This document shows positions 1-64,000 of a DNA stretch of 64,000 nt, piece by piece (position 1 is the stretch's first letter; the number at the start of each line of letters is the position of its first letter). A model generated the notes under the pieces. It was not told the origin of the DNA. It did not search any database and worked only from the letters and a program-made list of their open reading frames with translations. Position numbers and translations under genes: made by a program. This stretch comes from an uncultured Bacteroidales bacterium (GTDB lineage Bacteria > Bacteroidota > Bacteroidia > Bacteroidales > UBA932): contig ONQC01000005.1 of the NCBI GenBank assembly GCA_900319855.1, positions 16,442 through 80,441 on the forward strand. Direction: 5' to 3'.

Positions 1-895
1 CCTCTTCGGTCAGCCGGATGATCTCATATTTGGCATCTTCGTCGACATGCAGGGTCGTGTAGAATCCCTTGAAGCGGGCGATTCTCTCGTCACGCTGCTC
101 CTGCGTGGCCACGGGCATGTCCATGGCGCCGAGGATCTCCTCGCGCAGCAGCGGGTCGGCCTTCTCGAGGGCCCGGGTCGTCAGCCAGCATTTCTTGTTG
201 TTGACGATGTCCCCGCCGATGGGTTTGCCGAAGACCTTCTCATCGCCGAACGCATCCAGGTAGTCGTCGGCGACCTGGAAGGCCAGGCCGAGAGAATAGC
301 CGTAGTCATAGAGGTTGTCGCATTCGTCTTCGGTCGCGCCGGCAATCAGGGCGCCCATCTTGGCGGAGCAGGCGATCAGCACGCCGGTTTTCAGTCCGAT
401 CATCTTCATGTACCGGGACATGGGAACTTCCGGCAATTCTTCGAAATCCATGTCGAGCTGCTGGCCTTCGCAGACCTGGGCGGCGGTGGTGCTGAAGAGG
501 TTGAGCACCTGCGGGAGCACCGCGGCCGGGGCCATGGCGATGCGGCGGTAGGAGTCGATGCACATGACGTCGCCGGAAAGGATGGCGCCGTCTTCGCCCC
601 ATTTGGTCCAGACGGTCGGCTTCCCGCGGCGGAGCGGGGACTTGTCCATGATGTCGTCGTGGATCAGGGTGAAGTTGTGGAAGACCTCGAGCGCGGCGGC
701 CGGCTGCAGGATGCTCTCGTCGAATTCATCCTTGAACAGGGAATAGGCGGTCAGGCAGAGACGGGGACGCAACTGCTTGCCTCCCAGCGCAATCATGTAG
801 CGGAGCGGGTCATAGAGTCCTTTCGGCTCCTCGGTAAACTGTATCTTGGAGAAGAGGCCCTGTGTCAGGGTACGGATCTGGCTTTCGGTTATCAT
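1..895 (-). CDS. Polyprenyl (isoprenoid) diphosphate synthase, partial
   Basis: Trans-isoprenyl diphosphate synthase that condenses isopentenyl diphosphate onto allylic diphosphates to make quinone or lipid-carrier side chains in the cytoplasm. Translating the minus strand from the ATG at 893-895 gives about 298 residues before the window ends, so the C-terminus is missing. The GGKQLRPRL motif is at about residues 38-46. Both Mg-binding aspartate motifs are present: DDIMD at 80-84 and DDYLD at 210-214. The residues before the first motif do not tell me product length, so farnesyl, geranylgeranyl and longer-chain synthases all remain possible. It is divergent from rsgA with a 59-base gap. Family assignment is secure; chain length is not. 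Confidence 0.93.
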   Translation of the reverse strand, partial: MITESQIRTLTQGLFSKIQFTEEPKGLYDPLRYMIALGGKQLRPRLCLTAYSLFKDEFDESILQPAAALEVFHNFTLIHDDIMDKSPLRRGKPTVWTKWGEDGAILSGDVMCIDSYRRIAMAPAAVLPQVLNLFSTTAAQVCEGQQLDMDFEELPEVPMSRYMKMIGLKTGVLIACSAKMGALIAGATEDECDNLYDYGYSLGLAFQVADDYLDAFGDEKVFGKPIGGDIVNNKKCWLTTRALEKADPLLREEILGAMDMPVATQEQRDERIARFKGFYTTLHVDEDAKYEIIRLTEE

Positions 896-929
896 GAGAA
901 TAGATTTTAGCGTTGTCCACAAATATAAT

Positions 930-937
930 TATCTTTG
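930..937 (+). promoter_or_regulatory. -7 promoter element for rsgA
   Basis: TATCTTTG matches the Bacteroidota -7 consensus TAnnTTTG and lies 17 bases before the ATG at 955. A TTG start at 913 would sit upstream of this box and could not be transcribed from it, which supports the ATG at 955 as the rsgA start. The -33 element is weak. Confidence 0.6.
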
Positions 938-954
938 TACAAATTTTCAAGCGG

Positions 955-1923
955 ATGATCCTACGGGGAGAAGCAACGGTGATCAAAAATGCGGGCAGCC
1001 ATTTCCTGCTGTCCGCCCTCCCGGCGTGGGCCCCGTTCCCGGCGGTCCTTAAGGGAAAGGTCCGGCTGGATGCCGGTTCCTCGACCAATCCAGTCGCGGT
1101 CGGAGACCATGTCCGATATGAAGCGGAAGTCCCTGACGGACAAGGTACGGAAGCGGTCGACATGCTGCATCCGGCGACCATTTCCGAGATCCTCGAGCGC
1201 AAGAACCACATCATCCGCAAGTCCACCAACCTCTCCCGCCAGAGCCATGTCATCGCGGCCAACCTGGACCGGGCCTATCTGGTCGTCTCCCTGTATTTCC
1301 CGCAGATCAAGCTGCCCTTCCTGGACCGGCTGCTGGTGACCTGCGAAGTGTATGGGATCCCGGCCACGATCGTCATGAACAAGGTCGACCTCTATCGGGA
1401 AGAGGCGGAAGAGTATGTGGCGGATTTCCACCGGATTTATGAGGGAGCCGGCTATCCGGTCATCGAGACCTCCGTCCTCACCGGGGAGGGGATCGATGCC
1501 CTTCGGGAAGACTGCAAGGACAAGGTCTGCCTGTTCTCCGGCGAATCCGGCGTGGGGAAATCCTCCCTGATCCATGCCCTCGATCCGACCCTCGACCCGA
1601 AGGTGGGAAGGATCTCCGACGCCCACCTGCAGGGAAAGCACACGACTTCATTATACGAAATGTACCGCCTCTCGAGCGGGGGCTATATTATTGATACACC
1701 GGGGCTGAGGGGCTTCGGCCTGGTCCGGCTGGAAAAAGAAGAGATCGCCCTCTATTTCCCGGAAATGCTCAAGGCGGCCCGTGACTGCCGTTTCACCCCC
1801 TGCACCCATACCCACGAACCCGGCTGCGCCGTCAAGGCAGCCGTGGAGGTGGGGACCATCAGTCCTGAACGCTATTCCTCCTACCTCGGCATGCTCGAGG
1901 AGGACACCAAATTCCGTCAATGA
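955..1923 (+). CDS. rsgA: Ribosome small subunit-dependent GTPase A
   Basis: Circularly permuted GTPase (YjeQ/EngC) that checks late 30S subunit maturation. The 322-residue product has an N-terminal OB fold and then permuted G motifs: NKVD (G4) at 142-145, the P-loop GESGVGKSS at 196-204, and DTPG (G3) at 247-250. A C-terminal zinc-binding cluster follows (C278, C283, H285 and C291 region). The start at 955 was chosen because it lies just downstream of a good -7 element; the reading frame stays open upstream to a TTG at 913. The stop overlaps the next ATG by four bases (ATGA), so the MATE transporter is probably translationally coupled. Confidence 0.95.
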   Translation: MILRGEATVIKNAGSHFLLSALPAWAPFPAVLKGKVRLDAGSSTNPVAVGDHVRYEAEVPDGQGTEAVDMLHPATISEILERKNHIIRKSTNLSRQSHVIAANLDRAYLVVSLYFPQIKLPFLDRLLVTCEVYGIPATIVMNKVDLYREEAEEYVADFHRIYEGAGYPVIETSVLTGEGIDALREDCKDKVCLFSGESGVGKSSLIHALDPTLDPKVGRISDAHLQGKHTTSLYEMYRLSSGGYIIDTPGLRGFGLVRLEKEEIALYFPEMLKAARDCRFTPCTHTHEPGCAVKAAVEVGTISPERYSSYLGMLEEDTKFRQ

Positions 1924-3380
1924 GGGCGCTCAACAAAGAAATCCTCCGCCTGGCCATCCCGAGCATCCTGGCCAACATCACGATCCCGCTGGTCGGTCTC
2001 GTGGACCTGGCCATCGCCGGTCACCTCTCGGCCGGAGAAGCGGCGACCCTGATCGGGGGTATTTCGATTGGGTCCATGCTCTTCGACCTGCTCTATTGGA
2101 ATTTCGGTTTCCTGCGGGTCGGCACCGGCGGCATGACCGCCCAGGCCTGGGGCCGCGGCGACCGGCACGAAATGGCCTCCCTGCTGGTACGCGGGGTGGG
2201 CCTGGCTTTCCTGATTGCGGGGGTCATGTTGCTGTTGCAATGGCCCTTCGTCAAAGGCGTTTTCCTGTTTGTCGACTGCAGTCCGCAAGTGCGGGAACTG
2301 GCTGAGCAATATTTCTTTATCCGCATCTGGGCCGCTCCGGCGAGCCTGGCCCTGATGGCTTTCCGAGGCTGGTTCATCGGCATGCAGGACAGCGTCAGTT
2401 CCATGTTGACCGACCTGGTAGTCAACGGGGTGAACATCGTCGCGAGTATCCTGCTGGCCCGGGCCATTGGTTTCGGGGGCATCGCGGCGGGCACCGTCAC
2501 GGCCCAGTATGCCGGCCTGCTTTTCGCCATAGGGGTGGTGCTGGCCAAATACCGGCGCAGCACGTTCGTGGGCCTGGGTGCCGCCGATTTCCGTACCGCC
2601 TTCCGCGGCGGAGAACTGCGGAAATTCATGAAAATCAACAGTGACTTGTTCGTGCGCTCGCTGAGCATGGTCGCCGTCTACATCGGCTTTACCATCCTGT
2701 CCGCCCGCTATGGCGACCTGATGCTGGCCACGGCCTCGATCCTGATGAAACTGCTGCTGCTCTTCTCCTATTTCACGGATGGCTTTGCCTATGCAGGAGA
2801 GGCCCTTACGGGGCGTTTCTTCGGGGAACGGAACCGGGATATGGTGTGGGAAACGGTGCGCTGGACCTTTGTCTGGAGCATGGGGATCGGGCTGGGCTTC
2901 GTCCTGGTCTACCTGTTCGGCGCCACGCCGCTGCTGCGGATCCTGACCGAGGATCGGGATGTGATTGACGCCTGCCGGCTGTTTTTCGTCTGGCTGCTGC
3001 CCATGCCGCTGATCGGCTGCGCCGCCTTTACGTGGGACGGCGTCTATGTAGGCGCAACGGCTTCCGTTCCGATGCGGGACAGCACGGTCCTGGCCGCCAT
3101 CGCCTTCTTCGCCTTCTGGCTGGCCGGTATTTCGCTGCTGGATGTGGTCAAGCCCGGTCTGTCCGGCGTGCCGTCCCCCGTTGCCGGCGCCGATGCCCGC
3201 CAGGTGGCGGCCATCCAGATCCTGCTGGCGGCGTATTTCGCCCACCTGGCTGTCCGGACGCTGTGGCTGACCATCCGCTACCGGCCGGCGGTGCTGGCGA
3301 AGGTGCCCCGGGCGCCCGGTGGCGCCGTTGTCCTCGATCCTGTCACGAAGCAGGAAATGGAAACGGGTGATGTTGAATGA
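1920..3380 (+). CDS. MATE family efflux transporter
   Basis: A 486-residue inner-membrane protein with about 12 hydrophobic segments. The N-terminus (EILRLAIPSILANITIPLVG, then DLAIAGHL) is typical of the DinF branch of the multidrug and toxin extrusion family, which exports cationic compounds using a Na+ or H+ gradient. The start codon overlaps the rsgA stop by four bases. One loop near residue 420 (VKPGLSGVPSPVAGADARQ) is longer than I would expect between membrane segments. Substrate cannot be predicted. The pairing with rsgA appears to be only transcriptional. Confidence 0.9.
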   Translation: MRALNKEILRLAIPSILANITIPLVGLVDLAIAGHLSAGEAATLIGGISIGSMLFDLLYWNFGFLRVGTGGMTAQAWGRGDRHEMASLLVRGVGLAFLIAGVMLLLQWPFVKGVFLFVDCSPQVRELAEQYFFIRIWAAPASLALMAFRGWFIGMQDSVSSMLTDLVVNGVNIVASILLARAIGFGGIAAGTVTAQYAGLLFAIGVVLAKYRRSTFVGLGAADFRTAFRGGELRKFMKINSDLFVRSLSMVAVYIGFTILSARYGDLMLATASILMKLLLLFSYFTDGFAYAGEALTGRFFGERNRDMVWETVRWTFVWSMGIGLGFVLVYLFGATPLLRILTEDRDVIDACRLFFVWLLPMPLIGCAAFTWDGVYVGATASVPMRDSTVLAAIAFFAFWLAGISLLDVVKPGLSGVPSPVAGADARQVAAIQILLAAYFAHLAVRTLWLTIRYRPAVLAKVPRAPGGAVVLDPVTKQEMETGDVE

Positions 3381-3391
3381 TTTATGCGCGG

Positions 3392-3417
3392 TTCATGTCG
3401 CATTTTTACGACATGAA
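3392..3417. repeat. Inverted repeat between MATE and MFS genes
   Basis: Nine-base perfect arms TTCATGTCG and CGACATGAA surround an 8-nt loop. No T-tract follows on either strand, so an operator or an RNA hairpin is as likely as a terminator. It lies about 50 bases before the MFS start. Confidence 0.5.
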
Positions 3418-3467
3418 ACTTTGATAAAGGATTGATTTATAGTAAAATACATTTTCTGGCTTCCCAT

Positions 3468-4823
3468 ATGAGTTTTTACAGCTATTTCAGAATATCGAAG
3501 CCTTCGGAGGCGAAGGTCCCGGGGGAGAAGGTTTCCGAGACCTACCGCCAGCTCCGAAGCCGGACATTCTGGGGTGTAACCGTGGCCTACAGCCTGTTCT
3601 ACATCTGCCGGATGGCCTTGAGTGTGGTCAAGCAGCCGCTCATCGACGGGGAGATCCTGACGGCCGGCCAGCTGGGCCTGATCGGATCGGCCCTGCTGTT
3701 CGTCTATGCCGTCGGCAAGTTTGTCAACGGGTTCATCGCCGACTACTGCAACATCCGCCGGTTCATGGCCTGGGGCCTGTTCATCTCCGCCCTGGTCAAC
3801 CTGGTCATGGGCGTGATGGGACTGGTGACGGGCCGCCACGTGCTGCTGTTCGTCTCCTTCTTCATCTTTTGGGGAATCAACGGCTGGGTCCAGTCGATGG
3901 GCTCGCCTCCGGGCGTCATCAGCCTGTCCCGCTGGTTCCCGCTCAAGGAAAGGGGAACCTGGTACAGCATTTTCAGCGCGACACCATATCTGGGCAAGTT
4001 CCTGTCCTTTAACTTGATCGGTTTGATCGCCGGAATGGCGGGCTGGCAGTGGGGCTTCGTATTCGCCGGTGCATGCGGTGTCGTGGGTTCCCTGACCATC
4101 CTGCTGCTGGTCTCCGACACGCCGGAAAGCAAAGGCCTTCCGTCCGTGCAGGAACTCTCCGGAGAGCAGACGCAGAAAGCCGACACGCTGCCGACCAAGA
4201 CCCTGCAGAAGTATGTCTTCCGGCATCCCGGCATCTGGGTCATTGCCCTGTCGAGCGCCTTCATCTATGTGACGCAATATGCGGTCAGCGGCTGGGGCGT
4301 CCTGTTCCTCCAGAAAGGGAAGGGATTCTCGCTGGAATCCGCCAACTCGATCATCGCCTTCGCCGAAGCCTTCGGCATCGCGGGTACCGTGCTGGCCGGC
4401 TGGCTTTCCGATAAACTCTTCCGGGGCAACCGGGTGACGCCGGTCCTGCTGTCCGGCGCGCTCTGCCTGCTGTCCCTGGGCCTGTTCCTGTTCGCCCGGG
4501 GGAATGCCCTGGCCAACATCGCCTTCGTCTCCCTGTTCAGCCTCTCCATCGGCGTGGTCTTCTGCATCGTGGCCGGCCTGATGGCCCTGGACATCGTGCC
4601 CCGCAAGGCCACGGGCTCGGCGCTCGGCATCGTCGGCATCTCCAGTTATGTCGCCGCCGGCATCCAAGATATCGTCAGCGGATTCATGATCCAGGAGGGC
4701 AGCGCCACCGGCGACTATAACTTCGTCCCGGTTTCCCTGTTCTGGCTGGCGGCCTGCCTGGTGTCTATCCTGCTTCCCGTCTGGGGCTGGAAACACCTGA
4801 AGAAGAAGGTGGTCGAAGAATAA
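3468..4823 (+). CDS. MFS transporter of the organophosphate:phosphate antiporter type
   Basis: A 451-residue, 12-helix major facilitator. The N-terminal pattern (FWGVTVAYSLFYICRMALSV) and the segment WGINGWVQSMGSPPG followed by LSRWFPLKERGTWYS are typical of the OPA family (GlpT, UhpT, UhpC). These exchange glycerol phosphate or hexose phosphates for phosphate, or sense them. The frame is open back to a TTG at 3432; the ATG at 3468 gives a normal amphipathic N-terminus. It lies upstream of malQ on the same strand, but malQ has its own promoter. Exact substrate unknown. Confidence 0.85.
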   Translation: MSFYSYFRISKPSEAKVPGEKVSETYRQLRSRTFWGVTVAYSLFYICRMALSVVKQPLIDGEILTAGQLGLIGSALLFVYAVGKFVNGFIADYCNIRRFMAWGLFISALVNLVMGVMGLVTGRHVLLFVSFFIFWGINGWVQSMGSPPGVISLSRWFPLKERGTWYSIFSATPYLGKFLSFNLIGLIAGMAGWQWGFVFAGACGVVGSLTILLLVSDTPESKGLPSVQELSGEQTQKADTLPTKTLQKYVFRHPGIWVIALSSAFIYVTQYAVSGWGVLFLQKGKGFSLESANSIIAFAEAFGIAGTVLAGWLSDKLFRGNRVTPVLLSGALCLLSLGLFLFARGNALANIAFVSLFSLSIGVVFCIVAGLMALDIVPRKATGSALGIVGISSYVAAGIQDIVSGFMIQEGSATGDYNFVPVSLFWLAACLVSILLPVWGWKHLKKKVVEE

Positions 4824-4834
4824 GTTTTTTTTGC

Positions 4835-4842
4835 TACATTTG
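4835..4842 (+). promoter_or_regulatory. -7 promoter element for malQ
   Basis: TACATTTG fits TAnnTTTG and is preceded by a T-rich run. The predicted start site near 4849 leaves a leader of about 19 bases to the ATG at 4868, so malQ can be transcribed independently of the upstream MFS gene. Confidence 0.6.
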
Positions 4843-4867
4843 TCCTATAACACAAAACATACGAACC

Positions 4868-7432
4868 ATGCAAATCCAGTTTTTCGTTGAATACAAGACC
4901 CGTTGGGGCGACCGCCTTGTGCTGGTTGCAGGCAGCAAACGGCATGACATGGCTCCGCGACAGGGCGGCATCTGGACCCTGTTCCGGGACAAGGTCCGTT
5001 CCCTGGGTGAATATCATTATGAGGTATGGCGGGGTGAGAAATGCATCCGTACGGAAGACGTTCCCCACCATGTCGACGCGACGACGGGCGTGAAGAAACT
5101 GATCCTGAAAGACCGCTGGCAGGACCGGCCGGCCAACGCCCCGTTCTGGTCCACGCTGTTCAAGGATGTGGTTTTCGCCCGCGGCGAACGGTCGCCGCAG
5201 CCGCAGGAAGGCAACGTTACCTTTGTCTTCCCGGCCGCCGAGGTCCGCTCTGACCTGGCCGTCGCCCTGACCGGCAGCGACTGGGGCTGGAAGCAGATGC
5301 AGCTGATGGACGATTCGGCCTTCCCAGTCTGGACCCTGACCCTGCAGGTGGACAAGCCGTTTGATTATAAATTCGCCCTGGTGGACCGCAAGACCCTGGC
5401 TCCGGTCTGCTGGGAAACCGGCCCGAACCGCTTCTTCAACGAAGTGCCGGCCGAAGGCAGCCATTTGCTGGTAAGCGATATCATTCCCGTCTTCCCGACC
5501 CTTCCCTGGCGGGGAGCCGGCACGGCCGTCCCGGTCTTCTCCCTGCGCAGCGAGGAGAGTTTCGGCGTCGGCGAATTCCACGACATCCGCCTGCTGGTGG
5601 ACTGGGCCGTCGCAACGGGCCAGAACGTGATCCAGCTCCTGCCGATCAATGATACCACCATGACCGGCACCTGGCAGGATTCCTATCCGTACAATGCCAA
5701 CACGACCTTCGCCCTGCACCCGCAGTTCATCCACCTGCCGGATGCCGGCGTCCGCCAGGACAAGGCCTACAAGACCCTGCGGGACGAGCTGAATGCCCTT
5801 CCGCAGATTGATTATGAGCGGGTTAACGGCGAGAAACTCCGCCTGCTCCGCAAAGCCTTCGCCAAGACGAAGGTGCTTGAATCGGCAGAATACAAGGCCT
5901 TCTATGAGGCCAATAAAGGCTGGCTGCTGCCTTATGCGGTCTTCTGCTGCCTGCGGGATGAAACCGGCACGCCGGACTTCAGCCAGTGGGGCAAGATGGC
6001 CAAATACAGCGCCAAGAAAGTGGCCGACTATGCCGCTGCCCATGAGGAAGAAGTCAACTTCCACTGCTTCATCCAGTTCCACCTCGACGCCCAGCTCAAA
6101 GACGCGGTGGCCTATGCCCATGCCCACGGCGTGGCCCTGAAAGGAGACCTGCCGATCGGCATCAGCCGCACCAGCGTGGATGCGTGGGCCTATCCCGCCC
6201 TCTACCACCTGGATTCCCAGGCGGGCGCACCGCCGGATGCTTTCTCCACCCTCGGCCAGAACTGGGGTTTCCCGACCTACAACTGGGAAAAAATGGCGGA
6301 AGACGATTTCGCCTGGTGGAAATCGCGCATGCGCAAGATGAGCGAGTATTTCGACGCCTTCCGTATCGACCACATCCTGGGATTCTTCCGCATCTGGGAG
6401 ATCCCGATGCACGCCGTTCACGGCCTGCTGGGCTATTTCAACCCGGCCCTGCCGTATTCGGCGGCGGAACTCCGGAACCTGGGCTTCGACATGGAAGGCG
6501 GCCGCTTCTGCACCCCGCTGACCTACGACTGGGTCCTGGGCGAGATCTTTGGCGACCGGGCGGCCGAGGTCCGCAAACGGTTCATCAAGAACGGGAAGAT
6601 CGTCCCCGAAGTTGCAACCCAGCGGCAGGTGGCCGCGCTGCTCTCCGACGATCCGGACCTGTGCGAAAAGATGATGGCCTGGCTGGATGACGTGCTCTTC
6701 ATCGAGGATCCCCGCAAACCGGGGTACTACCATCCGCGCATCTCCGGCCAGAACACCTTGGCCTACCGCGCGTTGGACGACCATGCCCGCCGTGCTTTCA
6801 AGGAATTGCATGACGACTTCTTCTACCGCCGCCACAACGATTTCTGGAAGGAATCCGCGATGAGGAAACTGCCGTCCCTGCTGGAATCCACCGGCATGCT
6901 GACCTGCGGCGAGGACCTGGGCATGATCCCGGCCTGCGTCCCCGAAGTGATGGAGCGCCTCGGTATCCTGTCGCTGGAGATCCAGCGCATGCCGAAGGCC
7001 GTGACCGAGGAGTTCGCCAACCCCGCCCGCTATCCGTACTACTGCGTCTGCGCCACGGGTACCCATGACACCAGCACCCTGCGGGCCTGGTGGGAGGAAG
7101 ACCGCGAGGCGACCCAGCGCTACTGGAACAAGATGCTCCACGGCGGCGGTGCGGCCCCTTACTATTGTGAACCGTGGGTGGCCGAAAAGATTATCGACCA
7201 GCACCTCAAGTCCCCGGCTATGCTCTGCATCCTGCCCCTGCAGGACTGGCTGTCCATTGACGGGACCGTCCGGTACCAGGGCGATCCGTCCGACGAGCGC
7301 ATCAACATCCCGGCCATCCCGCGCCATTACTGGCGCTACCGGATGCACCTTACGCTCGAAGCCCTCATCGCGCAGACGGGGCTCAATGCGAAACTGAAGG
7401 GAATGATCCAGCGCTCCGCGCGCGGCGTCTAA
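4868..7432 (+). CDS. malQ: 4-alpha-glucanotransferase (amylomaltase, DPE2-like) with N-terminal CBM20 modules
   Basis: GH77 enzyme that transfers alpha-1,4-glucan segments in the cytoplasm and recycles maltose and maltodextrin. The 854-residue protein starts with two CBM20-like starch-binding modules (about residues 1-105 and 115-215). The GH77 barrel follows. The catalytic nucleophile is in DAFRIDH (D501), the acid/base in GEDLG (E682) and the third carboxylate in GTHDTST (D734). The roughly 180 residues between nucleophile and acid/base are far more than in Taq-type amylomaltase, where the gap is about 47. This is the insertion typical of plant DPE2 and Bacteroides homologues. It complements the starch operon at 32.5-44.8 kb. 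Its stop overlaps the stop of the convergent response regulator. Confidence 0.95.
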   Translation: MQIQFFVEYKTRWGDRLVLVAGSKRHDMAPRQGGIWTLFRDKVRSLGEYHYEVWRGEKCIRTEDVPHHVDATTGVKKLILKDRWQDRPANAPFWSTLFKDVVFARGERSPQPQEGNVTFVFPAAEVRSDLAVALTGSDWGWKQMQLMDDSAFPVWTLTLQVDKPFDYKFALVDRKTLAPVCWETGPNRFFNEVPAEGSHLLVSDIIPVFPTLPWRGAGTAVPVFSLRSEESFGVGEFHDIRLLVDWAVATGQNVIQLLPINDTTMTGTWQDSYPYNANTTFALHPQFIHLPDAGVRQDKAYKTLRDELNALPQIDYERVNGEKLRLLRKAFAKTKVLESAEYKAFYEANKGWLLPYAVFCCLRDETGTPDFSQWGKMAKYSAKKVADYAAAHEEEVNFHCFIQFHLDAQLKDAVAYAHAHGVALKGDLPIGISRTSVDAWAYPALYHLDSQAGAPPDAFSTLGQNWGFPTYNWEKMAEDDFAWWKSRMRKMSEYFDAFRIDHILGFFRIWEIPMHAVHGLLGYFNPALPYSAAELRNLGFDMEGGRFCTPLTYDWVLGEIFGDRAAEVRKRFIKNGKIVPEVATQRQVAALLSDDPDLCEKMMAWLDDVLFIEDPRKPGYYHPRISGQNTLAYRALDDHARRAFKELHDDFFYRRHNDFWKESAMRKLPSLLESTGMLTCGEDLGMIPACVPEVMERLGILSLEIQRMPKAVTEEFANPARYPYYCVCATGTHDTSTLRAWWEEDREATQRYWNKMLHGGGAAPYYCEPWVAEKIIDQHLKSPAMLCILPLQDWLSIDGTVRYQGDPSDERINIPAIPRHYWRYRMHLTLEALIAQTGLNAKLKGMIQRSARGV

Positions 7433-8199
7433 TTTTCCAGCCAGGCGAGAAAATCATCCACACGGGCACGGGAGACGGTCAGATCAGGGCCGTCTCCCCG
7501 CCGTTTTGCATGGTCGGGAAGGGAAACCAACAGGCGTCCGCCGAAGAGTTTGGTGATGCTTTCGACGGATTCCTTGGCGACGATGCAGCTGCGGGAGATC
7601 CGGAAAAACTGCGCCGGGTCGAGTTCCGTGATGATGGTATCCAGGGAGTTGTCGACGACATAGGTGGCACCGTCCCGGGTCACGACGTGGTTGTCCTTGG
7701 ACTCGGAATAGAAACAGGCGATGTCGGCGGTCTTGACCGGGACGATCCGGTCGTTGAAATGGACCAGCCAGCGCTCTTTCCAGGGCTCGGCGGTCTGTGT
7801 GCGGGCGGACAGGGTGCGGATGAGCTGGTCGACATCCATCGCGGGCATGCCGCTCTGGCGGCACCGCTCGATGGCCCGGCGCAAGGCGGGCAGTTCGATG
7901 GGCTTGAGCAGGTAGTCGATGCTGCCGGCCTCGAAGGCCTTGATGGCGTAATTGTCATAGGCCGTGGTCATGACGACATGTCCGTGGACTTCCGTTTTCT
8001 TGAAGATCTCAAAGCATTGCCCATCAGACAGTTCGACATCCATGAAAATGATATCCGGCCGTCCGGTACGGAGCCATGCCACGGCCTCCCGGACCGATGA
8101 GGCGGTCCCGGCGATCTCGATGTCGGGAAAGTTCTCTCTCAGGGTGCGGGCCAGTTGCTCGCGGGCCATGGTCTCGTCTTCAATCAGAAAGGCTTTCAT
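7429..8199 (-). CDS. LytTR-type response regulator 1
   Basis: A 256-residue regulator with a CheY-like receiver domain (1-115; acidic pair E7/D8, phospho-acceptor D54 in IIFMDVEL, conserved K in YLLKPIE). A C-terminal LytTR DNA-binding domain follows (about 150-250; FFRISRSCIV is the typical core). LytTR domains bind paired 9-bp direct repeats about 21 bp apart. The gene lies six bases after the histidine kinase at 8206-9576, its evident partner. The stop TAG overlaps the malQ stop TAA, so neither gene has room for its own terminator. Candidate targets within the window are the 21-bp-spaced boxes at 26104-26154 and 32379-32429. Confidence 0.93.
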   Translation of the reverse strand: MKAFLIEDETMAREQLARTLRENFPDIEIAGTASSVREAVAWLRTGRPDIIFMDVELSDGQCFEIFKKTEVHGHVVMTTAYDNYAIKAFEAGSIDYLLKPIELPALRRAIERCRQSGMPAMDVDQLIRTLSARTQTAEPWKERWLVHFNDRIVPVKTADIACFYSESKDNHVVTRDGATYVVDNSLDTIITELDPAQFFRISRSCIVAKESVESITKLFGGRLLVSLPDHAKRRGDGPDLTVSRARVDDFLAWLEN

Positions 8200-8205
8200 A
8201 GGGGA

Positions 8206-9576
8206 TCAAAGTAAAGGAAGTTCTACAATGTATTCGTCGTCGGTTTCCCGGATCAGGATATCCTTGCCGCTGCGCTCCCGGTAGTTCTGCCGGATGTGCC
8301 TGAGGCCCACGCCGGTGGACTCGGGCGGTGTCAGGCGGGGGTTGCGGTTGTTGGCCACGACCACCTTGGTCCCGTCAGAGGAGATGCGGATGCGCAGGGG
8401 GATGTCCGCGGAAATGATATTGTGTTTCTGGGCGTTTTCGACCAGCAACTGGATGGCGTATTTGATGATGAAGCGGGCCTGGTCTTCCTCCCGGACGGCC
8501 CATTCGACCTCCAGTCCGACGGGGAAGCGGACTTTCAGCAGGTCCACATACATCCTTACATACTCCATTTCCTCCGAGAGCGCGACGACCGGTTCATTCT
8601 CGCTGCGGAGCATGTAACGGTAGAGGGTAGAGAGTTTGTGGACATAGTCCCGGGCCTCCGCTTTCTTGTCGTCGGCGATCAGGCAGTCGAGGATGTTGAG
8701 GGAGTTGAACAGGAAATGCGGGTTGACCTGCTGCTTGAGCTGGCGGTATTCGCGTTGGGCGAGGTTGGCCCGTCCCCGTTCGGCTTCCATCCGGCGGCCT
8801 GCGGAAGTGGCATATACCGCCAGGAACACGATGGAGAAGATGGCGGCCTCGCAGATGGCGGCGATGATCAGCAGTTCCAGGAAATGGATCCAGTTGAGGT
8901 CTGTCTGCAGCCGGTCGGTCGAGCTGAGTCCGACGACGAAGGCGGCGAAGAGGCTGATGCCTGCGAATACGGCCAGATGCTGGAGCCAGGGACCCCGCCA
9001 GCCGTCTTCCTGACGGACGTACAGGAGATAGAGGATGGTGATGCCGAGCATCAGCAGCAGGACGCCGGTCTGGGAGAGGAAGGTGGCCACAAGGCTGGAC
9101 AGCGTGACCCCGTTGAAGACGGACGTGCGGGACAGCAGGTTCAGGGCGAGCCGGACGAACAGGATGCCGCCCGCGGCGATGGTGACCCATTTGATTTGGT
9201 CGAACGAAATGGCTTCCGTATCCTGGCGGGCGAGGGACGGGAACAGGCGGAAGAACAGGATCAGCAGCCAGCCGAGTGCCTCCGTGGTCAGGAAGGTGGA
9301 AAGGGCGTGGGCATAGCCCGGATGGGCGATCAGCTTGCTCAGGGGGCCGGCCGCAGCCACGCCGATGAGCCACCCCAGGAGGTTGACCAGGATGACCAGC
9401 GTGACCGAGACCTCAAGGGAGATTTTTTCGCGCATGCACAGCAGGACGGTCAAGATGACCGTCCAGATCGTCAGGAACAAAGTATCCCCGATGCCCAGGT
9501 TGTAACAGAGGATCGTCGTCGCGGCGTGCAGGAGGGCGAACCCGTGGATGATCCAATGGTGGCTGATCCGCTTCAT
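8206..9576 (-). CDS. Sensor histidine kinase 1, LytS/YehU type, multi-spanning
   Basis: A 456-residue membrane kinase. Residues 1-260 carry about seven hydrophobic segments and act as the sensor. The His_kinase domain begins at LKQQVNPHFLFNSLN with phospho-acceptor H287. The HATPase_c part has the N-box LLVENAQKH and the G-box STGVGLRHIRQNY. The start is the ATG at 9574-9576; extension further upstream would run through the neighbouring gene in a meaningless sequence. It pairs with response regulator 1 six bases downstream. A promoter-like sequence immediately before the ATG suggests transcription separate from system 2, possibly leaderless. Confidence 0.92.
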   Translation of the reverse strand: MKRISHHWIIHGFALLHAATTILCYNLGIGDTLFLTIWTVILTVLLCMREKISLEVSVTLVILVNLLGWLIGVAAAGPLSKLIAHPGYAHALSTFLTTEALGWLLILFFRLFPSLARQDTEAISFDQIKWVTIAAGGILFVRLALNLLSRTSVFNGVTLSSLVATFLSQTGVLLLMLGITILYLLYVRQEDGWRGPWLQHLAVFAGISLFAAFVVGLSSTDRLQTDLNWIHFLELLIIAAICEAAIFSIVFLAVYATSAGRRMEAERGRANLAQREYRQLKQQVNPHFLFNSLNILDCLIADDKKAEARDYVHKLSTLYRYMLRSENEPVVALSEEMEYVRMYVDLLKVRFPVGLEVEWAVREEDQARFIIKYAIQLLVENAQKHNIISADIPLRIRISSDGTKVVVANNRNPRLTPPESTGVGLRHIRQNYRERSGKDILIRETDDEYIVELPLL

Positions 9577-9580
9577 GACC

Positions 9581-9611
9581 GAAAGATACGGAAAAATCGG
9601 AGAATTATCAA
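9581..9611 (-). promoter_or_regulatory. Promoter candidate for histidine kinase 1
   Basis: On the minus strand TTG (9609-9611), 20 bases, then TATCTTTC (9581-9588) fits the Bacteroidota promoter except for the last base. Only four bases separate the -7 box from the ATG, so a normal start site would fall on or next to the start codon. The TTG overlaps the stop codon of response regulator 2. Confidence 0.4.
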
Positions 9612-10363
9612 GCGCTCCACCACTGGGAGAAGGCTCCGGAACGCCGGCGGCTGACCAGTGCATCGGACGAGAGAGGCGGCTCCGTCGTAAGTCTGTACCG
9701 GTTGCCGGGGAGGGGGTCGATCCTGCGGATGCTGCTGCGGGAGACGATGCATTCCCGGGAGATCCGGAAGAAGCGGTCCGGGTCCATCCGCTCTTCAATG
9801 ACATCCAGCGGATCGCCCAGCAGCAGCCGCGTCCCGGTGGATGTGACGAGATAGGTGGTGCTGGCTTCGGAGACGAAATACGCGATATCCTCGGTCCGGA
9901 CCGGATGGATCTTGCCGCCGAGCGGGACGAGGATCCGTTTCTTGTAGATCCTGTCCGTTCCGATCCCGGCCTCGCTCAAGGCGCTGAGGAGGGAAGCGGT
10001 GTCGGTTCCGTGCTCCCGGGCAAGGCAGCGGGCGATCGCCCGCCGGAGGTCCTCCGCTTCGATGGGCTTGAGCAGGTAGTCGACGGTCCCGTTCTGGAAA
10101 GCCTGGTAGGCATAATGGTCGTATGCCGTAATCATGATGATCTGGCCCCTGATTTCCGTCTCGGCCAGGATGTCGAAACAGTTGCCGTCGGCTAGTTCCA
10201 CATCCATGAAGACCAGGTCCGCCTGATTGTGTTCGAACCAGGCGACGGCCTCGGTGACGGTCCCGGCTTTCCCGCAGATCTCGATACGCGGGGCCACCTC
10301 CCGGAGGAGGTCTTCCAGGATCCACTGGGCGACGGGTTCGTCTTCGATCAGGAAGGCTCTCAT
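9608..10363 (-). CDS. LytTR-type response regulator 2
   Basis: A 251-residue paralogue of response regulator 1. The receiver domain has E7/D8, phospho-acceptor D54 in LVFMDVEL and YLLKPIE. The C-terminal LytTR domain is at about 140-245 (core FFRISRECIVSR). Its start overlaps the stop of histidine kinase 2 by four bases (ATGA on the minus strand), so the two are translationally coupled and form a cognate pair. The order kinase 2, regulator 2, kinase 1, regulator 1 suggests tandem duplication. Like its paralogue, it could bind the 21-bp-spaced boxes found upstream of Sus-type operons here. Confidence 0.93.
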   Translation of the reverse strand: MRAFLIEDEPVAQWILEDLLREVAPRIEICGKAGTVTEAVAWFEHNQADLVFMDVELADGNCFDILAETEIRGQIIMITAYDHYAYQAFQNGTVDYLLKPIEAEDLRRAIARCLAREHGTDTASLLSALSEAGIGTDRIYKKRILVPLGGKIHPVRTEDIAYFVSEASTTYLVTSTGTRLLLGDPLDVIEERMDPDRFFRISRECIVSRSSIRRIDPLPGNRYRLTTEPPLSSDALVSRRRSGAFSQWWSA

Positions 10364-11040
10364 GTGATATAGGCGGTATTGAAGGTCAGCAGCGGCAGCC
10401 GGACGGTGAACTGGCTGTCCGTCTGGCGGACCTCGATTTCGCGACGGCAGGAATCGCTATATTGCCTCCGGATATAGTCCAATCCGACCCCGTGGGAGGG
10501 CGATTTGCTCTTTTTCGGAATGATGTTGTTGGTGACATAGACGGAATACCCGTCTGAAGATATCTTGATGATCAGCGGGTTGGATGCCAGTACGGCATTG
10601 TGTTTCACGGCATTTTCAATCAACAGCTGCACGCTGCACGGGACGACTTGCATGTCATAATCCTCGTAGGGAATCTGGAATTCGGTCTGGAATCCATCCG
10701 GGAACCGGACATGCAACAGGTCTGCATAGGTCCGGGCATGGATAAGCTCTTCCTTGAGGCTGATCAGCTGGAGGGTCTCGGTCTTGAGCATGTACCGGTA
10801 GATGCTGGAAAGCTGGTGGATATACCGGCTGGCTTCCTCCCGTTCGCCCTTGAGCACCAGCCCGTCCAGGACGTTGAGGGAATTGAAGAGGAAGTGCGGG
10901 TTGACCTGTTGTTTGAGGGTGAGATACTGACGGCGGGCCTTGCTGACGTCCTGCCGGTCCCGTCGTCCCGCCACGTAGAAATACATGAGCGTCACGAAGT
11001 AGACCAGTACAAGCAGGAAGATGATCAGGTAGGGATTCAT
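10360..11040 (-). CDS. Minimal sensor histidine kinase 2, LytS type, single membrane anchor
   Basis: A 226-residue kinase made of one transmembrane helix (about residues 3-23) followed directly by a His_kinase domain. The phospho-acceptor is H49 in LKQQVNPHFLFNSLN and the N-box is LLIENAVKH. The G-box is shortened to HGVGLDYIRRQY. There is no extracellular or multi-spanning sensor region, unlike the neighbouring kinase 1. It may sense through the membrane helix, rely on a partner protein, or be set by kinase 1. It is divergent from the M14 peptidase gene with 164 bases between the starts. Confidence 0.9.
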   Translation of the reverse strand: MNPYLIIFLLVLVYFVTLMYFYVAGRRDRQDVSKARRQYLTLKQQVNPHFLFNSLNVLDGLVLKGEREEASRYIHQLSSIYRYMLKTETLQLISLKEELIHARTYADLLHVRFPDGFQTEFQIPYEDYDMQVVPCSVQLLIENAVKHNAVLASNPLIIKISSDGYSVYVTNNIIPKKSKSPSHGVGLDYIRRQYSDSCRREIEVRQTDSQFTVRLPLLTFNTAYIT

Positions 11041-11094
11041 TCGGGCAGCGGTTTCCGTGTCAAGGCTAAGTTAAGGATAATTTGGGAGAATCTG

Positions 11095-11124
11095 ACCGCT
11101 CAATTGGAAAAACCAACCATTCGT
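11095..11124 (+). promoter_or_regulatory. Degenerate pair of LytTR-like boxes upstream of the peptide operon
   Basis: ACCGCTCAA (11095-11103) and ACCATTCGT (11116-11124) are 21 bp apart, as are the stronger boxes at 26.1 and 32.4 kb. The sequence CAACCATTCGTCGG here closely matches CAACCGTCCATCGG at 26123. No third box is visible and the distance to a good -7 element is not the same, so this site is weaker evidence. Confidence 0.3.
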
Positions 11125-11204
11125 CGGAAGAAATTGCGCAAAACCGGCAGAAGGAAGGGGAGAATTTCCTATTTTGGGGTCAGCCCCTTAACTGCATAAT
11201 TGTT

Positions 11205-12722
11205 ATGAAGTCTTTCCAGGCAACCTTTATCTTCCTGACAGCAATCCTTTTCTGCCTTTCCGCCAAGGCCCAGGATGACCGTATCCAGGCCTGGTTCCCG
11301 GATCCGGCCGAGGTCTTCGATACCCCGACCCTGTCCCTGCCGGACGGGATGGCGGACCATGCCCGGATCATATCCTGGTTGGAAGGTCGGGCTGCACGGG
11401 ATGCGAACATGACGCTGGAGAAGGTGCCGGCACCGGTTTCGGGCGGTTTCCTCCCGTTGGTCCGCTTCTCCGACGGGTCGCAGGGACCCAAACTGAAGGT
11501 CTGGTTCCAGGGCGCCATCCATGGAAATGAGCCCGCCAGTGCCGAAGGCCTGTTCGCCCTGATGGATGCGCTGCACGGGGATCCTGCCATCCTGCGGCAG
11601 GCCGACGTCTACATCCTTCCGATCGCCAACATGGACGGTTACCTGGCCGGGAAGCGGGTCTCGGGCTCCGGTTACGACCTGAACCGCGACCAGACCAAGT
11701 TCGCCGATCCGGTGAGCGTCCTGCTCAAGAACCTGTTCTTCCGGGTCTCTCCGGATGTCGCCGTGGATTTCCACGAATACAATCCGGTTCGCAAAGAGTT
11801 GACGGAAAGGGGATTGATCTCCTATTACGATGTCCTTTTCCTGCCGACGGGACATCCGGCCGTACCGGCCCCGCTCCGGAAAGCGGTCCTCGACCATCTT
11901 GTCGCACCGGCCCGGAGCGCCCTTGACAAGGCGGGTTATTCCTATTTCAACTATTTCACGATCAACAGTGAAGGGACTGAACTGGCGCTGGTCATGGGAG
12001 CCCGTAGCCCTCAGTCCAGCTCCACCTCCTACAGCCTGTCCGGCGCCGTGTCCATGCTGGTGGAAATCCGCGGCATCGGCCTGGGCCGGACGGCCCTGGC
12101 CCGGCGCACGGATGCGACGCGGACCGTGGCACTGGCCATCCTGCAGGAAATCTCCGACCGTCCCGATGCGTTCCGGAAGGCTGTGGCGAAAGCCCGGAAG
12201 GAGGTCCTGCGCGGCCGGACGCCCGTGACCGCTGCCTTCCACAGCCGGGAGGTACGCCGGGACGTGACCTTCCTGGATACCCGCAGCGCTGAGCGGAAGG
12301 TTCTTCCGGACATGCTGGTGCGGGATGCCCTCCAGCCTGTTTCCGACCGGGTTCGCCCCCGGCCGGCCGCCTATGTCCTCGAAGCTTCCCAGACCAGGGC
12401 GATCGAGAACCTGCGGACCCTCGGACTCGAGCTGGAGATCCTCTCTGAACCCTGCGAAATGTGGGTGGAATCCTATCAGGTGACGGATTACTCCGAGGAT
12501 CCCGCCCTGTGGGAGAAGATCCGCCGCCAGACCGTCCGGACGCACACGTTCCGCCAAAAAGTACGGTTTGAAGCCGGCTCCGCGATCATCCGCGTCCGTC
12601 AGCCGCACGGATCCTATGCCGTGGCGGTCCTGGAACCGGAGACCGAGAACGGCTTCGTCCATTTCCGGGTCATTGATACGTACCTGGGGGCCATCCTCCC
12701 GGTGCACAGACTGCAACAATAG
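11205..12722 (+). CDS. Exported M14-family zinc carboxypeptidase
   Basis: A 505-residue exported metallopeptidase with a signal peptide (residues 1-22, ending SAKAQ). Zinc ligands are H106 and E109 in AIHGNEP and H190 in VDFHEYN. N160/R161 in YDLNRD matches the substrate carboxylate-binding NR pair, and E286 in MLVEIRGIG is the likely general base. This fits the M14 family, which removes C-terminal residues or trims peptides in the periplasm. The frame is open upstream to 11082, but the ATG at 11205 begins the signal peptide. It is 21 bases ahead of a susC-like gene, so it heads the peptide-scavenging operon. Confidence 0.9.
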   Translation: MKSFQATFIFLTAILFCLSAKAQDDRIQAWFPDPAEVFDTPTLSLPDGMADHARIISWLEGRAARDANMTLEKVPAPVSGGFLPLVRFSDGSQGPKLKVWFQGAIHGNEPASAEGLFALMDALHGDPAILRQADVYILPIANMDGYLAGKRVSGSGYDLNRDQTKFADPVSVLLKNLFFRVSPDVAVDFHEYNPVRKELTERGLISYYDVLFLPTGHPAVPAPLRKAVLDHLVAPARSALDKAGYSYFNYFTINSEGTELALVMGARSPQSSSTSYSLSGAVSMLVEIRGIGLGRTALARRTDATRTVALAILQEISDRPDAFRKAVAKARKEVLRGRTPVTAAFHSREVRRDVTFLDTRSAERKVLPDMLVRDALQPVSDRVRPRPAAYVLEASQTRAIENLRTLGLELEILSEPCEMWVESYQVTDYSEDPALWEKIRRQTVRTHTFRQKVRFEAGSAIIRVRQPHGSYAVAVLEPETENGFVHFRVIDTYLGAILPVHRLQQ

Positions 12723-12743
12723 ATATCAAATCCATAAAGCAAC

Positions 12744-15674
12744 ATGAAAAAACTCCTATTGACCCTCCTGTTTGCGGCGTTGGCCTATTCGGCGGCGGCG
12801 CAGGTGAGCGGCGTCGTCTATGACGGCGCGACTGGCGAGCCTTTCATGGGCGTCAGCGTGCTCATCAAAGGCACCATGACCGGTGTCAACACCGATCTGG
12901 ACGGTCGTTTCAGCCTTCCGGCGAAGGATGGAGACGTCCTCCAGTTTTCTTTTATCGGCTATCTGGACCAGGAAGTGACCGTTTCCGGCAGCAAGACCCT
13001 CTCCGTGACCTTGCAAGAAGATGTCAGCCAGCTGGCCGAGGTCGTGGTCGTCGGTTATGGTACCCAGAAGAAGAGCGATGTGACGGGTGCCGTGGCTTCC
13101 TTCGACACCAAGCAGCTGGAAGAACGGCCGAACGTCAACATCATCCAGTCCCTGCAGGGCGCCGTCGCCGGCCTGAACATTTCGGCGACCGGCTCCAATG
13201 CCGAGGGATCGGGAATGACCACGCGTATCCGCGGCAACAACTCCATCAATGCCTCCAACCAGCCGCTCGTCATCCTGGACGGCGTGCCGTATGACGGCAA
13301 CTGGGCGGAGCTTAACTCCAATGACGTGGAGTCCCTGGAAATCCTCAAGGATGCCTCCTCGGCCGCCATCTACGGCGCCCGCGGCGCCAACGGCGTCATC
13401 CTGATCCAGACCAAGAAAGGCAAGAAGGGCGACAAGGTCTCCGTGTCCTACAACGGCTATGTGGCCTGGGACAAGCCGATCAACATCCCGGCCATGATGG
13501 ACGGCAAGACCTTCTACGAGCGCAAGACCGAGGCCGGTTGGGCTGTCGGTGCGACGGAAGAGGAAATGTACAAGGCCGGGAAGTCCACCGACTGGGTCGG
13601 ACTGGCCCTGCGCAACGGTTTCAACCAGCAGCACAACCTTTCCTTCCGCGGTGCCACCCAGAGCAACCGCTTCTATGTCTCGGCCAACCTGAGCGACAAT
13701 AAGGGTATTGCCATCGGCGACAAGTTTAGCCGTTATTCCTTCAACCTCAATTTCGAGCAGGATCTCGGCAAGTGGGTCAAGTTCGGGACCAATACGAGAT
13801 ACGGTTATTTCGACCGCAGCGGCTCCAACATCGACTTCAGCGACGCCTACCTGATGAACCCGCTCGGCAAGCCGTACAACGATGACGGATCGATCCGCCT
13901 GCTGACCTGGGAAGACAACAACTACGCGAACAACCCGCTGGCCGCCCTCAATGAGAAGGACAGCGACATCACCCGCCACCTCTCCAGCAACAACTACCTG
14001 GACGTGACCTTCCCGGTCAAGGGCCTGACCTATCGGCTCAATACGGGTTACACCTACCGTACCCGGCTCCAGCAGAATTACAAGGGCCTCGATACCGTTT
14101 CCGGCAACAAGAACGGCGGTGAATTGTCCATCGGCAACATGTACACGCAGACCTGGCTGGTCGAGAACATCGTCAACTATACCCGAGAGTTCGGCAAGCA
14201 TACCCTTTTCCTGACCGGCCTGTATTCGGCCCAGTCGGACGATACCGTCCGCAACGGCATCGCGGCTTCCAGCTTCCCGAACGACGTCATGACGTACTGG
14301 CAGCCGAACAAGGCGGCTGTATCTTCCTCGACCGCTTCCCGCATGACGACGACCCACATCTCCCAGATGTTCCGCGTGAACTACAGCTACGATTCCCGTT
14401 ATCTCTTTACGGCCACGGCCCGCCGCGACGGCTATTCCGCTTTCGGTGCCGACCGCAAATATGGTGTCTTCCCGTCCGTCGCCCTCGGTTGGAATGTCTC
14501 CAACGAGGCCTTCTGGAAAGACAGCAAGTTCGGCCAGACCTTTGACAACCTGAAGCTGCGTGTCTCCTGGGGTAAGAACGGCAACGAGGCCATCGACGCT
14601 TATTCCACCCTGCCCGTGCTCCGTGGCGTGAACTACCTGACCGACGGCGGTACGGCGATCTTCGGCTTCTATCCTTCCCAGCTGGCCTCCCCGGTCCTGG
14701 GCTGGGAAACCACTTCCTCCTTCAACGCGGGTATCGATTTCGGCTTCATGAAGAACCGTATCAAAGGTACCCTGGACGTCTACAAATCCAAGACGACGGA
14801 CCTGCTCCTGAGCCGGACCATCCCGACCATCAACGGTACCAACACCGTACTGGAAAACATCGGTGCGACCGAGGGTGACGGTATCGAGTTCCAGATTTCC
14901 TCCGTCAACGTCTCCACCCGCGACTTCTCCTGGTCCACCGACCTCAACCTGGTCCACTACGCCACCCGTATCGTGGATGTCGGTCTGTATGACGAGAACG
15001 GCAAGCCGGTTGACGACGTTGCTTCCGAGTGGTTTATCGGCGAGCCGATCAGCGTCAACTACGACTACGTCATCGAAGGCGTCCATCAGGTCGGCCAGAC
15101 CCTTTCCTATACCACGCCGGATTCCCAGCCGGGCTTCGTCATCTACAAGAATACGAATGACGACGACGTGATCAATACCGACGACAAGGAGATCATCGGC
15201 AGCCGTACCCCGAAGCTGACCTACGGCATGAACAATACCTTTACGTACAAGAACCTGTCCCTGACGGTCTTCGTGAACGGCCAGTTCGGCGAGACCCGCC
15301 GCAACTTCCTGCGCAACGGCCATCGTCTTTCCTATCGCCAGAACCAGCTGGACAAGGAGTTCTGGACCGAGGCCAACCCGATCAACACCTATCCGATGAA
15401 CAAGGGCGACGGCTCGGAGAACACCCTTTCCGCGGGTTTCTATGAGAAAACGGACTACTTCCGCGTCAAGGACATTACCCTCGGCTACCGGTTGCCGGCC
15501 CAATGGATCCGTCCGGTCGGCCTGAGCCGTGCCGAGATCTATGCCAATGTCAAGAATCTCTATACCTGGACGACCTGGACCGGCCTGGATCCGGAATTCG
15601 TCGGCAGCGGAAACGCGCAGCGGGCTATCCCGCAGGTGCGGGAGATCCTGATCGGTCTCAAACTCGACTTTTAA
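12744..15674 (+). CDS. SusC/RagA family TonB-dependent receptor (peptide operon)
   Basis: A 976-residue outer-membrane importer. A signal peptide (1-19, ending AAAQ) is followed by a carboxypeptidase regulatory-like domain (about 20-105). The plug domain begins near the VVVVGYGTQKKSD motif and includes MTTRIRGNNSINASNQP and LVILDGVPYD. The 22-strand barrel ends in IGLKLDF, with the terminal aromatic residue needed for outer-membrane assembly. It pairs with the SusD lipoprotein 18 bases downstream. Because the operon also encodes an M14 peptidase and an isoaspartyl dipeptidase, I infer a peptide rather than glycan ligand. Confidence 0.95.
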   Translation: MKKLLLTLLFAALAYSAAAQVSGVVYDGATGEPFMGVSVLIKGTMTGVNTDLDGRFSLPAKDGDVLQFSFIGYLDQEVTVSGSKTLSVTLQEDVSQLAEVVVVGYGTQKKSDVTGAVASFDTKQLEERPNVNIIQSLQGAVAGLNISATGSNAEGSGMTTRIRGNNSINASNQPLVILDGVPYDGNWAELNSNDVESLEILKDASSAAIYGARGANGVILIQTKKGKKGDKVSVSYNGYVAWDKPINIPAMMDGKTFYERKTEAGWAVGATEEEMYKAGKSTDWVGLALRNGFNQQHNLSFRGATQSNRFYVSANLSDNKGIAIGDKFSRYSFNLNFEQDLGKWVKFGTNTRYGYFDRSGSNIDFSDAYLMNPLGKPYNDDGSIRLLTWEDNNYANNPLAALNEKDSDITRHLSSNNYLDVTFPVKGLTYRLNTGYTYRTRLQQNYKGLDTVSGNKNGGELSIGNMYTQTWLVENIVNYTREFGKHTLFLTGLYSAQSDDTVRNGIAASSFPNDVMTYWQPNKAAVSSSTASRMTTTHISQMFRVNYSYDSRYLFTATARRDGYSAFGADRKYGVFPSVALGWNVSNEAFWKDSKFGQTFDNLKLRVSWGKNGNEAIDAYSTLPVLRGVNYLTDGGTAIFGFYPSQLASPVLGWETTSSFNAGIDFGFMKNRIKGTLDVYKSKTTDLLLSRTIPTINGTNTVLENIGATEGDGIEFQISSVNVSTRDFSWSTDLNLVHYATRIVDVGLYDENGKPVDDVASEWFIGEPISVNYDYVIEGVHQVGQTLSYTTPDSQPGFVIYKNTNDDDVINTDDKEIIGSRTPKLTYGMNNTFTYKNLSLTVFVNGQFGETRRNFLRNGHRLSYRQNQLDKEFWTEANPINTYPMNKGDGSENTLSAGFYEKTDYFRVKDITLGYRLPAQWIRPVGLSRAEIYANVKNLYTWTTWTGLDPEFVGSGNAQRAIPQVREILIGLKLDF

Positions 15675-15692
15675 CGAATGGAGGACAATCGC

Positions 15693-17474
15693 ATGAAAAG
15701 ATATATCACTTTCACTATCGCCGTGCTTTCCCTGCTCGCCCTGGGGGGCTGCAACAAAGATTTCCTCGTGGAAAAGCCGGTCAATGACATCTATGCCGAA
15801 AACCTGCTGGTCGACTACAGCGGTTTCGAGAGCATGAACTACGCCATGATGGCCATGATGCGCGACGAATACGGCCGTGTCGACACCGGGTATGGCGGAA
15901 CCGATTTCGGCTCCCAGCCGTTTGCCAAGTCCACCATGTGGAGCTGCGGCGTCGACAATGCCTGGAACAACAACCGCCACACCAACTTCCGCTGGTTCAA
16001 CAAGCCTGACAACATCGTGGCCATGGCCGACGGCATGCCTTTCCTGGCCATCTTCGAGTGGCTGTATAAAGTCATCAACACGGCCAACATGGTTATCGGA
16101 CGGGCCGAAGGCGATGTCGACTGGCAGGGCTCTTCCGAAGCGGCCAACCTGGCCAACAAGGAGATGACCATCGCCGAGGCGCGCCTGTTCCGGGCCTGGG
16201 CCTACCGCCACCTGACCCTCTCCTTCGGCGCTGTCCCGCTGAGCACGGAAGAAGTCACCGGCGATAATTACCGGACCGACTGGGAGCGCAACTCCGTGGA
16301 AGAGATCCGCACCGTCATGGAGCAGGACCTGCTCTATGCGATCGATAAGCTCCCGATGCGCCGCGACGGCAACAACACCCGTCCGAACCAGGCCGTCGCC
16401 CGCCATTACCTGGGCGAACTGTACCTGGCCATGGGCGAGCCCGAGAAGGCCATCACCATCCTCAAACCGCTCGTCGAGGGAAGTGATTATTCCCTGATGA
16501 CCAGCCGCTTCGGCGCCAATGCCCAGAACCCCGGCTCCGCTTTTATCGATGTGTTCCGCAGCCCGCTCTACACCGAGGGCAACAAAGAGGTCCTGCTGGC
16601 CTTCGTCAATACCGAGGAAGAGAATGTGGCCTACGGAACCTTCAACTGCTTCATGCGCAACATGTGGGTCAACTACTACTCCAACTGCACGAAACCGAAG
16701 TTCTCCTCCCTCAGCTGCGCCCTTTATCCCGGCCAGTCCACCCAGCTCTTCTGGTCGCTCAACGGCGGCAAGGGTGCGGGCCGCTGCGCCATCTCCCTGG
16801 GCGCCCATGAGCTGTACCATTATGCGGACCAGCAGGACGTGGATGTCCGCTATGACGATACCGCGATGATCTGGCACCTGTATTTCATGGATGATGAAGG
16901 GAAGCAGTATGAAATACCGAATTTCATCAACCTGACACCCAACAACGTGATGAAAGGCAACAACGACGCCACCATCAAGCAGTACAACCTCCCGTCTACC
17001 CGCAAGTGGGCTTATGTCCATCCGACCTTCGCCAAGTCCGGCGATGACGGTCAGTACAACAATGTACCGTACCTGCGCCTGGCTGAGACTTATCTGCTGT
17101 ACGCGGAGGCCTTGATGAAGACCGGAAATAACAATGATGCCGCCATCTGGATCAACCGGATCCGTTCCCGGGCGAATGTCAGCGGTATTTCCGCATCCGA
17201 CGTCGATATCGACTTCATCCTCGACGAGCGCAGCCGCGAACTGATTACCGAGGAACAGCGCCGCGAGACCCTGATCCGCCTGAGCCAGGAGAACGGTGGC
17301 AATGAGCGCCTCGCCTCCAATATCTTCAAGCGTCGTGTCCGCGAGCATAACGAAGTGACCGGCAAGGCCGGCTGGGGCATGGACGACGATACGACGCCGG
17401 TGCTCTTCCCGCTGCCGCAGGAATTCATAGATTCCAACACGGGACGCAAACTCGAACAGAACCCGGGATATTAG
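15693..17474 (+). CDS. SusD/RagB family surface lipoprotein (peptide operon)
   Basis: A 593-residue lipoprotein that caps the SusC pore and captures ligand. The lipobox is LALGGC, followed by NKDFLVEKPV, which is typical of SusD N-termini. Tetratricopeptide-like helices are at about 80-250 and the C-terminal RagB region includes ELITEEQRRETLIRLS. The ATG at 15693 was chosen over 15678 because GGAGG lies eight bases before it and the signal peptide then has normal length. It sits between its susC partner and a DcuC-type carrier, seven bases upstream of the latter. Confidence 0.93.
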   Translation: MKRYITFTIAVLSLLALGGCNKDFLVEKPVNDIYAENLLVDYSGFESMNYAMMAMMRDEYGRVDTGYGGTDFGSQPFAKSTMWSCGVDNAWNNNRHTNFRWFNKPDNIVAMADGMPFLAIFEWLYKVINTANMVIGRAEGDVDWQGSSEAANLANKEMTIAEARLFRAWAYRHLTLSFGAVPLSTEEVTGDNYRTDWERNSVEEIRTVMEQDLLYAIDKLPMRRDGNNTRPNQAVARHYLGELYLAMGEPEKAITILKPLVEGSDYSLMTSRFGANAQNPGSAFIDVFRSPLYTEGNKEVLLAFVNTEEENVAYGTFNCFMRNMWVNYYSNCTKPKFSSLSCALYPGQSTQLFWSLNGGKGAGRCAISLGAHELYHYADQQDVDVRYDDTAMIWHLYFMDDEGKQYEIPNFINLTPNNVMKGNNDATIKQYNLPSTRKWAYVHPTFAKSGDDGQYNNVPYLRLAETYLLYAEALMKTGNNNDAAIWINRIRSRANVSGISASDVDIDFILDERSRELITEEQRRETLIRLSQENGGNERLASNIFKRRVREHNEVTGKAGWGMDDDTTPVLFPLPQEFIDSNTGRKLEQNPGY

Positions 17475-17481
17475 CCTGCTT

Positions 17482-18855
17482 ATGGGAACGGTAGCCTTCC
17501 TACTCTGTCTGGCAGTCATCGCCGTCGTGGCGGCGCTGCTATTCAGGAAGTACAATCCGCAGGGCGTGCTTCTGCTGGCGGGGATCCTGATGGTGGCCCT
17601 TGGGGCCATCCTCGGGACCTCGCCGGTGGAGGTCGACCGGCCGACCGGCTCCGTGGTCTTCGACATCATGCGGTTCGTTGAGGAAAAGTTTTTCTCGAAC
17701 TTCTCCCGCGCCGGCCTGCAGATCATGGTCATCGGCGGTTACGTCGCCTTCATGAACAAGATCGAGGCGACGAACATGCTGGTCCACCTGGCGGTCAAGC
17801 CGCTGGCCTTCTTCCGCAAGGTCCCGTACCTGGCGGCGGTCCTGGCCATCCCGATCGGCCAGCTGCTGTTCATCACGACCCCGTCTGCCGCGGGCGTGGG
17901 ACTGCTGCTGGTGGCGACCCTCTATCCGATCCTGGTCAACCTGGGCGTCAGCAAGCTGACCGCCCTGTCCGCCATCGCCTTCGCCACGTTGTTCGACCAG
18001 GGCCCCGGCTCGGCGAACACGCTGGCCGCATCGGAACTCTGCGACCTGACGACGGTGCAATATTTCCTGGAATACCAGGTCCCCCGCGTCCTCCCGGTGA
18101 CGGTCCTGCTGATGCTGCTGTTTTTCTTCTACAACCGCTGGTGCGACCGGCGGGAGGCGGCCCAGGGCAAGGATATCTACAGCGACCGGCTGGATGAGTC
18201 GGCCCGTCCGGACGTGCCGGGCTATTTCGCCCTGCTGCCGGTCCTGCCGATCTTCTTCCTGCTGCTGTTCTCGGGCTATGCCGGGATCCAGGATGTTACG
18301 ATCTCCACGACCGTCGCCATGCTGTCCTCGTTCCTGATTGCCTTCCTGCTGGTCATGCTGCACAACCGGAGTTTCACGCGGACCTTCCCGATGTTCAAGG
18401 TTTTCTGGCAGGGGATGGGGAACGTCTTTGCCAACGTGGTCTCCCTGATTGTCTGTGCGGAAGTCTTCTCTGGCGGCCTGATCGCCCTCGGCTTCATCGA
18501 CACCCTGGTCACGGGAACCACGAGCCTGGGCTTTGGCGGTGTGGCCATCTGTATCGTCATTACGGCCATCATCTTCCTGGCGGCCATGCTGATGGGTAGC
18601 GGCAACGCGGCCTTCTTCTCCTTCGGCCCGCTGCTCCCGGGCATCGCCACCCAGTTCGGCATGCCGGCCGTCGGGATGATCGTCCCGATGCAGCTGGCGG
18701 CCAGCATGGGCCGGGCGACCTCTCCCATCGCAGGCGTGATTGTTGCAATATGCGGCGTGGCCGGCGTGTCCCCGATGGATCTGGCGAAGCGGAACACCCC
18801 GCCGCTGATCATCGGAGTCATTGCGCTGACCCTGATTCATTTCATCCTTGTTTAG
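17482..18855 (+). CDS. DcuC-type C4-dicarboxylate/amino acid carrier
   Basis: A 457-residue inner-membrane transporter with about 12 hydrophobic segments. Features of the DcuC family include VIGGYVAFMNKIEATNMLV, FDQGPGSANTLAASE and the late MGSGNAAFFSFGPLLP segment. DcuC-type carriers move C4-dicarboxylates such as aspartate, fumarate and succinate in anaerobes. It is seven bases after susD and three bases before the isoaspartyl dipeptidase gene. This suggests uptake of peptides or aspartate, or efflux of succinate from aspartate fermentation. Direction and exact substrate are inference. Confidence 0.85.
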   Translation: MGTVAFLLCLAVIAVVAALLFRKYNPQGVLLLAGILMVALGAILGTSPVEVDRPTGSVVFDIMRFVEEKFFSNFSRAGLQIMVIGGYVAFMNKIEATNMLVHLAVKPLAFFRKVPYLAAVLAIPIGQLLFITTPSAAGVGLLLVATLYPILVNLGVSKLTALSAIAFATLFDQGPGSANTLAASELCDLTTVQYFLEYQVPRVLPVTVLLMLLFFFYNRWCDRREAAQGKDIYSDRLDESARPDVPGYFALLPVLPIFFLLLFSGYAGIQDVTISTTVAMLSSFLIAFLLVMLHNRSFTRTFPMFKVFWQGMGNVFANVVSLIVCAEVFSGGLIALGFIDTLVTGTTSLGFGGVAICIVITAIIFLAAMLMGSGNAAFFSFGPLLPGIATQFGMPAVGMIVPMQLAASMGRATSPIAGVIVAICGVAGVSPMDLAKRNTPPLIIGVIALTLIHFILV

Positions 18856-18858
18856 ACC

Positions 18859-19962
18859 ATGATTCTCTTCAAGAACTGCAAGATTTATGCACCGGACCCC
18901 CTGCCGCAGCACGACGTACTGACGGGGGGCGGCCGGATCCTGGCCATCGGCGACAACCTGTCCGTGAGCGGGACCGATGTCGAGACCGTCGACCTGGAAG
19001 GCCGGTATCTCGTACCGGGATTCATCGACGAACATGTCCATATCATCGGGGGCGGCGGGCTGTTCGGCCCGACGGCATATATCCCTGAAATCCAGATGGA
19101 CGAGCTCACCGCCGTCGGTACTACGACCGTGGTCGGCGTGTTGGGCACGGACGGGGTCGTGAAAAACCTGCCGACCCTGTACAACAAGGCCCGGGCCCTG
19201 ACCCTTTCCGGCATGACGGCCTATATGCTGACCAGCTACTACGGCCTGCCGGAGCGGACGCTGACCGGCTCGGTGATGGAGGATATGATCTTCATCGACC
19301 GGGTCATCGGCTGCAAACTGGCTATCAGCGACGACCGTAGTTCCTACCCGACCCGCCAGGAGATCCTCCGGCTGCTGCACGACGTGCGCATCGGCGGGGC
19401 GGCTTCCGGGAAACACGGCATCCTGCACATCCACCTGGGTAATCTGCCTTCGAAGATCGATGTCCTGATGGATATCATCGCCGAGTATCCGACCCTGACG
19501 CAGCACATCTCTCCGACCCACTGCATCCGGACCGTTCCGCTTTTCGAACAGTGCGTGGAATTCGCCAGGAAGGGCGGCTTCATCGACATCTCTACCGGCG
19601 GGACGAAGTTCACCGAACCGCACCAGGCCGTCGGGCTGGCCCTCGAGCAGGGCGTTCCGCTGGAGAACATGGCTTTCTCCAGCGACGGACGCGGGGGCGT
19701 CAAACGGGTCGATCCCGAGACCGGGGCCGTGACCTATACCCCGGCGCCGGTCCACCGCAACCACCAGGAGATGACCCTGTTGGTGAAGAACGGTATCCTG
19801 CCGCTGGGAGATGCGCTCAAACTTTTGACCTCCAATCCCGCCCGGAACCTGAGCCTGCCGCAGAAAGGAAGGATTGCCGTCGGCGCAGATGCCGACCTGG
19901 TGGTGCTGGAGGATGACCTGTCCATCGCTGCGGTTTATGCTACGGGGAAAAAGTGCAAATGA
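18859..19962 (+). CDS. iadA: Isoaspartyl dipeptidase (beta-aspartyl peptidase)
   Basis: A 367-residue M38-family amidohydrolase that cleaves beta-aspartyl dipeptides formed when Asp/Asn residues in proteins isomerise. The metal site is visible as HVH at 59-61, the bridging lysine in VIGCKLAISDDRSS, histidines in HIHLG and SPTHC, and the catalytic aspartate in SSDGRGG. Length matches the family (about 390). The gene is three bases after the DcuC-type carrier, and its stop overlaps the following ATG. It gives the operon its functional theme of degrading damaged or unusual peptides to free aspartate. Confidence 0.93.
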   Translation: MILFKNCKIYAPDPLPQHDVLTGGGRILAIGDNLSVSGTDVETVDLEGRYLVPGFIDEHVHIIGGGGLFGPTAYIPEIQMDELTAVGTTTVVGVLGTDGVVKNLPTLYNKARALTLSGMTAYMLTSYYGLPERTLTGSVMEDMIFIDRVIGCKLAISDDRSSYPTRQEILRLLHDVRIGGAASGKHGILHIHLGNLPSKIDVLMDIIAEYPTLTQHISPTHCIRTVPLFEQCVEFARKGGFIDISTGGTKFTEPHQAVGLALEQGVPLENMAFSSDGRGGVKRVDPETGAVTYTPAPVHRNHQEMTLLVKNGILPLGDALKLLTSNPARNLSLPQKGRIAVGADADLVVLEDDLSIAAVYATGKKCK

Positions 19963-20840
19963 TGAAGAAACTGTTGCTTTTGCTGCCGCTGCTGCTGGCG
20001 GCCTGCGGAACCGGTTCGCGGGAACCGCTTTTCACCCCGGGGACCGGCTGTGTCCCGTATGCGTGCGACGGACCTTTCGCCGGCGATACCATCGGGATCT
20101 ATTACCATGTCCCGGAAGGGTATGATGTCGCTTCGATGCCGGTGCAGTTCGTCATCGCCGGCATGAACCGCAACGCGGACAAGTATCGCGACGACTGGGT
20201 GGCCAAAGCGGACGAATATGGTTTCGTCCTGCTTGTCCCGGACCTGGACGAGGAACATTTCCCCGAGCGGGTCTATCAGCAGGGCGCCGTCCAGGACGAG
20301 GCGGGCGGTTTCAATGCCCCCGAAGACCGGGTCTACCCGCTTGTCGACAAGGTTTTCCGGTTTTTCCTGGAAAACAGCAGCTCCCGTGCGCGGGGATACA
20401 ATATCTATGGTCATTCCGCCGGGGGACAATTTGTCCACCGGTTCGCCCTGTTCCATGATTCCCAGTATGCAGAGCGCATGGTTGCGGCGAATGCAGGCTG
20501 GTATACCTTCCCGTCCGACACGGCGGACTATCCGTACGGAATCGCTGTGGTCGGCCCGCGGGACGGTATCGATCCGGCGGCGTACTACCACAAGCAGCTG
20601 ACCGTCCTGCTCGGCGATGCGGACACCCTCCGGACCAGCAACCTGCGGCAGACGCCGGAGGCAGATGCCCAGGGACTGACCCGCCTTGCCCGGGGGAAGC
20701 GGTTCTTCTCCTGGTGCCGCGAGGATGCGGCCCGGCGGAATGCGGCGTTCAATTGGAAGTTGCACCTGGTGCCGGGCGTCGGCCATTCCAATCCGAAGAT
20801 GGGGCCGGCTGCGGCGGATTATCTGTATGGAGGAGATTGA
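19959..20840 (+). CDS. Lipoprotein alpha/beta hydrolase of unknown substrate
   Basis: A 293-residue protein with a lipoprotein signal (LLLAAC) and an alpha/beta-hydrolase fold. The nucleophile elbow GHSAGG contains S153. An aspartate in LLGDADT and a histidine in GVGHSNP complete a plausible triad. It resembles secreted esterase or poly(3-hydroxybutyrate) depolymerase-like hydrolases, but the substrate cannot be read from sequence. An ATG at 19959 overlaps the iadA stop as ATGA; a second ATG at 19962 is an alternative. It closes the peptide operon and is followed by a strong terminator, so it may act as a surface or periplasmic peptidase or esterase. Confidence 0.75.
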   Translation: MMKKLLLLLPLLLAACGTGSREPLFTPGTGCVPYACDGPFAGDTIGIYYHVPEGYDVASMPVQFVIAGMNRNADKYRDDWVAKADEYGFVLLVPDLDEEHFPERVYQQGAVQDEAGGFNAPEDRVYPLVDKVFRFFLENSSSRARGYNIYGHSAGGQFVHRFALFHDSQYAERMVAANAGWYTFPSDTADYPYGIAVVGPRDGIDPAAYYHKQLTVLLGDADTLRTSNLRQTPEADAQGLTRLARGKRFFSWCREDAARRNAAFNWKLHLVPGVGHSNPKMGPAAADYLYGGD

Positions 20841-20863
20841 TCGAAAACTCCATTCCGTAATTT

Positions 20864-20894
20864 GCGACCGGCGATGTCCGGTCGCTTTTCTTTT
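20864..20894 (+). terminator. Intrinsic terminator of the peptide operon
   Basis: Perfect 8-bp arms GCGACCGG and CCGGTCGC with a 6-nt loop are followed by TTTTCTTTT. Confidence 0.85.
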
Positions 20895-20923
20895 GTAACG
20901 TTTTGCAAAAGCGGCCCGGATAA

Positions 20924-20954
20924 TTTGCTTATTTCAAAAAACTGTCTAACTTTG
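20924..20954 (+). promoter_or_regulatory. Promoter of the susC-like gene at 21056
   Basis: TTTG (20924-20927), 19 bases, then TAACTTTG (20947-20954) is a near-ideal Bacteroidota promoter. It leaves a leader of about 95 bases. Unlike the next SusC promoter, it has no LytTR-like boxes upstream. Confidence 0.75.
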
Positions 20955-20974
20955 CGCTTAATTTTGGCAAAAAC

Positions 20975-20990
20975 GTATCATATATGATAC
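20975..20990. repeat. Perfect 16-bp palindrome in the leader of the susC-like gene
   Basis: GTATCATATATGATAC lies 21 bases after the -7 box, so just downstream of the transcription start. A 13/16 match occurs at the equivalent place before the next susC-like gene (26218-26233). It could be a repressor operator or an RNA hairpin. Confidence 0.6.
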
Positions 20991-21055
20991 CGAATGAGTC
21001 ATGAAAGTGTACGGAAAACCCCAATAATTAAGTATTAACTAACAACAAAAAACAC

Positions 21056-24000
21056 ATGAAGAATCTATTTCTGAAAGTGACCCTGACCCTCGCGCTGCTG
21101 TCAGCGGGCCTCGTGGCTTTTGCGCAGTCGACGGTCCGGGGAACCGTGAAAGACGCTTCCGGACAAGGTGTTGTCGGAGCATCTGTGTTTGTCCAGGGAA
21201 CGCACAACGGAACGGTCGTTGACCTGGATGGTTCCTATTCCCTTGCGAATGCCAAGGTAGGGGACAAGATCGAGTTCTCCTGCATTGGTTATGCCTCCCA
21301 GGTCCTGACCTGGAACGGCGGTACTTTGGATGTCGTCCTCGCCGAGGACAGCGAAATGCTGGAAGGAACGGTCGTTACCGCCCTCGGTATCCGCAAGGAA
21401 GAGAAGAAGGTCGGTTATGCGATCAGCTCCGTTTCTGCGGAAAAACTGAGTGCTACTGCCGCCCCGTCCCTGGGCTCCGCCCTGTACGGCAAGGCTTCCG
21501 GCGTCCGTATCAGCTCCGCTCCGGGCGGTGCGACCGGCGCCATCTCCATCCAGGTGCGCGGTATCTCCACCATCACCGGTTCCAATCAGCCGCTCGTCAT
21601 CGTCGACGGCGTTCCGATCCGTAACGGCGATGCCAACAACAGCGACTACTGGGGTACCCAGCGTATCCAGTCCACCGGCCTGGCCGACATCAACGTCGAG
21701 GATATCGAGAACCTGACCATCCTCAAGGGCGCCTCCGCAACCTCCCTGTACGGTTCCGAAGGTGCGAACGGCGTTGTCCTCATCACCATGAAGCAGGGCA
21801 AGCGCAACAGCGGCGTCCATGTCGAGTTCGGTGCTTCCGTACAGGCCGATTTCGTCGCCTATATGCCGAAGTACCAGACTGTTTTCGGTCCGGGTGCCCG
21901 CAATGACCAGTGGGCTGGCAACGGTTATACCGACGAGGGCTTCTTCATGCGTAAGGACATCAGCGGCAAAGACGTCCTCGGCGTCGCTTCCACCAACATG
22001 TATTACGGTCCGAAGTACGACGGCCGCGAGGTGTACTACTTCGACGGTACGATGCGCAAATACAAAGCCATCTCCGCCAATCCTTGGAGCGACCTGTTCC
22101 GCACCGGTTTCACCCAGCAGTACAACGTAGCCGTGACCGCTGGTACCGATAAGGGCAGCACCCGTTTCTCCTATACGTTCTTCGACAACCTGCCGAACCA
22201 GTACAACTCCCGTGTCGGCAAGCACAACTTCGCGCTTTCCGGAAGCCAGAATATCACTGCCAACGGCGCCGTGAAACTCGGCTATTCCATCAATTACATG
22301 AACCAGACCGTGAAGAACCGTCCTTACCGTATCTCCCGTCTGACCAACAACTTCTCCGGTATGTTCGGCGCCTTCGACGATGTCGCGTATGTCCGGGAAC
22401 ATGCCGTCACGCCGGCCGGTTACCGCAACCGGGTCTACTCCGACAACCAGCAGGCCGACCCGACCGTGGGCTGGGCCTATGGCCTTTCCTTCGGCGACAT
22501 CTCCGGTGACTATCTGTGGCGGGTGCTTGCCTGGGAGCAGATGGAGCACAACCAACGTCTCATCGCCAGCGTGACCCCGTCCTGGGAAATCATAAAAGGT
22601 CTCACTCTTAAGGGCAACATTGCGACGGACTACACGGCTCAGACCATTGAGAACAAAGAGCCTAACGACCGTCCGCTCTACCTGGGCTTCTCTGGTGCCT
22701 ATGGCCTGACCAACAATACCTTTACCACCATCTATGGCGATGCGATGGCCAACTACAGCGTGCAGCTGACCGATAAAATCGGCCTGGATGCCGTCCTCGG
22801 TTATTCCGCCCGCAGCGAGAAGACCCTGAACAACTCCGTCAGCACGAACGGAGGCCTCACCGTCGAGAACTGGTTCCACCTGAATGCCAGCAAGGGCAAC
22901 CCCAATGCAGGCATGTCCAAGTCCGAATTTCTCAAGCAGGCCGTCTTCGGTACGGTTTCCTTCTCATATGACAACTGGGCCTATCTCGAGGGAACCATCC
23001 GCAATGAGAAGGTATCCACGCTGAAGGAGGGGAACAATTCCTATTGGTATCCTTCCGTGAACGGCTCCATCGTCTTCAACGAACTCTTCCAGATGCCCCG
23101 CTGGGTCGACTTCGCCAAATTCCGCGCGTCCTACGGTGTCGTGGGTAATGCTCCGGCCATCTACAAAGCGGCCATGGGCTATGTCGGCAAGAGTATCGAG
23201 CAGCCCGGTATTTACTCCTACAACATGATCGAGCCCGGCCTCAACAACGATAAACTGAGTCCGGAGACCACCCATGAAATCGAGCTCGGTCTGGAAGGCA
23301 AGTTCTTGAACAACCGCCTCGGTTTCGACCTGTCCTTCTACAACAAGCGCATCGTCGACCAGATCCTGCAGACCACCGCTCCGATTTCCTCCGGCGGCGA
23401 ATCCATCTGGATGAATGTCGGTGAACTCAACAACAAGGGTATCGAGTTCAACCTCTACGGCACCGTGATCGAAAGCCGTGACTGGCGTGTCGACCTGTCC
23501 GGCAATATCGCCTGGAACACCAATAAGGTCAAGAAACTCGCCGACGGCCTGGATGTCCTGCAGCATCGCAGCCTGGACGGCGGCGCCGTATTCCTGTATT
23601 CCTTCGTCGGAGAGAAGATGGGCGACCTTTACTCCTATGCGCCCCAGACCGACAAGGACGGCAACCGTATCGTCGGATCCGACGGCTTCTACAAACTGAC
23701 CCCGGAGCCGGTCAAGGTGGGCAATGCCCTTCCTGACGTGATTGGCGGTTTCTCCGTGTCCGTAAGTTACAAGCGCCTCACCCTGGATGCCAACTTCAAC
23801 TATCAGATCGGCGGCGACGTTGTCAATACGCCTTACGAGTACATGATGGGCCGCGGTTCTCTCGAGGAATCCCTCGACGGCCGTGATGCCGCCCACGGCG
23901 GTGTCACCTACTACTTCAAGGACGGCGCCTGCGTCCCGACGAATGCCGCTTCCGGTCCGAACGGCGAGCGTGTCTGGGACAACGGTCTCATCCTGCCCGG

Positions 24001-24361
24001 CGTCAACGAGAAGGGTGAAAAGAACACCACGATCATCAACGCCGACAAGTACTATCACTGGACGTACAACTGGGGCGTCGGTGAGCCAACGCACTATGCG
24101 GACGCCATCTTCAAGAATACCTACCTGAAGTGCCGCGAACTCACCCTCTCCTATGTGCTTCCCGAGTTCCTGACCAAATCCTGGTGCCCGGGCGGCCTGC
24201 GTGTCTCCGCCTTCGCCCGCAACCCGTTCTACATTTACAAGAACCTGCCGATCTGGGATGCGGAGGCTTCCGATTCCACCGGTTGGGCCAACCAGGCGTT
24301 CCTCGAAGGTTCCACCAACGCGAGCCGTACGTTCGGTCTTTCCCTGCGTGCCAACTTCTAA
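21056..24361 (+). CDS. SusC/RagA family TonB-dependent receptor 2
   Basis: A 1101-residue outer-membrane importer with a signal peptide ending AFAQ and a carboxypeptidase regulatory-like domain (about 24-110). The plug begins near VVTALGIRKEEKKVGYA and includes ISTITGSNQPLVIVDGVPIR. The barrel ends in LSLRANF. The first roughly 115 codons and part of the leader are nearly the same as in the susC-like gene at 26290, after which similarity drops to ordinary family level. It pairs with the SusD-like_2 lipoprotein just downstream. No degradative enzyme is linked, so the ligand is unknown. Confidence 0.95.
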   Translation: MKNLFLKVTLTLALLSAGLVAFAQSTVRGTVKDASGQGVVGASVFVQGTHNGTVVDLDGSYSLANAKVGDKIEFSCIGYASQVLTWNGGTLDVVLAEDSEMLEGTVVTALGIRKEEKKVGYAISSVSAEKLSATAAPSLGSALYGKASGVRISSAPGGATGAISIQVRGISTITGSNQPLVIVDGVPIRNGDANNSDYWGTQRIQSTGLADINVEDIENLTILKGASATSLYGSEGANGVVLITMKQGKRNSGVHVEFGASVQADFVAYMPKYQTVFGPGARNDQWAGNGYTDEGFFMRKDISGKDVLGVASTNMYYGPKYDGREVYYFDGTMRKYKAISANPWSDLFRTGFTQQYNVAVTAGTDKGSTRFSYTFFDNLPNQYNSRVGKHNFALSGSQNITANGAVKLGYSINYMNQTVKNRPYRISRLTNNFSGMFGAFDDVAYVREHAVTPAGYRNRVYSDNQQADPTVGWAYGLSFGDISGDYLWRVLAWEQMEHNQRLIASVTPSWEIIKGLTLKGNIATDYTAQTIENKEPNDRPLYLGFSGAYGLTNNTFTTIYGDAMANYSVQLTDKIGLDAVLGYSARSEKTLNNSVSTNGGLTVENWFHLNASKGNPNAGMSKSEFLKQAVFGTVSFSYDNWAYLEGTIRNEKVSTLKEGNNSYWYPSVNGSIVFNELFQMPRWVDFAKFRASYGVVGNAPAIYKAAMGYVGKSIEQPGIYSYNMIEPGLNNDKLSPETTHEIELGLEGKFLNNRLGFDLSFYNKRIVDQILQTTAPISSGGESIWMNVGELNNKGIEFNLYGTVIESRDWRVDLSGNIAWNTNKVKKLADGLDVLQHRSLDGGAVFLYSFVGEKMGDLYSYAPQTDKDGNRIVGSDGFYKLTPEPVKVGNALPDVIGGFSVSVSYKRLTLDANFNYQIGGDVVNTPYEYMMGRGSLEESLDGRDAAHGGVTYYFKDGACVPTNAASGPNGERVWDNGLILPGVNEKGEKNTTIINADKYYHWTYNWGVGEPTHYADAIFKNTYLKCRELTLSYVLPEFLTKSWCPGGLRVSAFARNPFYIYKNLPIWDAEASDSTGWANQAFLEGSTNASRTFGLSLRANF

Positions 24362-24397
24362 ACCTGGAACGTGAACCAACTTAAAATGTATAAGACA

Positions 24398-26035
24398 ATG
24401 AAAAAGATATCTGCACTTTCCTTGGGTCTTACGCTTCTGCTGACGGTCTTCTCTTGCTCCAAGCAGGATTTCTCCGACCGGTATGCCGATCCGTCCAAGA
24501 CCGCCACGGTCTCCTGCTCCAAGCTGATGACCGGTGCATTCTACGTTGCCTGCGATACCTATAAGGGTTTCGGCTACAATACTTACTGGCGCCTCTACAC
24601 CTGGGAAGGCTTTTTCTCCCAGCTGAACCAGCAGCGTGGTTTCAACAATGATTCGGGCGGCGTTTATTTCATCCAGGATGGTTGGGCCAACGACCGCTGG
24701 TCGAATTTCTACAAACTGCTGGCGCAGTACCGCTTGATGGAGGCTACTTATGAGGCTGAAACCGATGCGGAAAAGGCTTCCGATATCATCTACCTGAACC
24801 TGACCAAGGTCTTCCTGTATGACCAGCTGGCTCAGTTGTGCGATGCTTTTGGTCCCGTTCCGTTCTCCAAGGCCGGTTATCTGGCAATAACGGGCGACCT
24901 CGCCTCTTCCTATCCTGCCTACGACAGCGATGAGCAGCTGTACGGCATGATGATCGACGAGCTCGGCACCTTGTACGACGATATCCTCAAGTTCGATGCA
25001 AGCGCCACTGCCGCACAGAAGTCCGAAATCGCGGGCCAGGATTTCATCAACCAGGGCAGCCTCGACAAGTGGGCCCGTTATGCCAACTCCCTGCGTCTGC
25101 GCCTGGCGACCCATGTGGCCGCGAAAGGTAGCCTGACCGCCAAGGCCCAGGCCGCGATCAAGGAAAGCGCTGGCCGCAAGATGGTCGACAGCATGGAGAA
25201 CGGTATCTTTGGCAAGGTCGGATCCGAGAATGTCGGCGACGGCAAGTTCTACGAGTGGTACAGGGAAGGGTTCGCCGGCGACGGTAAGAATGCGACGGCT
25301 TCCCAGGCCATGATCGATGCCATGCGGATTACAGGCTCCGACGACCCTCGCCTGAAGGTTATCTATCACCCGAATGAAAAGGGCGAATTCATCGGAAAGA
25401 GTGTGACGGAGGATTCTGCGGACCAGTCCAAGTACGACGCGATCAGTGTCTGGACCGAGCGCCATTACGCGACCCTCGATTCCGTCACCTTTATCTCCAA
25501 CGGCTTGATGGAGAATCCGGTGTTCACTCCGGCGGAAAACTGGTTCCTCCTGGCTGAGGCCTATCAGCAGGGTTACGCCAGCGGAAATGCCAAGGATGCC
25601 TTCGTGAAAGGTGTCGCCCTCTCCATCGCGGAGTGGTACAACCGCAATGTGACGGCCGAAGATCCAGGATCATATGGCTTCCAGCGGCACTATCAGGCCA
25701 AGAAGGACGAGGTTCCTTCCACCGCCGATGCAGAGGCTTATGCCAATGCCGTCTGGGATAAATACGACAACAAGCTTGAGGGCATCATGACGCAGAAGTG
25801 GCTGCACCTCGGCATCATGGGCGCGCACGAGTCCTATACCGACATCCGCCGTACCGGATTCCCGAAGCTCGAATATCCGAAGGATGACCAGGCTCAGACC
25901 AACCCGAACATCATCCAACGTGTCCTGTATCCGCTTTCCGAGAAGAACAACAACACCGCCAACTATAAGGCGGCGACGGCTTCCTTCGCGGATTCCAACG
26001 ATACCGTTCTGTTCTGGGCGACGAAACTCCAGTAA
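24398..26035 (+). CDS. SusD-like_2 family surface lipoprotein
   Basis: A 545-residue lipoprotein (lipobox LTVFSC) with the DRYADPSKT and WSNFYKLLAQYR regions typical of the SusD-like_2 family, a sister group to classical SusD. It should cap the SusC-like protein encoded upstream. MKK at 24398 gives the best signal peptide; an in-frame ATG at 24386 would add four residues. The late HLGIMGAHESYTDIRRTGFPKL segment is a conserved family feature. A terminator follows about 40 bases after the stop, so this pair is a two-gene operon. Confidence 0.92.
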   Translation: MKKISALSLGLTLLLTVFSCSKQDFSDRYADPSKTATVSCSKLMTGAFYVACDTYKGFGYNTYWRLYTWEGFFSQLNQQRGFNNDSGGVYFIQDGWANDRWSNFYKLLAQYRLMEATYEAETDAEKASDIIYLNLTKVFLYDQLAQLCDAFGPVPFSKAGYLAITGDLASSYPAYDSDEQLYGMMIDELGTLYDDILKFDASATAAQKSEIAGQDFINQGSLDKWARYANSLRLRLATHVAAKGSLTAKAQAAIKESAGRKMVDSMENGIFGKVGSENVGDGKFYEWYREGFAGDGKNATASQAMIDAMRITGSDDPRLKVIYHPNEKGEFIGKSVTEDSADQSKYDAISVWTERHYATLDSVTFISNGLMENPVFTPAENWFLLAEAYQQGYASGNAKDAFVKGVALSIAEWYNRNVTAEDPGSYGFQRHYQAKKDEVPSTADAEAYANAVWDKYDNKLEGIMTQKWLHLGIMGAHESYTDIRRTGFPKLEYPKDDQAQTNPNIIQRVLYPLSEKNNNTANYKAATASFADSNDTVLFWATKLQ

Positions 26036-26073
26036 CGTTATCTTTAACCGTCAGATTGACGGAATCAAGCATG

Positions 26074-26106
26074 GCGGGCTGGTCCTTCGGGGCCGGCCCG
26101 CTTTCC
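26074..26106 (+). terminator. Terminator of the first enzyme-free SusC/D pair
   Basis: Nine-base arms GCGGGCTGG and CCGGCCCGC (one G-T pair) with a 10-nt loop are followed by a short T run. The tail overlaps the first LytTR-like box of the next promoter. Confidence 0.7.
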
Positions 26107-26154
26107 GTTCGTCCGCCGGAAACAACCGTCCATCGGTTTTTTCCGGCCGTTCGT
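26104..26154 (+). promoter_or_regulatory. Triple LytTR-like direct repeat upstream of the susC-like gene at 26290
   Basis: Three boxes start exactly 21 bp apart: TCCGTTCGT (26104), ACCGTCCAT (26125) and GCCGTTCGT (26146). The published LytTR site consensus is two boxes of [TA][AC][CA]GTTN[AG][TG] separated by 12-13 bp. The first box matches fully and the others miss one position each. The last box ends about 10 bases before the TTTG -33 element. A 74%-identical, ungapped 50-bp block with the same spacing precedes the starch operon. Confidence 0.6.
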
Positions 26155-26164
26155 CCGAAAAATA

Positions 26165-26196
26165 TTTGCTTTTTATAAAACGTTTAAGTATTTTTG
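26165..26196 (+). promoter_or_regulatory. Promoter of the susC-like gene at 26290
   Basis: TTTG (26165-26168), 20 bases, then TATTTTTG (26189-26196). The leader is about 87 bases. Confidence 0.7.
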
Positions 26197-26217
26197 CCCG
26201 TTTATAAATAAGAGGTA

Positions 26218-26233
26218 GTATAGTATATCATAC
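26218..26233. repeat. Imperfect palindrome in the leader of the susC-like gene
   Basis: GTATAGTATATCATAC matches the perfect palindrome at 20975 at 13 of 16 positions and sits at the same distance (21-22 bases) after the -7 box. Confidence 0.45.
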
Positions 26234-26289
26234 ATTACGAAGTGTACCAAAAACCCCTATATTTAATTTATTAACTAACAAAAAAACAC

Positions 26290-29200
26290 ATGAAGAATCT
26301 ATTTCTGAAAGTGACCCTGACCCTCGCGCTGCTGGCAGCGGGCCTGACGGCCTTTGCGCAGTCGACGGTCCGGGGAACCGTGAAAGACGCTTCCGGACAA
26401 GGTGTTGTCGGAGCATCTGTGTTTGTCCAGGGAACCCACAACGGCGCCATCGTGGATGTCGACGGTTCTTACTCCCTTTCCAATGTACAGGTAGGGGACA
26501 AGATCGAGTTCTCCTGTATCGGTTACACCTCCCAGGTCCTGACCTGGAACGGCGGTAACCTGAATGTCGTTCTCGCCGAAGACAGCGAAATGCTGGAAGG
26601 AACGGTCGTGACCGCTCTCGGTATCCGCAGGGACCAGAAAGCCCTGGGTTATGCCGTTACGGAAATGAAGGGCGACGAGCTTTCCCACAACGTCATCAAC
26701 CCGGTTTCCGCCCTCCAGGGCAAGGTCGCCGGTGTCGAGATCTCCGGATCTGACGGTGGTATGTTCGGTTCCAGCAAGATCATCATCCGTGGTGCTTCCA
26801 CCCTCTCCGGCAACAACCAGCCGATCTATGTCGTCGACGGCGTGATCCTGGACAATGCCTACAAGAACGGTGATGCCGACTGGTCCCAGACCGACAAGGA
26901 CTGGGGTAATGAACTGAAGAACCTCAACCCGGACGATTTCGAGACCGTGTCCATCCTGAAGGGTGCGGCTGCTACCGCCCTGTATGGTTCCCGTGGTCTG
27001 AATGGCGCGGTGGTTATCACCACCAAGAGCGGCCGCGGTTCCCGTGGCCTGGGCGTCAGCTTCTCCCAGACCGTCGGTGTCGACTACGTCTATGGCGGTC
27101 CTCGTTTCCAGAACGAATATGGCGAGGGTTATCTCTCTCTGTTCAGCGACGACCCGAACTCGATGTGGAACTGGAACTACCTGTACGAAGTAGATGGCGT
27201 TCCTGCCATTTATGATGCGGCGGGCAATCAGTATGGCACCTCTTACGGTCCTAAGTTCGACGGCCGCGACGTCCGTGACTATGATGACAGCATCATCAAG
27301 TGGCTGCCGAAGAAGAACAACTTCCGCGAGGCCTTTGACCTGGGTTGGAATACCAACACGAACGTGTCCGTCCAGGGCGGAAACGAGACCACGTCCTTCT
27401 ATACGTCCATGTCTTACAAGTATTCTGACGGTACGACGCCGAACAATACGTTCAACCGTCTTTCCCTGCTTGCCAAGGCTTCCCACAAGATTACGGACTG
27501 GATGGAACTGGAGGCCGGCATCAATTTCGCCAATTCCAAGCCGCGTGGCGCCGTGACGAACCTCGGTGAAAAATTCATCGACGGTACCTGGAGCCGTCTG
27601 TACGACTCCCGCTATTGGAGAACCCGCTACCAGAGCCAGTATGGCGGTGTCGCCAGCGCCAGCTATGGTGACGAGTACGGTTACGCTCCCGGTCGTGACC
27701 TTTGGTTCGCCCTGAACAACACGGACCAGTACCAGAAAGAAACTTCCGTCCGTCCGAACCTCAAGCTGACGGTAACCCTGACCCCCTGGCTCAAGTGGGT
27801 GACGGAAGGCAACTACAATTATTACTATATCCGCAGCGAAACCAAGGAACTCGGTCCTGGCTTCATGAACGAAGGCGGTTCCTATCGCATGGGCCTTTCC
27901 TCCAAGGAGCAGACCAACCTGAATACGAACCTGATGTTCAACAAGAGCTTCGGCACCGACTGGAACCTCTCCGGTTTCGTCCGTGGCGAGTATTACCACA
28001 ATTTCCTGCAGAACATCTCCATGTGGACGAACGGCGGACTCGTTGTTCCCGGCCAGTATTTCATCGGCAACTCCAAGGATACCCCGGGTTACGATCCGTA
28101 CATCAGTGGTGAGAAGACCATCCTCTCCCTGGTCGGACAGGCCGCCCTTTCCTGGCGCAACCAGGTCTTCCTCGAGGTGACCGGCCGTAACGACTGGTCT
28201 TCCTCCCTGGTCTATGCCGACGGTCATGGCAACTACTCTTATTTCTATCCGTCCGTGTCCGCTTCCTGGATCGTATCCGATACCTTCCGCGATTCCCTCC
28301 CGGATTGGATGTCCTTCCTGAAAGTACGTGCCTCCTGGGCCCAGGTCGGTAACGACACCGACGCCTACCGGATCAATACGGCGTATTCCCTGGTCAACAA
28401 CCGGCACGGCAACGACGGTGTCTACGGTCTGGAAATCCCGAATACCATCTATGCGACCGACCTCCGTCCGGAGCGCAAGAACTCCTGGGAAGTCGGTATC
28501 GACTGGCGCTTCTTCAACAACCGCATCGGCATCGACGCCACCTATTACAAGGAGAACACCACGGACCAGATCATGACGATCAGCATCCCGTCCAGCTCCG
28601 GTTACTCCAACCAGCTCATCAATGCCGGTAATATCCAGAACAGCGGTCTGGAAATCGCCCTCAACACGACGCCCGTCGAGACGCGTGACTTTTCCTGGGA
28701 TCTGAACTTCGTCTATACGAAGAACGCATCCAAGATCATCTCCCTGCACGAGAATGTTGCCGACTTCATCACCCTGACCGGTATGGCCGCCTACGGTAAC
28801 TACCGTATCGCATCCACCGCCAAGGTGAACGGCCCTTACGGCGTGCTGATGACCGACAACCTCCCGAAGGTGGATGAGAAGACCGGCATGAAGCTCCTGT
28901 CGACCCGTTACATGGCTTACGGCGTTACCTGGTATGAGCGCTCCGGCAAGGTCGAGGAACTGGGTTCCATGCTTCCGAAGTTCCTCGGCGGCATCAATAC
29001 GACGCTCCGCTACAAAGACCTCTCCCTCCGTGTCCAGCTGGATGCCCGTTTCGGCGGTAAGGTCGCCATCTACGGCAGCCACTACGGCGGTGCCTACGGT
29101 TACCTGGAGACCTCCCTCGAAGGACGTGATCCTTCCCACGGCGGTATTGCCTACACCTCCGTTTATGATGACATGAGCTATACGGACGGTATCATTCCGG

Positions 29201-29634
29201 ACGGCGGTTTCGCTGCCGGTACGACCCTGAACAGCATCAAGGGCGGCACCTACACCGTGGGTGACACGGCCGAGTCCTACCAGTCCCTGGTTGACAAGGG
29301 CATCCTCGAACCGGTCCACGCCTCTGCCTGGAACTACTTCATCAACAACTGGGGTCAGGGTACGATCAACGACACCTGGGTCGGCACGCTCAATTACATC
29401 GCGCTCCGCGAGGTGGCGCTGAGCTACCGTCTCCCCGAAAGAGTGGCCAACTCCATCAAGGCAAAGGGCCTCTCCGTCACCCTGGCCGGCCGTAACCTCG
29501 GCTACCTGCTCAACTCCCTGCCGAACAAGTTCAACCCGGAATCCCTCCGCGGTACGCAGGCCTCCCAGTTCATGATCCGTTCCGTCAGCCCTTACACGGC
29601 TAACTTCACGGCTACTGTCAACATTTCCTTCTAA
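26290..29634 (+). CDS. SusC/RagA family TonB-dependent receptor 3
   Basis: A 1114-residue outer-membrane importer. Its signal peptide and regulatory-like domain are almost identical to those of the receptor at 21056, but from about residue 118 (GIRRDQKALGYAV) the plug and barrel diverge. The plug contains GASTLSGNNQPIYVVDGVI. The protein ends in TATVNISF. It is paired with the SusD-like_2 lipoprotein 22 bases downstream. Upstream lie a promoter, three LytTR-like boxes and a leader palindrome, so it is probably regulated differently from its neighbour. Ligand unknown. Confidence 0.95.
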   Translation: MKNLFLKVTLTLALLAAGLTAFAQSTVRGTVKDASGQGVVGASVFVQGTHNGAIVDVDGSYSLSNVQVGDKIEFSCIGYTSQVLTWNGGNLNVVLAEDSEMLEGTVVTALGIRRDQKALGYAVTEMKGDELSHNVINPVSALQGKVAGVEISGSDGGMFGSSKIIIRGASTLSGNNQPIYVVDGVILDNAYKNGDADWSQTDKDWGNELKNLNPDDFETVSILKGAAATALYGSRGLNGAVVITTKSGRGSRGLGVSFSQTVGVDYVYGGPRFQNEYGEGYLSLFSDDPNSMWNWNYLYEVDGVPAIYDAAGNQYGTSYGPKFDGRDVRDYDDSIIKWLPKKNNFREAFDLGWNTNTNVSVQGGNETTSFYTSMSYKYSDGTTPNNTFNRLSLLAKASHKITDWMELEAGINFANSKPRGAVTNLGEKFIDGTWSRLYDSRYWRTRYQSQYGGVASASYGDEYGYAPGRDLWFALNNTDQYQKETSVRPNLKLTVTLTPWLKWVTEGNYNYYYIRSETKELGPGFMNEGGSYRMGLSSKEQTNLNTNLMFNKSFGTDWNLSGFVRGEYYHNFLQNISMWTNGGLVVPGQYFIGNSKDTPGYDPYISGEKTILSLVGQAALSWRNQVFLEVTGRNDWSSSLVYADGHGNYSYFYPSVSASWIVSDTFRDSLPDWMSFLKVRASWAQVGNDTDAYRINTAYSLVNNRHGNDGVYGLEIPNTIYATDLRPERKNSWEVGIDWRFFNNRIGIDATYYKENTTDQIMTISIPSSSGYSNQLINAGNIQNSGLEIALNTTPVETRDFSWDLNFVYTKNASKIISLHENVADFITLTGMAAYGNYRIASTAKVNGPYGVLMTDNLPKVDEKTGMKLLSTRYMAYGVTWYERSGKVEELGSMLPKFLGGINTTLRYKDLSLRVQLDARFGGKVAIYGSHYGGAYGYLETSLEGRDPSHGGIAYTSVYDDMSYTDGIIPDGGFAAGTTLNSIKGGTYTVGDTAESYQSLVDKGILEPVHASAWNYFINNWGQGTINDTWVGTLNYIALREVALSYRLPERVANSIKAKGLSVTLAGRNLGYLLNSLPNKFNPESLRGTQASQFMIRSVSPYTANFTATVNISF

Positions 29635-29656
29635 CAACTCAATGCTGAATACTATT

Positions 29657-31603
29657 ATGAAAAAGAATATCTTTATTATCGTTTCGATAGCTTTGAGTTC
29701 CTTGTTCTTCGTGGGTTGCTCCAAAGATTTCGCTGAACTGAACAAGAGCAAGACGGCCGTTACCACGCCGGATGCCAGCCGGCTTTTCTATGAAGCCGTG
29801 GTCAAGTTCGAGCCGCAGGGCTACCTGGAGTGGTACTACAATGCTCCGATGATGTACACCTGGAGCCAGTGGGGTGTCCCTACCGGCGGTTACACCGCCT
29901 CTTTCACGACGACGACCGAAACCGGCGACAAGGGCAGCAAGGCCATGGACGTGCTCCGGTATGTCAATGAAATCAAGGATTACATCGACCACCTCGAGAG
30001 CGACGACGACAAGGCGCTGAACCTTTCTTATTACTATGCTACCCGTGTCCTGGCGATCTACCTCGGCATCTTCGATACCGACCTGTATGGCTCCCGTGCC
30101 TACAGCGAGGCGGCTACCTATAAATTCGGCGGCCCGCTCACTCCGAAGTATGAAACCCAGGAAGAACTCTTCGATCTCTGGCTGACCCAGCTCGATGAAT
30201 GCATCGCCGGCTTTACCGCCGACAATGCCGTCATGACCGGCTCGCAGGACGTCATTTACGGTGGCAACCTGAAGAATTGGGCGAAATTCGCCAACTCCCT
30301 CAAGCTCCGTATCGCCGTCCGCCTGCTCAGCCAGAACAAGTCCAAGGCACAGAGCATCGCCAGCGCCGTGGCCTCTGCCGCTTGCGGTTACATCGCTACG
30401 GAAGATGACGCCGTGCTGTTCAACAAGGCGACCGTGTCCAATGACAAAGACATCGTCTATCACTGGAACAACGGTTTCATGACCGGAATCGGTGCCAACG
30501 CCAACGTCGTGGACTTCATGGTCGACAACCTCGACCCGCGCGTGCGCTTCTTCTACACCAAGAACCAGTGGTCTTCCAATATCATCCAGGCCTACTATGA
30601 CCGTGGCAAGGCGATTCCTGCTTTCATCGAAGAGGATGTCGAGTACTCCGTCGGTGAAGACGGCAAGAAGAAGTTCGAGGGCTTCAAGGCCCCCGGTGAG
30701 CCGTGGGTCCGCTATCATGGCCTTCCCGCCGACTTCGAAGCCGGTATGCCGAAGACGCCCAATTACAATGAGTGGATGTTCGATGCCGGTCACTTCCCGA
30801 TCTACAAGATGCAGGATGGAAAGGAGAGCACCGATGGACAGAAGTCCTATCGTCCCTGGTCTTATTTCAACCTGATGCTGGTGAATGGCCGTACCTACAA
30901 TGCGTCCTCCTTCTTCGCCACCACCCCGGATGACGTCCATGCCATCTCCTCCGTCGACCGTGAATGGTACGGTCTGTACATGGGCGCCGGCGAGGTCAAC
31001 CTCTATCTGGCCGAGTTCGCCCTCTACAATGGCGGCAACCTGGGCGGAAAGAGCGCCGAGGATTATTACAAGGCCGGCCTGACGGCTTCGGTCAAGGAGT
31101 ACGATGAGCTTTGCCGGCTCAACAAGGTCATGTACTACGGAACGACCTATGAGTATGATCCGGAAGATGTCAAGATCGACCTGGTTACGAACGACAAGGA
31201 TGCGAGCAAGGACGAGATCAGCGTCATGCTTTCCCATGCGGACTATCAGCTGACGGGCAGCAATGCCGAGAAGCTGGAGAAGGTCTTCCTCCAGGAGCTC
31301 ATCAACTTCACGATGAACCCGAACGAAAGCTTCGTCACCGCCCGCCGTTCCGGCTATCCGAAGTTCGGATCGACCCTGATCCCCCGTATCAATTTCAGCC
31401 AGGTCCCGGTGACCGAGATCCCGCGCCGTTTTGATACCGGTATGCCGGAGAAGACGGATATCATGTATGACATCCTCCTCAAGGCCTACCAGGATCAGGG
31501 CTTCACGCCTACCTCCCGTGGTGAGAACGGAGCGACCCTGCACAACGAGCGCGTCTGGTACGACAAGGGTGCACCTGAGTGGGGCGCCGGTTCGAACCTG
31601 TAG
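29657..31603 (+). CDS. SusD-like_2 family surface lipoprotein, long form
   Basis: A 648-residue lipoprotein (lipobox FFVGC, then SKDFAELNKSKT). It is about 100 residues longer than the neighbouring SusD-like_2 protein; the extra length is in the middle and C-terminal half. The segment LKNWAKFANSLKLRIAVRL is a strong family signature. The ATG at 29657 gives the normal MKK signal peptide; one at 29642 is also in frame. It is the partner of the receptor at 26290 and is followed by a terminator. Confidence 0.92.
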   Translation: MKKNIFIIVSIALSSLFFVGCSKDFAELNKSKTAVTTPDASRLFYEAVVKFEPQGYLEWYYNAPMMYTWSQWGVPTGGYTASFTTTTETGDKGSKAMDVLRYVNEIKDYIDHLESDDDKALNLSYYYATRVLAIYLGIFDTDLYGSRAYSEAATYKFGGPLTPKYETQEELFDLWLTQLDECIAGFTADNAVMTGSQDVIYGGNLKNWAKFANSLKLRIAVRLLSQNKSKAQSIASAVASAACGYIATEDDAVLFNKATVSNDKDIVYHWNNGFMTGIGANANVVDFMVDNLDPRVRFFYTKNQWSSNIIQAYYDRGKAIPAFIEEDVEYSVGEDGKKKFEGFKAPGEPWVRYHGLPADFEAGMPKTPNYNEWMFDAGHFPIYKMQDGKESTDGQKSYRPWSYFNLMLVNGRTYNASSFFATTPDDVHAISSVDREWYGLYMGAGEVNLYLAEFALYNGGNLGGKSAEDYYKAGLTASVKEYDELCRLNKVMYYGTTYEYDPEDVKIDLVTNDKDASKDEISVMLSHADYQLTGSNAEKLEKVFLQELINFTMNPNESFVTARRSGYPKFGSTLIPRINFSQVPVTEIPRRFDTGMPEKTDIMYDILLKAYQDQGFTPTSRGENGATLHNERVWYDKGAPEWGAGSNL

Positions 31604-31621
31604 TTCGATGTGATGTAAAAG

Positions 31622-31656
31622 AAGGAAGCCGGACTGGAAAGTTTGGCTTCCTTTTT
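31622..31656 (+). terminator. Terminator after the second enzyme-free SusC/D pair
   Basis: Perfect 9-bp arms AAGGAAGCC and GGCTTCCTT with a 14-nt loop lead into a T run. Confidence 0.8.
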
Positions 31657-31683
31657 GTCCCTATGAATGGAAAACAGCAAACG

Positions 31684-32325
31684 ATGAAAAAATACTTGCT
31701 TTCTGTCGTGGCGGTCCTCTGCTTCGCCGGGCTTGGCCATGCGGCCATCCAGGTTCCGCTTTATCCGGAATTCAAGACGGCGACGGTATACCTGGGCAAC
31801 CATACGCAGATCGTGGCGCCGATGAACTACGACCTGGGGGCGGACAAGATGTACTACAAAGACGGCGAGACCGTCATGGAACTGTCGCTCAGCAACCCCG
31901 TTGACAGCATCGTATGGAAAGGGGCGCACAGTTTCGTCCTGCGTGCCGGCCATTTCTGCGAGAAAATGAAGCTGGGCGGCAAGCCCGTCCTGGTCCAATG
32001 GCGCCTCAAAAAGGTGAGCATCGGGAAGAACGGGGCGCTCGGCGCCAATACGCAGAGCGGGAATATCAGCGAAATGAATCTGGCCGGCATGGGCATGTAT
32101 GGCGCCGGACAGACCGGAAGCGTAGAAAACTTCAAGCTGACCAACACCAACGTGTACATCGTCCCCGTTGCCAAGGGACAGCAGCGGATCGGTTCCCTCA
32201 AGCAGCTCTATAAGGCTTTCCCGGGGAAGGCGGAGGCCGCCAAGGCCTATGTGCGTGAGAAGGACCTCGACCTTACCCGCTATGAAGACTTCATGGAATT
32301 GCTGGCGTTCTGCCTGGAAGACTGA
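31684..32325 (+). CDS. Exported protein of unknown function
   Basis: I do not recognise this 213-residue protein. It has a clear signal peptide (about 1-21, ending GLGHAA) and no lipobox, so it is periplasmic or outer-membrane associated. The mature part is beta-rich in its first half (VPLYPEF, TQIVAPMNYDLGADKMYYKDG) and ends in a helical, lysine-rich stretch. The ATG at 31684 begins the signal peptide; an upstream ATG at 31663 would add seven residues. It lies between two terminators. No obvious promoter was found in the short upstream gap, so readthrough from the SusC/D pair may supply its mRNA. Confidence 0.7.
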   Translation: MKKYLLSVVAVLCFAGLGHAAIQVPLYPEFKTATVYLGNHTQIVAPMNYDLGADKMYYKDGETVMELSLSNPVDSIVWKGAHSFVLRAGHFCEKMKLGGKPVLVQWRLKKVSIGKNGALGANTQSGNISEMNLAGMGMYGAGQTGSVENFKLTNTNVYIVPVAKGQQRIGSLKQLYKAFPGKAEAAKAYVREKDLDLTRYEDFMELLAFCLED

Positions 32326-32348
32326 GTGTTACGCTAATGTAACTGCTT

Positions 32349-32384
32349 GCAGGCCGACCCTTTGGGGCCGGCCTGCTTTTCGTT
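32349..32384 (+). terminator. Terminator after the unknown exported protein
   Basis: Eight-base arms GCAGGCCG and CGGCCTGC are followed by TTTTCGTT. As at 26.1 kb, its tail overlaps the first LytTR-like box. Confidence 0.75.
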
Positions 32385-32429
32385 CATCCGCTTTAATTTA
32401 CCATTCATCGGGGTTTTCCGTCCGTTCAT
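32379..32429 (+). promoter_or_regulatory. Triple LytTR-like direct repeat upstream of the starch operon
   Basis: Boxes TTCGTTCAT (32379), ACCATTCAT (32400) and TCCGTTCAT (32421) start exactly 21 bp apart. The third matches the LytTR consensus fully and the others miss one position each. The last box ends 11 bases before the TTG -33 element. The geometry equals that at 26104-26154 to within one base, and the two blocks are 74% identical over 50 ungapped bases. Confidence 0.6.
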
Positions 32430-32440
32430 CCCCGGTGGAG

Positions 32441-32470
32441 TTGTTTTGTAAATCGGTTTAGTTACCTTTG
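32441..32470 (+). promoter_or_regulatory. Promoter of the starch operon
   Basis: TTG (32441-32443), 19 bases, then TACCTTTG (32463-32470). The leader to the ATG at 32502 is about 26 bases. Confidence 0.7.
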
Positions 32471-32501
32471 GTTGGTTTTATATCCGCATATTGGTAACAC
32501 C

Positions 32502-33836
32502 ATGAATACAAAACGCAACTTGACCTTCCGCGAGATGGTCGACCTGAGCTTCGGCTTCTTCGGCGTCCAGATCGCCTATGCGCTGCAGAGCGCAAACATC
32601 AGCCGTATCTTCGCCACCCTCGGCGCTGATCCCCACACCCTTTCCTTTTTCTGGATCCTGCCTCCGCTGATGGGCATGATCGTCCAGCCGCTGATCGGCA
32701 AGTATTCCGACCGCACCTGGTGCAAGATGGGCCGTCGCAAGCCGTACCTGCTCGTGGGCGCCATCGTGGCCGTGCTGGTCATGATGTTCCTGCCCAATGC
32801 CGGCAGCCTGAACCTGTCGACGGCGTATGCCTTCCTGGGTCTGAACGCCGCCATGTGGTTCGGCCTGTTCTCGTTGATCTTCCTGGATACCAGCATCAAC
32901 GTCGCCATGCAGCCGTTCAAGATGATGGTCGGCGACATGGTGGGCGAGGAGCAGAAGACGACCGCCTATTCGATCCAGAGCTTCCTGTGCAATGCGGGTT
33001 CCCTGGTCGGCTACCTCTTCCCGATCTTCTTCACCTGGATCGGCATCGCCAACACCGCTCCCCAGGGTGTCGTGCCGGATTCCGTGATCTGGTCCTTCTA
33101 TGCCGGCGCCGCCATCCTGATCCTGTGCGTGATCTATACCTTCATGCGGGTCAAGGAAATGCCGCCGAAGGAGTATGCCGAGTTCCATGGCATCGACCTG
33201 CAGGCCAAGGAGGAGAAGAAGGAGAGCGAAGGCCTCTTCCAGCTGTTGTTCAAGGCGCCGAAGACCTTCTGGACCGTCGGTCTGGTGCAGTTCTTCTGCT
33301 GGGCCGCGTTCCTCTATATGTGGACCTATACCAACGGCGCCATCGCCGACAATGTGTGGCACACCACCGACACCGCTTCCGCCGCTTATCAGGATGCCGG
33401 TAACTGGGTGGGCGTGCTTTTCGCCATCCAGGCGATCGGCTCCATCCTCTGGGCCACGGTCCTGCCGCGTTTCAAGAACCTCAAGACCGCCTATGTGGTC
33501 AGCCTGCTGGTCGGTGCCGTGGGTTTCGCCTCCGTGCTGTTCCTGCATGACAAATACCTGCTCTTCGGCTCGTATTTCCTGATCGGCTTCGCCTGGGCCG
33601 CCATGCTCGCCCTGCCGTTCACCCTGCTGACCAACGCCCTGGAGGGCAGCCCGTACATGGGCAGCTACCTGGGCCTGTTCAACGGCACCATCTGCCTCCC
33701 GCAGATCGTCGCCGCCGCGACCGGCGGCCTCGTGATGAAGCTGGTGGGCGGCAGCCAGCCGGTGATGCTGCTGATCGCCGGTATCTTCCTGGTGCTGGGC
33801 GCCGTGTGCGTCCGTTGGATTTCCGTCCGGAAATAA
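32502..33836 (+). CDS. SLC45/GPH-type sugar transporter, probable maltose or maltodextrin carrier
   Basis: A 444-residue, 12-helix major facilitator. The N-terminus (LSFGFFGVQIAYALQSANIS) and the loop GKYSDRTWCKMGRRKPY place it with SLC45-like disaccharide:proton symporters. These occur in Bacteroidota starch loci as the inner-membrane importer. The ATG at 32502 lies 32 bases after the -7 box; the frame is open a further ten codons upstream, but that would begin at the promoter. As first gene of the Sus operon it should import maltose and maltotriose released in the periplasm. Confidence 0.88.
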   Translation: MNTKRNLTFREMVDLSFGFFGVQIAYALQSANISRIFATLGADPHTLSFFWILPPLMGMIVQPLIGKYSDRTWCKMGRRKPYLLVGAIVAVLVMMFLPNAGSLNLSTAYAFLGLNAAMWFGLFSLIFLDTSINVAMQPFKMMVGDMVGEEQKTTAYSIQSFLCNAGSLVGYLFPIFFTWIGIANTAPQGVVPDSVIWSFYAGAAILILCVIYTFMRVKEMPPKEYAEFHGIDLQAKEEKKESEGLFQLLFKAPKTFWTVGLVQFFCWAAFLYMWTYTNGAIADNVWHTTDTASAAYQDAGNWVGVLFAIQAIGSILWATVLPRFKNLKTAYVVSLLVGAVGFASVLFLHDKYLLFGSYFLIGFAWAAMLALPFTLLTNALEGSPYMGSYLGLFNGTICLPQIVAAATGGLVMKLVGGSQPVMLLIAGIFLVLGAVCVRWISVRK

Positions 33837-33866
33837 TTTCAATTATTCTATACTAACTACAATCTA

Positions 33867-34412
33867 ATGAAAAGGATTCTAACCGCAGTGGCAATCAGTC
33901 TCGCATGTCTGGTTTCCACCACCGTACTCGCCCAGGGCGGGTATCAGGTTAAGGGTGTCGTCGTCGACGCCGCGGGTCCGGTCATCGGTGCCACCGTCAT
34001 TGAACAGGGCACCACGAACGGAACCTCGACCGGTCTCGACGGTGACTACGTCCTTACTGTCAAGTCCGCCGATGCCATGGTCGAGATCAGCTGCATCGGC
34101 TATGCAAGCCAGGTCTTCAAGGCCTCCGAAGTGCCCTCCACCATCACCCTGGCGGAGGACGCCGAGTTCCTTGACGACGTCGTGGTCATCGGTTACGGTA
34201 CCGTCAAGAAAAATGACATGACCGGTTCCGTCACCGCCATCAAGACCGAAGAACTCAACCGGGGCGCGATCGTCTCGACCCAGGACATGCTCAAGGGCAA
34301 GGTCGCGGGTCTGCAGGTCATCCCGGGTGACGGCCGTCCGGGCGGCGGATCGACGATCCGCTCATCGTCATCGACGGCGTTCCGCTGGCGGTCAACGGCG
34401 GCGAGGGTATGA
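33867..34412 (+). pseudogene. susC: susC of the starch operon, 5' fragment (frameshifted)
   Basis: Encodes the signal peptide (ending VLAQ), the carboxypeptidase regulatory-like domain and the start of the plug of a SusC-type receptor (VVVIGYGTVKKNDMTGSV, LKGKVAGLQV). It reads correctly to GGGSTIR at about codon 165, then runs out of frame to a TGA at 34410. The sequence that should follow (IRG, about ten residues, then the PLIVIDGVP strand) is partly missing: [12 protein letters not shown] resumes in another frame at about 34358. About 40 bases (3n+1) appear to be lost at an ACGATCCG motif. It may be a true deletion or an assembly error. Confidence 0.8.
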
Positions 34413-36868
34413 CCAACCCGCTCGAGGCCATCAACTCCAACGACATCGAGAGCTTCACGGTCCTCAAGGATGCGTCCTCCGCGGCGATCTACGGTTCCCG
34501 TGCCTCCAACGGCGTTATCATCATTACCACCAAGAAGGGTAACTCCGGCGAACCGAAGGTCTCCTACAACGGCAGCTTCAGCCTCAGCCACAATGCCAAC
34601 CGCCTGGATATCATGAGCGCAGATCAGTTCCGCGACTTCGTTGCCAAGACCTATCCGGTCGGAACTTCCGACGGCGATGCCTTCGCTTCCAAGCTGGGCG
34701 ATGCCAATACGGACTGGTATGACGAGATCTTCCGCGTCGCCAAGGCCCAGGAGCACAACCTGAGCGTCTACGGCTCCCGCAAGTGGCTGCCGTACCGCTT
34801 CTCCGTCGGCTACCTCGGCCAGGAAGGTACCCTGAAGACCTCCCTGTACCACAAGGGTACGCTCGACCTCTCCCTCAGCCCGAAGTTCCTGGACGACCAT
34901 CTGTCCGTGAACCTCAACGGCAAGGGCATCATCTCCCATGAGGACAAGGCCGACGGCGGCGCCGTCGGAACGGCCGCGTTCTACAACCCGACCCTCGACC
35001 CGTATTTCCGCAATGCGGACGGTTCGATCGATTACACGACCACCAACGGTTATTTCAACTATGGTACCGGCCGCGGCGCCGCTTTCACCCCCGCCGGCCT
35101 GGCTGCTGCCAACCCGCTGGACATGCTGTTCTCCAACCGCGACGAGGCCAAGGCCTACCGTTTCATCGGTAACGCCCAGTTCGACTACAAGATCCACGGT
35201 TTCGAAGACCTCCGGTTCAACCTGAACCTCGGTCTGGATATTTCCCGCACGACCGGTGAGGTCGGCGCCCTCCCGGGTTCCTACAATGCCTACAAGGATA
35301 CCGAGAACCCGCGCATCGGCCAGTATACCAGCTGGTACCACCTCCGCCGCAACACCGTGCTCGAGGCCTATGCCAACTACAACAAGGAACTCGGCAAACA
35401 CCACATCGACGTGATGGCCGGTTATTCCTGGCAGCACTTCTACGGCAAGGACCGCGACATGAGTTATTTCAACGTCACCAACGAGCTGAAGCTCAATCAG
35501 GGCGAGACCCCCGAGGGCCGTTATCCCTGGTGGCAGACCGAGAATTACCTCGTGTCCTTCTACGGCCGTCTGAACTACGCCTTCGACTCCCGCTACCTGC
35601 TGACCTTCACCCTGCGTGACGACGGTTCTTCCCGTTTCTCCCCGGACACCCGCTGGGGTCTCTTCCCGTCCGCAGCCTTGGCATGGAACATCAAGCAGGA
35701 GCATTTCCTGCGTGACAGCCGCGCCCTGTCCGCCCTCAAGCTCCGTCTGTCCTGGGGTAAGACCGGCCAGCAGGAAATCGGATCCAACTATCCGTACCTC
35801 GCTGCCTACGCCCTGTCCACGGATACCTACCACACCTATAACATGGGTTCCGCCGGCCATACCTTCTACCTGACCCCGGGTGCCTACGATCCGGATATCC
35901 GCTGGGAGACCACCACGACCTACAACGCCGGTCTCGACTTCGGCTTCGCCTCCGACCGCATCACCGGCAGCGTGGATGTCTACCGCCGTGATACGGAAGA
36001 CCTGCTGAACACGGTCCTCACCCCGATGGGTGCCAACTTCGGTAACTCCCTGCTCACGAACATCGGTTCCATGCGCAACGAAGGTGTCGAACTCTCCCTG
36101 AACGTGATCCCGGTCGAGACCAAGGACATGTCCCTGTCTATGGGCTTCAACGGCACGTTCCAGAACACCGAGTTCACCAAACTGAACAATACCGACGATC
36201 CGAACTACGCCATCGATGTGAGCGACATCAGCGGCGGTACCGGCAATAAGATTGCCCGCCACATGGTTGGTTATGCACCATTCACCTTCTATCCGTACCA
36301 GCAGCTCTACGACCACAACGGAAAGCCGATCCAGAACGGTTTCGTCGACCGGGACGATGACGGCGTCATCACCACGGCCGACCGCTACATGAGCGGCAAG
36401 AGCCCGAACCCGGACTTTTTCTACGGCGTCAACCTGAAGTTCTCCTACAAGAACTGGGACTTCGGCTTCAACGGCCACGGCTCCGTCGGCAACTGGGTCT
36501 TCAACAATGTCAAGGGCGGCGCTTCTTCCGCCAACTTCACCGCGGCCAACGTCTCCGTCAGCAACTACCTGAACTATGTGAAGGAGAGCGGCTTCGTCGG
36601 AACCAACTCCATCGAGCAGTACACGACCGACCTCTTCCTGGAGAATGCCTCCTTCTTCCGCATGGATGACATCAACCTCGGTTACACCTTCCCGACCATC
36701 AAGGGCTGGGACGGCGCTACGCTCCGGCTCGCGCTTTCCTGCCAGAACGTGTTCGTGATCACCAAGTACTCCGGCCTCGATCCTGAGATCCCGGGCACCA
36801 ACGGTGTCGACTCCTCGATCTGGCCGCGTCCGCGTACCTATTCTCTCCGTGTCAACCTTAACTTCTAG
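34409..36868 (+). pseudogene. susC: susC of the starch operon, 3' fragment (barrel)
   Basis: An open frame of 819 codons with the rest of the plug and the complete barrel ([20 protein letters not shown], ending SLRVNLNF). It lacks a signal peptide and plug start, so alone it cannot reach the outer membrane. Its first ATG overlaps the stop of the 5' fragment as ATGA, so reinitiation could make a cytoplasmic barrel fragment. Together the fragments match a normal SusC of about 1000 residues. All other operon genes are intact, which favours a recent mutation or a sequencing/assembly artefact. Confidence 0.8.
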
Positions 36869-36879
36869 GAGGAATGAAC

Positions 36880-38511
36880 ATGAAAAAGATATTTAGCATG
36901 CTGGCAGTCGCCGCCGTTCTGACCGCCTGTGTCAAGGACCTGGACACGCTGCCGCTCAACCCCACCGATACGACCTCCGAGACCGCTTATGGCGCTGACG
37001 AGAGCTCCTATCTTTCCGGTCTGTCCCGGATTTATTTCCAGTTTATGTCCTGCGACCTGAAGGACCTGCAGCTGACCGACGGCGGCGCCTCCGAACTGGT
37101 GCGTGCTTTCTGGTCCCTGAACGAGGTTTCCACCGATGCCGCCAAGTGCGCATGGAACGGTGACGCCTGGGTCGCTGCGATCAATACCAATACCTGGTCC
37201 GATGCGGACAATGATGCGGCCTATGCCGTCTATGTCCGTACGATGCAGGGTATTACCTATGCCAACGAATTCCTCCGCCAGACCGCTTCCGGCCGCCTGG
37301 ACGACCGCGGCTGCTCTTCCGATGTGAAGCAGAAGGTCGCCGGGATGCGCGCCGAGGCCCGCTTCCTGCGCGCCTATATGTACTGGATGGCGATGGACGT
37401 GTTCGGCAGCGTGCCGTTCACGACCGAGGATTCCCCGTTCGGCGCCGTCAACCCGGTTCCGGCTTCCCGTCCGGAGGTCTTCAAGTTCATCGTGGATGAG
37501 CTGACCGACCTGGCCGCCGACGGCAGCGACATGCCGGCCGCCCGCAGCAACTATCCGCGCGCCGACAAGGGCTCCTGCCTGGGCCTGCTGGCCCGCCTGT
37601 ACCTCAATGCCGAGGTCTATACGGGCACGGCGATGTGGAGCGAGGCCAAGTCGACCTGCGAAAAGATCTTTTCGATGGGTTACGGCCTGGCTCCGGAGTA
37701 TGCCGACGTCTTCCGCGGCGACAACGGCCAGAACCCCGACGCCCGCAAGGAACTCCTCTGGTCCATCGACTACAATGCCGAGCAGACCCAGTCCTGGGGC
37801 GGTACGACCCTACTGACCTTCGCTACTATGGCCGAAGATGACCTGAACGATTCCTTCCACCCGAACGGTGTCAACAACGGTTGGGGCGGCATGCGTGTCC
37901 CGTTCGAGTACATCGAGAAATACTATGGCGTGAGCAACCAGAACTACGAGACCGGCGAATATGACACCAACGACAAGCGCGCCGAGGTGTTCTACATCAA
38001 GGGCCGTAGCGAGACCATCGAGAACCTGGCGACCTTCGTCCAGGGCTGGTCCTGCCTCAAGTTCAACAACATCCCGCACGACCAGACGGCCGACTCCTTC
38101 AACGAGACCGCCAAGATCAAGGGTTACAGCGACATCGACTTCCCGATGATCCGTCTGGCCGAGATCTACCTGATCTATGCCGAAGCTTGCCTGAACCTGG
38201 GCGACGCCTCTCCGGCCCTGCCGTATGTCCGTCAGCTTTCCGACCGCGCCGGCGTCAGCGCCCCGCGTGAGATCACCAAGGACTGGCTGGTCGCCGAACG
38301 CGCCCGCGAACTGTTGTGGGAAGGCCATCGCCGGACCGACCTGATCCGCTGGGGCCTCTTCACCTCCGATACCTTCGTATGGCCTTGGAAGGGCGGCTCC
38401 ATGGCGGGCCAGGGCTTTGCCCCGCACATGACGATCTTCGCCATCCCGGCTTCCGAACTGGCTTCCAACCCCGAGCTTCACCAGAACCCCGGTTACGGGA
38501 AGCAGAATTAA
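36880..38511 (+). CDS. susD: SusD, starch-binding surface lipoprotein
   Basis: A 543-residue lipoprotein (lipobox LTAC, then VKDLDTLPLNPTD). The spacing of LNEVSTDAAKCAWNGDAW and the tail region resemble Bacteroides SusD more than the other SusD proteins here. SusD binds the helix of amylose and hands maltooligosaccharide to SusC. The ATG at 36880 has AGGAGG seven bases upstream, a rare good Shine-Dalgarno in this window, so it was preferred to 36874. It begins 11 bases after the susC fragment, in an operon with SusG-type amylase. Confidence 0.92.
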   Translation: MKKIFSMLAVAAVLTACVKDLDTLPLNPTDTTSETAYGADESSYLSGLSRIYFQFMSCDLKDLQLTDGGASELVRAFWSLNEVSTDAAKCAWNGDAWVAAINTNTWSDADNDAAYAVYVRTMQGITYANEFLRQTASGRLDDRGCSSDVKQKVAGMRAEARFLRAYMYWMAMDVFGSVPFTTEDSPFGAVNPVPASRPEVFKFIVDELTDLAADGSDMPAARSNYPRADKGSCLGLLARLYLNAEVYTGTAMWSEAKSTCEKIFSMGYGLAPEYADVFRGDNGQNPDARKELLWSIDYNAEQTQSWGGTTLLTFATMAEDDLNDSFHPNGVNNGWGGMRVPFEYIEKYYGVSNQNYETGEYDTNDKRAEVFYIKGRSETIENLATFVQGWSCLKFNNIPHDQTADSFNETAKIKGYSDIDFPMIRLAEIYLIYAEACLNLGDASPALPYVRQLSDRAGVSAPREITKDWLVAERARELLWEGHRRTDLIRWGLFTSDTFVWPWKGGSMAGQGFAPHMTIFAIPASELASNPELHQNPGYGKQN

Positions 38512-38523
38512 TCCGATCGCCTT

Positions 38524-41103
38524 ATGAAAATGAAAAAATATATTTGGATGATGGCTGCAGCGGTCTTCGGACTGGCTGCCTGCCAGGATGAACTGGAGGA
38601 AGTCCGCCTGGTCGATCCTTCCCAGGTGGTAGCTCCGGTCCTGCACGAACTCCCCGAGGAGATCGTCATCACGGCCGAGAACATGTCCGAAACCGTCAAG
38701 TTCGAGTGGGACAAGGCGAGCTTCGGCCAGCCGGTCCAGTATTCCTATACGGTCTACGGATCCACGGATGGCGGCAACACCCTCGTCAAACTGTATTCGA
38801 ATATTTCCAGGACCTCCTATGAGACCTCCTACGAGGCTTTCAATCAGGTGGTTACCACTGCTGCTGACAGGGGCGGCCTCGGCCTGGTGGCCGGAGAGTC
38901 CTCCGAAGTCGTCATCATGGTCGGCGCCACGGTCGGCACCAACTACCAGACCTTCTATTCCAATCCGCGTACCGTCCTGATCAACCCGACCGAGGCCGAG
39001 CGTGTCTACGAAATGGTCTGGCTGCCGGGTTCCGCCAATGGCTGGAAGCACGAAAAGGCGCAGCACCTGTTCTGCATGGCCGAGGACGGCAACACCTTCG
39101 TGGGCGTGACCGATTTCGGTGAAAGTTTCGCCTCCAACCAGTTCAAGCTCACCGGTGCCGCCGGCTGGTCCGACGATACGGGCAACTGGGGTATGGCGGA
39201 TCCTTCCGCCGCGGCCGAGTCCGCTTCCATTACCCTGCTGAACGGTTCCAACGACAATATCACCATCTACACGGCGCACCGTTACTACCACTTCACCTTC
39301 ACCAAGAGCGATCTGGGCCTGAAGATGGACAAGGGCTTCGACAAGGTCGGCGTGATCGGCCTCAACGGCGACTGGGACAATGACATCGTCATGACCCTGA
39401 GCAACAACAAGCAACTCTTCTATGTCGATATCGACGTGCCGGCCGATACGGAATTCAAGTTCCGTCTGGACGGTGGCTGGGATACCAACTGGGGCGGCGA
39501 CATGGACGGCCTGACCGGCGGCGGTGCGAACATCCCGGTCGCAGCGGGCCAGTACCGCGTCTACCTCAACCTGAACGACTGGACCCATCCGACGGCCAAG
39601 CTGGATGCTTCCATGTACGGCCAGCCGGAAGAGACGGAACCCGAACCGGAACCGCAGCCGGCCTTCGACGGTTGGACCATCGTCGGTACCTTCAACGGTT
39701 GGGCGGAAGAAGGTGTCCACATGACCGAATCCGATGGCATCTGGACCGGTTACTTCACCTATGCCAAGGGTGAGGACGGCGCCGACGACGGCTTCAAGCT
39801 CCGCAAGGGCGACGAGTGGCTCGGCGGTACCCTGGTGACCCTGGGCGAGCCGTTCGCCACGGGCGGCGACAACATCAAGGTCGAGCCCGGCTTCTACAAG
39901 GTCGTCTATGACTCCAAGGCCTCCACCATCACCGTTTCCGAGGGCAATGTCTGGTCCCTGATCGGTGTCGGCGGCGACTGGGACAACGATATCGACATGA
40001 CCGAGACCGACGGCAAGTGGGTCAGCCCGGCCACGAAGATCTCCGGCGAGTTCAAGATCCGTCACAACCACGCCTGGGATGCCGACCGCGGCGGTGTGTT
40101 CGAAGCCATTGGCAAGGCCTTCGAGGCGGTGCCCGGCGGCAAGAACATCAACGTCCCCGAGGGTGAGTATGTCGTGACCTATGATCCCGAGGCTGAGACC
40201 ATTACGATCGACGGCGCCAAGCCGCAGAACCAGTGGTCCCTGATCGGCATCGGCGGCGACTGGAACAGCGACATCTACATGACCGAGTTGCCTTCGGGCC
40301 TCTGGATCAGTGGTGTGCAAAACTTTGGCGGCACGTTTAAGATCCGATTCAACAACGGCTGGGACGTCAACCGCGGCGGTGCATTTGTCGAGGCTGGCAA
40401 GCCGTTCGCCGTGACGCACAACGGTGACAACATCGAGGTCCCGGAGGGCAAATGGCAGATCGTCTACAATCCGGCCCTTGAGACCGTTACGGTCAAGGAC
40501 TGCAATCAGGGTTGGTCGGTAATCGGCGAATTTGACGGCAGCAGCTGGAACATGGACCTCTACCTGGTCAAGACGTCCGAGTTTGTCTGGGAGAGCGAGC
40601 CCTTCCGCGTCGACGGCGGCCTCAAGATCCGCTTTAACGGCGGCTGGGATGACGAGCGCACCGGCACCTTCGCGGCAGAAGGGGAACCCTTCGCCGTTGC
40701 CAAGGGCGGTGCCAACATCTCCGTCGGCGAATCCTTGAAGGGCAACTATTTCAAGCTCGTCTATGACGCCTCCGGCGAGACCATCACCCTGACGCGTGTC
40801 TGGTGCCTGATTGGTGATCTCGCAGGCGCCAATGCCTGGAGCAAGGACTTCCCGATGTTCGAGACTTCCGCCGGTGTGTGGGAAGGCGCCGCTACCGTCA
40901 ACGGCGGCTTCAAGATCCGCCAGAGCGGCAACTGGGACGTCAACCGCGGTGCGACCGGCGATGTCGAGCCGTATGTCGTCACGCTGGACCAGGCCATTAC
41001 GGCCAACCCGAATGGCAAGAACCTCGGTGTCTCCGAGAACGGCAAGAAGTACAAGGTGGTCTACAAGGCCACTGAGGAAACCATCACCGTTTCCGCGATG
41101 TAA
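38524..41103 (+). CDS. SusE/SusF-like starch-binding lipoprotein with seven tandem modules
   Basis: An 859-residue lipoprotein (lipobox LAAC). An N-terminal SusE-type domain (about 25-140) is followed by seven modules, each opening with a W/V-x-I/L-x-G motif. They start near residues 164, 274, 384, 476, 569, 662 and 758; the last four are spaced 93-96 residues. Repeated features are GDWDNDI, FKIRxNxxWD and a closing YDPEAETI-type strand. B. thetaiotaomicron splits this role between SusE and SusF with two and three starch-binding modules. Here one large protein seems to replace both, with an acidic linker (EETEPEPEPQP) near 370. Confidence 0.88.
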   Translation: MKMKKYIWMMAAAVFGLAACQDELEEVRLVDPSQVVAPVLHELPEEIVITAENMSETVKFEWDKASFGQPVQYSYTVYGSTDGGNTLVKLYSNISRTSYETSYEAFNQVVTTAADRGGLGLVAGESSEVVIMVGATVGTNYQTFYSNPRTVLINPTEAERVYEMVWLPGSANGWKHEKAQHLFCMAEDGNTFVGVTDFGESFASNQFKLTGAAGWSDDTGNWGMADPSAAAESASITLLNGSNDNITIYTAHRYYHFTFTKSDLGLKMDKGFDKVGVIGLNGDWDNDIVMTLSNNKQLFYVDIDVPADTEFKFRLDGGWDTNWGGDMDGLTGGGANIPVAAGQYRVYLNLNDWTHPTAKLDASMYGQPEETEPEPEPQPAFDGWTIVGTFNGWAEEGVHMTESDGIWTGYFTYAKGEDGADDGFKLRKGDEWLGGTLVTLGEPFATGGDNIKVEPGFYKVVYDSKASTITVSEGNVWSLIGVGGDWDNDIDMTETDGKWVSPATKISGEFKIRHNHAWDADRGGVFEAIGKAFEAVPGGKNINVPEGEYVVTYDPEAETITIDGAKPQNQWSLIGIGGDWNSDIYMTELPSGLWISGVQNFGGTFKIRFNNGWDVNRGGAFVEAGKPFAVTHNGDNIEVPEGKWQIVYNPALETVTVKDCNQGWSVIGEFDGSSWNMDLYLVKTSEFVWESEPFRVDGGLKIRFNGGWDDERTGTFAAEGEPFAVAKGGANISVGESLKGNYFKLVYDASGETITLTRVWCLIGDLAGANAWSKDFPMFETSAGVWEGAATVNGGFKIRQSGNWDVNRGATGDVEPYVVTLDQAITANPNGKNLGVSENGKKYKVVYKATEETITVSAM

Positions 41104-41112
41104 TTTTTCGGG

Positions 41113-41136
41113 CGGGAGTCCCTGACCGGACTCCCG
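41113..41136 (+). other. Intercistronic hairpin between the SusE/F-like and susG genes
   Basis: Perfect 9-bp arms CGGGAGTCC and GGACTCCCG surround a 6-nt loop. No T-tract follows, so it may attenuate or stabilise the mRNA rather than end it, separating expression of binding proteins and amylase. Confidence 0.55.
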
Positions 41137-41159
41137 TCTGCCAATTTATTGAAATGAAT

Positions 41160-43433
41160 ATGAAACGCTTAGCATATCTGTTGCTTGCCTGCACCCTGGT
41201 GCTGGCGGGCTGTGGAAAGAAGTCCGGGACGCCCGAGGCCAAGGACACCCTGGCCCTGAACCCGGAGACCGTGACGTTTACCGCCGCGGCGCTGACGTCC
41301 CAGTCGGTCTCGGTCCAGTCCAACGCGGCCTGGACGGTATCCGGCGGCGACGCCTGGGTGAGCTATTCGCCCGCAAAGGGCACCGGCAACCAGATGCTGA
41401 AACTGGAGGCCCAGCCCAATACCGGTAAATCCACCCGGCAGACGACCCTGACCGTGAAGGCCGGCTCCCTGTCCAAGACCCTTACCGTGGTCCAGGAGGC
41501 GGACGACTCGAAGCCCGTCACCCCTTCTCCCAAGGCCTGGGACAAGCAGAAACGCGGCTCGATGACCTACCAGCTGCTGGTCTATTCCTTCGCGGACAGC
41601 GACGGCGACGGCATCGGCGATTTCAAGGGCATCGAGAACAAACTGGATTACCTGGAAAGCCTGGGCGCCACCGCCTTGTGGCTGTCTCCGGTGCATCCGG
41701 CCGATTCCTACCACGGGTATGATGTGCAGGATTATTACAAGCTGAACCCGGCGTATGCGGTCGGCCAGCATACGGCCGAAAAAGCCGAACAGGATTTCAA
41801 ATCCCTGCTTACTGCCGCCCATGCCAAGGACATCGACATCTACCTGGACTATGTGCTGAACCATTCCGGAAAGGGGAATGACTGGTTCAAGCAGGCACTG
41901 GCGGATCCGTCCAGCAAATACCGCGATTACTATTTCTTCAGCTCCAACCCGGCCTCCGACTACAGCAAGTTCCCGATGCTGAAGGGCACGACCTACAGTG
42001 CAGGCGAGTGGAAGAAGACCGCGAGCGGTTCTCCGAAACTGACCATCACCCAAACCACCGAGGAGGTTACGACGGGCACGGCCGCGTGGCAGCTGTGGAT
42101 TTGGAAATCCGGCCAGAATGGCCAAGCCCTTAAGTTCAAGGCCAACGGCGACGGGTCCTATTACCTGGTCACAGAACTGGACGGGACTTACGGGGTGCTG
42201 GTCCGGAAGAACGAGTGGGAAGAAAAATATGGCGCCAAGAGCGGACAGTCGACCCTTACCGTGGACAAGCCTCTCGACCTGACGCCTGACGGAGGGGATA
42301 TTTCCTTCACCGGCAGCGGTCGGTATCGCATCGAGATTTCCAATCTCCCGGATGCCCTCTATTACATGGGCGCCTTCAGCGACTGGATGCCGGACCTGAA
42401 CTACGGCGACCTGGCCGACCTCGCGAACAACGCCTGCTTCCAGGACCTGGCCGCCTCGGCGGACAAATGGATCGGAATGGGTGTCGACGGTCTCCGTTTG
42501 GATGCCGTCAAGCACATCTGCGGCGGCATCGCCTCCTACAACAACACCTCGAACCATACCTTCCTGAAGGCCTGGTATGAGCACTGCAATGCGACCTACA
42601 AAGCCGCCGGCCACTCGGACGACATCTTCATGGTCGGGGAAGCGTGGGATTCCCACAACATCGAGAAAGATTATTACAAGGGGCTGACCTCTTGCTTCGA
42701 ATTCGGCTACTGGCCGCTGCTGTACAGGGCGCTGACCGACGGTGACGCCTCTTCCTACGTCTCGACCGTCAACGGTTTCATCCAGGGCCATAAGGCCGTC
42801 CGTTCCGATGCCCAGACCTCCCTGTTCCTGACCAACCATGATCATTCCAGCCAGACCGGCGACGGCGAAGTCCGTGCGGCCGACGACCTGGGCAAGAACC
42901 TGGCCAAGGAGAAACAGGCGGCCGCCATCCTGCTGACCACCCCGGGCAAGCCTTTCGTCTACCAGGGCGAGGAACTCGGCTACTGGGGCAACTCCAAGAA
43001 CCGGGGCGACGAGTACCTCCGCGCCCCGATCGTCTGGGATGCCGCCGCGAAGGAGATTGCCAAGAACGGCGTGAACGGCAAGGTGGATACGGATATGCTG
43101 AAGGGCAGCATTTCCGTCGAGACCCAGTCCAAGGACGCGAACTCCCTGCTGACGGTCTACAAGACCTTCGGCGCCCTGCGCAACACCTATCCGGCCCTGG
43201 CGGACGGCACCATGAGCGCCGGCCCGTCCACGGGCGACAAGGCCGTGACCGCCTGGTACATGACCGCCACCGACGGCAGCAAGATGCTGGTGATCCACAA
43301 TGTCGCCTCGGGTTCCAAGACCCTGACCCTGTCGGATGACCTGTCCAAGCCGGTCGCCCTGCTGGGCTCCGCCTCTACCGCCGGCGGCAAACTGACCCTC
43401 GGCGCCAATTCCTCCGTGGTATTTGAGCTCTAG
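41160..43433 (+). CDS. susG: SusG-like surface alpha-amylase with N-terminal BACON domain
   Basis: A 757-residue GH13 lipoprotein (lipobox LVLAGC) that cleaves starch at the cell surface. A BACON domain occupies about 25-118 (SNAAWTVSGGDAWVSYSPAKG, then TLTVVQEAD). The GH13 barrel begins at SMTYQLLVYSFADSDGDGIG. Catalytic residues are D448 (GLRLDA), E494 (MVGEAWD) and D561 (LTNHDHS). An insert at about 280-405 splits the barrel where B. thetaiotaomicron SusG carries CBM58. I know of no BACON domain in that SusG, so the fusion is a local variation. The start at 41160 was preferred to 41154 for a standard signal peptide. Confidence 0.93.
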   Translation: MKRLAYLLLACTLVLAGCGKKSGTPEAKDTLALNPETVTFTAAALTSQSVSVQSNAAWTVSGGDAWVSYSPAKGTGNQMLKLEAQPNTGKSTRQTTLTVKAGSLSKTLTVVQEADDSKPVTPSPKAWDKQKRGSMTYQLLVYSFADSDGDGIGDFKGIENKLDYLESLGATALWLSPVHPADSYHGYDVQDYYKLNPAYAVGQHTAEKAEQDFKSLLTAAHAKDIDIYLDYVLNHSGKGNDWFKQALADPSSKYRDYYFFSSNPASDYSKFPMLKGTTYSAGEWKKTASGSPKLTITQTTEEVTTGTAAWQLWIWKSGQNGQALKFKANGDGSYYLVTELDGTYGVLVRKNEWEEKYGAKSGQSTLTVDKPLDLTPDGGDISFTGSGRYRIEISNLPDALYYMGAFSDWMPDLNYGDLADLANNACFQDLAASADKWIGMGVDGLRLDAVKHICGGIASYNNTSNHTFLKAWYEHCNATYKAAGHSDDIFMVGEAWDSHNIEKDYYKGLTSCFEFGYWPLLYRALTDGDASSYVSTVNGFIQGHKAVRSDAQTSLFLTNHDHSSQTGDGEVRAADDLGKNLAKEKQAAAILLTTPGKPFVYQGEELGYWGNSKNRGDEYLRAPIVWDAAAKEIAKNGVNGKVDTDMLKGSISVETQSKDANSLLTVYKTFGALRNTYPALADGTMSAGPSTGDKAVTAWYMTATDGSKMLVIHNVASGSKTLTLSDDLSKPVALLGSASTAGGKLTLGANSSVVFEL

Positions 43434-43436
43434 CCC

Positions 43437-43464
43437 CTGTCATTCTGAACGAAGTGAAGAATCT
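43437..43464 (+). repeat. Extragenic motif ATTCTGAACGAAGTGAAGAA
   Basis: The core at 43442-43461 resembles a short motif (variants of ATTCTGAGCGAAGCGAAGAA) that I recall seeing scattered between genes in many Bacteroidota and other genomes. Only one copy is in this window. It lies between susG and the second amylase gene. Confidence 0.35.
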
Positions 43465-43477
43465 AAATAAACTGAAT

Positions 43478-44818
43478 ATGAAGAAAATCCTCCTCGTCGC
43501 GGCAGCCCTGATGACCCTGGTCGCCTGCGGCAACAAAAAGACCGCCGAAAATGCGCCTTCCGGCCGTCTGCATCCCGAATGGATCTACAATACGGTCGTC
43601 TATGAAGTCAACATCCGCCAGTTCTCTCCGGAAGCCTCTTTCAACGGCGTGACCGCCCAGCTGCCGCGCCTGAAGAAACTCGGCGTCGACGTCCTCTGGC
43701 TGATGCCGATGTATGAGATCGGAACGGTTGAGCGCAAAGGCACCTTGGGTTCCTATTATGCCATCTCCGACTACAAGAAGGTCAACCCCGAGTTCGGCAC
43801 CATGGCCGATTTCGAGAACCTCCTCGCCGAGGCCCACAAGCTGGGCTTCAAGGTGATCCTCGACTGGGTGGCCAACCAGACCGCCCCGGACCATGTCTGG
43901 ATGACCGAAAAACCGGCCGATTTCTACGAGCGCGATTCCCTGGGCAATGCTATCTGGGAGTATGACTGGACCGACACCCGCAGCCTCAATTACGAGAATG
44001 AGGCGGTCTGGGCCGCCCAGGCCGATTGCATGCGTTTCTGGCTGGACAAGGGCGTGGACGGCTTCCGCTGCGACGCCGCCGGCGAGGTCCCGGCCAAGTT
44101 CTGGAAGGGTATCCTCCCGCAGATGAAGAAGGACTATCCCGAGATGCTGCTGCTGGCCGAGGCCGAGAAGCCGGAGCTGACCGATCCGCGCGAGACCTTC
44201 GATGCTTCCTATGCCTGGAAGCTCCACCACCTGATGAACGACATCGCCCAGGGCAAGGCCGGCGTGGCCGACCTGAAGGCCTATCTGGCGGAAGACGACG
44301 CCTGGATGGGTACGGAGAATTTCCGGATGATGTTCACCTCCAACCACGATGAGAATTCCTGGAGCGGGACCGAATTCGAGCGGATGGGCGACGCCGCCAA
44401 TGTCATGGCCGCCCTGTGCTTCACCCTGCCGAAAGGCTGGCCGCTGATCTACACCGGCCAGGAAATCGGCCTGAGCCGCCGGCTGGAGTTCTTTGAGAAC
44501 GACCCGATCACGGACTGGAGCGCCAATTCCTATACCGACTTCTTCACCAAGTTGACAGCGATGCGTCACGCTAATGCCGAGGCCCTCGCCCCGGGCGAGC
44601 GCGGCGGCAAGCTGGCCTATGTGGAAGGCGTTCCGGAGAATGTGCTGGCTTTCAGCCGCAAGGCAGGCAAGCAGGAAGTCTTTGTTTTCGCCAACCTCGG
44701 CACCGAGCCGGCCCAGGTGCTGCTGCCGACCGGTTATAAGGATGCCATGAGCGGTGAACCCGTCAAGGACGGTTCCTGCGTGCTGGCACCCTGGGGTTTC
44801 GTGATCCTGTCGAAATAA
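43478..44818 (+). CDS. GH13 alpha-amylase lipoprotein
   Basis: A 446-residue lipoprotein (lipobox LVAC) with a compact GH13 catalytic domain and no extra binding module. The catalytic triad is D199 (GFRCDA), E228 (LLAEAEK) and D291 (TSNHDENS). Other GH13 landmarks are VDVLWLMPMYEIG and ILDWVANQTAPDH. With MalQ inside the cell and SusG outside, it may trim imported maltooligosaccharides in the periplasm, in the role SusA (neopullulanase) plays in B. thetaiotaomicron. The ATG at 43478 was chosen over a GTG at 43454. It ends the operon 21 bases from a convergent gene. Confidence 0.92.
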   Translation: MKKILLVAAALMTLVACGNKKTAENAPSGRLHPEWIYNTVVYEVNIRQFSPEASFNGVTAQLPRLKKLGVDVLWLMPMYEIGTVERKGTLGSYYAISDYKKVNPEFGTMADFENLLAEAHKLGFKVILDWVANQTAPDHVWMTEKPADFYERDSLGNAIWEYDWTDTRSLNYENEAVWAAQADCMRFWLDKGVDGFRCDAAGEVPAKFWKGILPQMKKDYPEMLLLAEAEKPELTDPRETFDASYAWKLHHLMNDIAQGKAGVADLKAYLAEDDAWMGTENFRMMFTSNHDENSWSGTEFERMGDAANVMAALCFTLPKGWPLIYTGQEIGLSRRLEFFENDPITDWSANSYTDFFTKLTAMRHANAEALAPGERGGKLAYVEGVPENVLAFSRKAGKQEVFVFANLGTEPAQVLLPTGYKDAMSGEPVKDGSCVLAPWGFVILSK

Positions 44819-44839
44819 TACGGACGGGTCCGGTAAACG

Positions 44840-46072
44840 TTATTCTTCCCAGACGAGATACGACGAGATGAGCCAGTGGTTCATCTCGTCTCCGTTTATG
44901 GGCTGGGCCCCGGGGATGCTGATAGTCAGGCGGTGGGCACCGGCCGCCAGCTCTCCGAGCGGCATGCTGAACGGCTCGACCTGCGAGCCCGGGCACCAGT
45001 TGCTGCGCGAGAGGTCGGAGGAGGCGATCATCTCGTCGATAACCTTGGTCTCCGTGCCGTGTTCACCATAATAGGAGGCTTTGCGCTGGACAGCCCAGAC
45101 GCCGGAGGTCGGATTGAAACGGCGGAATGAGGCGCAGTCCGTCCGCCAGGGCGTGAAATCTTTCACGACGGCACCATCGAACGAAAGGACATTGCGCTGC
45201 GGGGTGAATTCGTCGCCGCCGTCATGGCCGCCATGACCGGTCACGATGTATTTCAGGGTTGCGTCGGAGGCGAGCCGCGGCAGGTCGAAATCGACCGTCA
45301 GGTCCTTCCGGGCGAAGATGTCGGGATACTCCTGGCCGAAATAGTAGACGGTGTTGACCAGCGGCTGTACATGGCGGCGGGGAAGCGGAGCGTGCGGATT
45401 CTTGCTCTCGGTGATGTCGAGATCGACGCTGGCCTGGTAGCCTTCCGCCGTCCATGTGTCGATGAAGACGCCGACATAAGCTTCTCCCTTGAGCAGGGGA
45501 TAGAGGTCGGTGATATCGGTTTCCCAGAAGGTTTCGGGAGCCCAGCCGTCAATGTAGACGGGACGCCGGGTACTGACGGCAGCCGTGTCCCGCTCGCTGT
45601 AGTACCCTACGCCGAAGGGCGTCATGAAGCGCATCAGTTCGACGGTCGGCAGGAAGTTCTCTCCGGGCACGGTCCCGACCATTTTTTCGTACCGGGTCGA
45701 GTCCACGGCCGGCCAGGAAGCCTCTCCCTTGGCTACTTTCAGCAGGTTGATGCCATCTCCCTCCGGGATGACGAAAACGGAGCCTGACTTGTCCCAGCGG
45801 TCGCCGTCGGACTGGACACGGACGGTCAGCTTGACATCGATTTCGCGCCGGTAGTCGGGAAGGGAGATCTTCCGGAGGATGATCCGGCCGTTTGCCAGGT
45901 GGATGATTCCCTCCGCGTCAGCCTCGGTGAAACTGCCCAGGGAGTCCGGCAGGAACCGGACATGGGCGGCGGTGAAAACGGGAAGGGAGGTGTCGCCGCA
46001 GGCCCGGTAGGCTTTGGTGCAAGCGGTCGTAAGAACGGCTGCGAAGGCCGTCAGCAGCAAGAATTTGCGCAT
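44840..46072 (-). CDS. PNGase F-like lipoprotein (peptide-N-glycosidase family)
   Basis: A 410-residue lipoprotein (lipobox LTTAC). The C-terminal two thirds resemble the two-domain jelly-roll fold of PNGase F, which releases N-glycans from asparagine. Matching stretches are [43 protein letters not shown] and [16 protein letters not shown]. Residues about 25-140 form a separate N-terminal region also seen in Bacteroidota homologues. Function as a deglycosylase is inferred from resemblance; the catalytic carboxylates were not confirmed one by one. The ATG at 46072 lies nine bases after the fucosidase stop, so the two are co-transcribed. Confidence 0.8.
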
Positions 46073-46081
46073 GGGTTCCAA

Positions 46082-47443
46082 TTAGTTGACGGTCATGACG
46101 GCGCCTGCCCCGCGGTAGAGTTTCACGGGTCCGTCGAGGAGGACGGCCAGGACGGTGATGGAGGGATCCAGCGCCTGCTCGGGCACGTCGATTTCCAGCA
46201 GGCCGGGAATTTCGCTCCAGTAATTCTTGTTGTAGATCTTGTAGTTGAGCATCGAGCCGTTGCCCACGACCCAGACCCGGTTGACCTGGTTCATGATGCC
46301 TTTGACCTCGACCGGCCCGACGGGTTTGTAAGGGAGGTAGATGTAGAGGATGTCCCCGGCCTGGTTGAGGGTGGTGTAGCCCTGGACGCAGTCCGCCGGG
46401 ATGCCGGCGCGGGTCTGGTAGACGGCTTCCTTGTGCTTGGCCGTCCAGCGGCCCAGTTCCTGCAGCACGGCCACTTCTTCCTCGGGGATGGTCCCGTCTT
46501 CGCGCGGCCCGATGTCCAGTAGCAGGTTGCCGCCCTGGCTCAGGCAGTCCACGAAGGTGCGCAGCACCATGAAGGGGGTCTTGAAGTTGACGTCCGTGTG
46601 CTGGAAGCCCCAGGAGTCGTTGATGGTATAGCAGAGTTCCCAGTACCGGTCTTCCGGCCGGACGGTCGGGACGCCTTGTTCGGGGGTACCGTAGTCGCCG
46701 TATCCCTGGATGCGGGAGTTGACGATAGTTCCCGGGTTGTCGCTGCGCAGCAGGCCCACGATCTCGGGGGCATGCCAGGCCTCGGCGGTCTGCTCCCAGT
46801 CGCCGTCGAACCACCAGAGGTCCGGCTTATAGGCCTTGGAAAGCTCCCTGAGCTGGGCGAAGTCGAAATCCACGAACCGCTGCCAGCGTTCGGGGTCGTC
46901 GGCGATGCGGTAGCGGGTGGTGGTCTTGGTAAAAATCGGATAATCCGGGTGCGACCAGTCGAGCAGGGAGTAGTACAGACCGAGTTTGAGGCCTTGTTTG
47001 CGGACCTCCCTGACGAAGGGGGTCAGCAGGTCGCGGCGCGCAGGGGTCTGCCGCACGACGCTCAGGTCGGAGGCTTTGGTGTCCCAGAGGGCGACGCCGT
47101 CATGGTGCTTGGAGGTGATGACGGTGTACTGTGCCCCGCTTTCCTTGATCAGCCGGACCCAGGCGGCCGGATCGTATTTGGAGGCGGTGAAGCCCTTTTT
47201 CTGGGCCATGTACTGCTCGTAGGGCAGGTAGTTGTTGTAGAACGACCAGCTCTCGGACACGCCGTCCACGGCATAGATGCCCCAGTGGATGAAGATGCCG
47301 AGCTTGGCGCTGTCAAACCAGCGCATCCGCTCCGCTTTCTGCTCCGGGGTCTCAGGAGACAACTGCTGCGCCCGCGACGGCTGGAAGACCAGCGCCGCGA
47401 GCAGCAGGCAAAGTACTATTTTCAGCCGGTTTATTTGAACCAT
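46082..47443 (-). CDS. GH29 alpha-L-fucosidase
   Basis: A 453-residue exported enzyme with a signal peptide ending SRAQ. It removes terminal alpha-linked fucose. GH29 landmarks are KLGIFIHWG near 47-55, TSKHHDGVALW at 110-120, and the nucleophile D213 in LWWFDGDW. The C-terminal beta-sandwich follows GNLLLDIGPREDG. It precedes the PNGase F-like gene by nine bases. Together they suggest processing of fucosylated N-glycans from host or plant glycoproteins. It overlaps the small upstream membrane-protein gene by 13 bases. Confidence 0.93.
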   Translation of the reverse strand: MVQINRLKIVLCLLLAALVFQPSRAQQLSPETPEQKAERMRWFDSAKLGIFIHWGIYAVDGVSESWSFYNNYLPYEQYMAQKKGFTASKYDPAAWVRLIKESGAQYTVITSKHHDGVALWDTKASDLSVVRQTPARRDLLTPFVREVRKQGLKLGLYYSLLDWSHPDYPIFTKTTTRYRIADDPERWQRFVDFDFAQLRELSKAYKPDLWWFDGDWEQTAEAWHAPEIVGLLRSDNPGTIVNSRIQGYGDYGTPEQGVPTVRPEDRYWELCYTINDSWGFQHTDVNFKTPFMVLRTFVDCLSQGGNLLLDIGPREDGTIPEEEVAVLQELGRWTAKHKEAVYQTRAGIPADCVQGYTTLNQAGDILYIYLPYKPVGPVEVKGIMNQVNRVWVVGNGSMLNYKIYNKNYWSEIPGLLEIDVPEQALDPSITVLAVLLDGPVKLYRGAGAVMTVN

Positions 47444-47616
47444 TCGACAATGTGGTCCTTGGCATACAGGTAGTAGACCAGCAGGCCGATCCAGCTGGTG
47501 ATCAGTACGAGGACCGAGCAGATGATCTTGCCGACGATGCTGATGGGCTTCTTGAGGATGTCAAGGACGGCGAGGATGGAAAGGACGAGACCGATAATGT
47601 AAATGATCGTAGACAT
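47431..47616 (-). CDS. Small PLDc_N-type membrane protein
   Basis: A 61-residue protein with two hydrophobic helices (about 3-22 and 30-53) and a KKPISIVGKI connection. It resembles the phospholipase D nuclease N-terminal (PLDc_N) family of short membrane proteins, whose role as free-standing proteins is not known. The ATG at 47614-47616 was chosen because upstream in-frame sequence overlaps the promoter. Its stop lies 13 bases inside the fucosidase coding region, so it leads this operon. Confidence 0.75.
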   Translation of the reverse strand: MSTIIYIIGLVLSILAVLDILKKPISIVGKIICSVLVLITSWIGLLVYYLYAKDHIVEWFK

Positions 47617-47648
47617 AATATTGGGGGATTTAAAGTTTGTTCCAATCC

Positions 47649-47656
47649 CAAATATA
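47649..47656 (-). promoter_or_regulatory. -7 element for the fucosidase operon
   Basis: On the minus strand TATATTTG fits TAnnTTTG, 32 bases before the small membrane-protein ATG. No clear -33 TTG was found. Confidence 0.55.
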
Positions 47657-47721
47657 GAAATTTTTCTTCGAAAAAGCAGCGTTTCCCTCCGGAGATGCAT
47701 CTGATTGCATGAGATTGATTG

Positions 47722-48225
47722 ATGAATATACCCGTGAACAGATACTGTCAGATACTGCTATCCCTCCTTCTGGTCCTGCCCGGGCTGGCCGGCTGCACCC
47801 GGAAGGACAACGACCCGGACAAGCCCGAACCCTTCCCGATCGAAGTCGGTTTCACCGTCAAGGATGCGGAAGGGAACAACCTGCTGGGCGAGGAGACGGC
47901 CCTGACGGTCACGTTCATGAAACATACCTATGATATATCCGGCAGCGGCCAGCCCCGCCTGTCGGTGGACTATGACACCAACCACAACCCCGTAGCCGTG
48001 GTCTTTGGCCCGCTCGGTGCCAAGGACCGCTACGACAAGGAACCCCTGACCCTCCGCCTGACGGACGGAACCATGGCGGAGGTGACCATCGAAAACCTCT
48101 ACTATGAGGAAAACGGCGTACCGGTGTTCCAACGCCACATCTGGTACGAAGGCACGGACTACAATGGGAAGGGAGACATCCCGATCGTTAAACCCGTATC
48201 AAACGACAAGGAAGAGGCCGAATGA
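47722..48225 (+). CDS. Small lipoprotein of unknown function
   Basis: A 167-residue lipoprotein (lipobox GLAGC, then TRKDNDPDKPEP) that I do not recognise. After a charged, proline-rich linker the mature part looks all-beta (IEVGFTVKDAEGNNLLGEE, LTLRLTDGTMAEVTIENLYY). It is a single gene between a divergent operon and its own terminator. The ATG at 47722 was used; a TTG one codon earlier is in frame. Its stop codon lies in the loop of the terminator hairpin. Confidence 0.7.
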   Translation: MNIPVNRYCQILLSLLLVLPGLAGCTRKDNDPDKPEPFPIEVGFTVKDAEGNNLLGEETALTVTFMKHTYDISGSGQPRLSVDYDTNHNPVAVVFGPLGAKDRYDKEPLTLRLTDGTMAEVTIENLYYEENGVPVFQRHIWYEGTDYNGKGDIPIVKPVSNDKEEAE

Positions 48226-48240
48226 CCTCTTCCTTTTTTT
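48208..48240 (+). terminator. Terminator overlapping the end of the small lipoprotein gene
   Basis: Perfect 10-bp arms AAGGAAGAGG and CCTCTTCCTT with an 8-nt loop are followed by a T run. The TGA stop is in the loop, so the 5' arm is coding. It could also end the convergent nucleoside kinase transcript. Confidence 0.85.
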
Positions 48241-48261
48241 ATGCATTTGCGCAGCCGGACC

Positions 48262-49986
48262 TTACAGCGTCTGGCCGCCGATGAATTCGCGCATGATGGA
48301 GGTCGGCGGGATGGCCGCGATCTCCGAGGGCTGCAGGGCGGTGATGTAGCTGAGGAACTTCAGCAGGCGGACCGCCTCGGTGTAGGCCGGCGAGGAAGGC
48401 GTGATGCGCCGCAGCAGCGGCTCGGCGTAGTACTTGAGCATCGGGAGCTCGAAGATGAGGGCCGAGTTGAAGAAGGCATCGGCGTTCTCCTGGAAGGGGA
48501 AGATGTTCTTGCTCTCGCCCCGGCGGACGCTGTGCCAGCGCAGGATGGTCTGCTCGGGGGTGATGCCGCGGACGCGGTTGTCCCGGACCATGCGGCGGAG
48601 CAGGCGGTTGTCCGAAGTGGAGATGTTGTTGTTCTCGTCGATGTTGAGCGAGGTCAGGGCGGAGGCGAAGACCCGGAAGATGCGGTTGCTGTCGACGGCG
48701 GAGGTCATCTCCGGGTTGAGGGCGTGGATGCCTTCCATGATCAGGATGTCATTGTCTTCGAGACGCATCCGTCCGAGGCCATCGGTTGCGCGCCGGCCCT
48801 GCTTGAAGTCGAAGCGGGGGATTTCCACTTCTTCGCCGGCAAGCAGCTGGTTGATCTGGAGGTTCAAGTATTCCAGGTCCATGGCATACAGGCTCTCGAA
48901 GTCGAAATCGCCGTTCTCGTCGCGCGGGGTCTTCTCCCGGTCTACGAAGTAGTTGTCCAGTTCGATGACCTTCGGGTTGAGTCCGAGGACGCGGCACTGG
49001 AGGGCGATACGCAGGGCAGAGGAGGTCTTGCCGCTGGAGGACGGGCCGGCGATCATGACGATGCGGCTCTGGGCATGGCGGCGGTAGATCTCATCGGCGA
49101 TGGCGGCGTATTTCCGGCCGTGCAGGGCTTCGGCGACGTTGATGATGTCGATGGCTTTCCCGTCCTGGATGGCCCGGTTGAGGTCGCCGACGCCGTTGAT
49201 GCCGACGATGTCGCACCAGTGGGAGTATTCGGCCAGGGTCGCGGCGATCTTGGACTGGCGGAGCATGGGCATGACTTTATTGACATCCGGAAGGGTCGGG
49301 AGCTGGAGGCAGAAGCCGTTGCTGAATCCGGTCAGGTCAAAGGTGGTCAGGTAGCCGGTCGAGGGGACCAGGGGACCGTAGAAGGTGTCTTTCGTCCCGT
49401 CCAGGGTATAGATGCTGGCGGTATACTGGCCGAGGCTGCGGACCAGGGCGGCCTTGTGCATCTGGTTCTGTTTCTCGTAGATGGCGATGGCCTCCTCGGA
49501 GAGGATCTTGGCTTTGGTGAAGGGCAGGTCGGCGTCGATGATTTCTTTCATCCGGTTTTTCAGCTGCTCGATCTCCTCGTCCTTGAGGTAGTAGAAGGGA
49601 TGGTGCCCCTCGACGATCTTTTCGGATTCCTTGAGTTCGCAGTACAGACCGCTCGGAAGGGAGTGGTCGATGACGAGGATCTTGTCCGGGAAGAGGTCGC
49701 GGACGGCTTTCTGGAGGACGAAGCAGAGGGAACGGATGTAGCAGCGGCGTCCCTCGGGGTGGCTGTAGCCGATGAATTCGATTTCATGGGAGACGACCAT
49801 CCGGTAGCTCAGTTCCTTGAGCTTGTGGTCGACGAGGGCGGCCAGTACCGGGCCGGTCGCGCCGGTCTTGGGGTCACGCACCTTCGTGCACCATTTCTTC
49901 GAAATCTCCTGGAGGGTCGTGCCGAGTTCGGCCTTGTGGCGTTTGCCGTCGTTGGCACACCAAATCTGTAGTTCCTGGTTATCCAT
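48262..49986 (-). CDS. Nucleoside (uridine-type) kinase with N-terminal TGS/ThrRS-like domain
   Basis: A 574-residue protein. Residues 1-200 resemble the TGS and second additional domains of threonyl-tRNA synthetase. The C-terminal half is a uridine kinase-like P-loop domain with the Walker A motif GPSSSGKTSS and the base-binding region IELDNYFVDREKTPRDENGD. This fusion is conserved in Bacteroidota and Thermotogae and is usually annotated as nucleoside kinase; it phosphorylates nucleosides for salvage. It is two bases from the uvrA stop on the same strand, so it is probably co-transcribed with uvrA. Confidence 0.88.
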   Translation of the reverse strand: MDNQELQIWCANDGKRHKAELGTTLQEISKKWCTKVRDPKTGATGPVLAALVDHKLKELSYRMVVSHEIEFIGYSHPEGRRCYIRSLCFVLQKAVRDLFPDKILVIDHSLPSGLYCELKESEKIVEGHHPFYYLKDEEIEQLKNRMKEIIDADLPFTKAKILSEEAIAIYEKQNQMHKAALVRSLGQYTASIYTLDGTKDTFYGPLVPSTGYLTTFDLTGFSNGFCLQLPTLPDVNKVMPMLRQSKIAATLAEYSHWCDIVGINGVGDLNRAIQDGKAIDIINVAEALHGRKYAAIADEIYRRHAQSRIVMIAGPSSSGKTSSALRIALQCRVLGLNPKVIELDNYFVDREKTPRDENGDFDFESLYAMDLEYLNLQINQLLAGEEVEIPRFDFKQGRRATDGLGRMRLEDNDILIMEGIHALNPEMTSAVDSNRIFRVFASALTSLNIDENNNISTSDNRLLRRMVRDNRVRGITPEQTILRWHSVRRGESKNIFPFQENADAFFNSALIFELPMLKYYAEPLLRRITPSSPAYTEAVRLLKFLSYITALQPSEIAAIPPTSIMREFIGGQTL

Positions 49987-49988
49987 GG

Positions 49989-52784
<2,796 letters not shown>

Positions 52785-52873
52785 AATCATCCTTTCTCTT
52801 CCGGACTCCCGTCCCCCTGACCCCTGTTGCCTAATCTTCAGCCGGTCGTTTCGGAGGAATCCGGGGGGAATGA

Positions 52874-52904
52874 CAAATATACGAAATCTCCAGCCAACCA
52901 CCAA
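52874..52904 (-). promoter_or_regulatory. Promoter of uvrA
   Basis: Minus-strand TTG (52902-52904), 20 bases, then TATATTTG (52874-52881). The leader is about 83 bases. Between here and the repeat at 53046 I see only a GC-rich stretch with no supported gene. Confidence 0.7.
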
Positions 52905-53045
52905 GCCCGCCGCTTTTTCTCTCCCCGGGTCCCTCCCGCTCACGGAGCCGCGGGCGGCTACGCCGTCCGGAGGCTTGCCGCCATCCGGCGCTAAAGCCTT
53001 TCCTGTACCCACCACCTGCTCCTCTGATCGAATACCGGGAGGGGA

Positions 53046-53194
53046 CCATTTGCGCATGTGCTTTGGTAAGTTGTTGACTGATTGTTTGTTGCAAAACGAG
53101 TTGCGCAAAAGGTCCTCAAAAACGAGGCCTTTTGCGCAACGTATTATGCGAATAATTGATAATCAATATGATATGGAAGGTCCTGCGCAAATGG
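53046..53194. repeat. Composite palindromic repeat 1 (TGCGCAAA type)
   Basis: Two 67-bp units in inverted order separated by 15 bases. Unit 1: CCATTTGCGCAT, 44 bases, TGCGCAAAAGG (ends 53112). Unit 2: CCTTTTGCGCAA (from 53128), 44 bases, TGCGCAAATGG. The inner half-sites form a hairpin (53101-53139) with 12-bp perfect outer arms plus CCTC/GAGG. The 44-base spacers are AT-rich and related when read in the same orientation (TTGA, GTT/ATT and AA-CG blocks). Copies 2 and 3 flank a RAYT transposase gene at 60.9-62.4 kb. It lies between uvrA and the DUF2807 gene. Confidence 0.8.
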
Positions 53195-53248
53195 TCGAAG
53201 GCATTTCATGCTCCTTGGCCATCTTAGAGCGCATGGCTCTTGGACGGT

Positions 53249-54226
53249 CTATAGCGCCTGGACCTTGGCCATCTTGCCGACGCTGATGGTCCGGATGTCG
53301 GCGTCCTTGGCGGCTTTGTAGCTGCATTCGGAGATGCCGGAGGCCTGGACTTCGAGGCTTTCCTGGATGGCGATGCGGCATTTGGCCGTGCCGGAGAGCT
53401 CTACCGAGGCCTTGGCGGCAGGGGCTTCGAGGGCCTGGAGGACGGTGGCGCCGCTACCTTCATAGGTCATCCGTCCGGAGGAGATGCCAAGCTCGCACTT
53501 GGCGGCGCCGGAGGCTTCGAGGTCCAGGGTCCGGCATCGTTCGCCATTAAGTTTCAGGCCGGCCGCGCCGGACAGGTGGATGTTCCAGGCGGCGGCATCG
53601 GCGTCCATCTCCGCCTTGGCGGCGCCGGAGACTTCGAGGTCGACTTCGTCAAAACGGCCCGTGAAGGGATTGCATTTGGCCGCGCCGCTCAGGGAGAGCC
53701 GGGCCCGGCGGCCTTCGACGGAGAGTCCCTTGGCCGCGGTGGCTCCGCTGAGTTCCATGCGGAAAACGCCGTTGCTACCCGATTTAAAGGTTCCTTCCGC
53801 CTGGAGCTTGGCGGCACCGCTCAGCGACAGGGCGGCCAGGTCGGGCATGTGGACGGTCGCCCGCAACACGCCGTTTTCCTGATATTTGCGGGCCCGCTGG
53901 ATGGAGGCGGGAAGGTTGTCCAGTTCGATGTGGAGCGTACCCCCGGATACATAGACCTTGACATATTTCTCCAGGTAGTCGCTGTACTTGACGGTGACGC
54001 TGTAATGGTCGTCCCGGACCAGTTCCACCTGGTACAGGCTGCCGATGGCAAGGCCGTGGAAGTCCTTGAAATCAAAATCTTTGGTCAATATTTTCGAGGC
54101 CTGCTGACCCGTTTCCTCCGGGGAGAGCACCTGGCTGTCGGAGGAATGGGACATGGCAGTTGCCGTCATGGCAGATCCGGCTGCCAGCGCCAGGGAGAGG
54201 GCGAGGATGGAAAGGATTCTTTTCAT
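53249..54226 (-). CDS. Exported DUF2807 (GIN-domain) adhesin-like protein
   Basis: A 325-residue exported protein with a signal peptide (about 1-24, ending ATA). It has a DUF2807 head (GIN) domain built from repeated short beta turns: LSLSGAAK, LELSGAT, LEVSGAAK, HLSGAAG and LEASGAAK, giving a beta-helix-like pattern. Such proteins often sit behind ECF sigma/anti-sigma pairs in Bacteroidota. Here it is ten bases after the anti-sigma-like gene, so it is probably a target or signal for that regulon. Ligand unknown. Confidence 0.85.
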   Translation of the reverse strand: MKRILSILALSLALAAGSAMTATAMSHSSDSQVLSPEETGQQASKILTKDFDFKDFHGLAIGSLYQVELVRDDHYSVTVKYSDYLEKYVKVYVSGGTLHIELDNLPASIQRARKYQENGVLRATVHMPDLAALSLSGAAKLQAEGTFKSGSNGVFRMELSGATAAKGLSVEGRRARLSLSGAAKCNPFTGRFDEVDLEVSGAAKAEMDADAAAWNIHLSGAAGLKLNGERCRTLDLEASGAAKCELGISSGRMTYEGSGATVLQALEAPAAKASVELSGTAKCRIAIQESLEVQASGISECSYKAAKDADIRTISVGKMAKVQAL

Positions 54227-54236
54227 GGTATGTCGT

Positions 54237-54701
54237 TTATTTTATGTTTTGTCTGATTTTTTGGGCACCATCGAGCAAGGCTCCGTAGTAATCTTCCAGG
54301 ATGGCCGCCTTCTCTGCGTCGGGCAATTCGTCCGGGAGCTGGTCGATCAGGGGAATGCTTTCTTCCGTGAGGTTGCGCAGCAGATCCGCGGCGGCTTCGT
54401 CCGCGGCAAGTTCCTGCCAGGAGTCTTCCACCTGGGCCAGGTACCGGGCATAGATGGCAGCCGGGTCCTGTCCCACGCCGCGGAACCAGTCGGTCGGTCG
54501 GGATGCGAAGATGACCGCAACCAGGATGGCCGCTGCCGCCGGAATCGCCCAGCGCAGGGCCCGGACGGTCGCGTGGAAATGCAGCCTGCCGTCCGGAAGG
54601 ACCTCCGCCCTTTCCAGGAACCGTCCTTCGGCACCGGCCGGAGGGGTGGCGGTATCAAAAGCGGAAGCCTGTTCCCGTATGTATTGTTCCAAATTATCCA
54701 T
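54237..54701 (-). CDS. Putative anti-sigma factor, single-pass membrane protein
   Basis: A 154-residue protein with an N-terminal cytosolic helix (MDNLEQYIREQASAFDTATP), a membrane helix at about 50-66 (WAIPAAAAILVAVIFA) and an acidic helical periplasmic part. It has no zinc-binding HxxxCxxC motif. It is assigned as an anti-sigma factor mainly from topology and its place 18 bases after an ECF sigma gene. Confidence 0.6.
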   Translation of the reverse strand: MDNLEQYIREQASAFDTATPPAGAEGRFLERAEVLPDGRLHFHATVRALRWAIPAAAAILVAVIFASRPTDWFRGVGQDPAAIYARYLAQVEDSWQELAADEAAADLLRNLTEESIPLIDQLPDELPDAEKAAILEDYYGALLDGAQKIRQNIK

Positions 54702-54719
54702 AGGATCAAAAATGTGCCG

Positions 54720-55235
54720 TTAATACTGTATTTGTGCCATATCTTCCCGGAGTCTCGCCGCCAGCTTGGCTTTCCCCCGGGCGAAGATCGAGCGCAGGGT
54801 GCTCTCTTTCTGTTGGGTCAGTCTGGCGATTTCTCCGTAGCCCAGCCCTTCGATCAAGGTCAGGTTCAGGATCAGCCGGTAGGGGTCCGGAAGGGCTTCC
54901 ATGGCCGAGCGGATCTTCCCGATGTCCGGAAACGGACCTTCCCAATCTGCCTGGTCGACAGGCTCTTCGGCGGATGTCAGGCTGTCTGTGTCCACGAACA
55001 CGGGACCTCTCCGCCGGGCCCGCAACCGGTCGATGGCTTTCCGGATGCAGGTGGTCCGCAGCCAGGCGCCGGCCTGGGCCTGCGAGCCGCTCCGGACCCC
55101 GCCCGCAAGGTACTTCAGCAGGGTGTCCTGCATGACCTCCTCCGCCTGGGCGCTGTCCCGCAGGATGCGCAGGGCCGTGTTGTAAACGGCCTTGCTGTGG
55201 GCTTGGTAAAAGGCGGAGGCTTCCTGGCGTGTCAT
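54720..55235 (-). CDS. ECF-type RNA polymerase sigma factor
   Basis: A 171-residue sigma-70 family protein with region 2 (about 10-75; YNTALRILRDSAQAEEVMQD is the core-binding helix) and region 4 (about 110-165; IARLTQQKESTLRSIFARGK is the -35 recognition helix-turn-helix). It has no region 1 or 3, as expected for ECF factors. It leads an operon with a membrane anti-sigma candidate and an exported DUF2807 protein, and is divergent from trpS. Confidence 0.92.
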   Translation of the reverse strand: MTRQEASAFYQAHSKAVYNTALRILRDSAQAEEVMQDTLLKYLAGGVRSGSQAQAGAWLRTTCIRKAIDRLRARRRGPVFVDTDSLTSAEEPVDQADWEGPFPDIGKIRSAMEALPDPYRLILNLTLIEGLGYGEIARLTQQKESTLRSIFARGKAKLAARLREDMAQIQY

Positions 55236-55303
55236 GGTATCGGAGTGAACAAGCGGCGTTTCGCAGCCGTTTCTACTTTATAAACGTCCGGTCTCGGGTT
55301 TTG

Positions 55304-55335
55304 TTGCAAAAATATATCTACTTTTCTTATCTTTG
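55304..55335 (+). promoter_or_regulatory. Promoter of trpS
   Basis: TTG (55304-55306), 21 bases, then TATCTTTG (55328-55335). A TTG start at 55333 lies inside this -7 box, so the ATG at 55357 is the real trpS start. Confidence 0.7.
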
Positions 55336-55356
55336 CATGATTCAATCGAAAAGGAT

Positions 55357-56376
55357 ATGCAAGAACAAAACAATATTCAGGAGCCGAAGAAGCGGATGCT
55401 GTCCGGCATCCAGCCCAGCGGAGACCTGCATCTGGGAAACTACCTGGGCGCCATCAAGAATTGGGCGGACCGCGTAAACGACTATGAATGTTATTATTTC
55501 ATGGCCGACCTTCACACCATTACGGTGCGGCAGGATCCCGCCGACCTGCGGCGCCGGTCCATCAACCAGCTGGCCCAGTACATCGCCTGCGGCCTGGATC
55601 CGGAAAAGAACGTCCTCTTCCTCCAGTCCCATGTCCCCGCCCATTCCCAGCTGGCCTGGGTGCTGAACTGCTACACCATGTTCGGAGAGCTCTCCCGCAT
55701 GACCCAGTTCAAGGACAAATCCGCCAAATATGCCAACAACATCAATGCGGGCCTGTTTACCTATCCCGTCCTGATGGCGGCGGACATCCTCCTGTACCAG
55801 CCGGACTACGTGCCGGTCGGCGAGGACCAGAAGCAGCATGTCGAGATCTGCCGGGACATCGCGCAGCGGTTCAACAGCATCTACGGGGATGTCTTCAAGA
55901 TTCCCGAGCCGCTGATCGCCAAGACCGGAGCAAGGATCTATGGCCTGACGACCCCGGATGCCAAGATGTCCAAGTCCATCCCGGACGGCTGCGTCTTCCT
56001 GATGGACAGCCCGGACGATATCCGTCGTAAGTTCAAGCGTGCCGTCACGGACAGCGATACCGAGCACTGCGTGCGTTTCGACAAGGAAAACAAGCCGGGT
56101 GTCTCCAACCTCATGAACATCTATGCCACCCTGACCGGGAAGACCATTCCCGAAATCGAGCAGGAATTCGAAGGAAAGGGCTATGGCGTCTTCAAACCGG
56201 CTGTCGGCGAGGTGGTTGTCGAGCATCTGCGGCCCATCCGGGAAGAGGCCGAGCGCCTGATGAAGGACAAGGCCTACCTGAATGATGTCTATATCGCCGG
56301 TGCCGAGAAGGCTTCCTACATCGCCGGGAAGACGCTCCGCAAGGTCTACAAGAAAGTCGGTTTCTACCAGATTTAA
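55357..56376 (+). CDS. trpS: Tryptophanyl-tRNA synthetase
   Basis: Class I synthetase that charges tRNA-Trp. In the 339-residue product, GIQPSGDLHLGNYLG at 17-31 contains the HIGH-type ATP site and KMSKS is at 203-207. QFKDKSAK and VGEDQKQH are typical of the bacterial enzyme. Length is normal. It is transcribed alone; the next gene is convergent. A strong inverted repeat lies between them. Confidence 0.96.
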   Translation: MQEQNNIQEPKKRMLSGIQPSGDLHLGNYLGAIKNWADRVNDYECYYFMADLHTITVRQDPADLRRRSINQLAQYIACGLDPEKNVLFLQSHVPAHSQLAWVLNCYTMFGELSRMTQFKDKSAKYANNINAGLFTYPVLMAADILLYQPDYVPVGEDQKQHVEICRDIAQRFNSIYGDVFKIPEPLIAKTGARIYGLTTPDAKMSKSIPDGCVFLMDSPDDIRRKFKRAVTDSDTEHCVRFDKENKPGVSNLMNIYATLTGKTIPEIEQEFEGKGYGVFKPAVGEVVVEHLRPIREEAERLMKDKAYLNDVYIAGAEKASYIAGKTLRKVYKKVGFYQI

Positions 56377-56413
56377 TCTACCGTCGGGAGCATTTCCTGA
56401 CGTGCAGCGTGTT

Positions 56414-56457
56414 TTTTGCCCCCAGTGTCCGATGCATGAAGGACCCTGGGGGCAAAA
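56414..56457. repeat. Strong inverted repeat between trpS and the GH3 gene
   Basis: Perfect 12-bp arms TTTTGCCCCCAG and CTGGGGGCAAAA. Inside them GTCC and GGAC can also pair. The T-run is on the 5' side of the stem on both strands, so this is not a textbook intrinsic terminator, although its place between convergent genes suggests transcript ends. Confidence 0.6.
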
Positions 56458-56468
56458 TCATTCACGGA

Positions 56469-56530
56469 GGGTGCTTTTCGCACCCGATGCGGAGTCGGCG
56501 CCCGTAGCGGGGGGCAGCACCCGATGCGGC
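56469..56530. repeat. Hairpin and 13-bp direct repeat after the GH3 gene
   Basis: GGGTGC and GCACCC form a 6-bp stem with a TTTTC loop. GCACCCGATGCGG occurs at 56480 and again at 56517. The second copy abuts the GH3 stop codon. Confidence 0.5.
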
Positions 56531-56531
56531 A

Positions 56532-58487
56532 TCAGTAGCTTAGGCCGTGGCCGAAGGGGAAGGTCGGATCCTTCGAGTCGAACGGCATGTCCTCTTTCTG
56601 GGCGCGTACGGCGTCCATGGAGGAGGGAACTTCGAAGGAAAGTTTGCCGACGGGCTTGAACTTGCCGAAGACCACGTCGAGCAGCGCGCTGTCGAAGACG
56701 TCGAAGATCATCAGGCTGGCGTTGAGGTCGGTCTTAACGGCAGGCGGCAGGATACAGGAGGATCCGGTCGGGTTGAAGGCCACGACCACGGGCTTGCCGC
56801 TGGCGCGGAGTTCCATCAGATGGGCCCATTTCTCCGCCGGGAAGTCGATGTTGACTTCGCCCTGCGGACCGCCGAATCCGCGCCGGTCGGCCACGGTCGT
56901 CGTGCGGACCAGGATCAGGTCGGCCTCGGCGGGATTCTCCACGACGGTGGCATATTTCGCGGCCTCTTCCGGCTTGACGCCCTCCGCATAGAGCTTGATG
57001 CCTTCCTTGGCCGGGAGGGTTCCGTCATTGGTCAGCAGGATGTTGGACTCCAGCTGGGCCTGGTAGGCGCGGCTCTGGTTGGCCTCGCTCTGCAGGATGC
57101 CTTCCGCCTTGTCCGGGTCGACATACGGGTTCTCGAACAGCCCGAGGATGAAGTGCCACTGCAGGATGCGCGCGGCGGCTTCGTCGATGCGTTCCGGGGC
57201 GATGCGGCCTTCCTTCACGAGTTCGACGATGTATTCCGGATGGGTCTCGCTGCCGATCTGGTCTACGCCGGCGTTGTAGATCATGGCATAGTTGTCCTTC
57301 AGGGTCGTCTTGCCCTGCAGGCGCGGGTTCAGCGGACCCCGGGAAGCTACGCCCCAGTCGGTGCAGACGGCGCCCTTGAACCCGAGTTCGCCGCGGAGCA
57401 CCTCGGTGCTCAGGATATAGGAGTAGTTGACATTCAGGGTGTCTACGTACGTGCCGCTGTAATAGCCCATGGCGGCGAGGGCGTTCTTGGCGATGCCCGC
57501 CTTCCACGGCATGTAGTGGTACTGCTGGTTGCCGCCCGGATAGACGAGCCAGCTGCCGGTGCCGCCGGCATGCGGGCCGGAACCGGGCCAGTGCTTGAGA
57601 TGGACCAGGATCTTGCCCGGCCCGACCTTGCCGTCCTTGCCCTGGGCGCCGTCCATGAAGGCTTCCAGCATTTCGGTGGTCAGTTCGGCGGATTCGGAGA
57701 AGCAGCCCATGTTGCGGCTCCAGCGCGGCTCGGTCATGACATCGATCTGCGGACCGAGGATCATGTGCAGGCCGACGGCCCGGTATTCCTGGGCGACCAC
57801 GGCGCCGAAGTCTTCCACAAGCTTCGGGTCACGGGCGGAGGTAATGCCGACCTGGCCTTCGTTGCTCGGGAACTGGGAGAAATACTGGGTGCCGCGGACA
57901 TGGGCCCCGGTGCCGGAGCCATGGCGCGGGTCGGTGGAGAACATGATCGGGATGCCGAGGCGGGAGGCTTCGGCGATTTCCTGCATGCCGTTGGACCATT
58001 CGGCGAATTTGCGCGGGGCGCAGGTCCCGTTGTTCAGGATGTTGCGGAAGTTCTTCTCCTCGATGTAGGATTTGGCGGTGGCGGTGCGCCGCATCTGGCC
58101 GATGGCCATGGCATTGGCATTCTGCCCGCCCGGTCCGACCGGTCCGGCATAGCCTTCTTCCTCGGCCTTGGCGAGCAGGGCCTTCTCTTCATCGGTGAAG
58201 TCGTATTTGATCACGCCGCTTTCCGGGACGGCGATGTTGGGATGGAACATCAGGCCGGCCTTCTCTTCCAGGGTCATCTGGGAGACGAGGTCCGCGATAC
58301 GGTCTTCCATCGGCAGGCGCCAGTCTTCATAGGGGTCGATCCGGCCGTTCTTGTTGAGGTCCTTGAAGTGGTATTTCCCTTCGGTCAGGACCGGTGCCTT
58401 CCGGGCACCCAGTTCAGGCTGTTGCAGTTTGGGGCCGCAGGCCGTCAGCAGCAGGAGGGCCAGGGCGGGGAGCAGAATTCTTTTCAT
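56532..58487 (-). CDS. GH3 family beta-glucosidase-like lipoprotein
   Basis: A 651-residue lipoprotein (lipobox LLTAC) that hydrolyses beta-linked sugars. An EF-hand-like calcium loop (DLNKNGRIDPYED) lies at about 43-55 before the barrel. The catalytic nucleophile is D377 in KGAVCTDWGV. Substrate-binding landmarks are KHWPGSGPHAGG and FSTDPRHG. The (alpha/beta)6 sandwich follows from about 440. The ATG at 58487 starts the lipoprotein signal; upstream in-frame sequence overlaps the preceding gene. It lies 19 bases after the MBL hydrolase gene. Exact linkage (beta-glucoside, xyloside and so on) is unknown. Confidence 0.92.
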   Translation of the reverse strand: MKRILLPALALLLLTACGPKLQQPELGARKAPVLTEGKYHFKDLNKNGRIDPYEDWRLPMEDRIADLVSQMTLEEKAGLMFHPNIAVPESGVIKYDFTDEEKALLAKAEEEGYAGPVGPGGQNANAMAIGQMRRTATAKSYIEEKNFRNILNNGTCAPRKFAEWSNGMQEIAEASRLGIPIMFSTDPRHGSGTGAHVRGTQYFSQFPSNEGQVGITSARDPKLVEDFGAVVAQEYRAVGLHMILGPQIDVMTEPRWSRNMGCFSESAELTTEMLEAFMDGAQGKDGKVGPGKILVHLKHWPGSGPHAGGTGSWLVYPGGNQQYHYMPWKAGIAKNALAAMGYYSGTYVDTLNVNYSYILSTEVLRGELGFKGAVCTDWGVASRGPLNPRLQGKTTLKDNYAMIYNAGVDQIGSETHPEYIVELVKEGRIAPERIDEAAARILQWHFILGLFENPYVDPDKAEGILQSEANQSRAYQAQLESNILLTNDGTLPAKEGIKLYAEGVKPEEAAKYATVVENPAEADLILVRTTTVADRRGFGGPQGEVNIDFPAEKWAHLMELRASGKPVVVAFNPTGSSCILPPAVKTDLNASLMIFDVFDSALLDVVFGKFKPVGKLSFEVPSSMDAVRAQKEDMPFDSKDPTFPFGHGLSY

Positions 58488-58506
58488 ATGCTTGTGTTTG
58501 TGTGTT

Positions 58507-59199
58507 TCAGATGACACCGCCGTCGATGCCGATTCCGTCCGCATCCCAGTCAATTTCCTCTTCTGGCTCGTTGAAGGGCTGCAGGAAAGGATTGTGCGTG
58601 CGTTCGTGGCCGATGTTGGTGACGGGACCATGGCCGGGGATGACGTCGATGTCGCCGTCCAGTCCCATCAGCTTGTCCATGATGCTGACGATCAGTTTGT
58701 CATAGTCGCCCCACTCGCTGTCGGTGCGGCCGATGCTGCCGGCGAACAGGGTGTCGCCGCTGACCAGGACCTTGTCCGCCTCGTCCAGGAAGCAGACCCC
58801 GCCGGGGGTGTGTCCCGGGGTCGTGATGACCGTGAAGGACGTCTCTCCGAAGGTCAGGACGTCTCCGTCGTGCAGGGGAGAGTAGGGAAAATCCCTGGGT
58901 GCCTCGGGCATGCCGTAACGGCCGGTGAGCTGCCAGTTGTTGTCGACCATGACTTGGTCTTCCGGGTTCATCCAGACCGGCACGCCGAAGGCCCCGACCC
59001 CGTAGATATGGTCGAAATGTCCGTGGGTCAACCAGATGGCTTTGAGGTCCACCTTCTCCTTGGCGATATAGGCCTTGATCTGCTCCGCTTCGTCCGGAAA
59101 GCAGCCGGGGTCGACGAGGACGCCTTCGAGCGTATCATCCCAGAGCAAGAGGGTCGTTTCCTGGAAGGGGTTGCAGATGAATTTGCGGATGTTCAGCAT
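58507..59199 (-). CDS. MBL-fold metallo-hydrolase, glyoxalase II-like
   Basis: A 230-residue metallo-beta-lactamase fold enzyme. The binuclear site is THGHFDH at about 58-64, PGHTPGG, the bridging aspartate in SGDTLF and PGHGP. It resembles glyoxalase II-type thioesterases. The C-terminus ends in a short acidic tail (EEEIDWDADG). It is divergent from the deoxynucleoside kinase genes with back-to-back promoters. The GH3 gene follows after 19 bases, but no functional link is evident. Confidence 0.92.
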   Translation of the reverse strand: MLNIRKFICNPFQETTLLLWDDTLEGVLVDPGCFPDEAEQIKAYIAKEKVDLKAIWLTHGHFDHIYGVGAFGVPVWMNPEDQVMVDNNWQLTGRYGMPEAPRDFPYSPLHDGDVLTFGETSFTVITTPGHTPGGVCFLDEADKVLVSGDTLFAGSIGRTDSEWGDYDKLIVSIMDKLMGLDGDIDVIPGHGPVTNIGHERTHNPFLQPFNEPEEEIDWDADGIGIDGGVI

Positions 59200-59221
59200 G
59201 GAGGGTCGAATTTAAACTTTA

Positions 59222-59248
59222 CAAATTTAAAGTTTTTCTCTAAATTTG
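59222..59248. promoter_or_regulatory. Divergent -7 elements for the MBL and kinase operons
   Basis: TAAATTTG on the minus strand (59222-59229) and TAAATTTG on the plus strand (59241-59248) form an inverted pair 11 bases apart. The two promoters probably compete for polymerase or share a regulator. Confidence 0.65.
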
Positions 59249-59271
59249 TGAACCGCTAAAACGACAAGTCC

Positions 59272-59895
59272 ATGCACATCGGTATCGCAGGCAACATCGG
59301 CTCCGGAAAAACGACGCTCACCCGCATGCTCAGCGAGCATTACGGATGGACGCCGAAATATGAGGCCGTGACCTACAACCCTTATCTGGAAGACTACTAT
59401 AAGGATATTCCCCGCTGGTCGTTCAACCTGGAGATGTATTTCCTGGAGCAGCGCTTCAAGGATGTGCTGGAGATTGCGCGCAGCAAGGAGACGGTCATCC
59501 AGGACCGCACCCTGTTCGAGGGCGTCTATATCTTCGTGGCCAACAACTACGAGATGGGGAACCTCTCCAAACGGGACTTCGACACGTACATGGGCATGTT
59601 CAACCTGCTGATGTCGCTGGTCAGCCCGCCGGACCTGCTGATCTACCTGCGTTGTTCGATCCCGCATCTGGTCTCCCAGATCCAGAAGCGCGGCCGCGGC
59701 TACGAGCAGAGCATCAGCCTGGAGTACCTGGGCGGCCTGAACGAGCGGTACGAGAAGTTCATCGCCGAGGACTACAAGGGCCATGTCCTGGTCATCGACG
59801 CGGACGACCTGGATTTCGAAAACCGCCCCGAGGACTTCGCGCACATCACGGACAAGATTGATGCGGAACTGTTCGGTTTGTTTGGAAACAATTAA
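59272..59895 (+). CDS. Deoxynucleoside kinase 1
   Basis: A 207-residue P-loop kinase of the deoxyadenosine/deoxyguanosine kinase family, which salvages deoxynucleosides to monophosphates. The P-loop is GNIGSGKTT at 7-15. The DR-type motif is VIQDRTLFEG, and the lid region is IQKRGRGYEQSI. It is followed after 11 bases by a paralogue. Specificity cannot be assigned from sequence. Confidence 0.92.
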   Translation: MHIGIAGNIGSGKTTLTRMLSEHYGWTPKYEAVTYNPYLEDYYKDIPRWSFNLEMYFLEQRFKDVLEIARSKETVIQDRTLFEGVYIFVANNYEMGNLSKRDFDTYMGMFNLLMSLVSPPDLLIYLRCSIPHLVSQIQKRGRGYEQSISLEYLGGLNERYEKFIAEDYKGHVLVIDADDLDFENRPEDFAHITDKIDAELFGLFGNN

Positions 59896-59906
59896 AAGTT
59901 AACGAT

Positions 59907-60527
59907 ATGCATATAGCCATCGCCGGAAATATCGGCAGCGGGAAGACCACGCTGACCAAGATGCTGGCCGCCCACTACGGCTGGACGCCGCGGTTTGAGT
60001 CCGTAGACTTCAACCCTTACCTCGCCGATTTCTACGAGGACATGGAACGCTGGTCCTTCAACCTGCAGATCTATTTCCTCAACAAACGTTTCAAGGACGT
60101 CGTCGAGATCTCCAAGTGCGACGATGTCATTATCCAGGACCGTACCATCTATGAGGATGCCCGGATCTTCGCCCCGAACCTCCATGCCATGGGGCTGATG
60201 TCCAGCCGGGATTTCGAGAACTACTCCGACCTGTTCGACCTGATGATGTCCCTGGTCCGCAAGCCTGACCTGCTGATCTACCTGCGCAGTTCGATCCCGA
60301 ACCTGGTCGCCCAGATCCAGAAACGCGGCCGCGAATATGAGAAAAGCATCCGCATCGACTACCTGACCGGCCTGAACGAGCGTTACGAGGCCTGGATCAA
60401 GGACTATGACGGCAACCTGCTGATCATCGACGCCGACCGCTACAAATTCGGTAATAAACCCGAAGATTTCCAGGCGGTTACCGACATGATTGACGGTCAG
60501 ATGTTCGGTCTGTTCCCCCAGAAATAA
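59907..60527 (+). CDS. Deoxynucleoside kinase 2
   Basis: A 206-residue paralogue of the kinase encoded just upstream, about half of its residues being the same. The P-loop is GNIGSGKTT at 7-15, the DR motif VIIQDRTIYEDA and the lid IQKRGREYEKSI. In bacteria with two such enzymes, one commonly handles dA and the other dG or dC as a heterodimer; a similar arrangement is possible here but not shown. A weak hairpin (CTTACA, TGTAAG) follows the stop. Confidence 0.92.
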   Translation: MHIAIAGNIGSGKTTLTKMLAAHYGWTPRFESVDFNPYLADFYEDMERWSFNLQIYFLNKRFKDVVEISKCDDVIIQDRTIYEDARIFAPNLHAMGLMSSRDFENYSDLFDLMMSLVRKPDLLIYLRSSIPNLVAQIQKRGREYEKSIRIDYLTGLNERYEAWIKDYDGNLLIIDADRYKFGNKPEDFQAVTDMIDGQMFGLFPQK

Positions 60528-60589
60528 CCAGCCTTACAGGCTTGTAAGATATTTTTAAAACCCGCCCTGCGGGACCCATTTTGAACAAT

Positions 60590-60751
60590 ATGAAGAAATA
60601 CGTATGCAACGTCTGCGGGTACGTGTACGACCCGGCAGCCGGCGACCCGGACAGTGGCATCGCCCCCGGAACCGCCTTTGAAGACATCCCCGCCGACTGG
60701 GTCTGCCCCCTGTGCGGCGTCGGCAAGGAAGATTTCAGCCCGGAAGAATAA
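60590..60751 (+). CDS. Rubredoxin
   Basis: A 53-residue iron protein. The four ligands are C6 and C9 (CNVCGY) and C39 and C42 (CPLCG), with the conserved [12 protein letters not shown] and DWVCP segments. Rubredoxins carry single electrons to oxygen- or peroxide-reducing enzymes in anaerobes. It lies 62 bases after the kinase gene with a small hairpin (CCCGC, GCGGG) between, and has its own terminator. No partner oxidoreductase gene is nearby. Confidence 0.93.
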
Positions 60752-60781
60752 TCCCGCGCGGTTGAAAACGCTTTTGATCGA

Positions 60782-60812
60782 GCGACCGGCCAAACCAGGC
60801 CGGCCGCTTTTT
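60782..60812 (+). terminator. Rubredoxin terminator
   Basis: Ten-base arms GCGACCGGCC and GGCCGGCCGC (one mismatch) with a 6-nt loop are followed by TTTTT. Confidence 0.8.
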
Positions 60813-60872
60813 GTTGTCCTTCGTGTGCAGTGCCTCCGAGTGCAGTGTTTTCCGTGCGCTTTCCCCGTTGGG

Positions 60873-60958
60873 ACCTTTTGCGCTCTTCGCTGCTCTCCGT
60901 CGGCTCCCTTACGGGGCCTTTTGCGCTCTTCGCTGCTCTCCGTTGGCTCCCTTGCGGG
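60873..60958 (+). repeat. Tandem 43-bp repeat, two copies
   Basis: Copies at 60873-60915 and 60916-60958 differ at two positions. Each begins with CCTTTTGCGC, the half-site of the adjacent composite repeat, followed by a GC-rich 33-base filler. A third CCTTTTGCGC at 60959 starts composite repeat 2. No gene is supported between rubredoxin and the RAYT gene. Confidence 0.8.
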
Positions 60959-61109
60959 GCCTTTTGCGCAAGTGCTTTTATAACTATTTAATGATCAATT
61001 ACATAGGATTTGCTCTGCGCAAATGGCACCTCCGATGGACCCCCTTTTGCGCAGGGGCTTTCGCAATAGGTCGATTATTAGTATATTAGAAAACGCACTG
61101 CGCAAAAGG
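60959..61109. repeat. Composite palindromic repeat 2 (TGCGCAAA type)
   Basis: Unit 1 is CCTTTTGCGCAA, 44 bases, TGCGCAAATGG (ends 61025). After 16 bases, unit 2 is CCTTTTGCGCAG (from 61042), 45 bases, TGCGCAAAAGG. The arrangement equals that of the copies at 53.1 and 62.3 kb. It lies 66 bases from the 3' end of the RAYT gene. Confidence 0.8.
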
Positions 61110-61180
61110 TCCTCCTCGTTCAGAAAACCTGACAGAGGGCCTCTGCCCGAGGGACCTGTCAGAGGTCCTCTTCGTTCAGA
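61107..61180. repeat. 18-bp direct repeats at the 3' end of the RAYT gene
   Basis: AGGTCCTCCTCGTTCAGA at 61107 and AGGTCCTCTTCGTTCAGA at 61163 differ at one base and are 56 bases apart. The second overlaps the RAYT stop codon. Between them are CTGACAG and CTGTCAG inverted arms and a CAGAGG/CCTCTG hairpin. Confidence 0.65.
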
Positions 61181-62195
61181 GGACTTGTTGGAGAAACTCT
61201 TCCGGGAGAGAGAGAACCCTGGCAAGCTGAGCGATCCCCGCACCGAATCTGCGGTGCAGGGTGCGGGCCAATGTGAGCAGATCCTTTCTCTCCAGCAGTT
61301 CAGGACGTCTGGCGCTGAATTCCGATCTGCATAGAATCAGGGCCCTGGCGGCCAGTTCACTGTCGCTGAATACCAATCCATCAGAAAGACCCTGTTCCTT
61401 TTCCATGAGGGATTCCGTTTTAAAATCCTTCAGGTGGTTGAAGAAGTCCCTGCTGTCCACGAACCGTTCCATGACGGTCGTGTAATCCACAAAACACCTC
61501 TCGAGGATGACGCCGTCATGGAATTCATAGTCTTGCTGGAGTTTCATCCGAGTGCGGAAGATGTCCCGATATTCCCTGTCGGACAAGGATCGGACGGGTA
61601 TGCCTCTTGTCAGGCTGAGATCGGGATTGAAATACAACCTGACGGGACTCCATTTGTACGATATCGGCGAGGCGATGCCTGCTTTATAGGGATTGCGAAG
61701 GATGTAGGCAACTTCACGGCGGAACTGCTCGATGGATGTGACCGCTACCGGGTAATAGTCGTCCGCTCGCAGGATCTCCCGGATGCCATCCCTGCGGGCG
61801 ACCAAAAGGGAAAGCCGCCACAAGTACCGGGTCATGAACTGCCGGCATTCCTCCCATGTCCCGGATAACAGCAGATGGACATGGTTGCTCATCAGGCAAT
61901 AGCATAGTAGGGAAACGTTGCTGTTTGCCACCAGCAATGCCAGGGAATTTACCCCATATTTGAAGTCCTCGTCCGTCCGGAAGAGCAACCGGTCCTTGAG
62001 TGCTTCCGTCGATAGGTGGAAGAAGCCTTTTTTTCCATGGAAAGGGTCATTGAATTCCTTCATCTTTTCATTCTTTATAATCGTAGCAGCAACTCCCCAT
62101 TCCGAGGATTCTTTCATCCTTAGGGGTGGGGAATCCCATGAAAAGGTAGGCATCTTTCCCGACTCTATTCTCGAAACATTGCTCGGCGATGCCAT
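61176..62195 (-). CDS. REP-associated tyrosine transposase (RAYT, Y1 HUH family)
   Basis: A 339-residue protein with a Y1 transposase domain. The metal-binding HUH motif is H105-V-H107 in LMSNHVHLLLSG. The likely nucleophilic tyrosine is Y164 in VAYILRNPYKAG, a strong RAYT signature. A C-terminal segment (about 290-335, RRFGAGIAQLARVLSLPEEF) looks like a helix-turn-helix. An alternative ATG at 62063 gives 295 residues and starts closer to the conserved domain. RAYTs bind and cut single-stranded REP hairpins. The flanking TGCGCAAA-type palindromes on both sides are therefore its likely substrates. Confidence 0.85.
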   Translation of the reverse strand: MASPSNVSRIESGKMPTFSWDSPPLRMKESSEWGVAATIIKNEKMKEFNDPFHGKKGFFHLSTEALKDRLLFRTDEDFKYGVNSLALLVANSNVSLLCYCLMSNHVHLLLSGTWEECRQFMTRYLWRLSLLVARRDGIREILRADDYYPVAVTSIEQFRREVAYILRNPYKAGIASPISYKWSPVRLYFNPDLSLTRGIPVRSLSDREYRDIFRTRMKLQQDYEFHDGVILERCFVDYTTVMERFVDSRDFFNHLKDFKTESLMEKEQGLSDGLVFSDSELAARALILCRSEFSARRPELLERKDLLTLARTLHRRFGAGIAQLARVLSLPEEFLQQVL

Positions 62196-62241
62196 TTTTC
62201 CGTTTTTTTATTGCCATTTTTCTTTTTTTTATTCTGCGACC

Positions 62242-62391
62242 CCTTTTGCGCAACCCCTGTGATAATGTGGTGAAAATCATTCTTGTATAAATCGAGTCGC
62301 GCAAAAGGGGTGTCGGGAAGGCCCCCTTTTGCGCAACAGTAAAATCAAAATGTTGATAGCCAGGAAGTTATCGAACCCCTTGCGCAAAAGG
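62242..62391. repeat. Composite palindromic repeat 3 (TGCGCAAA type)
   Basis: Unit 1 is CCTTTTGCGCAA, 44 bases, CGCGCAAAAGG (ends 62308). After 16 bases, unit 2 is CCTTTTGCGCAA (from 62325), 44 bases, TGCGCAAAAGG. The inner hairpin GCGCAAAAGGGG/CCCCCTTTTGCGC is strong. It lies 46 bases upstream of the RAYT start codon. It fills most of the gap between RAYT and uraA; the rest of the gap holds the uraA promoter. Confidence 0.8.
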
Positions 62392-62469
62392 TGGCGGACG
62401 GGACAGATTGTTGAAAACTTTTTTGAAAAGAAGGGACGCGGGCGGGTCGGAAAAAAGGAAAGAGTTTTT

Positions 62470-62477
62470 TAAATTTG
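62470..62477 (+). promoter_or_regulatory. -7 element of the uracil permease gene
   Basis: TAAATTTG fits TAnnTTTG, 46 bases before the ATG at 62524. No clear -33 TTG is present. Confidence 0.6.
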
Positions 62478-62523
62478 TAATTGCATATTGAGCACAGGCA
62501 GGAAAACCATAAATCCCCTATAT

Positions 62524-63867
62524 ATGTCTAACGTCCAGCCAGCCATCTATGATGCCCGCACCTTGGGTAGCGGGAAGATGCTCACCCTCGGTCTCCAGCA
62601 CATGTTCGCCATGTTCGGAGCCACGATCCTGGTCCCGGTCATCACCGGTCTCTCCATGTCGGCCACCCTGCTTTTCGCAGGTCTCGGCACCCTTCTCTTC
62701 CACTTCTGTACCAAGATGCGGGTACCGGCGTTCCTCGGTTCTTCCTTCGCGTTCCTGGGCGGTTACGCAGCCGTCGTTTCCATGGGCGCCGAAAAAGGAC
62801 TGGACGCCGCGACATCACTGCCTTATGCCTGCATCGGAGTCTTCTGTGCAGGCTTTTTCTATTTCCTGCTCGCCGGTCTGATCGCGGCCTTCGGCGTCAA
62901 GAAAGTCATGCGCTTCTTCCCTCCGATCGTCACCGGCCCGATCATCATCGCCATCGGTCTGACCCTGTCGGGCTCCGCCATCCAGAATTGCACGCAGAAC
63001 TGGTGGATCGCCCTGCTGGCCATCCTGATCATCATCGTGTGCAACATCTGGGGCAAGGGCATGATCAAGATCATCCCGATCCTGCTCGGCGTCCTGGGCT
63101 CGTACATCGTGGCCGCCTGCTTTGGTCTTTGCGACTTCTCGGCCGTAAAAGATGCCGCCTGGGTGGGGCTCCCGTTCCAGTGGAAGAACACCGCCTTCCA
63201 TGTCTTCTCCAATCCGGACTGGGGCCTGGTGGTCGCCGCCATCATCGCCATCCTTCCGATCTCACTGGCTACGACCATGGAACACATCGGTGACATGTGC
63301 GCGATCTCTTCGACCGTCGGCAAGAATTTCCTCGAGGATCCCGGCCTGCACCGCACCCTGCTGGGCGACGGCCTGGCCACCTCGCTGGCCGCGCTGTTCG
63401 GCGCTCCGGCCAACACCACCTACGGCGAGAACACCGGCGTGCTGGCTCTGAGCCGCGTCTATGATCCCCGGGTCATCCGCCTGGCTGCCTTCTACGCCAT
63501 CATCCTCAGCTTCTCCCCCAAGTTCGACGCCCTGGTCAACTCCATCCCCGCGGCCATCGTGGGCGGCGTCAGCTTCATCCTCTACGGCATGATCTCCGCC
63601 GTCGGCGTCCGCAACATCGTGGAGAACAAGGTGGATCTGACCAAGTCCCGCAACCTGATCATCGCCGCCGTCATGTTCGTCAGCGGCCTGGGCTTCAGTG
63701 CCGTGGGCGGTATCACCTTCATGGTGGGCGACGCCGCCATCACCCTGACCGGTCTGGCCATCGCCGCTCTGGCCGGCGTCATCCTGAACGCTGTCCTGCC
63801 CGGTAACGACTACGAGTTCGGTTCCAACCCCGAGGGCGACAAGTCCGCCGACATGGGCTCCTATTGA
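62524..63867 (+). CDS. uraA: Uracil permease, NCS2 family
   Basis: A 447-residue inner-membrane uracil:proton symporter with 12-14 hydrophobic segments. NCS2 landmarks are GLQHMFAMFGATILVPVITG at the start, VPAFLGSSFAFLGG, the TMEHIGDM substrate-site helix and GAPANTTYGENTGVLAL. The ATG at 62524 lies after a good -7 element; an upstream TTG at 62488 is in frame but lies next to the predicted transcription start. Downstream, only half of a terminator hairpin remains before an insertion sequence. Confidence 0.94.
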   Translation: MSNVQPAIYDARTLGSGKMLTLGLQHMFAMFGATILVPVITGLSMSATLLFAGLGTLLFHFCTKMRVPAFLGSSFAFLGGYAAVVSMGAEKGLDAATSLPYACIGVFCAGFFYFLLAGLIAAFGVKKVMRFFPPIVTGPIIIAIGLTLSGSAIQNCTQNWWIALLAILIIIVCNIWGKGMIKIIPILLGVLGSYIVAACFGLCDFSAVKDAAWVGLPFQWKNTAFHVFSNPDWGLVVAAIIAILPISLATTMEHIGDMCAISSTVGKNFLEDPGLHRTLLGDGLATSLAALFGAPANTTYGENTGVLALSRVYDPRVIRLAAFYAIILSFSPKFDALVNSIPAAIVGGVSFILYGMISAVGVRNIVENKVDLTKSRNLIIAAVMFVSGLGFSAVGGITFMVGDAAITLTGLAIAALAGVILNAVLPGNDYEFGSNPEGDKSADMGSY

Positions 63868-63882
63868 TTCGAAACCGAACAT

Positions 63883-63900
63883 AAAAAACGCCCCGGCTCC
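63883..63900 (+). other. Half of a terminator hairpin, apparently split by an IS
   Basis: AAAAAACGCCCCGGCTCC is the usual left arm of a Rho-independent terminator. The matching right arm is absent, and the IS end begins seven bases later. Confidence 0.5.
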
Positions 63901-63906
63901 TTGAAG

Positions 63907-64000
63907 TGAACCCCAAAAGTTAGACAAAATATTATAATATTAAGCGACCAGAAGGGTCTGAGATCTGTGTTGAGCAGGTGTCAGGCCCTTTAGTTTTAGC
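63907..64000 (-). mobile_element. IS3-family-like insertion sequence, right end only
   Basis: The terminal sequence TGAACCCCAAAAGTTAGAC begins with TG as IS3-type inverted repeats do. It is followed 14 bases later by the 3' end of a transposase gene on the minus strand. The element continues beyond the window. Confidence 0.7.
63940..64000 (-). CDS. IS3-type transposase (OrfB/integrase), C-terminal fragment
   Basis: The visible part codes for LKLKGLTPAQHRSQTLLVA and then a TAA. This matches the common C-terminus of IS3-family rve integrases (KLKGxSPxQYRxQSL). The catalytic DDE residues are outside the window, so intactness cannot be judged. Confidence 0.65.
   Translation of the reverse strand, partial: LKLKGLTPAQHRSQTLLVA

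Follow-up and report, generated by a model that had tools for sequence, protein, structure and literature searches.

A RAYT-like gene of a Bacteroidales bacterium flanked by four-arm composite repeats with a constant layout, a conserved core and half-site words that differ among relatives

Boccard and Prentki reportedly found in 1993 that the interval between the inverted arms of the RIB elements of E. coli binds IHF. Several related systems are described in the accessible portions of the papers cited here. The inter-REP sequence of the E. coli BIME-1 interacts with IHF, and RAYTs and REPs co-evolve (PMC2817692); GTAG is described in REP processing (PMC8266576). In TIRtrons, a RAYT-like HUH-Tyr gene (TIRYT) lies between inverted repeats that have no relation to GTAG REPs; some of these repeats are self-complementary or doubly palindromic, many stand in dimers or clusters, and the motif GGGGWSAS is common to some TIRs (PMC3733652). 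In Bacteroidetes, TnpAREP genes of subclass 2.6 (Bertels group 5) are flanked by "atypical secondary structures" that have copies elsewhere in the genome (PMC6006769, in its accessible part), and such structures beside these genes had thus been published already. The layout reported below was not met in the accessible part of a REP survey (PMC12306157), and our literature search, with subscription papers mostly outside its reach, returned no paper that we recognised as describing this architecture.

Anatomy of the locus

The window, that is, the whole stretch of 64,000 nucleotides from an uncultured Bacteroidales bacterium that was analysed, contains on its minus strand a RAYT-like (Y1/HUH) transposase gene (61176..62195) encoding a protein of 339 aa whose C-terminal extension is about 150 aa long. 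The gene stands between two composites of about 150 bp, composite 1 at 60960..61109, on its 3' (downstream) side, and composite 2 at 62242..62391, upstream of it; 66 bases separate composite 1 from position 61176 and 46 bases separate position 62195 from composite 2, and both this arrangement and these distances had been correctly given by the first-pass annotation. Each composite consists of two 65-bp units (60961-61025 and 61044-61108 in composite 1; 62243-62307 and 62326-62390 in composite 2, one arm of which is CGCGCAAA), and each unit of two inverted arms of about 10 bp around 45 nt. The second unit begins 83 bp after the first, leaving an inter-unit gap of 16 nt in both composites with the CCw/wGG flanks excluded. 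The unit model gives E values of 2.4e-10 and 1.6e-10 for composite 1 and of 2.4e-7 and 2.3e-8 for composite 2, all four being self-scored, as these units belong to its training set. The octamers TTTGCGCA and TGCGCAAA have 45 nt between them in 4/4 units of these composites; the interval first proposed, 44-45 nt, was right in being of fixed length and takes the single value of 45. The flanking pair proved to be an incomplete set, since a third, dispersed composite lies 7.8 kb away at 53046..53194, with its units (53047-53111 and 53129-53193) 82 bp apart.

Immediately outside composite 1, a 43-bp tandem repeat on the plus strand (60874..60960) contains CCTTTTGCGC words recurring every 43 bp, which are possibly decayed half-sites. 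Near the RAYT locus, the window also contains two similar ORFs in tandem (59272-60527), nucleoside-kinase-like by eye from their translation.

The pattern TTTGCGCA-N{40,50}-TGCGCAAA occurs at five sites in the window, all of them N45, and at none in 100 shuffles. In the own genome (2.15 Mb, 60 contigs, 91% complete) the search for further copies suggested at the outset found the spacing kept, with seven exact sites, N45 in 7/7 even if intervals of 40-50 were allowed, and none in the reversed control. Allowing up to three mismatches, in a search fixed at N45 in which other interval lengths could not appear, 17 places were found vs 4 in the control, and 14 of the 17 make up seven composites, so that the genome total is 14 units in seven composites, three of them within the window. 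The interiors have diverged among these copies. Several composites are overlapped by mechanical ORFs that look like spurious frames or gene ends, and an Rfam search of the seven own-genome loci placed no family on the composites, returning nearby only a tRNA and one match below the gathering score.

The encoded protein matches NCBIfam REP_Tyr_transpos at E 5.3e-9 (36.1 bits, under the cut-off of 80), as do 26/27 subclade members at E<=0.01, and Pfam Y1_Tnp at E 0.045, also under the cut-off. His105, His107 and Tyr164 are invariant in 27/27 aligned subclade sequences (the broken genes of L027, L028 and L059 being left out) and, judged by position, are presumably the catalytic residues; the Y motif reads YILRNP, the P being replaced by A, G, C or S in some relatives. 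The predicted model has a mean pLDDT of 78, with residues 1-43 below 50. Its best Foldseek hit is 4er8, the E. coli RAYT with a REP hairpin (E 2.1e-4, TMt 0.59), which is also its sole PDB match at E<=0.001; with 165 aa and 146 alignment columns, this match would by its length cover the catalytic part. The C-terminal end appears helix-turn-helix-like by eye. A PDB sequence search gave one chance-level match with the protein as query and none with the profile. An IS200/IS605 insertion sequence with near-identical copies does not fit, given that the closest RAYT paralogues of the own genome are 33% identical and their flanks differ. Four other RAYTs of the own genome (L023, L024, L025 and L026, on contigs C37, C21, C26 and C28) have unrelated repeats of their own nearby, namely arrays of 51 bp on either side, copies of 91 bp that are 96% identical, a four-arm unit of GGCGCAGGT, and TACGGTTGGA words.

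Core, layout and words

We aligned 62 units, 14 from the own genome and 48 from 19 relative loci; six units of length other than 61, 63 or 65 were skipped with their partners retained, we omitted L053 and L067, which are near L052 and L065, as well as the right flank of L063, which has an odd geometry, and the left flanks of L054 (score 27) and L063 (28) were put in by eye. The interiors of these units, which had been selected by their arms, align gap-free on the dyad TTTTGYAA-N4-yTGAnnnTCAr-N4-TTRCAAAA. In an example unit of the window this core region spans 60976..61010, unit columns 16-50, and the same kind of core occupies columns 16-50 of the window's other five units. The spacer that the first-pass annotation had described as constant in length and variable in sequence is thus constant in length, and its sequence holds a conserved core. 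The motif YAANNNNYTGA falls on one register in 34/62 units (5/14 own, 29/48 from relatives) and at six neighbouring registers in none, the shuffled interiors giving a mean of 0.07 and a maximum of 2. RAYT loci that took no part in the training yielded 21 further units, with a model that already contains the core; the motif stands at the expected register in 8 of these and elsewhere in 2.

This dyad resembles two inverted IHF-type sites. With an IHF-type consensus that we take to be WATCARNNNNTTR (related form WATCAANNNNTTR), a motif chosen after the core motif had been seen, matches occur in 19/56 relative units vs 0.4 in shuffles, near-identical L052 and L053 both counted, and in 1/14 own units vs 0.09; the full consensus is present in 14/62 units of the whole unit alignment, and the looser TCARNNNNTTR in 5/14 own units vs 0.4 in shuffles. 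Only one clear HU-family gene was found in the own genome, at 91% completeness; it lies at G000:C12:12177-12443 and encodes 93 aa.

Ten of ten arm pairs covary when columns are shuffled across units (z 6.4-10.2); they are 87% paired, with changes on both sides in 10/10. The selection of units by the inversion of their arms inflates the arm covariation and leaves the inner result unaffected. The pair next to the arms covaries weakly (z 2.2), and the inner pairs (columns 12-32) give no covariation (z -2.3 to 2.1). We reject a base-paired stem as the meaning of the inner palindrome for this lack of covariation and for helices 2 and 3 being 61% and 63% paired vs 87% for the arms, even though nested three-stem hairpins, as a stem reading would expect, are the predicted fold of two single units, the second ones of L015 and L018. 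We read the core as a probable protein site in duplex DNA. The Bacteroidota -7 promoter, which we take to be TAnnTTTG, occurs inside 0/62 units (shuffles mean 3.2), which argues that the units are not promoters, and the dif-like half-site motif, as we presume it to be, likewise occurs inside 0/62.

A RAYT at E<=1e-60 is present in 32/300 genomes of the genus sample, and related RAYTs (37-46% identical) are often flanked by composites of the same geometry with other half-site words. A four-arm scan with no word given (unit length 57-65, gap 16-29, periods 73-94 permitted) covered 59 flanks of 30 RAYT loci; 29 flanks, from 21 loci, score 29-40 of 40, with 118 shuffled flanks at 27 or less, and nine loci have no flank scoring at least 29. 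The period in the 29 well-scored flanks is 83 in 18, 85 in 5, and 81, 82, 84 or 78 in the other six, so that periods within 81-85 apart from 83 amount to 10/29 and 78 to 1/29. In loci hit by the model, the best partner stands at 82-83 bp in 22/30, and 17 of these 22 have at least 15/20 arm bases alike. The words among relatives include GGCATCCATG, ACCTTCCAT, CCTGGAAC, CCTTCCAG, GTTCGGAACC, GCCTGCGG, GTCTGCGGAT and GCCGGGCTGG, besides others.

As a mark of the repeat family, TTTGCGCA, to which the first-pass annotation had tied it, has to be given up: the unit with this word was found in no other genome of the family sample (149 genomes), where the 11 stray sites of its type, spread over 10 other genomes, are spaced at 33-59 and never at 45, and the arm-extended TTTGCGCA pattern gave 0 matches in genome_contigs, from which the own record may be left out. 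Word similarity follows RAYT identity (Mantel Pearson 0.52, p 1e-4; Spearman 0.26, p 0.002; n 19), with r dropping to 0.23 once pairs of >70% identity are removed. Genome G289 contains two RAYTs of different clades, and the units near the one differ in word from those near the other.

Two loci (L158 and L174) have units with a GTTAGCAC-type word whose best partner stands at 125 bp instead of 83 bp, possibly a second layout. At L036, copies of about 180 bp (1236-1417 and 2382-2562) flank a RAYT of another genus (G016); their composite layout is a different one, in which CCCCGACTTAA and AATCCACAG arms are nested.

Distribution and turnover

The unit model matches 109/300 genus genomes at E<=0.01, in a search that scored at most 17 candidates per genome on both strands, so that per-genome numbers are not copy numbers. 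Matches to the subclade profile break off at E 2.4e-103 and resume at 2.8e-84, and 33 genomes fall at E<=1e-100. Units are present at E<=0.01 in 33/33 genomes with the subclade vs 76/267 without it, and at E<=1e-4 in 32/33 vs 36/267; 28/33 have them below 1e-5. As 20 of the 33 genomes trained the unit model, we also considered the 13 non-training ones, in which units occur in 13/13 at 0.01 and 12/13 at 1e-4 (Fisher p 1.8e-7 and 2e-9, the species not being independent). The expectation that the repeats go with this RAYT group is borne out by these counts.

At subclade RAYT loci outside the training set, 10/11 match at E<=0.1, with the best E per locus from 4e-10 to 4e-4 and L068, which has no right flank, as the exception; among the ten, seven have a pair at 82-84 bp, two (L053 and L067) have a close counterpart among the training loci, and one (L069) has its hit 1 kb away from the gene. 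Outside the subclade 1/18 RAYT loci match (L009, E 0.029). Units were also found beside RAYTs of neighbouring clades (G169, G379, G210:C2). In G379 such a RAYT, at L164:551-1502 beside composites, is apparently split between two overlapping frames. Other RAYTs often seem to stand with other repeats: in 6/17 loci the two flanks have more 10-mers in common than any pair taken from different loci (max 5), and L024 and L025 have longer-range repeat copies, with none shared at L022. The units in genomes without the subclade RAYT (36/267 at E<=1e-4) show that the RAYT link is not exclusive.

In the family sample at E<=0.001, units occur in 23/149 genomes, 5/11 of the genus and 18/138 of other genera, with a best E outside the genus of 3.7e-8 (G134); they are found in 9/25 genera, which rules out confinement to one genus. 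No RAYT of this kind was found at E<=1e-40 in 16 of the 18 other-genus genomes with units. In the order sample, matches are weak (E 1e-4 to 8e-4) and number one or two per genome in 8/294 other genomes. Six family-sample loci, five of them from other genera and one from the own genus, have cores that look alike; the own-genus locus has a clear partner (15 of 20) at 84 bp, the partner at 84-86 bp being no better than background in the other five, and a RAYT lies within the stretch in one of the six (L242, E 4.6e-21). Outside the genus but within the family, L238, L239, L241, L242 and L243 have this core, with no clear 83-bp partner. On these matches, the unit is a feature at the level of the family; it is most frequent with this RAYT subclade and not exclusive to it. 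The first-pass annotation's proposal of a distinct RAYT-repeat family keeps its association with the subclade, and "Bacteroidota" was too wide a range for it.

The close species G292 and G210 have blocks 89-97% identical over 60 kb and both keep the two RAYT-flanking composites. None of the five dispersed G292 composites in this syntenic stretch has a counterpart in G210 at E<=0.01. At three aligned sites G210 is without the composites, with no clean empty site or target duplication at any of the three, and at 161288 the whole spacer differs, with a terminator-like hairpin, by eye, in G210. Dispersed copies, as these alignments read, come and go between close species. L232:6288-6435 is the G292 composite of a gene spacer in which G210 has such a hairpin instead (by eye). 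A 4.4-kb G292 stretch with two similar composites (L230:3870-8330) is absent from the syntenic place in G210; two long ORFs, lipoprotein-like by eye, lie between its composites.

Explanations and comparison with known systems

The explanation that we prefer, tentatively and with a confidence just short of even, is that the composites are sites cognate to this RAYT, in which the word evolves and the core is conserved and probably bent by HU/IHF. The two inverted half-sites of a unit, of about 10 bp each, would carry the word recognised by the RAYT, and the interior would be a symmetric core bound in double-stranded DNA by an HU/IHF-family bending protein or by the RAYT itself. The unit would then fold, bringing together half-sites about 55 bp apart centre to centre, and the RAYT may process a strand where the duplex has opened locally, the likeliest place being the central hairpin of arms 2 and 3. 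In each lineage RAYT and word would change jointly, with geometry and core staying fixed. RAYT binding, bending, strand cleavage and dispersal by the RAYT are the steps that we infer here. A stronger version, which we regard as a more doubtful possibility, is that this RAYT lineage targets a bent double-stranded nucleoprotein site instead of a guide-tagged single-stranded hairpin, that the word drifts as a species-specific code with spacing and bend site frozen, and that each paralogous RAYT keeps a private word.

It is less probable, and in our opinion unlikely, that the composites are ordinary REPIN-like substrates, with the RAYT reading single-stranded hairpins (arms 2-3, or 1-4 around them) exposed in replication and the interior serving as an AT-rich linker. 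Folding agrees with such substrates, since all ten strands that were folded exceed the shuffle mean in stability (z -2.6 to -7.1; -4.6 to -7.1 for the window composites on both strands) and arms 2-3, with a spacer of 17-20 nt, can form a REP-like hairpin; the match of the predicted model to hairpin-bound 4er8 and the REP-RAYT coupling established elsewhere (PMC2817692 and PMC8266576, accessible parts) point the same way. However, a free linker needs neither an interval of exactly 45 nt nor a conserved core, the inner motifs lack stem-type covariation, and GT[AG]G, looked for only in the 10 nt beside the outer feet of 27 composites, is present at 4/54 feet with about 3 expected. The fixed length, the near-fixed period, the non-covarying core and the absence of this guide favour a folded duplex site over a plain guide-tagged hairpin.

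Improbable in our view is a TIRtron-like mobile unit, of which the composites would be the ends and the dispersed copies non-autonomous, MITE-like derivatives: the composites on either side of the gene, the existence of dispersed copies, the 0/5 matches in G210 and the 4.4-kb stretch absent there are in line with it, but the interiors of own copies have diverged, the three aligned sites lack a clean target duplication or a precise empty site, and the closest own-genome paralogues are so distant (33%). Also quite unlikely is a host element, such as a nucleoid-protein clamp or a transcription-boundary element, with the RAYT gene next to it maintained for unrelated reasons; such an element would fit the IHF-like core, the terminator-like hairpin that stands in G210 in place of a composite and the units in genomes without the subclade RAYT, but not the half-site words that track RAYT identity, the two RAYT clades of G289 near units with different words, the turnover of dispersed copies between close species or the 0/62 for the -7 promoter motif. 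The units in other genera make our preferred reading of cognate RAYT sites slightly weaker and the host element slightly stronger.

These loci bear on how domesticated single-strand transposases and their repeats switch partners yet stay paired. A word that differs by species, with layout and inner motif constant, constitutes a natural test of enzyme-repeat co-evolution, and since many species-level pairs share one geometry and core with different words, recognition residues, spacing and bending could each be examined by exchanging a single element between natural pairs. If the IHF/HU-type core is real, RAYT-linked repeats would be joined with IHF-bound BIME/RIB elements, both known from E. 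coli.

Compared with the systems described so far, each in the accessible part of its source, our locus shares flanking structures and dispersed copies with TnpAREP subclass 2.6, from which it differs in its protein, of 339 aa with YILRNP instead of 179 aa with YIH[QN]NP (PMC6006769, table); the accessible text does not describe how the structures of that subclass are laid out. As in TIRtrons, the inverted repeats around the RAYT-like gene of our locus bear no relation to GTAG REPs; a fixed four-arm geometry, a conserved inner core or recoding between species are not described for TIRtrons in the accessible part of PMC3733652. Canonical REP/REPIN and RAYT systems, like ours as we read it, have a cognate repeat that flanks the gene, is dispersed and co-evolves (PMC2817692, PMC8266576, both in part). 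Those repeats have a GTAG-type guide, a short hairpin of 20-50 nt and high copy number, whereas here we found no guide at the outer feet, 65-bp units, a fixed 45-nt interval and seven composites in 2.15 Mb; the absence of the guide there sets the units apart from canonical REPs, from which the first-pass annotation had distinguished them by their large intervals. With BIME-1/RIB, as far as the accessible text describes them, the locus has in common two inverted palindromic arms around an interval, which is IHF-bound there and here only resembles an IHF site. The arms of those elements are GTAG-tagged REPs in high copy number, whereas ours are untagged half-sites of about 10 bp, arranged in pairs of units at about 83 bp, with seven copies found and a symmetric core.
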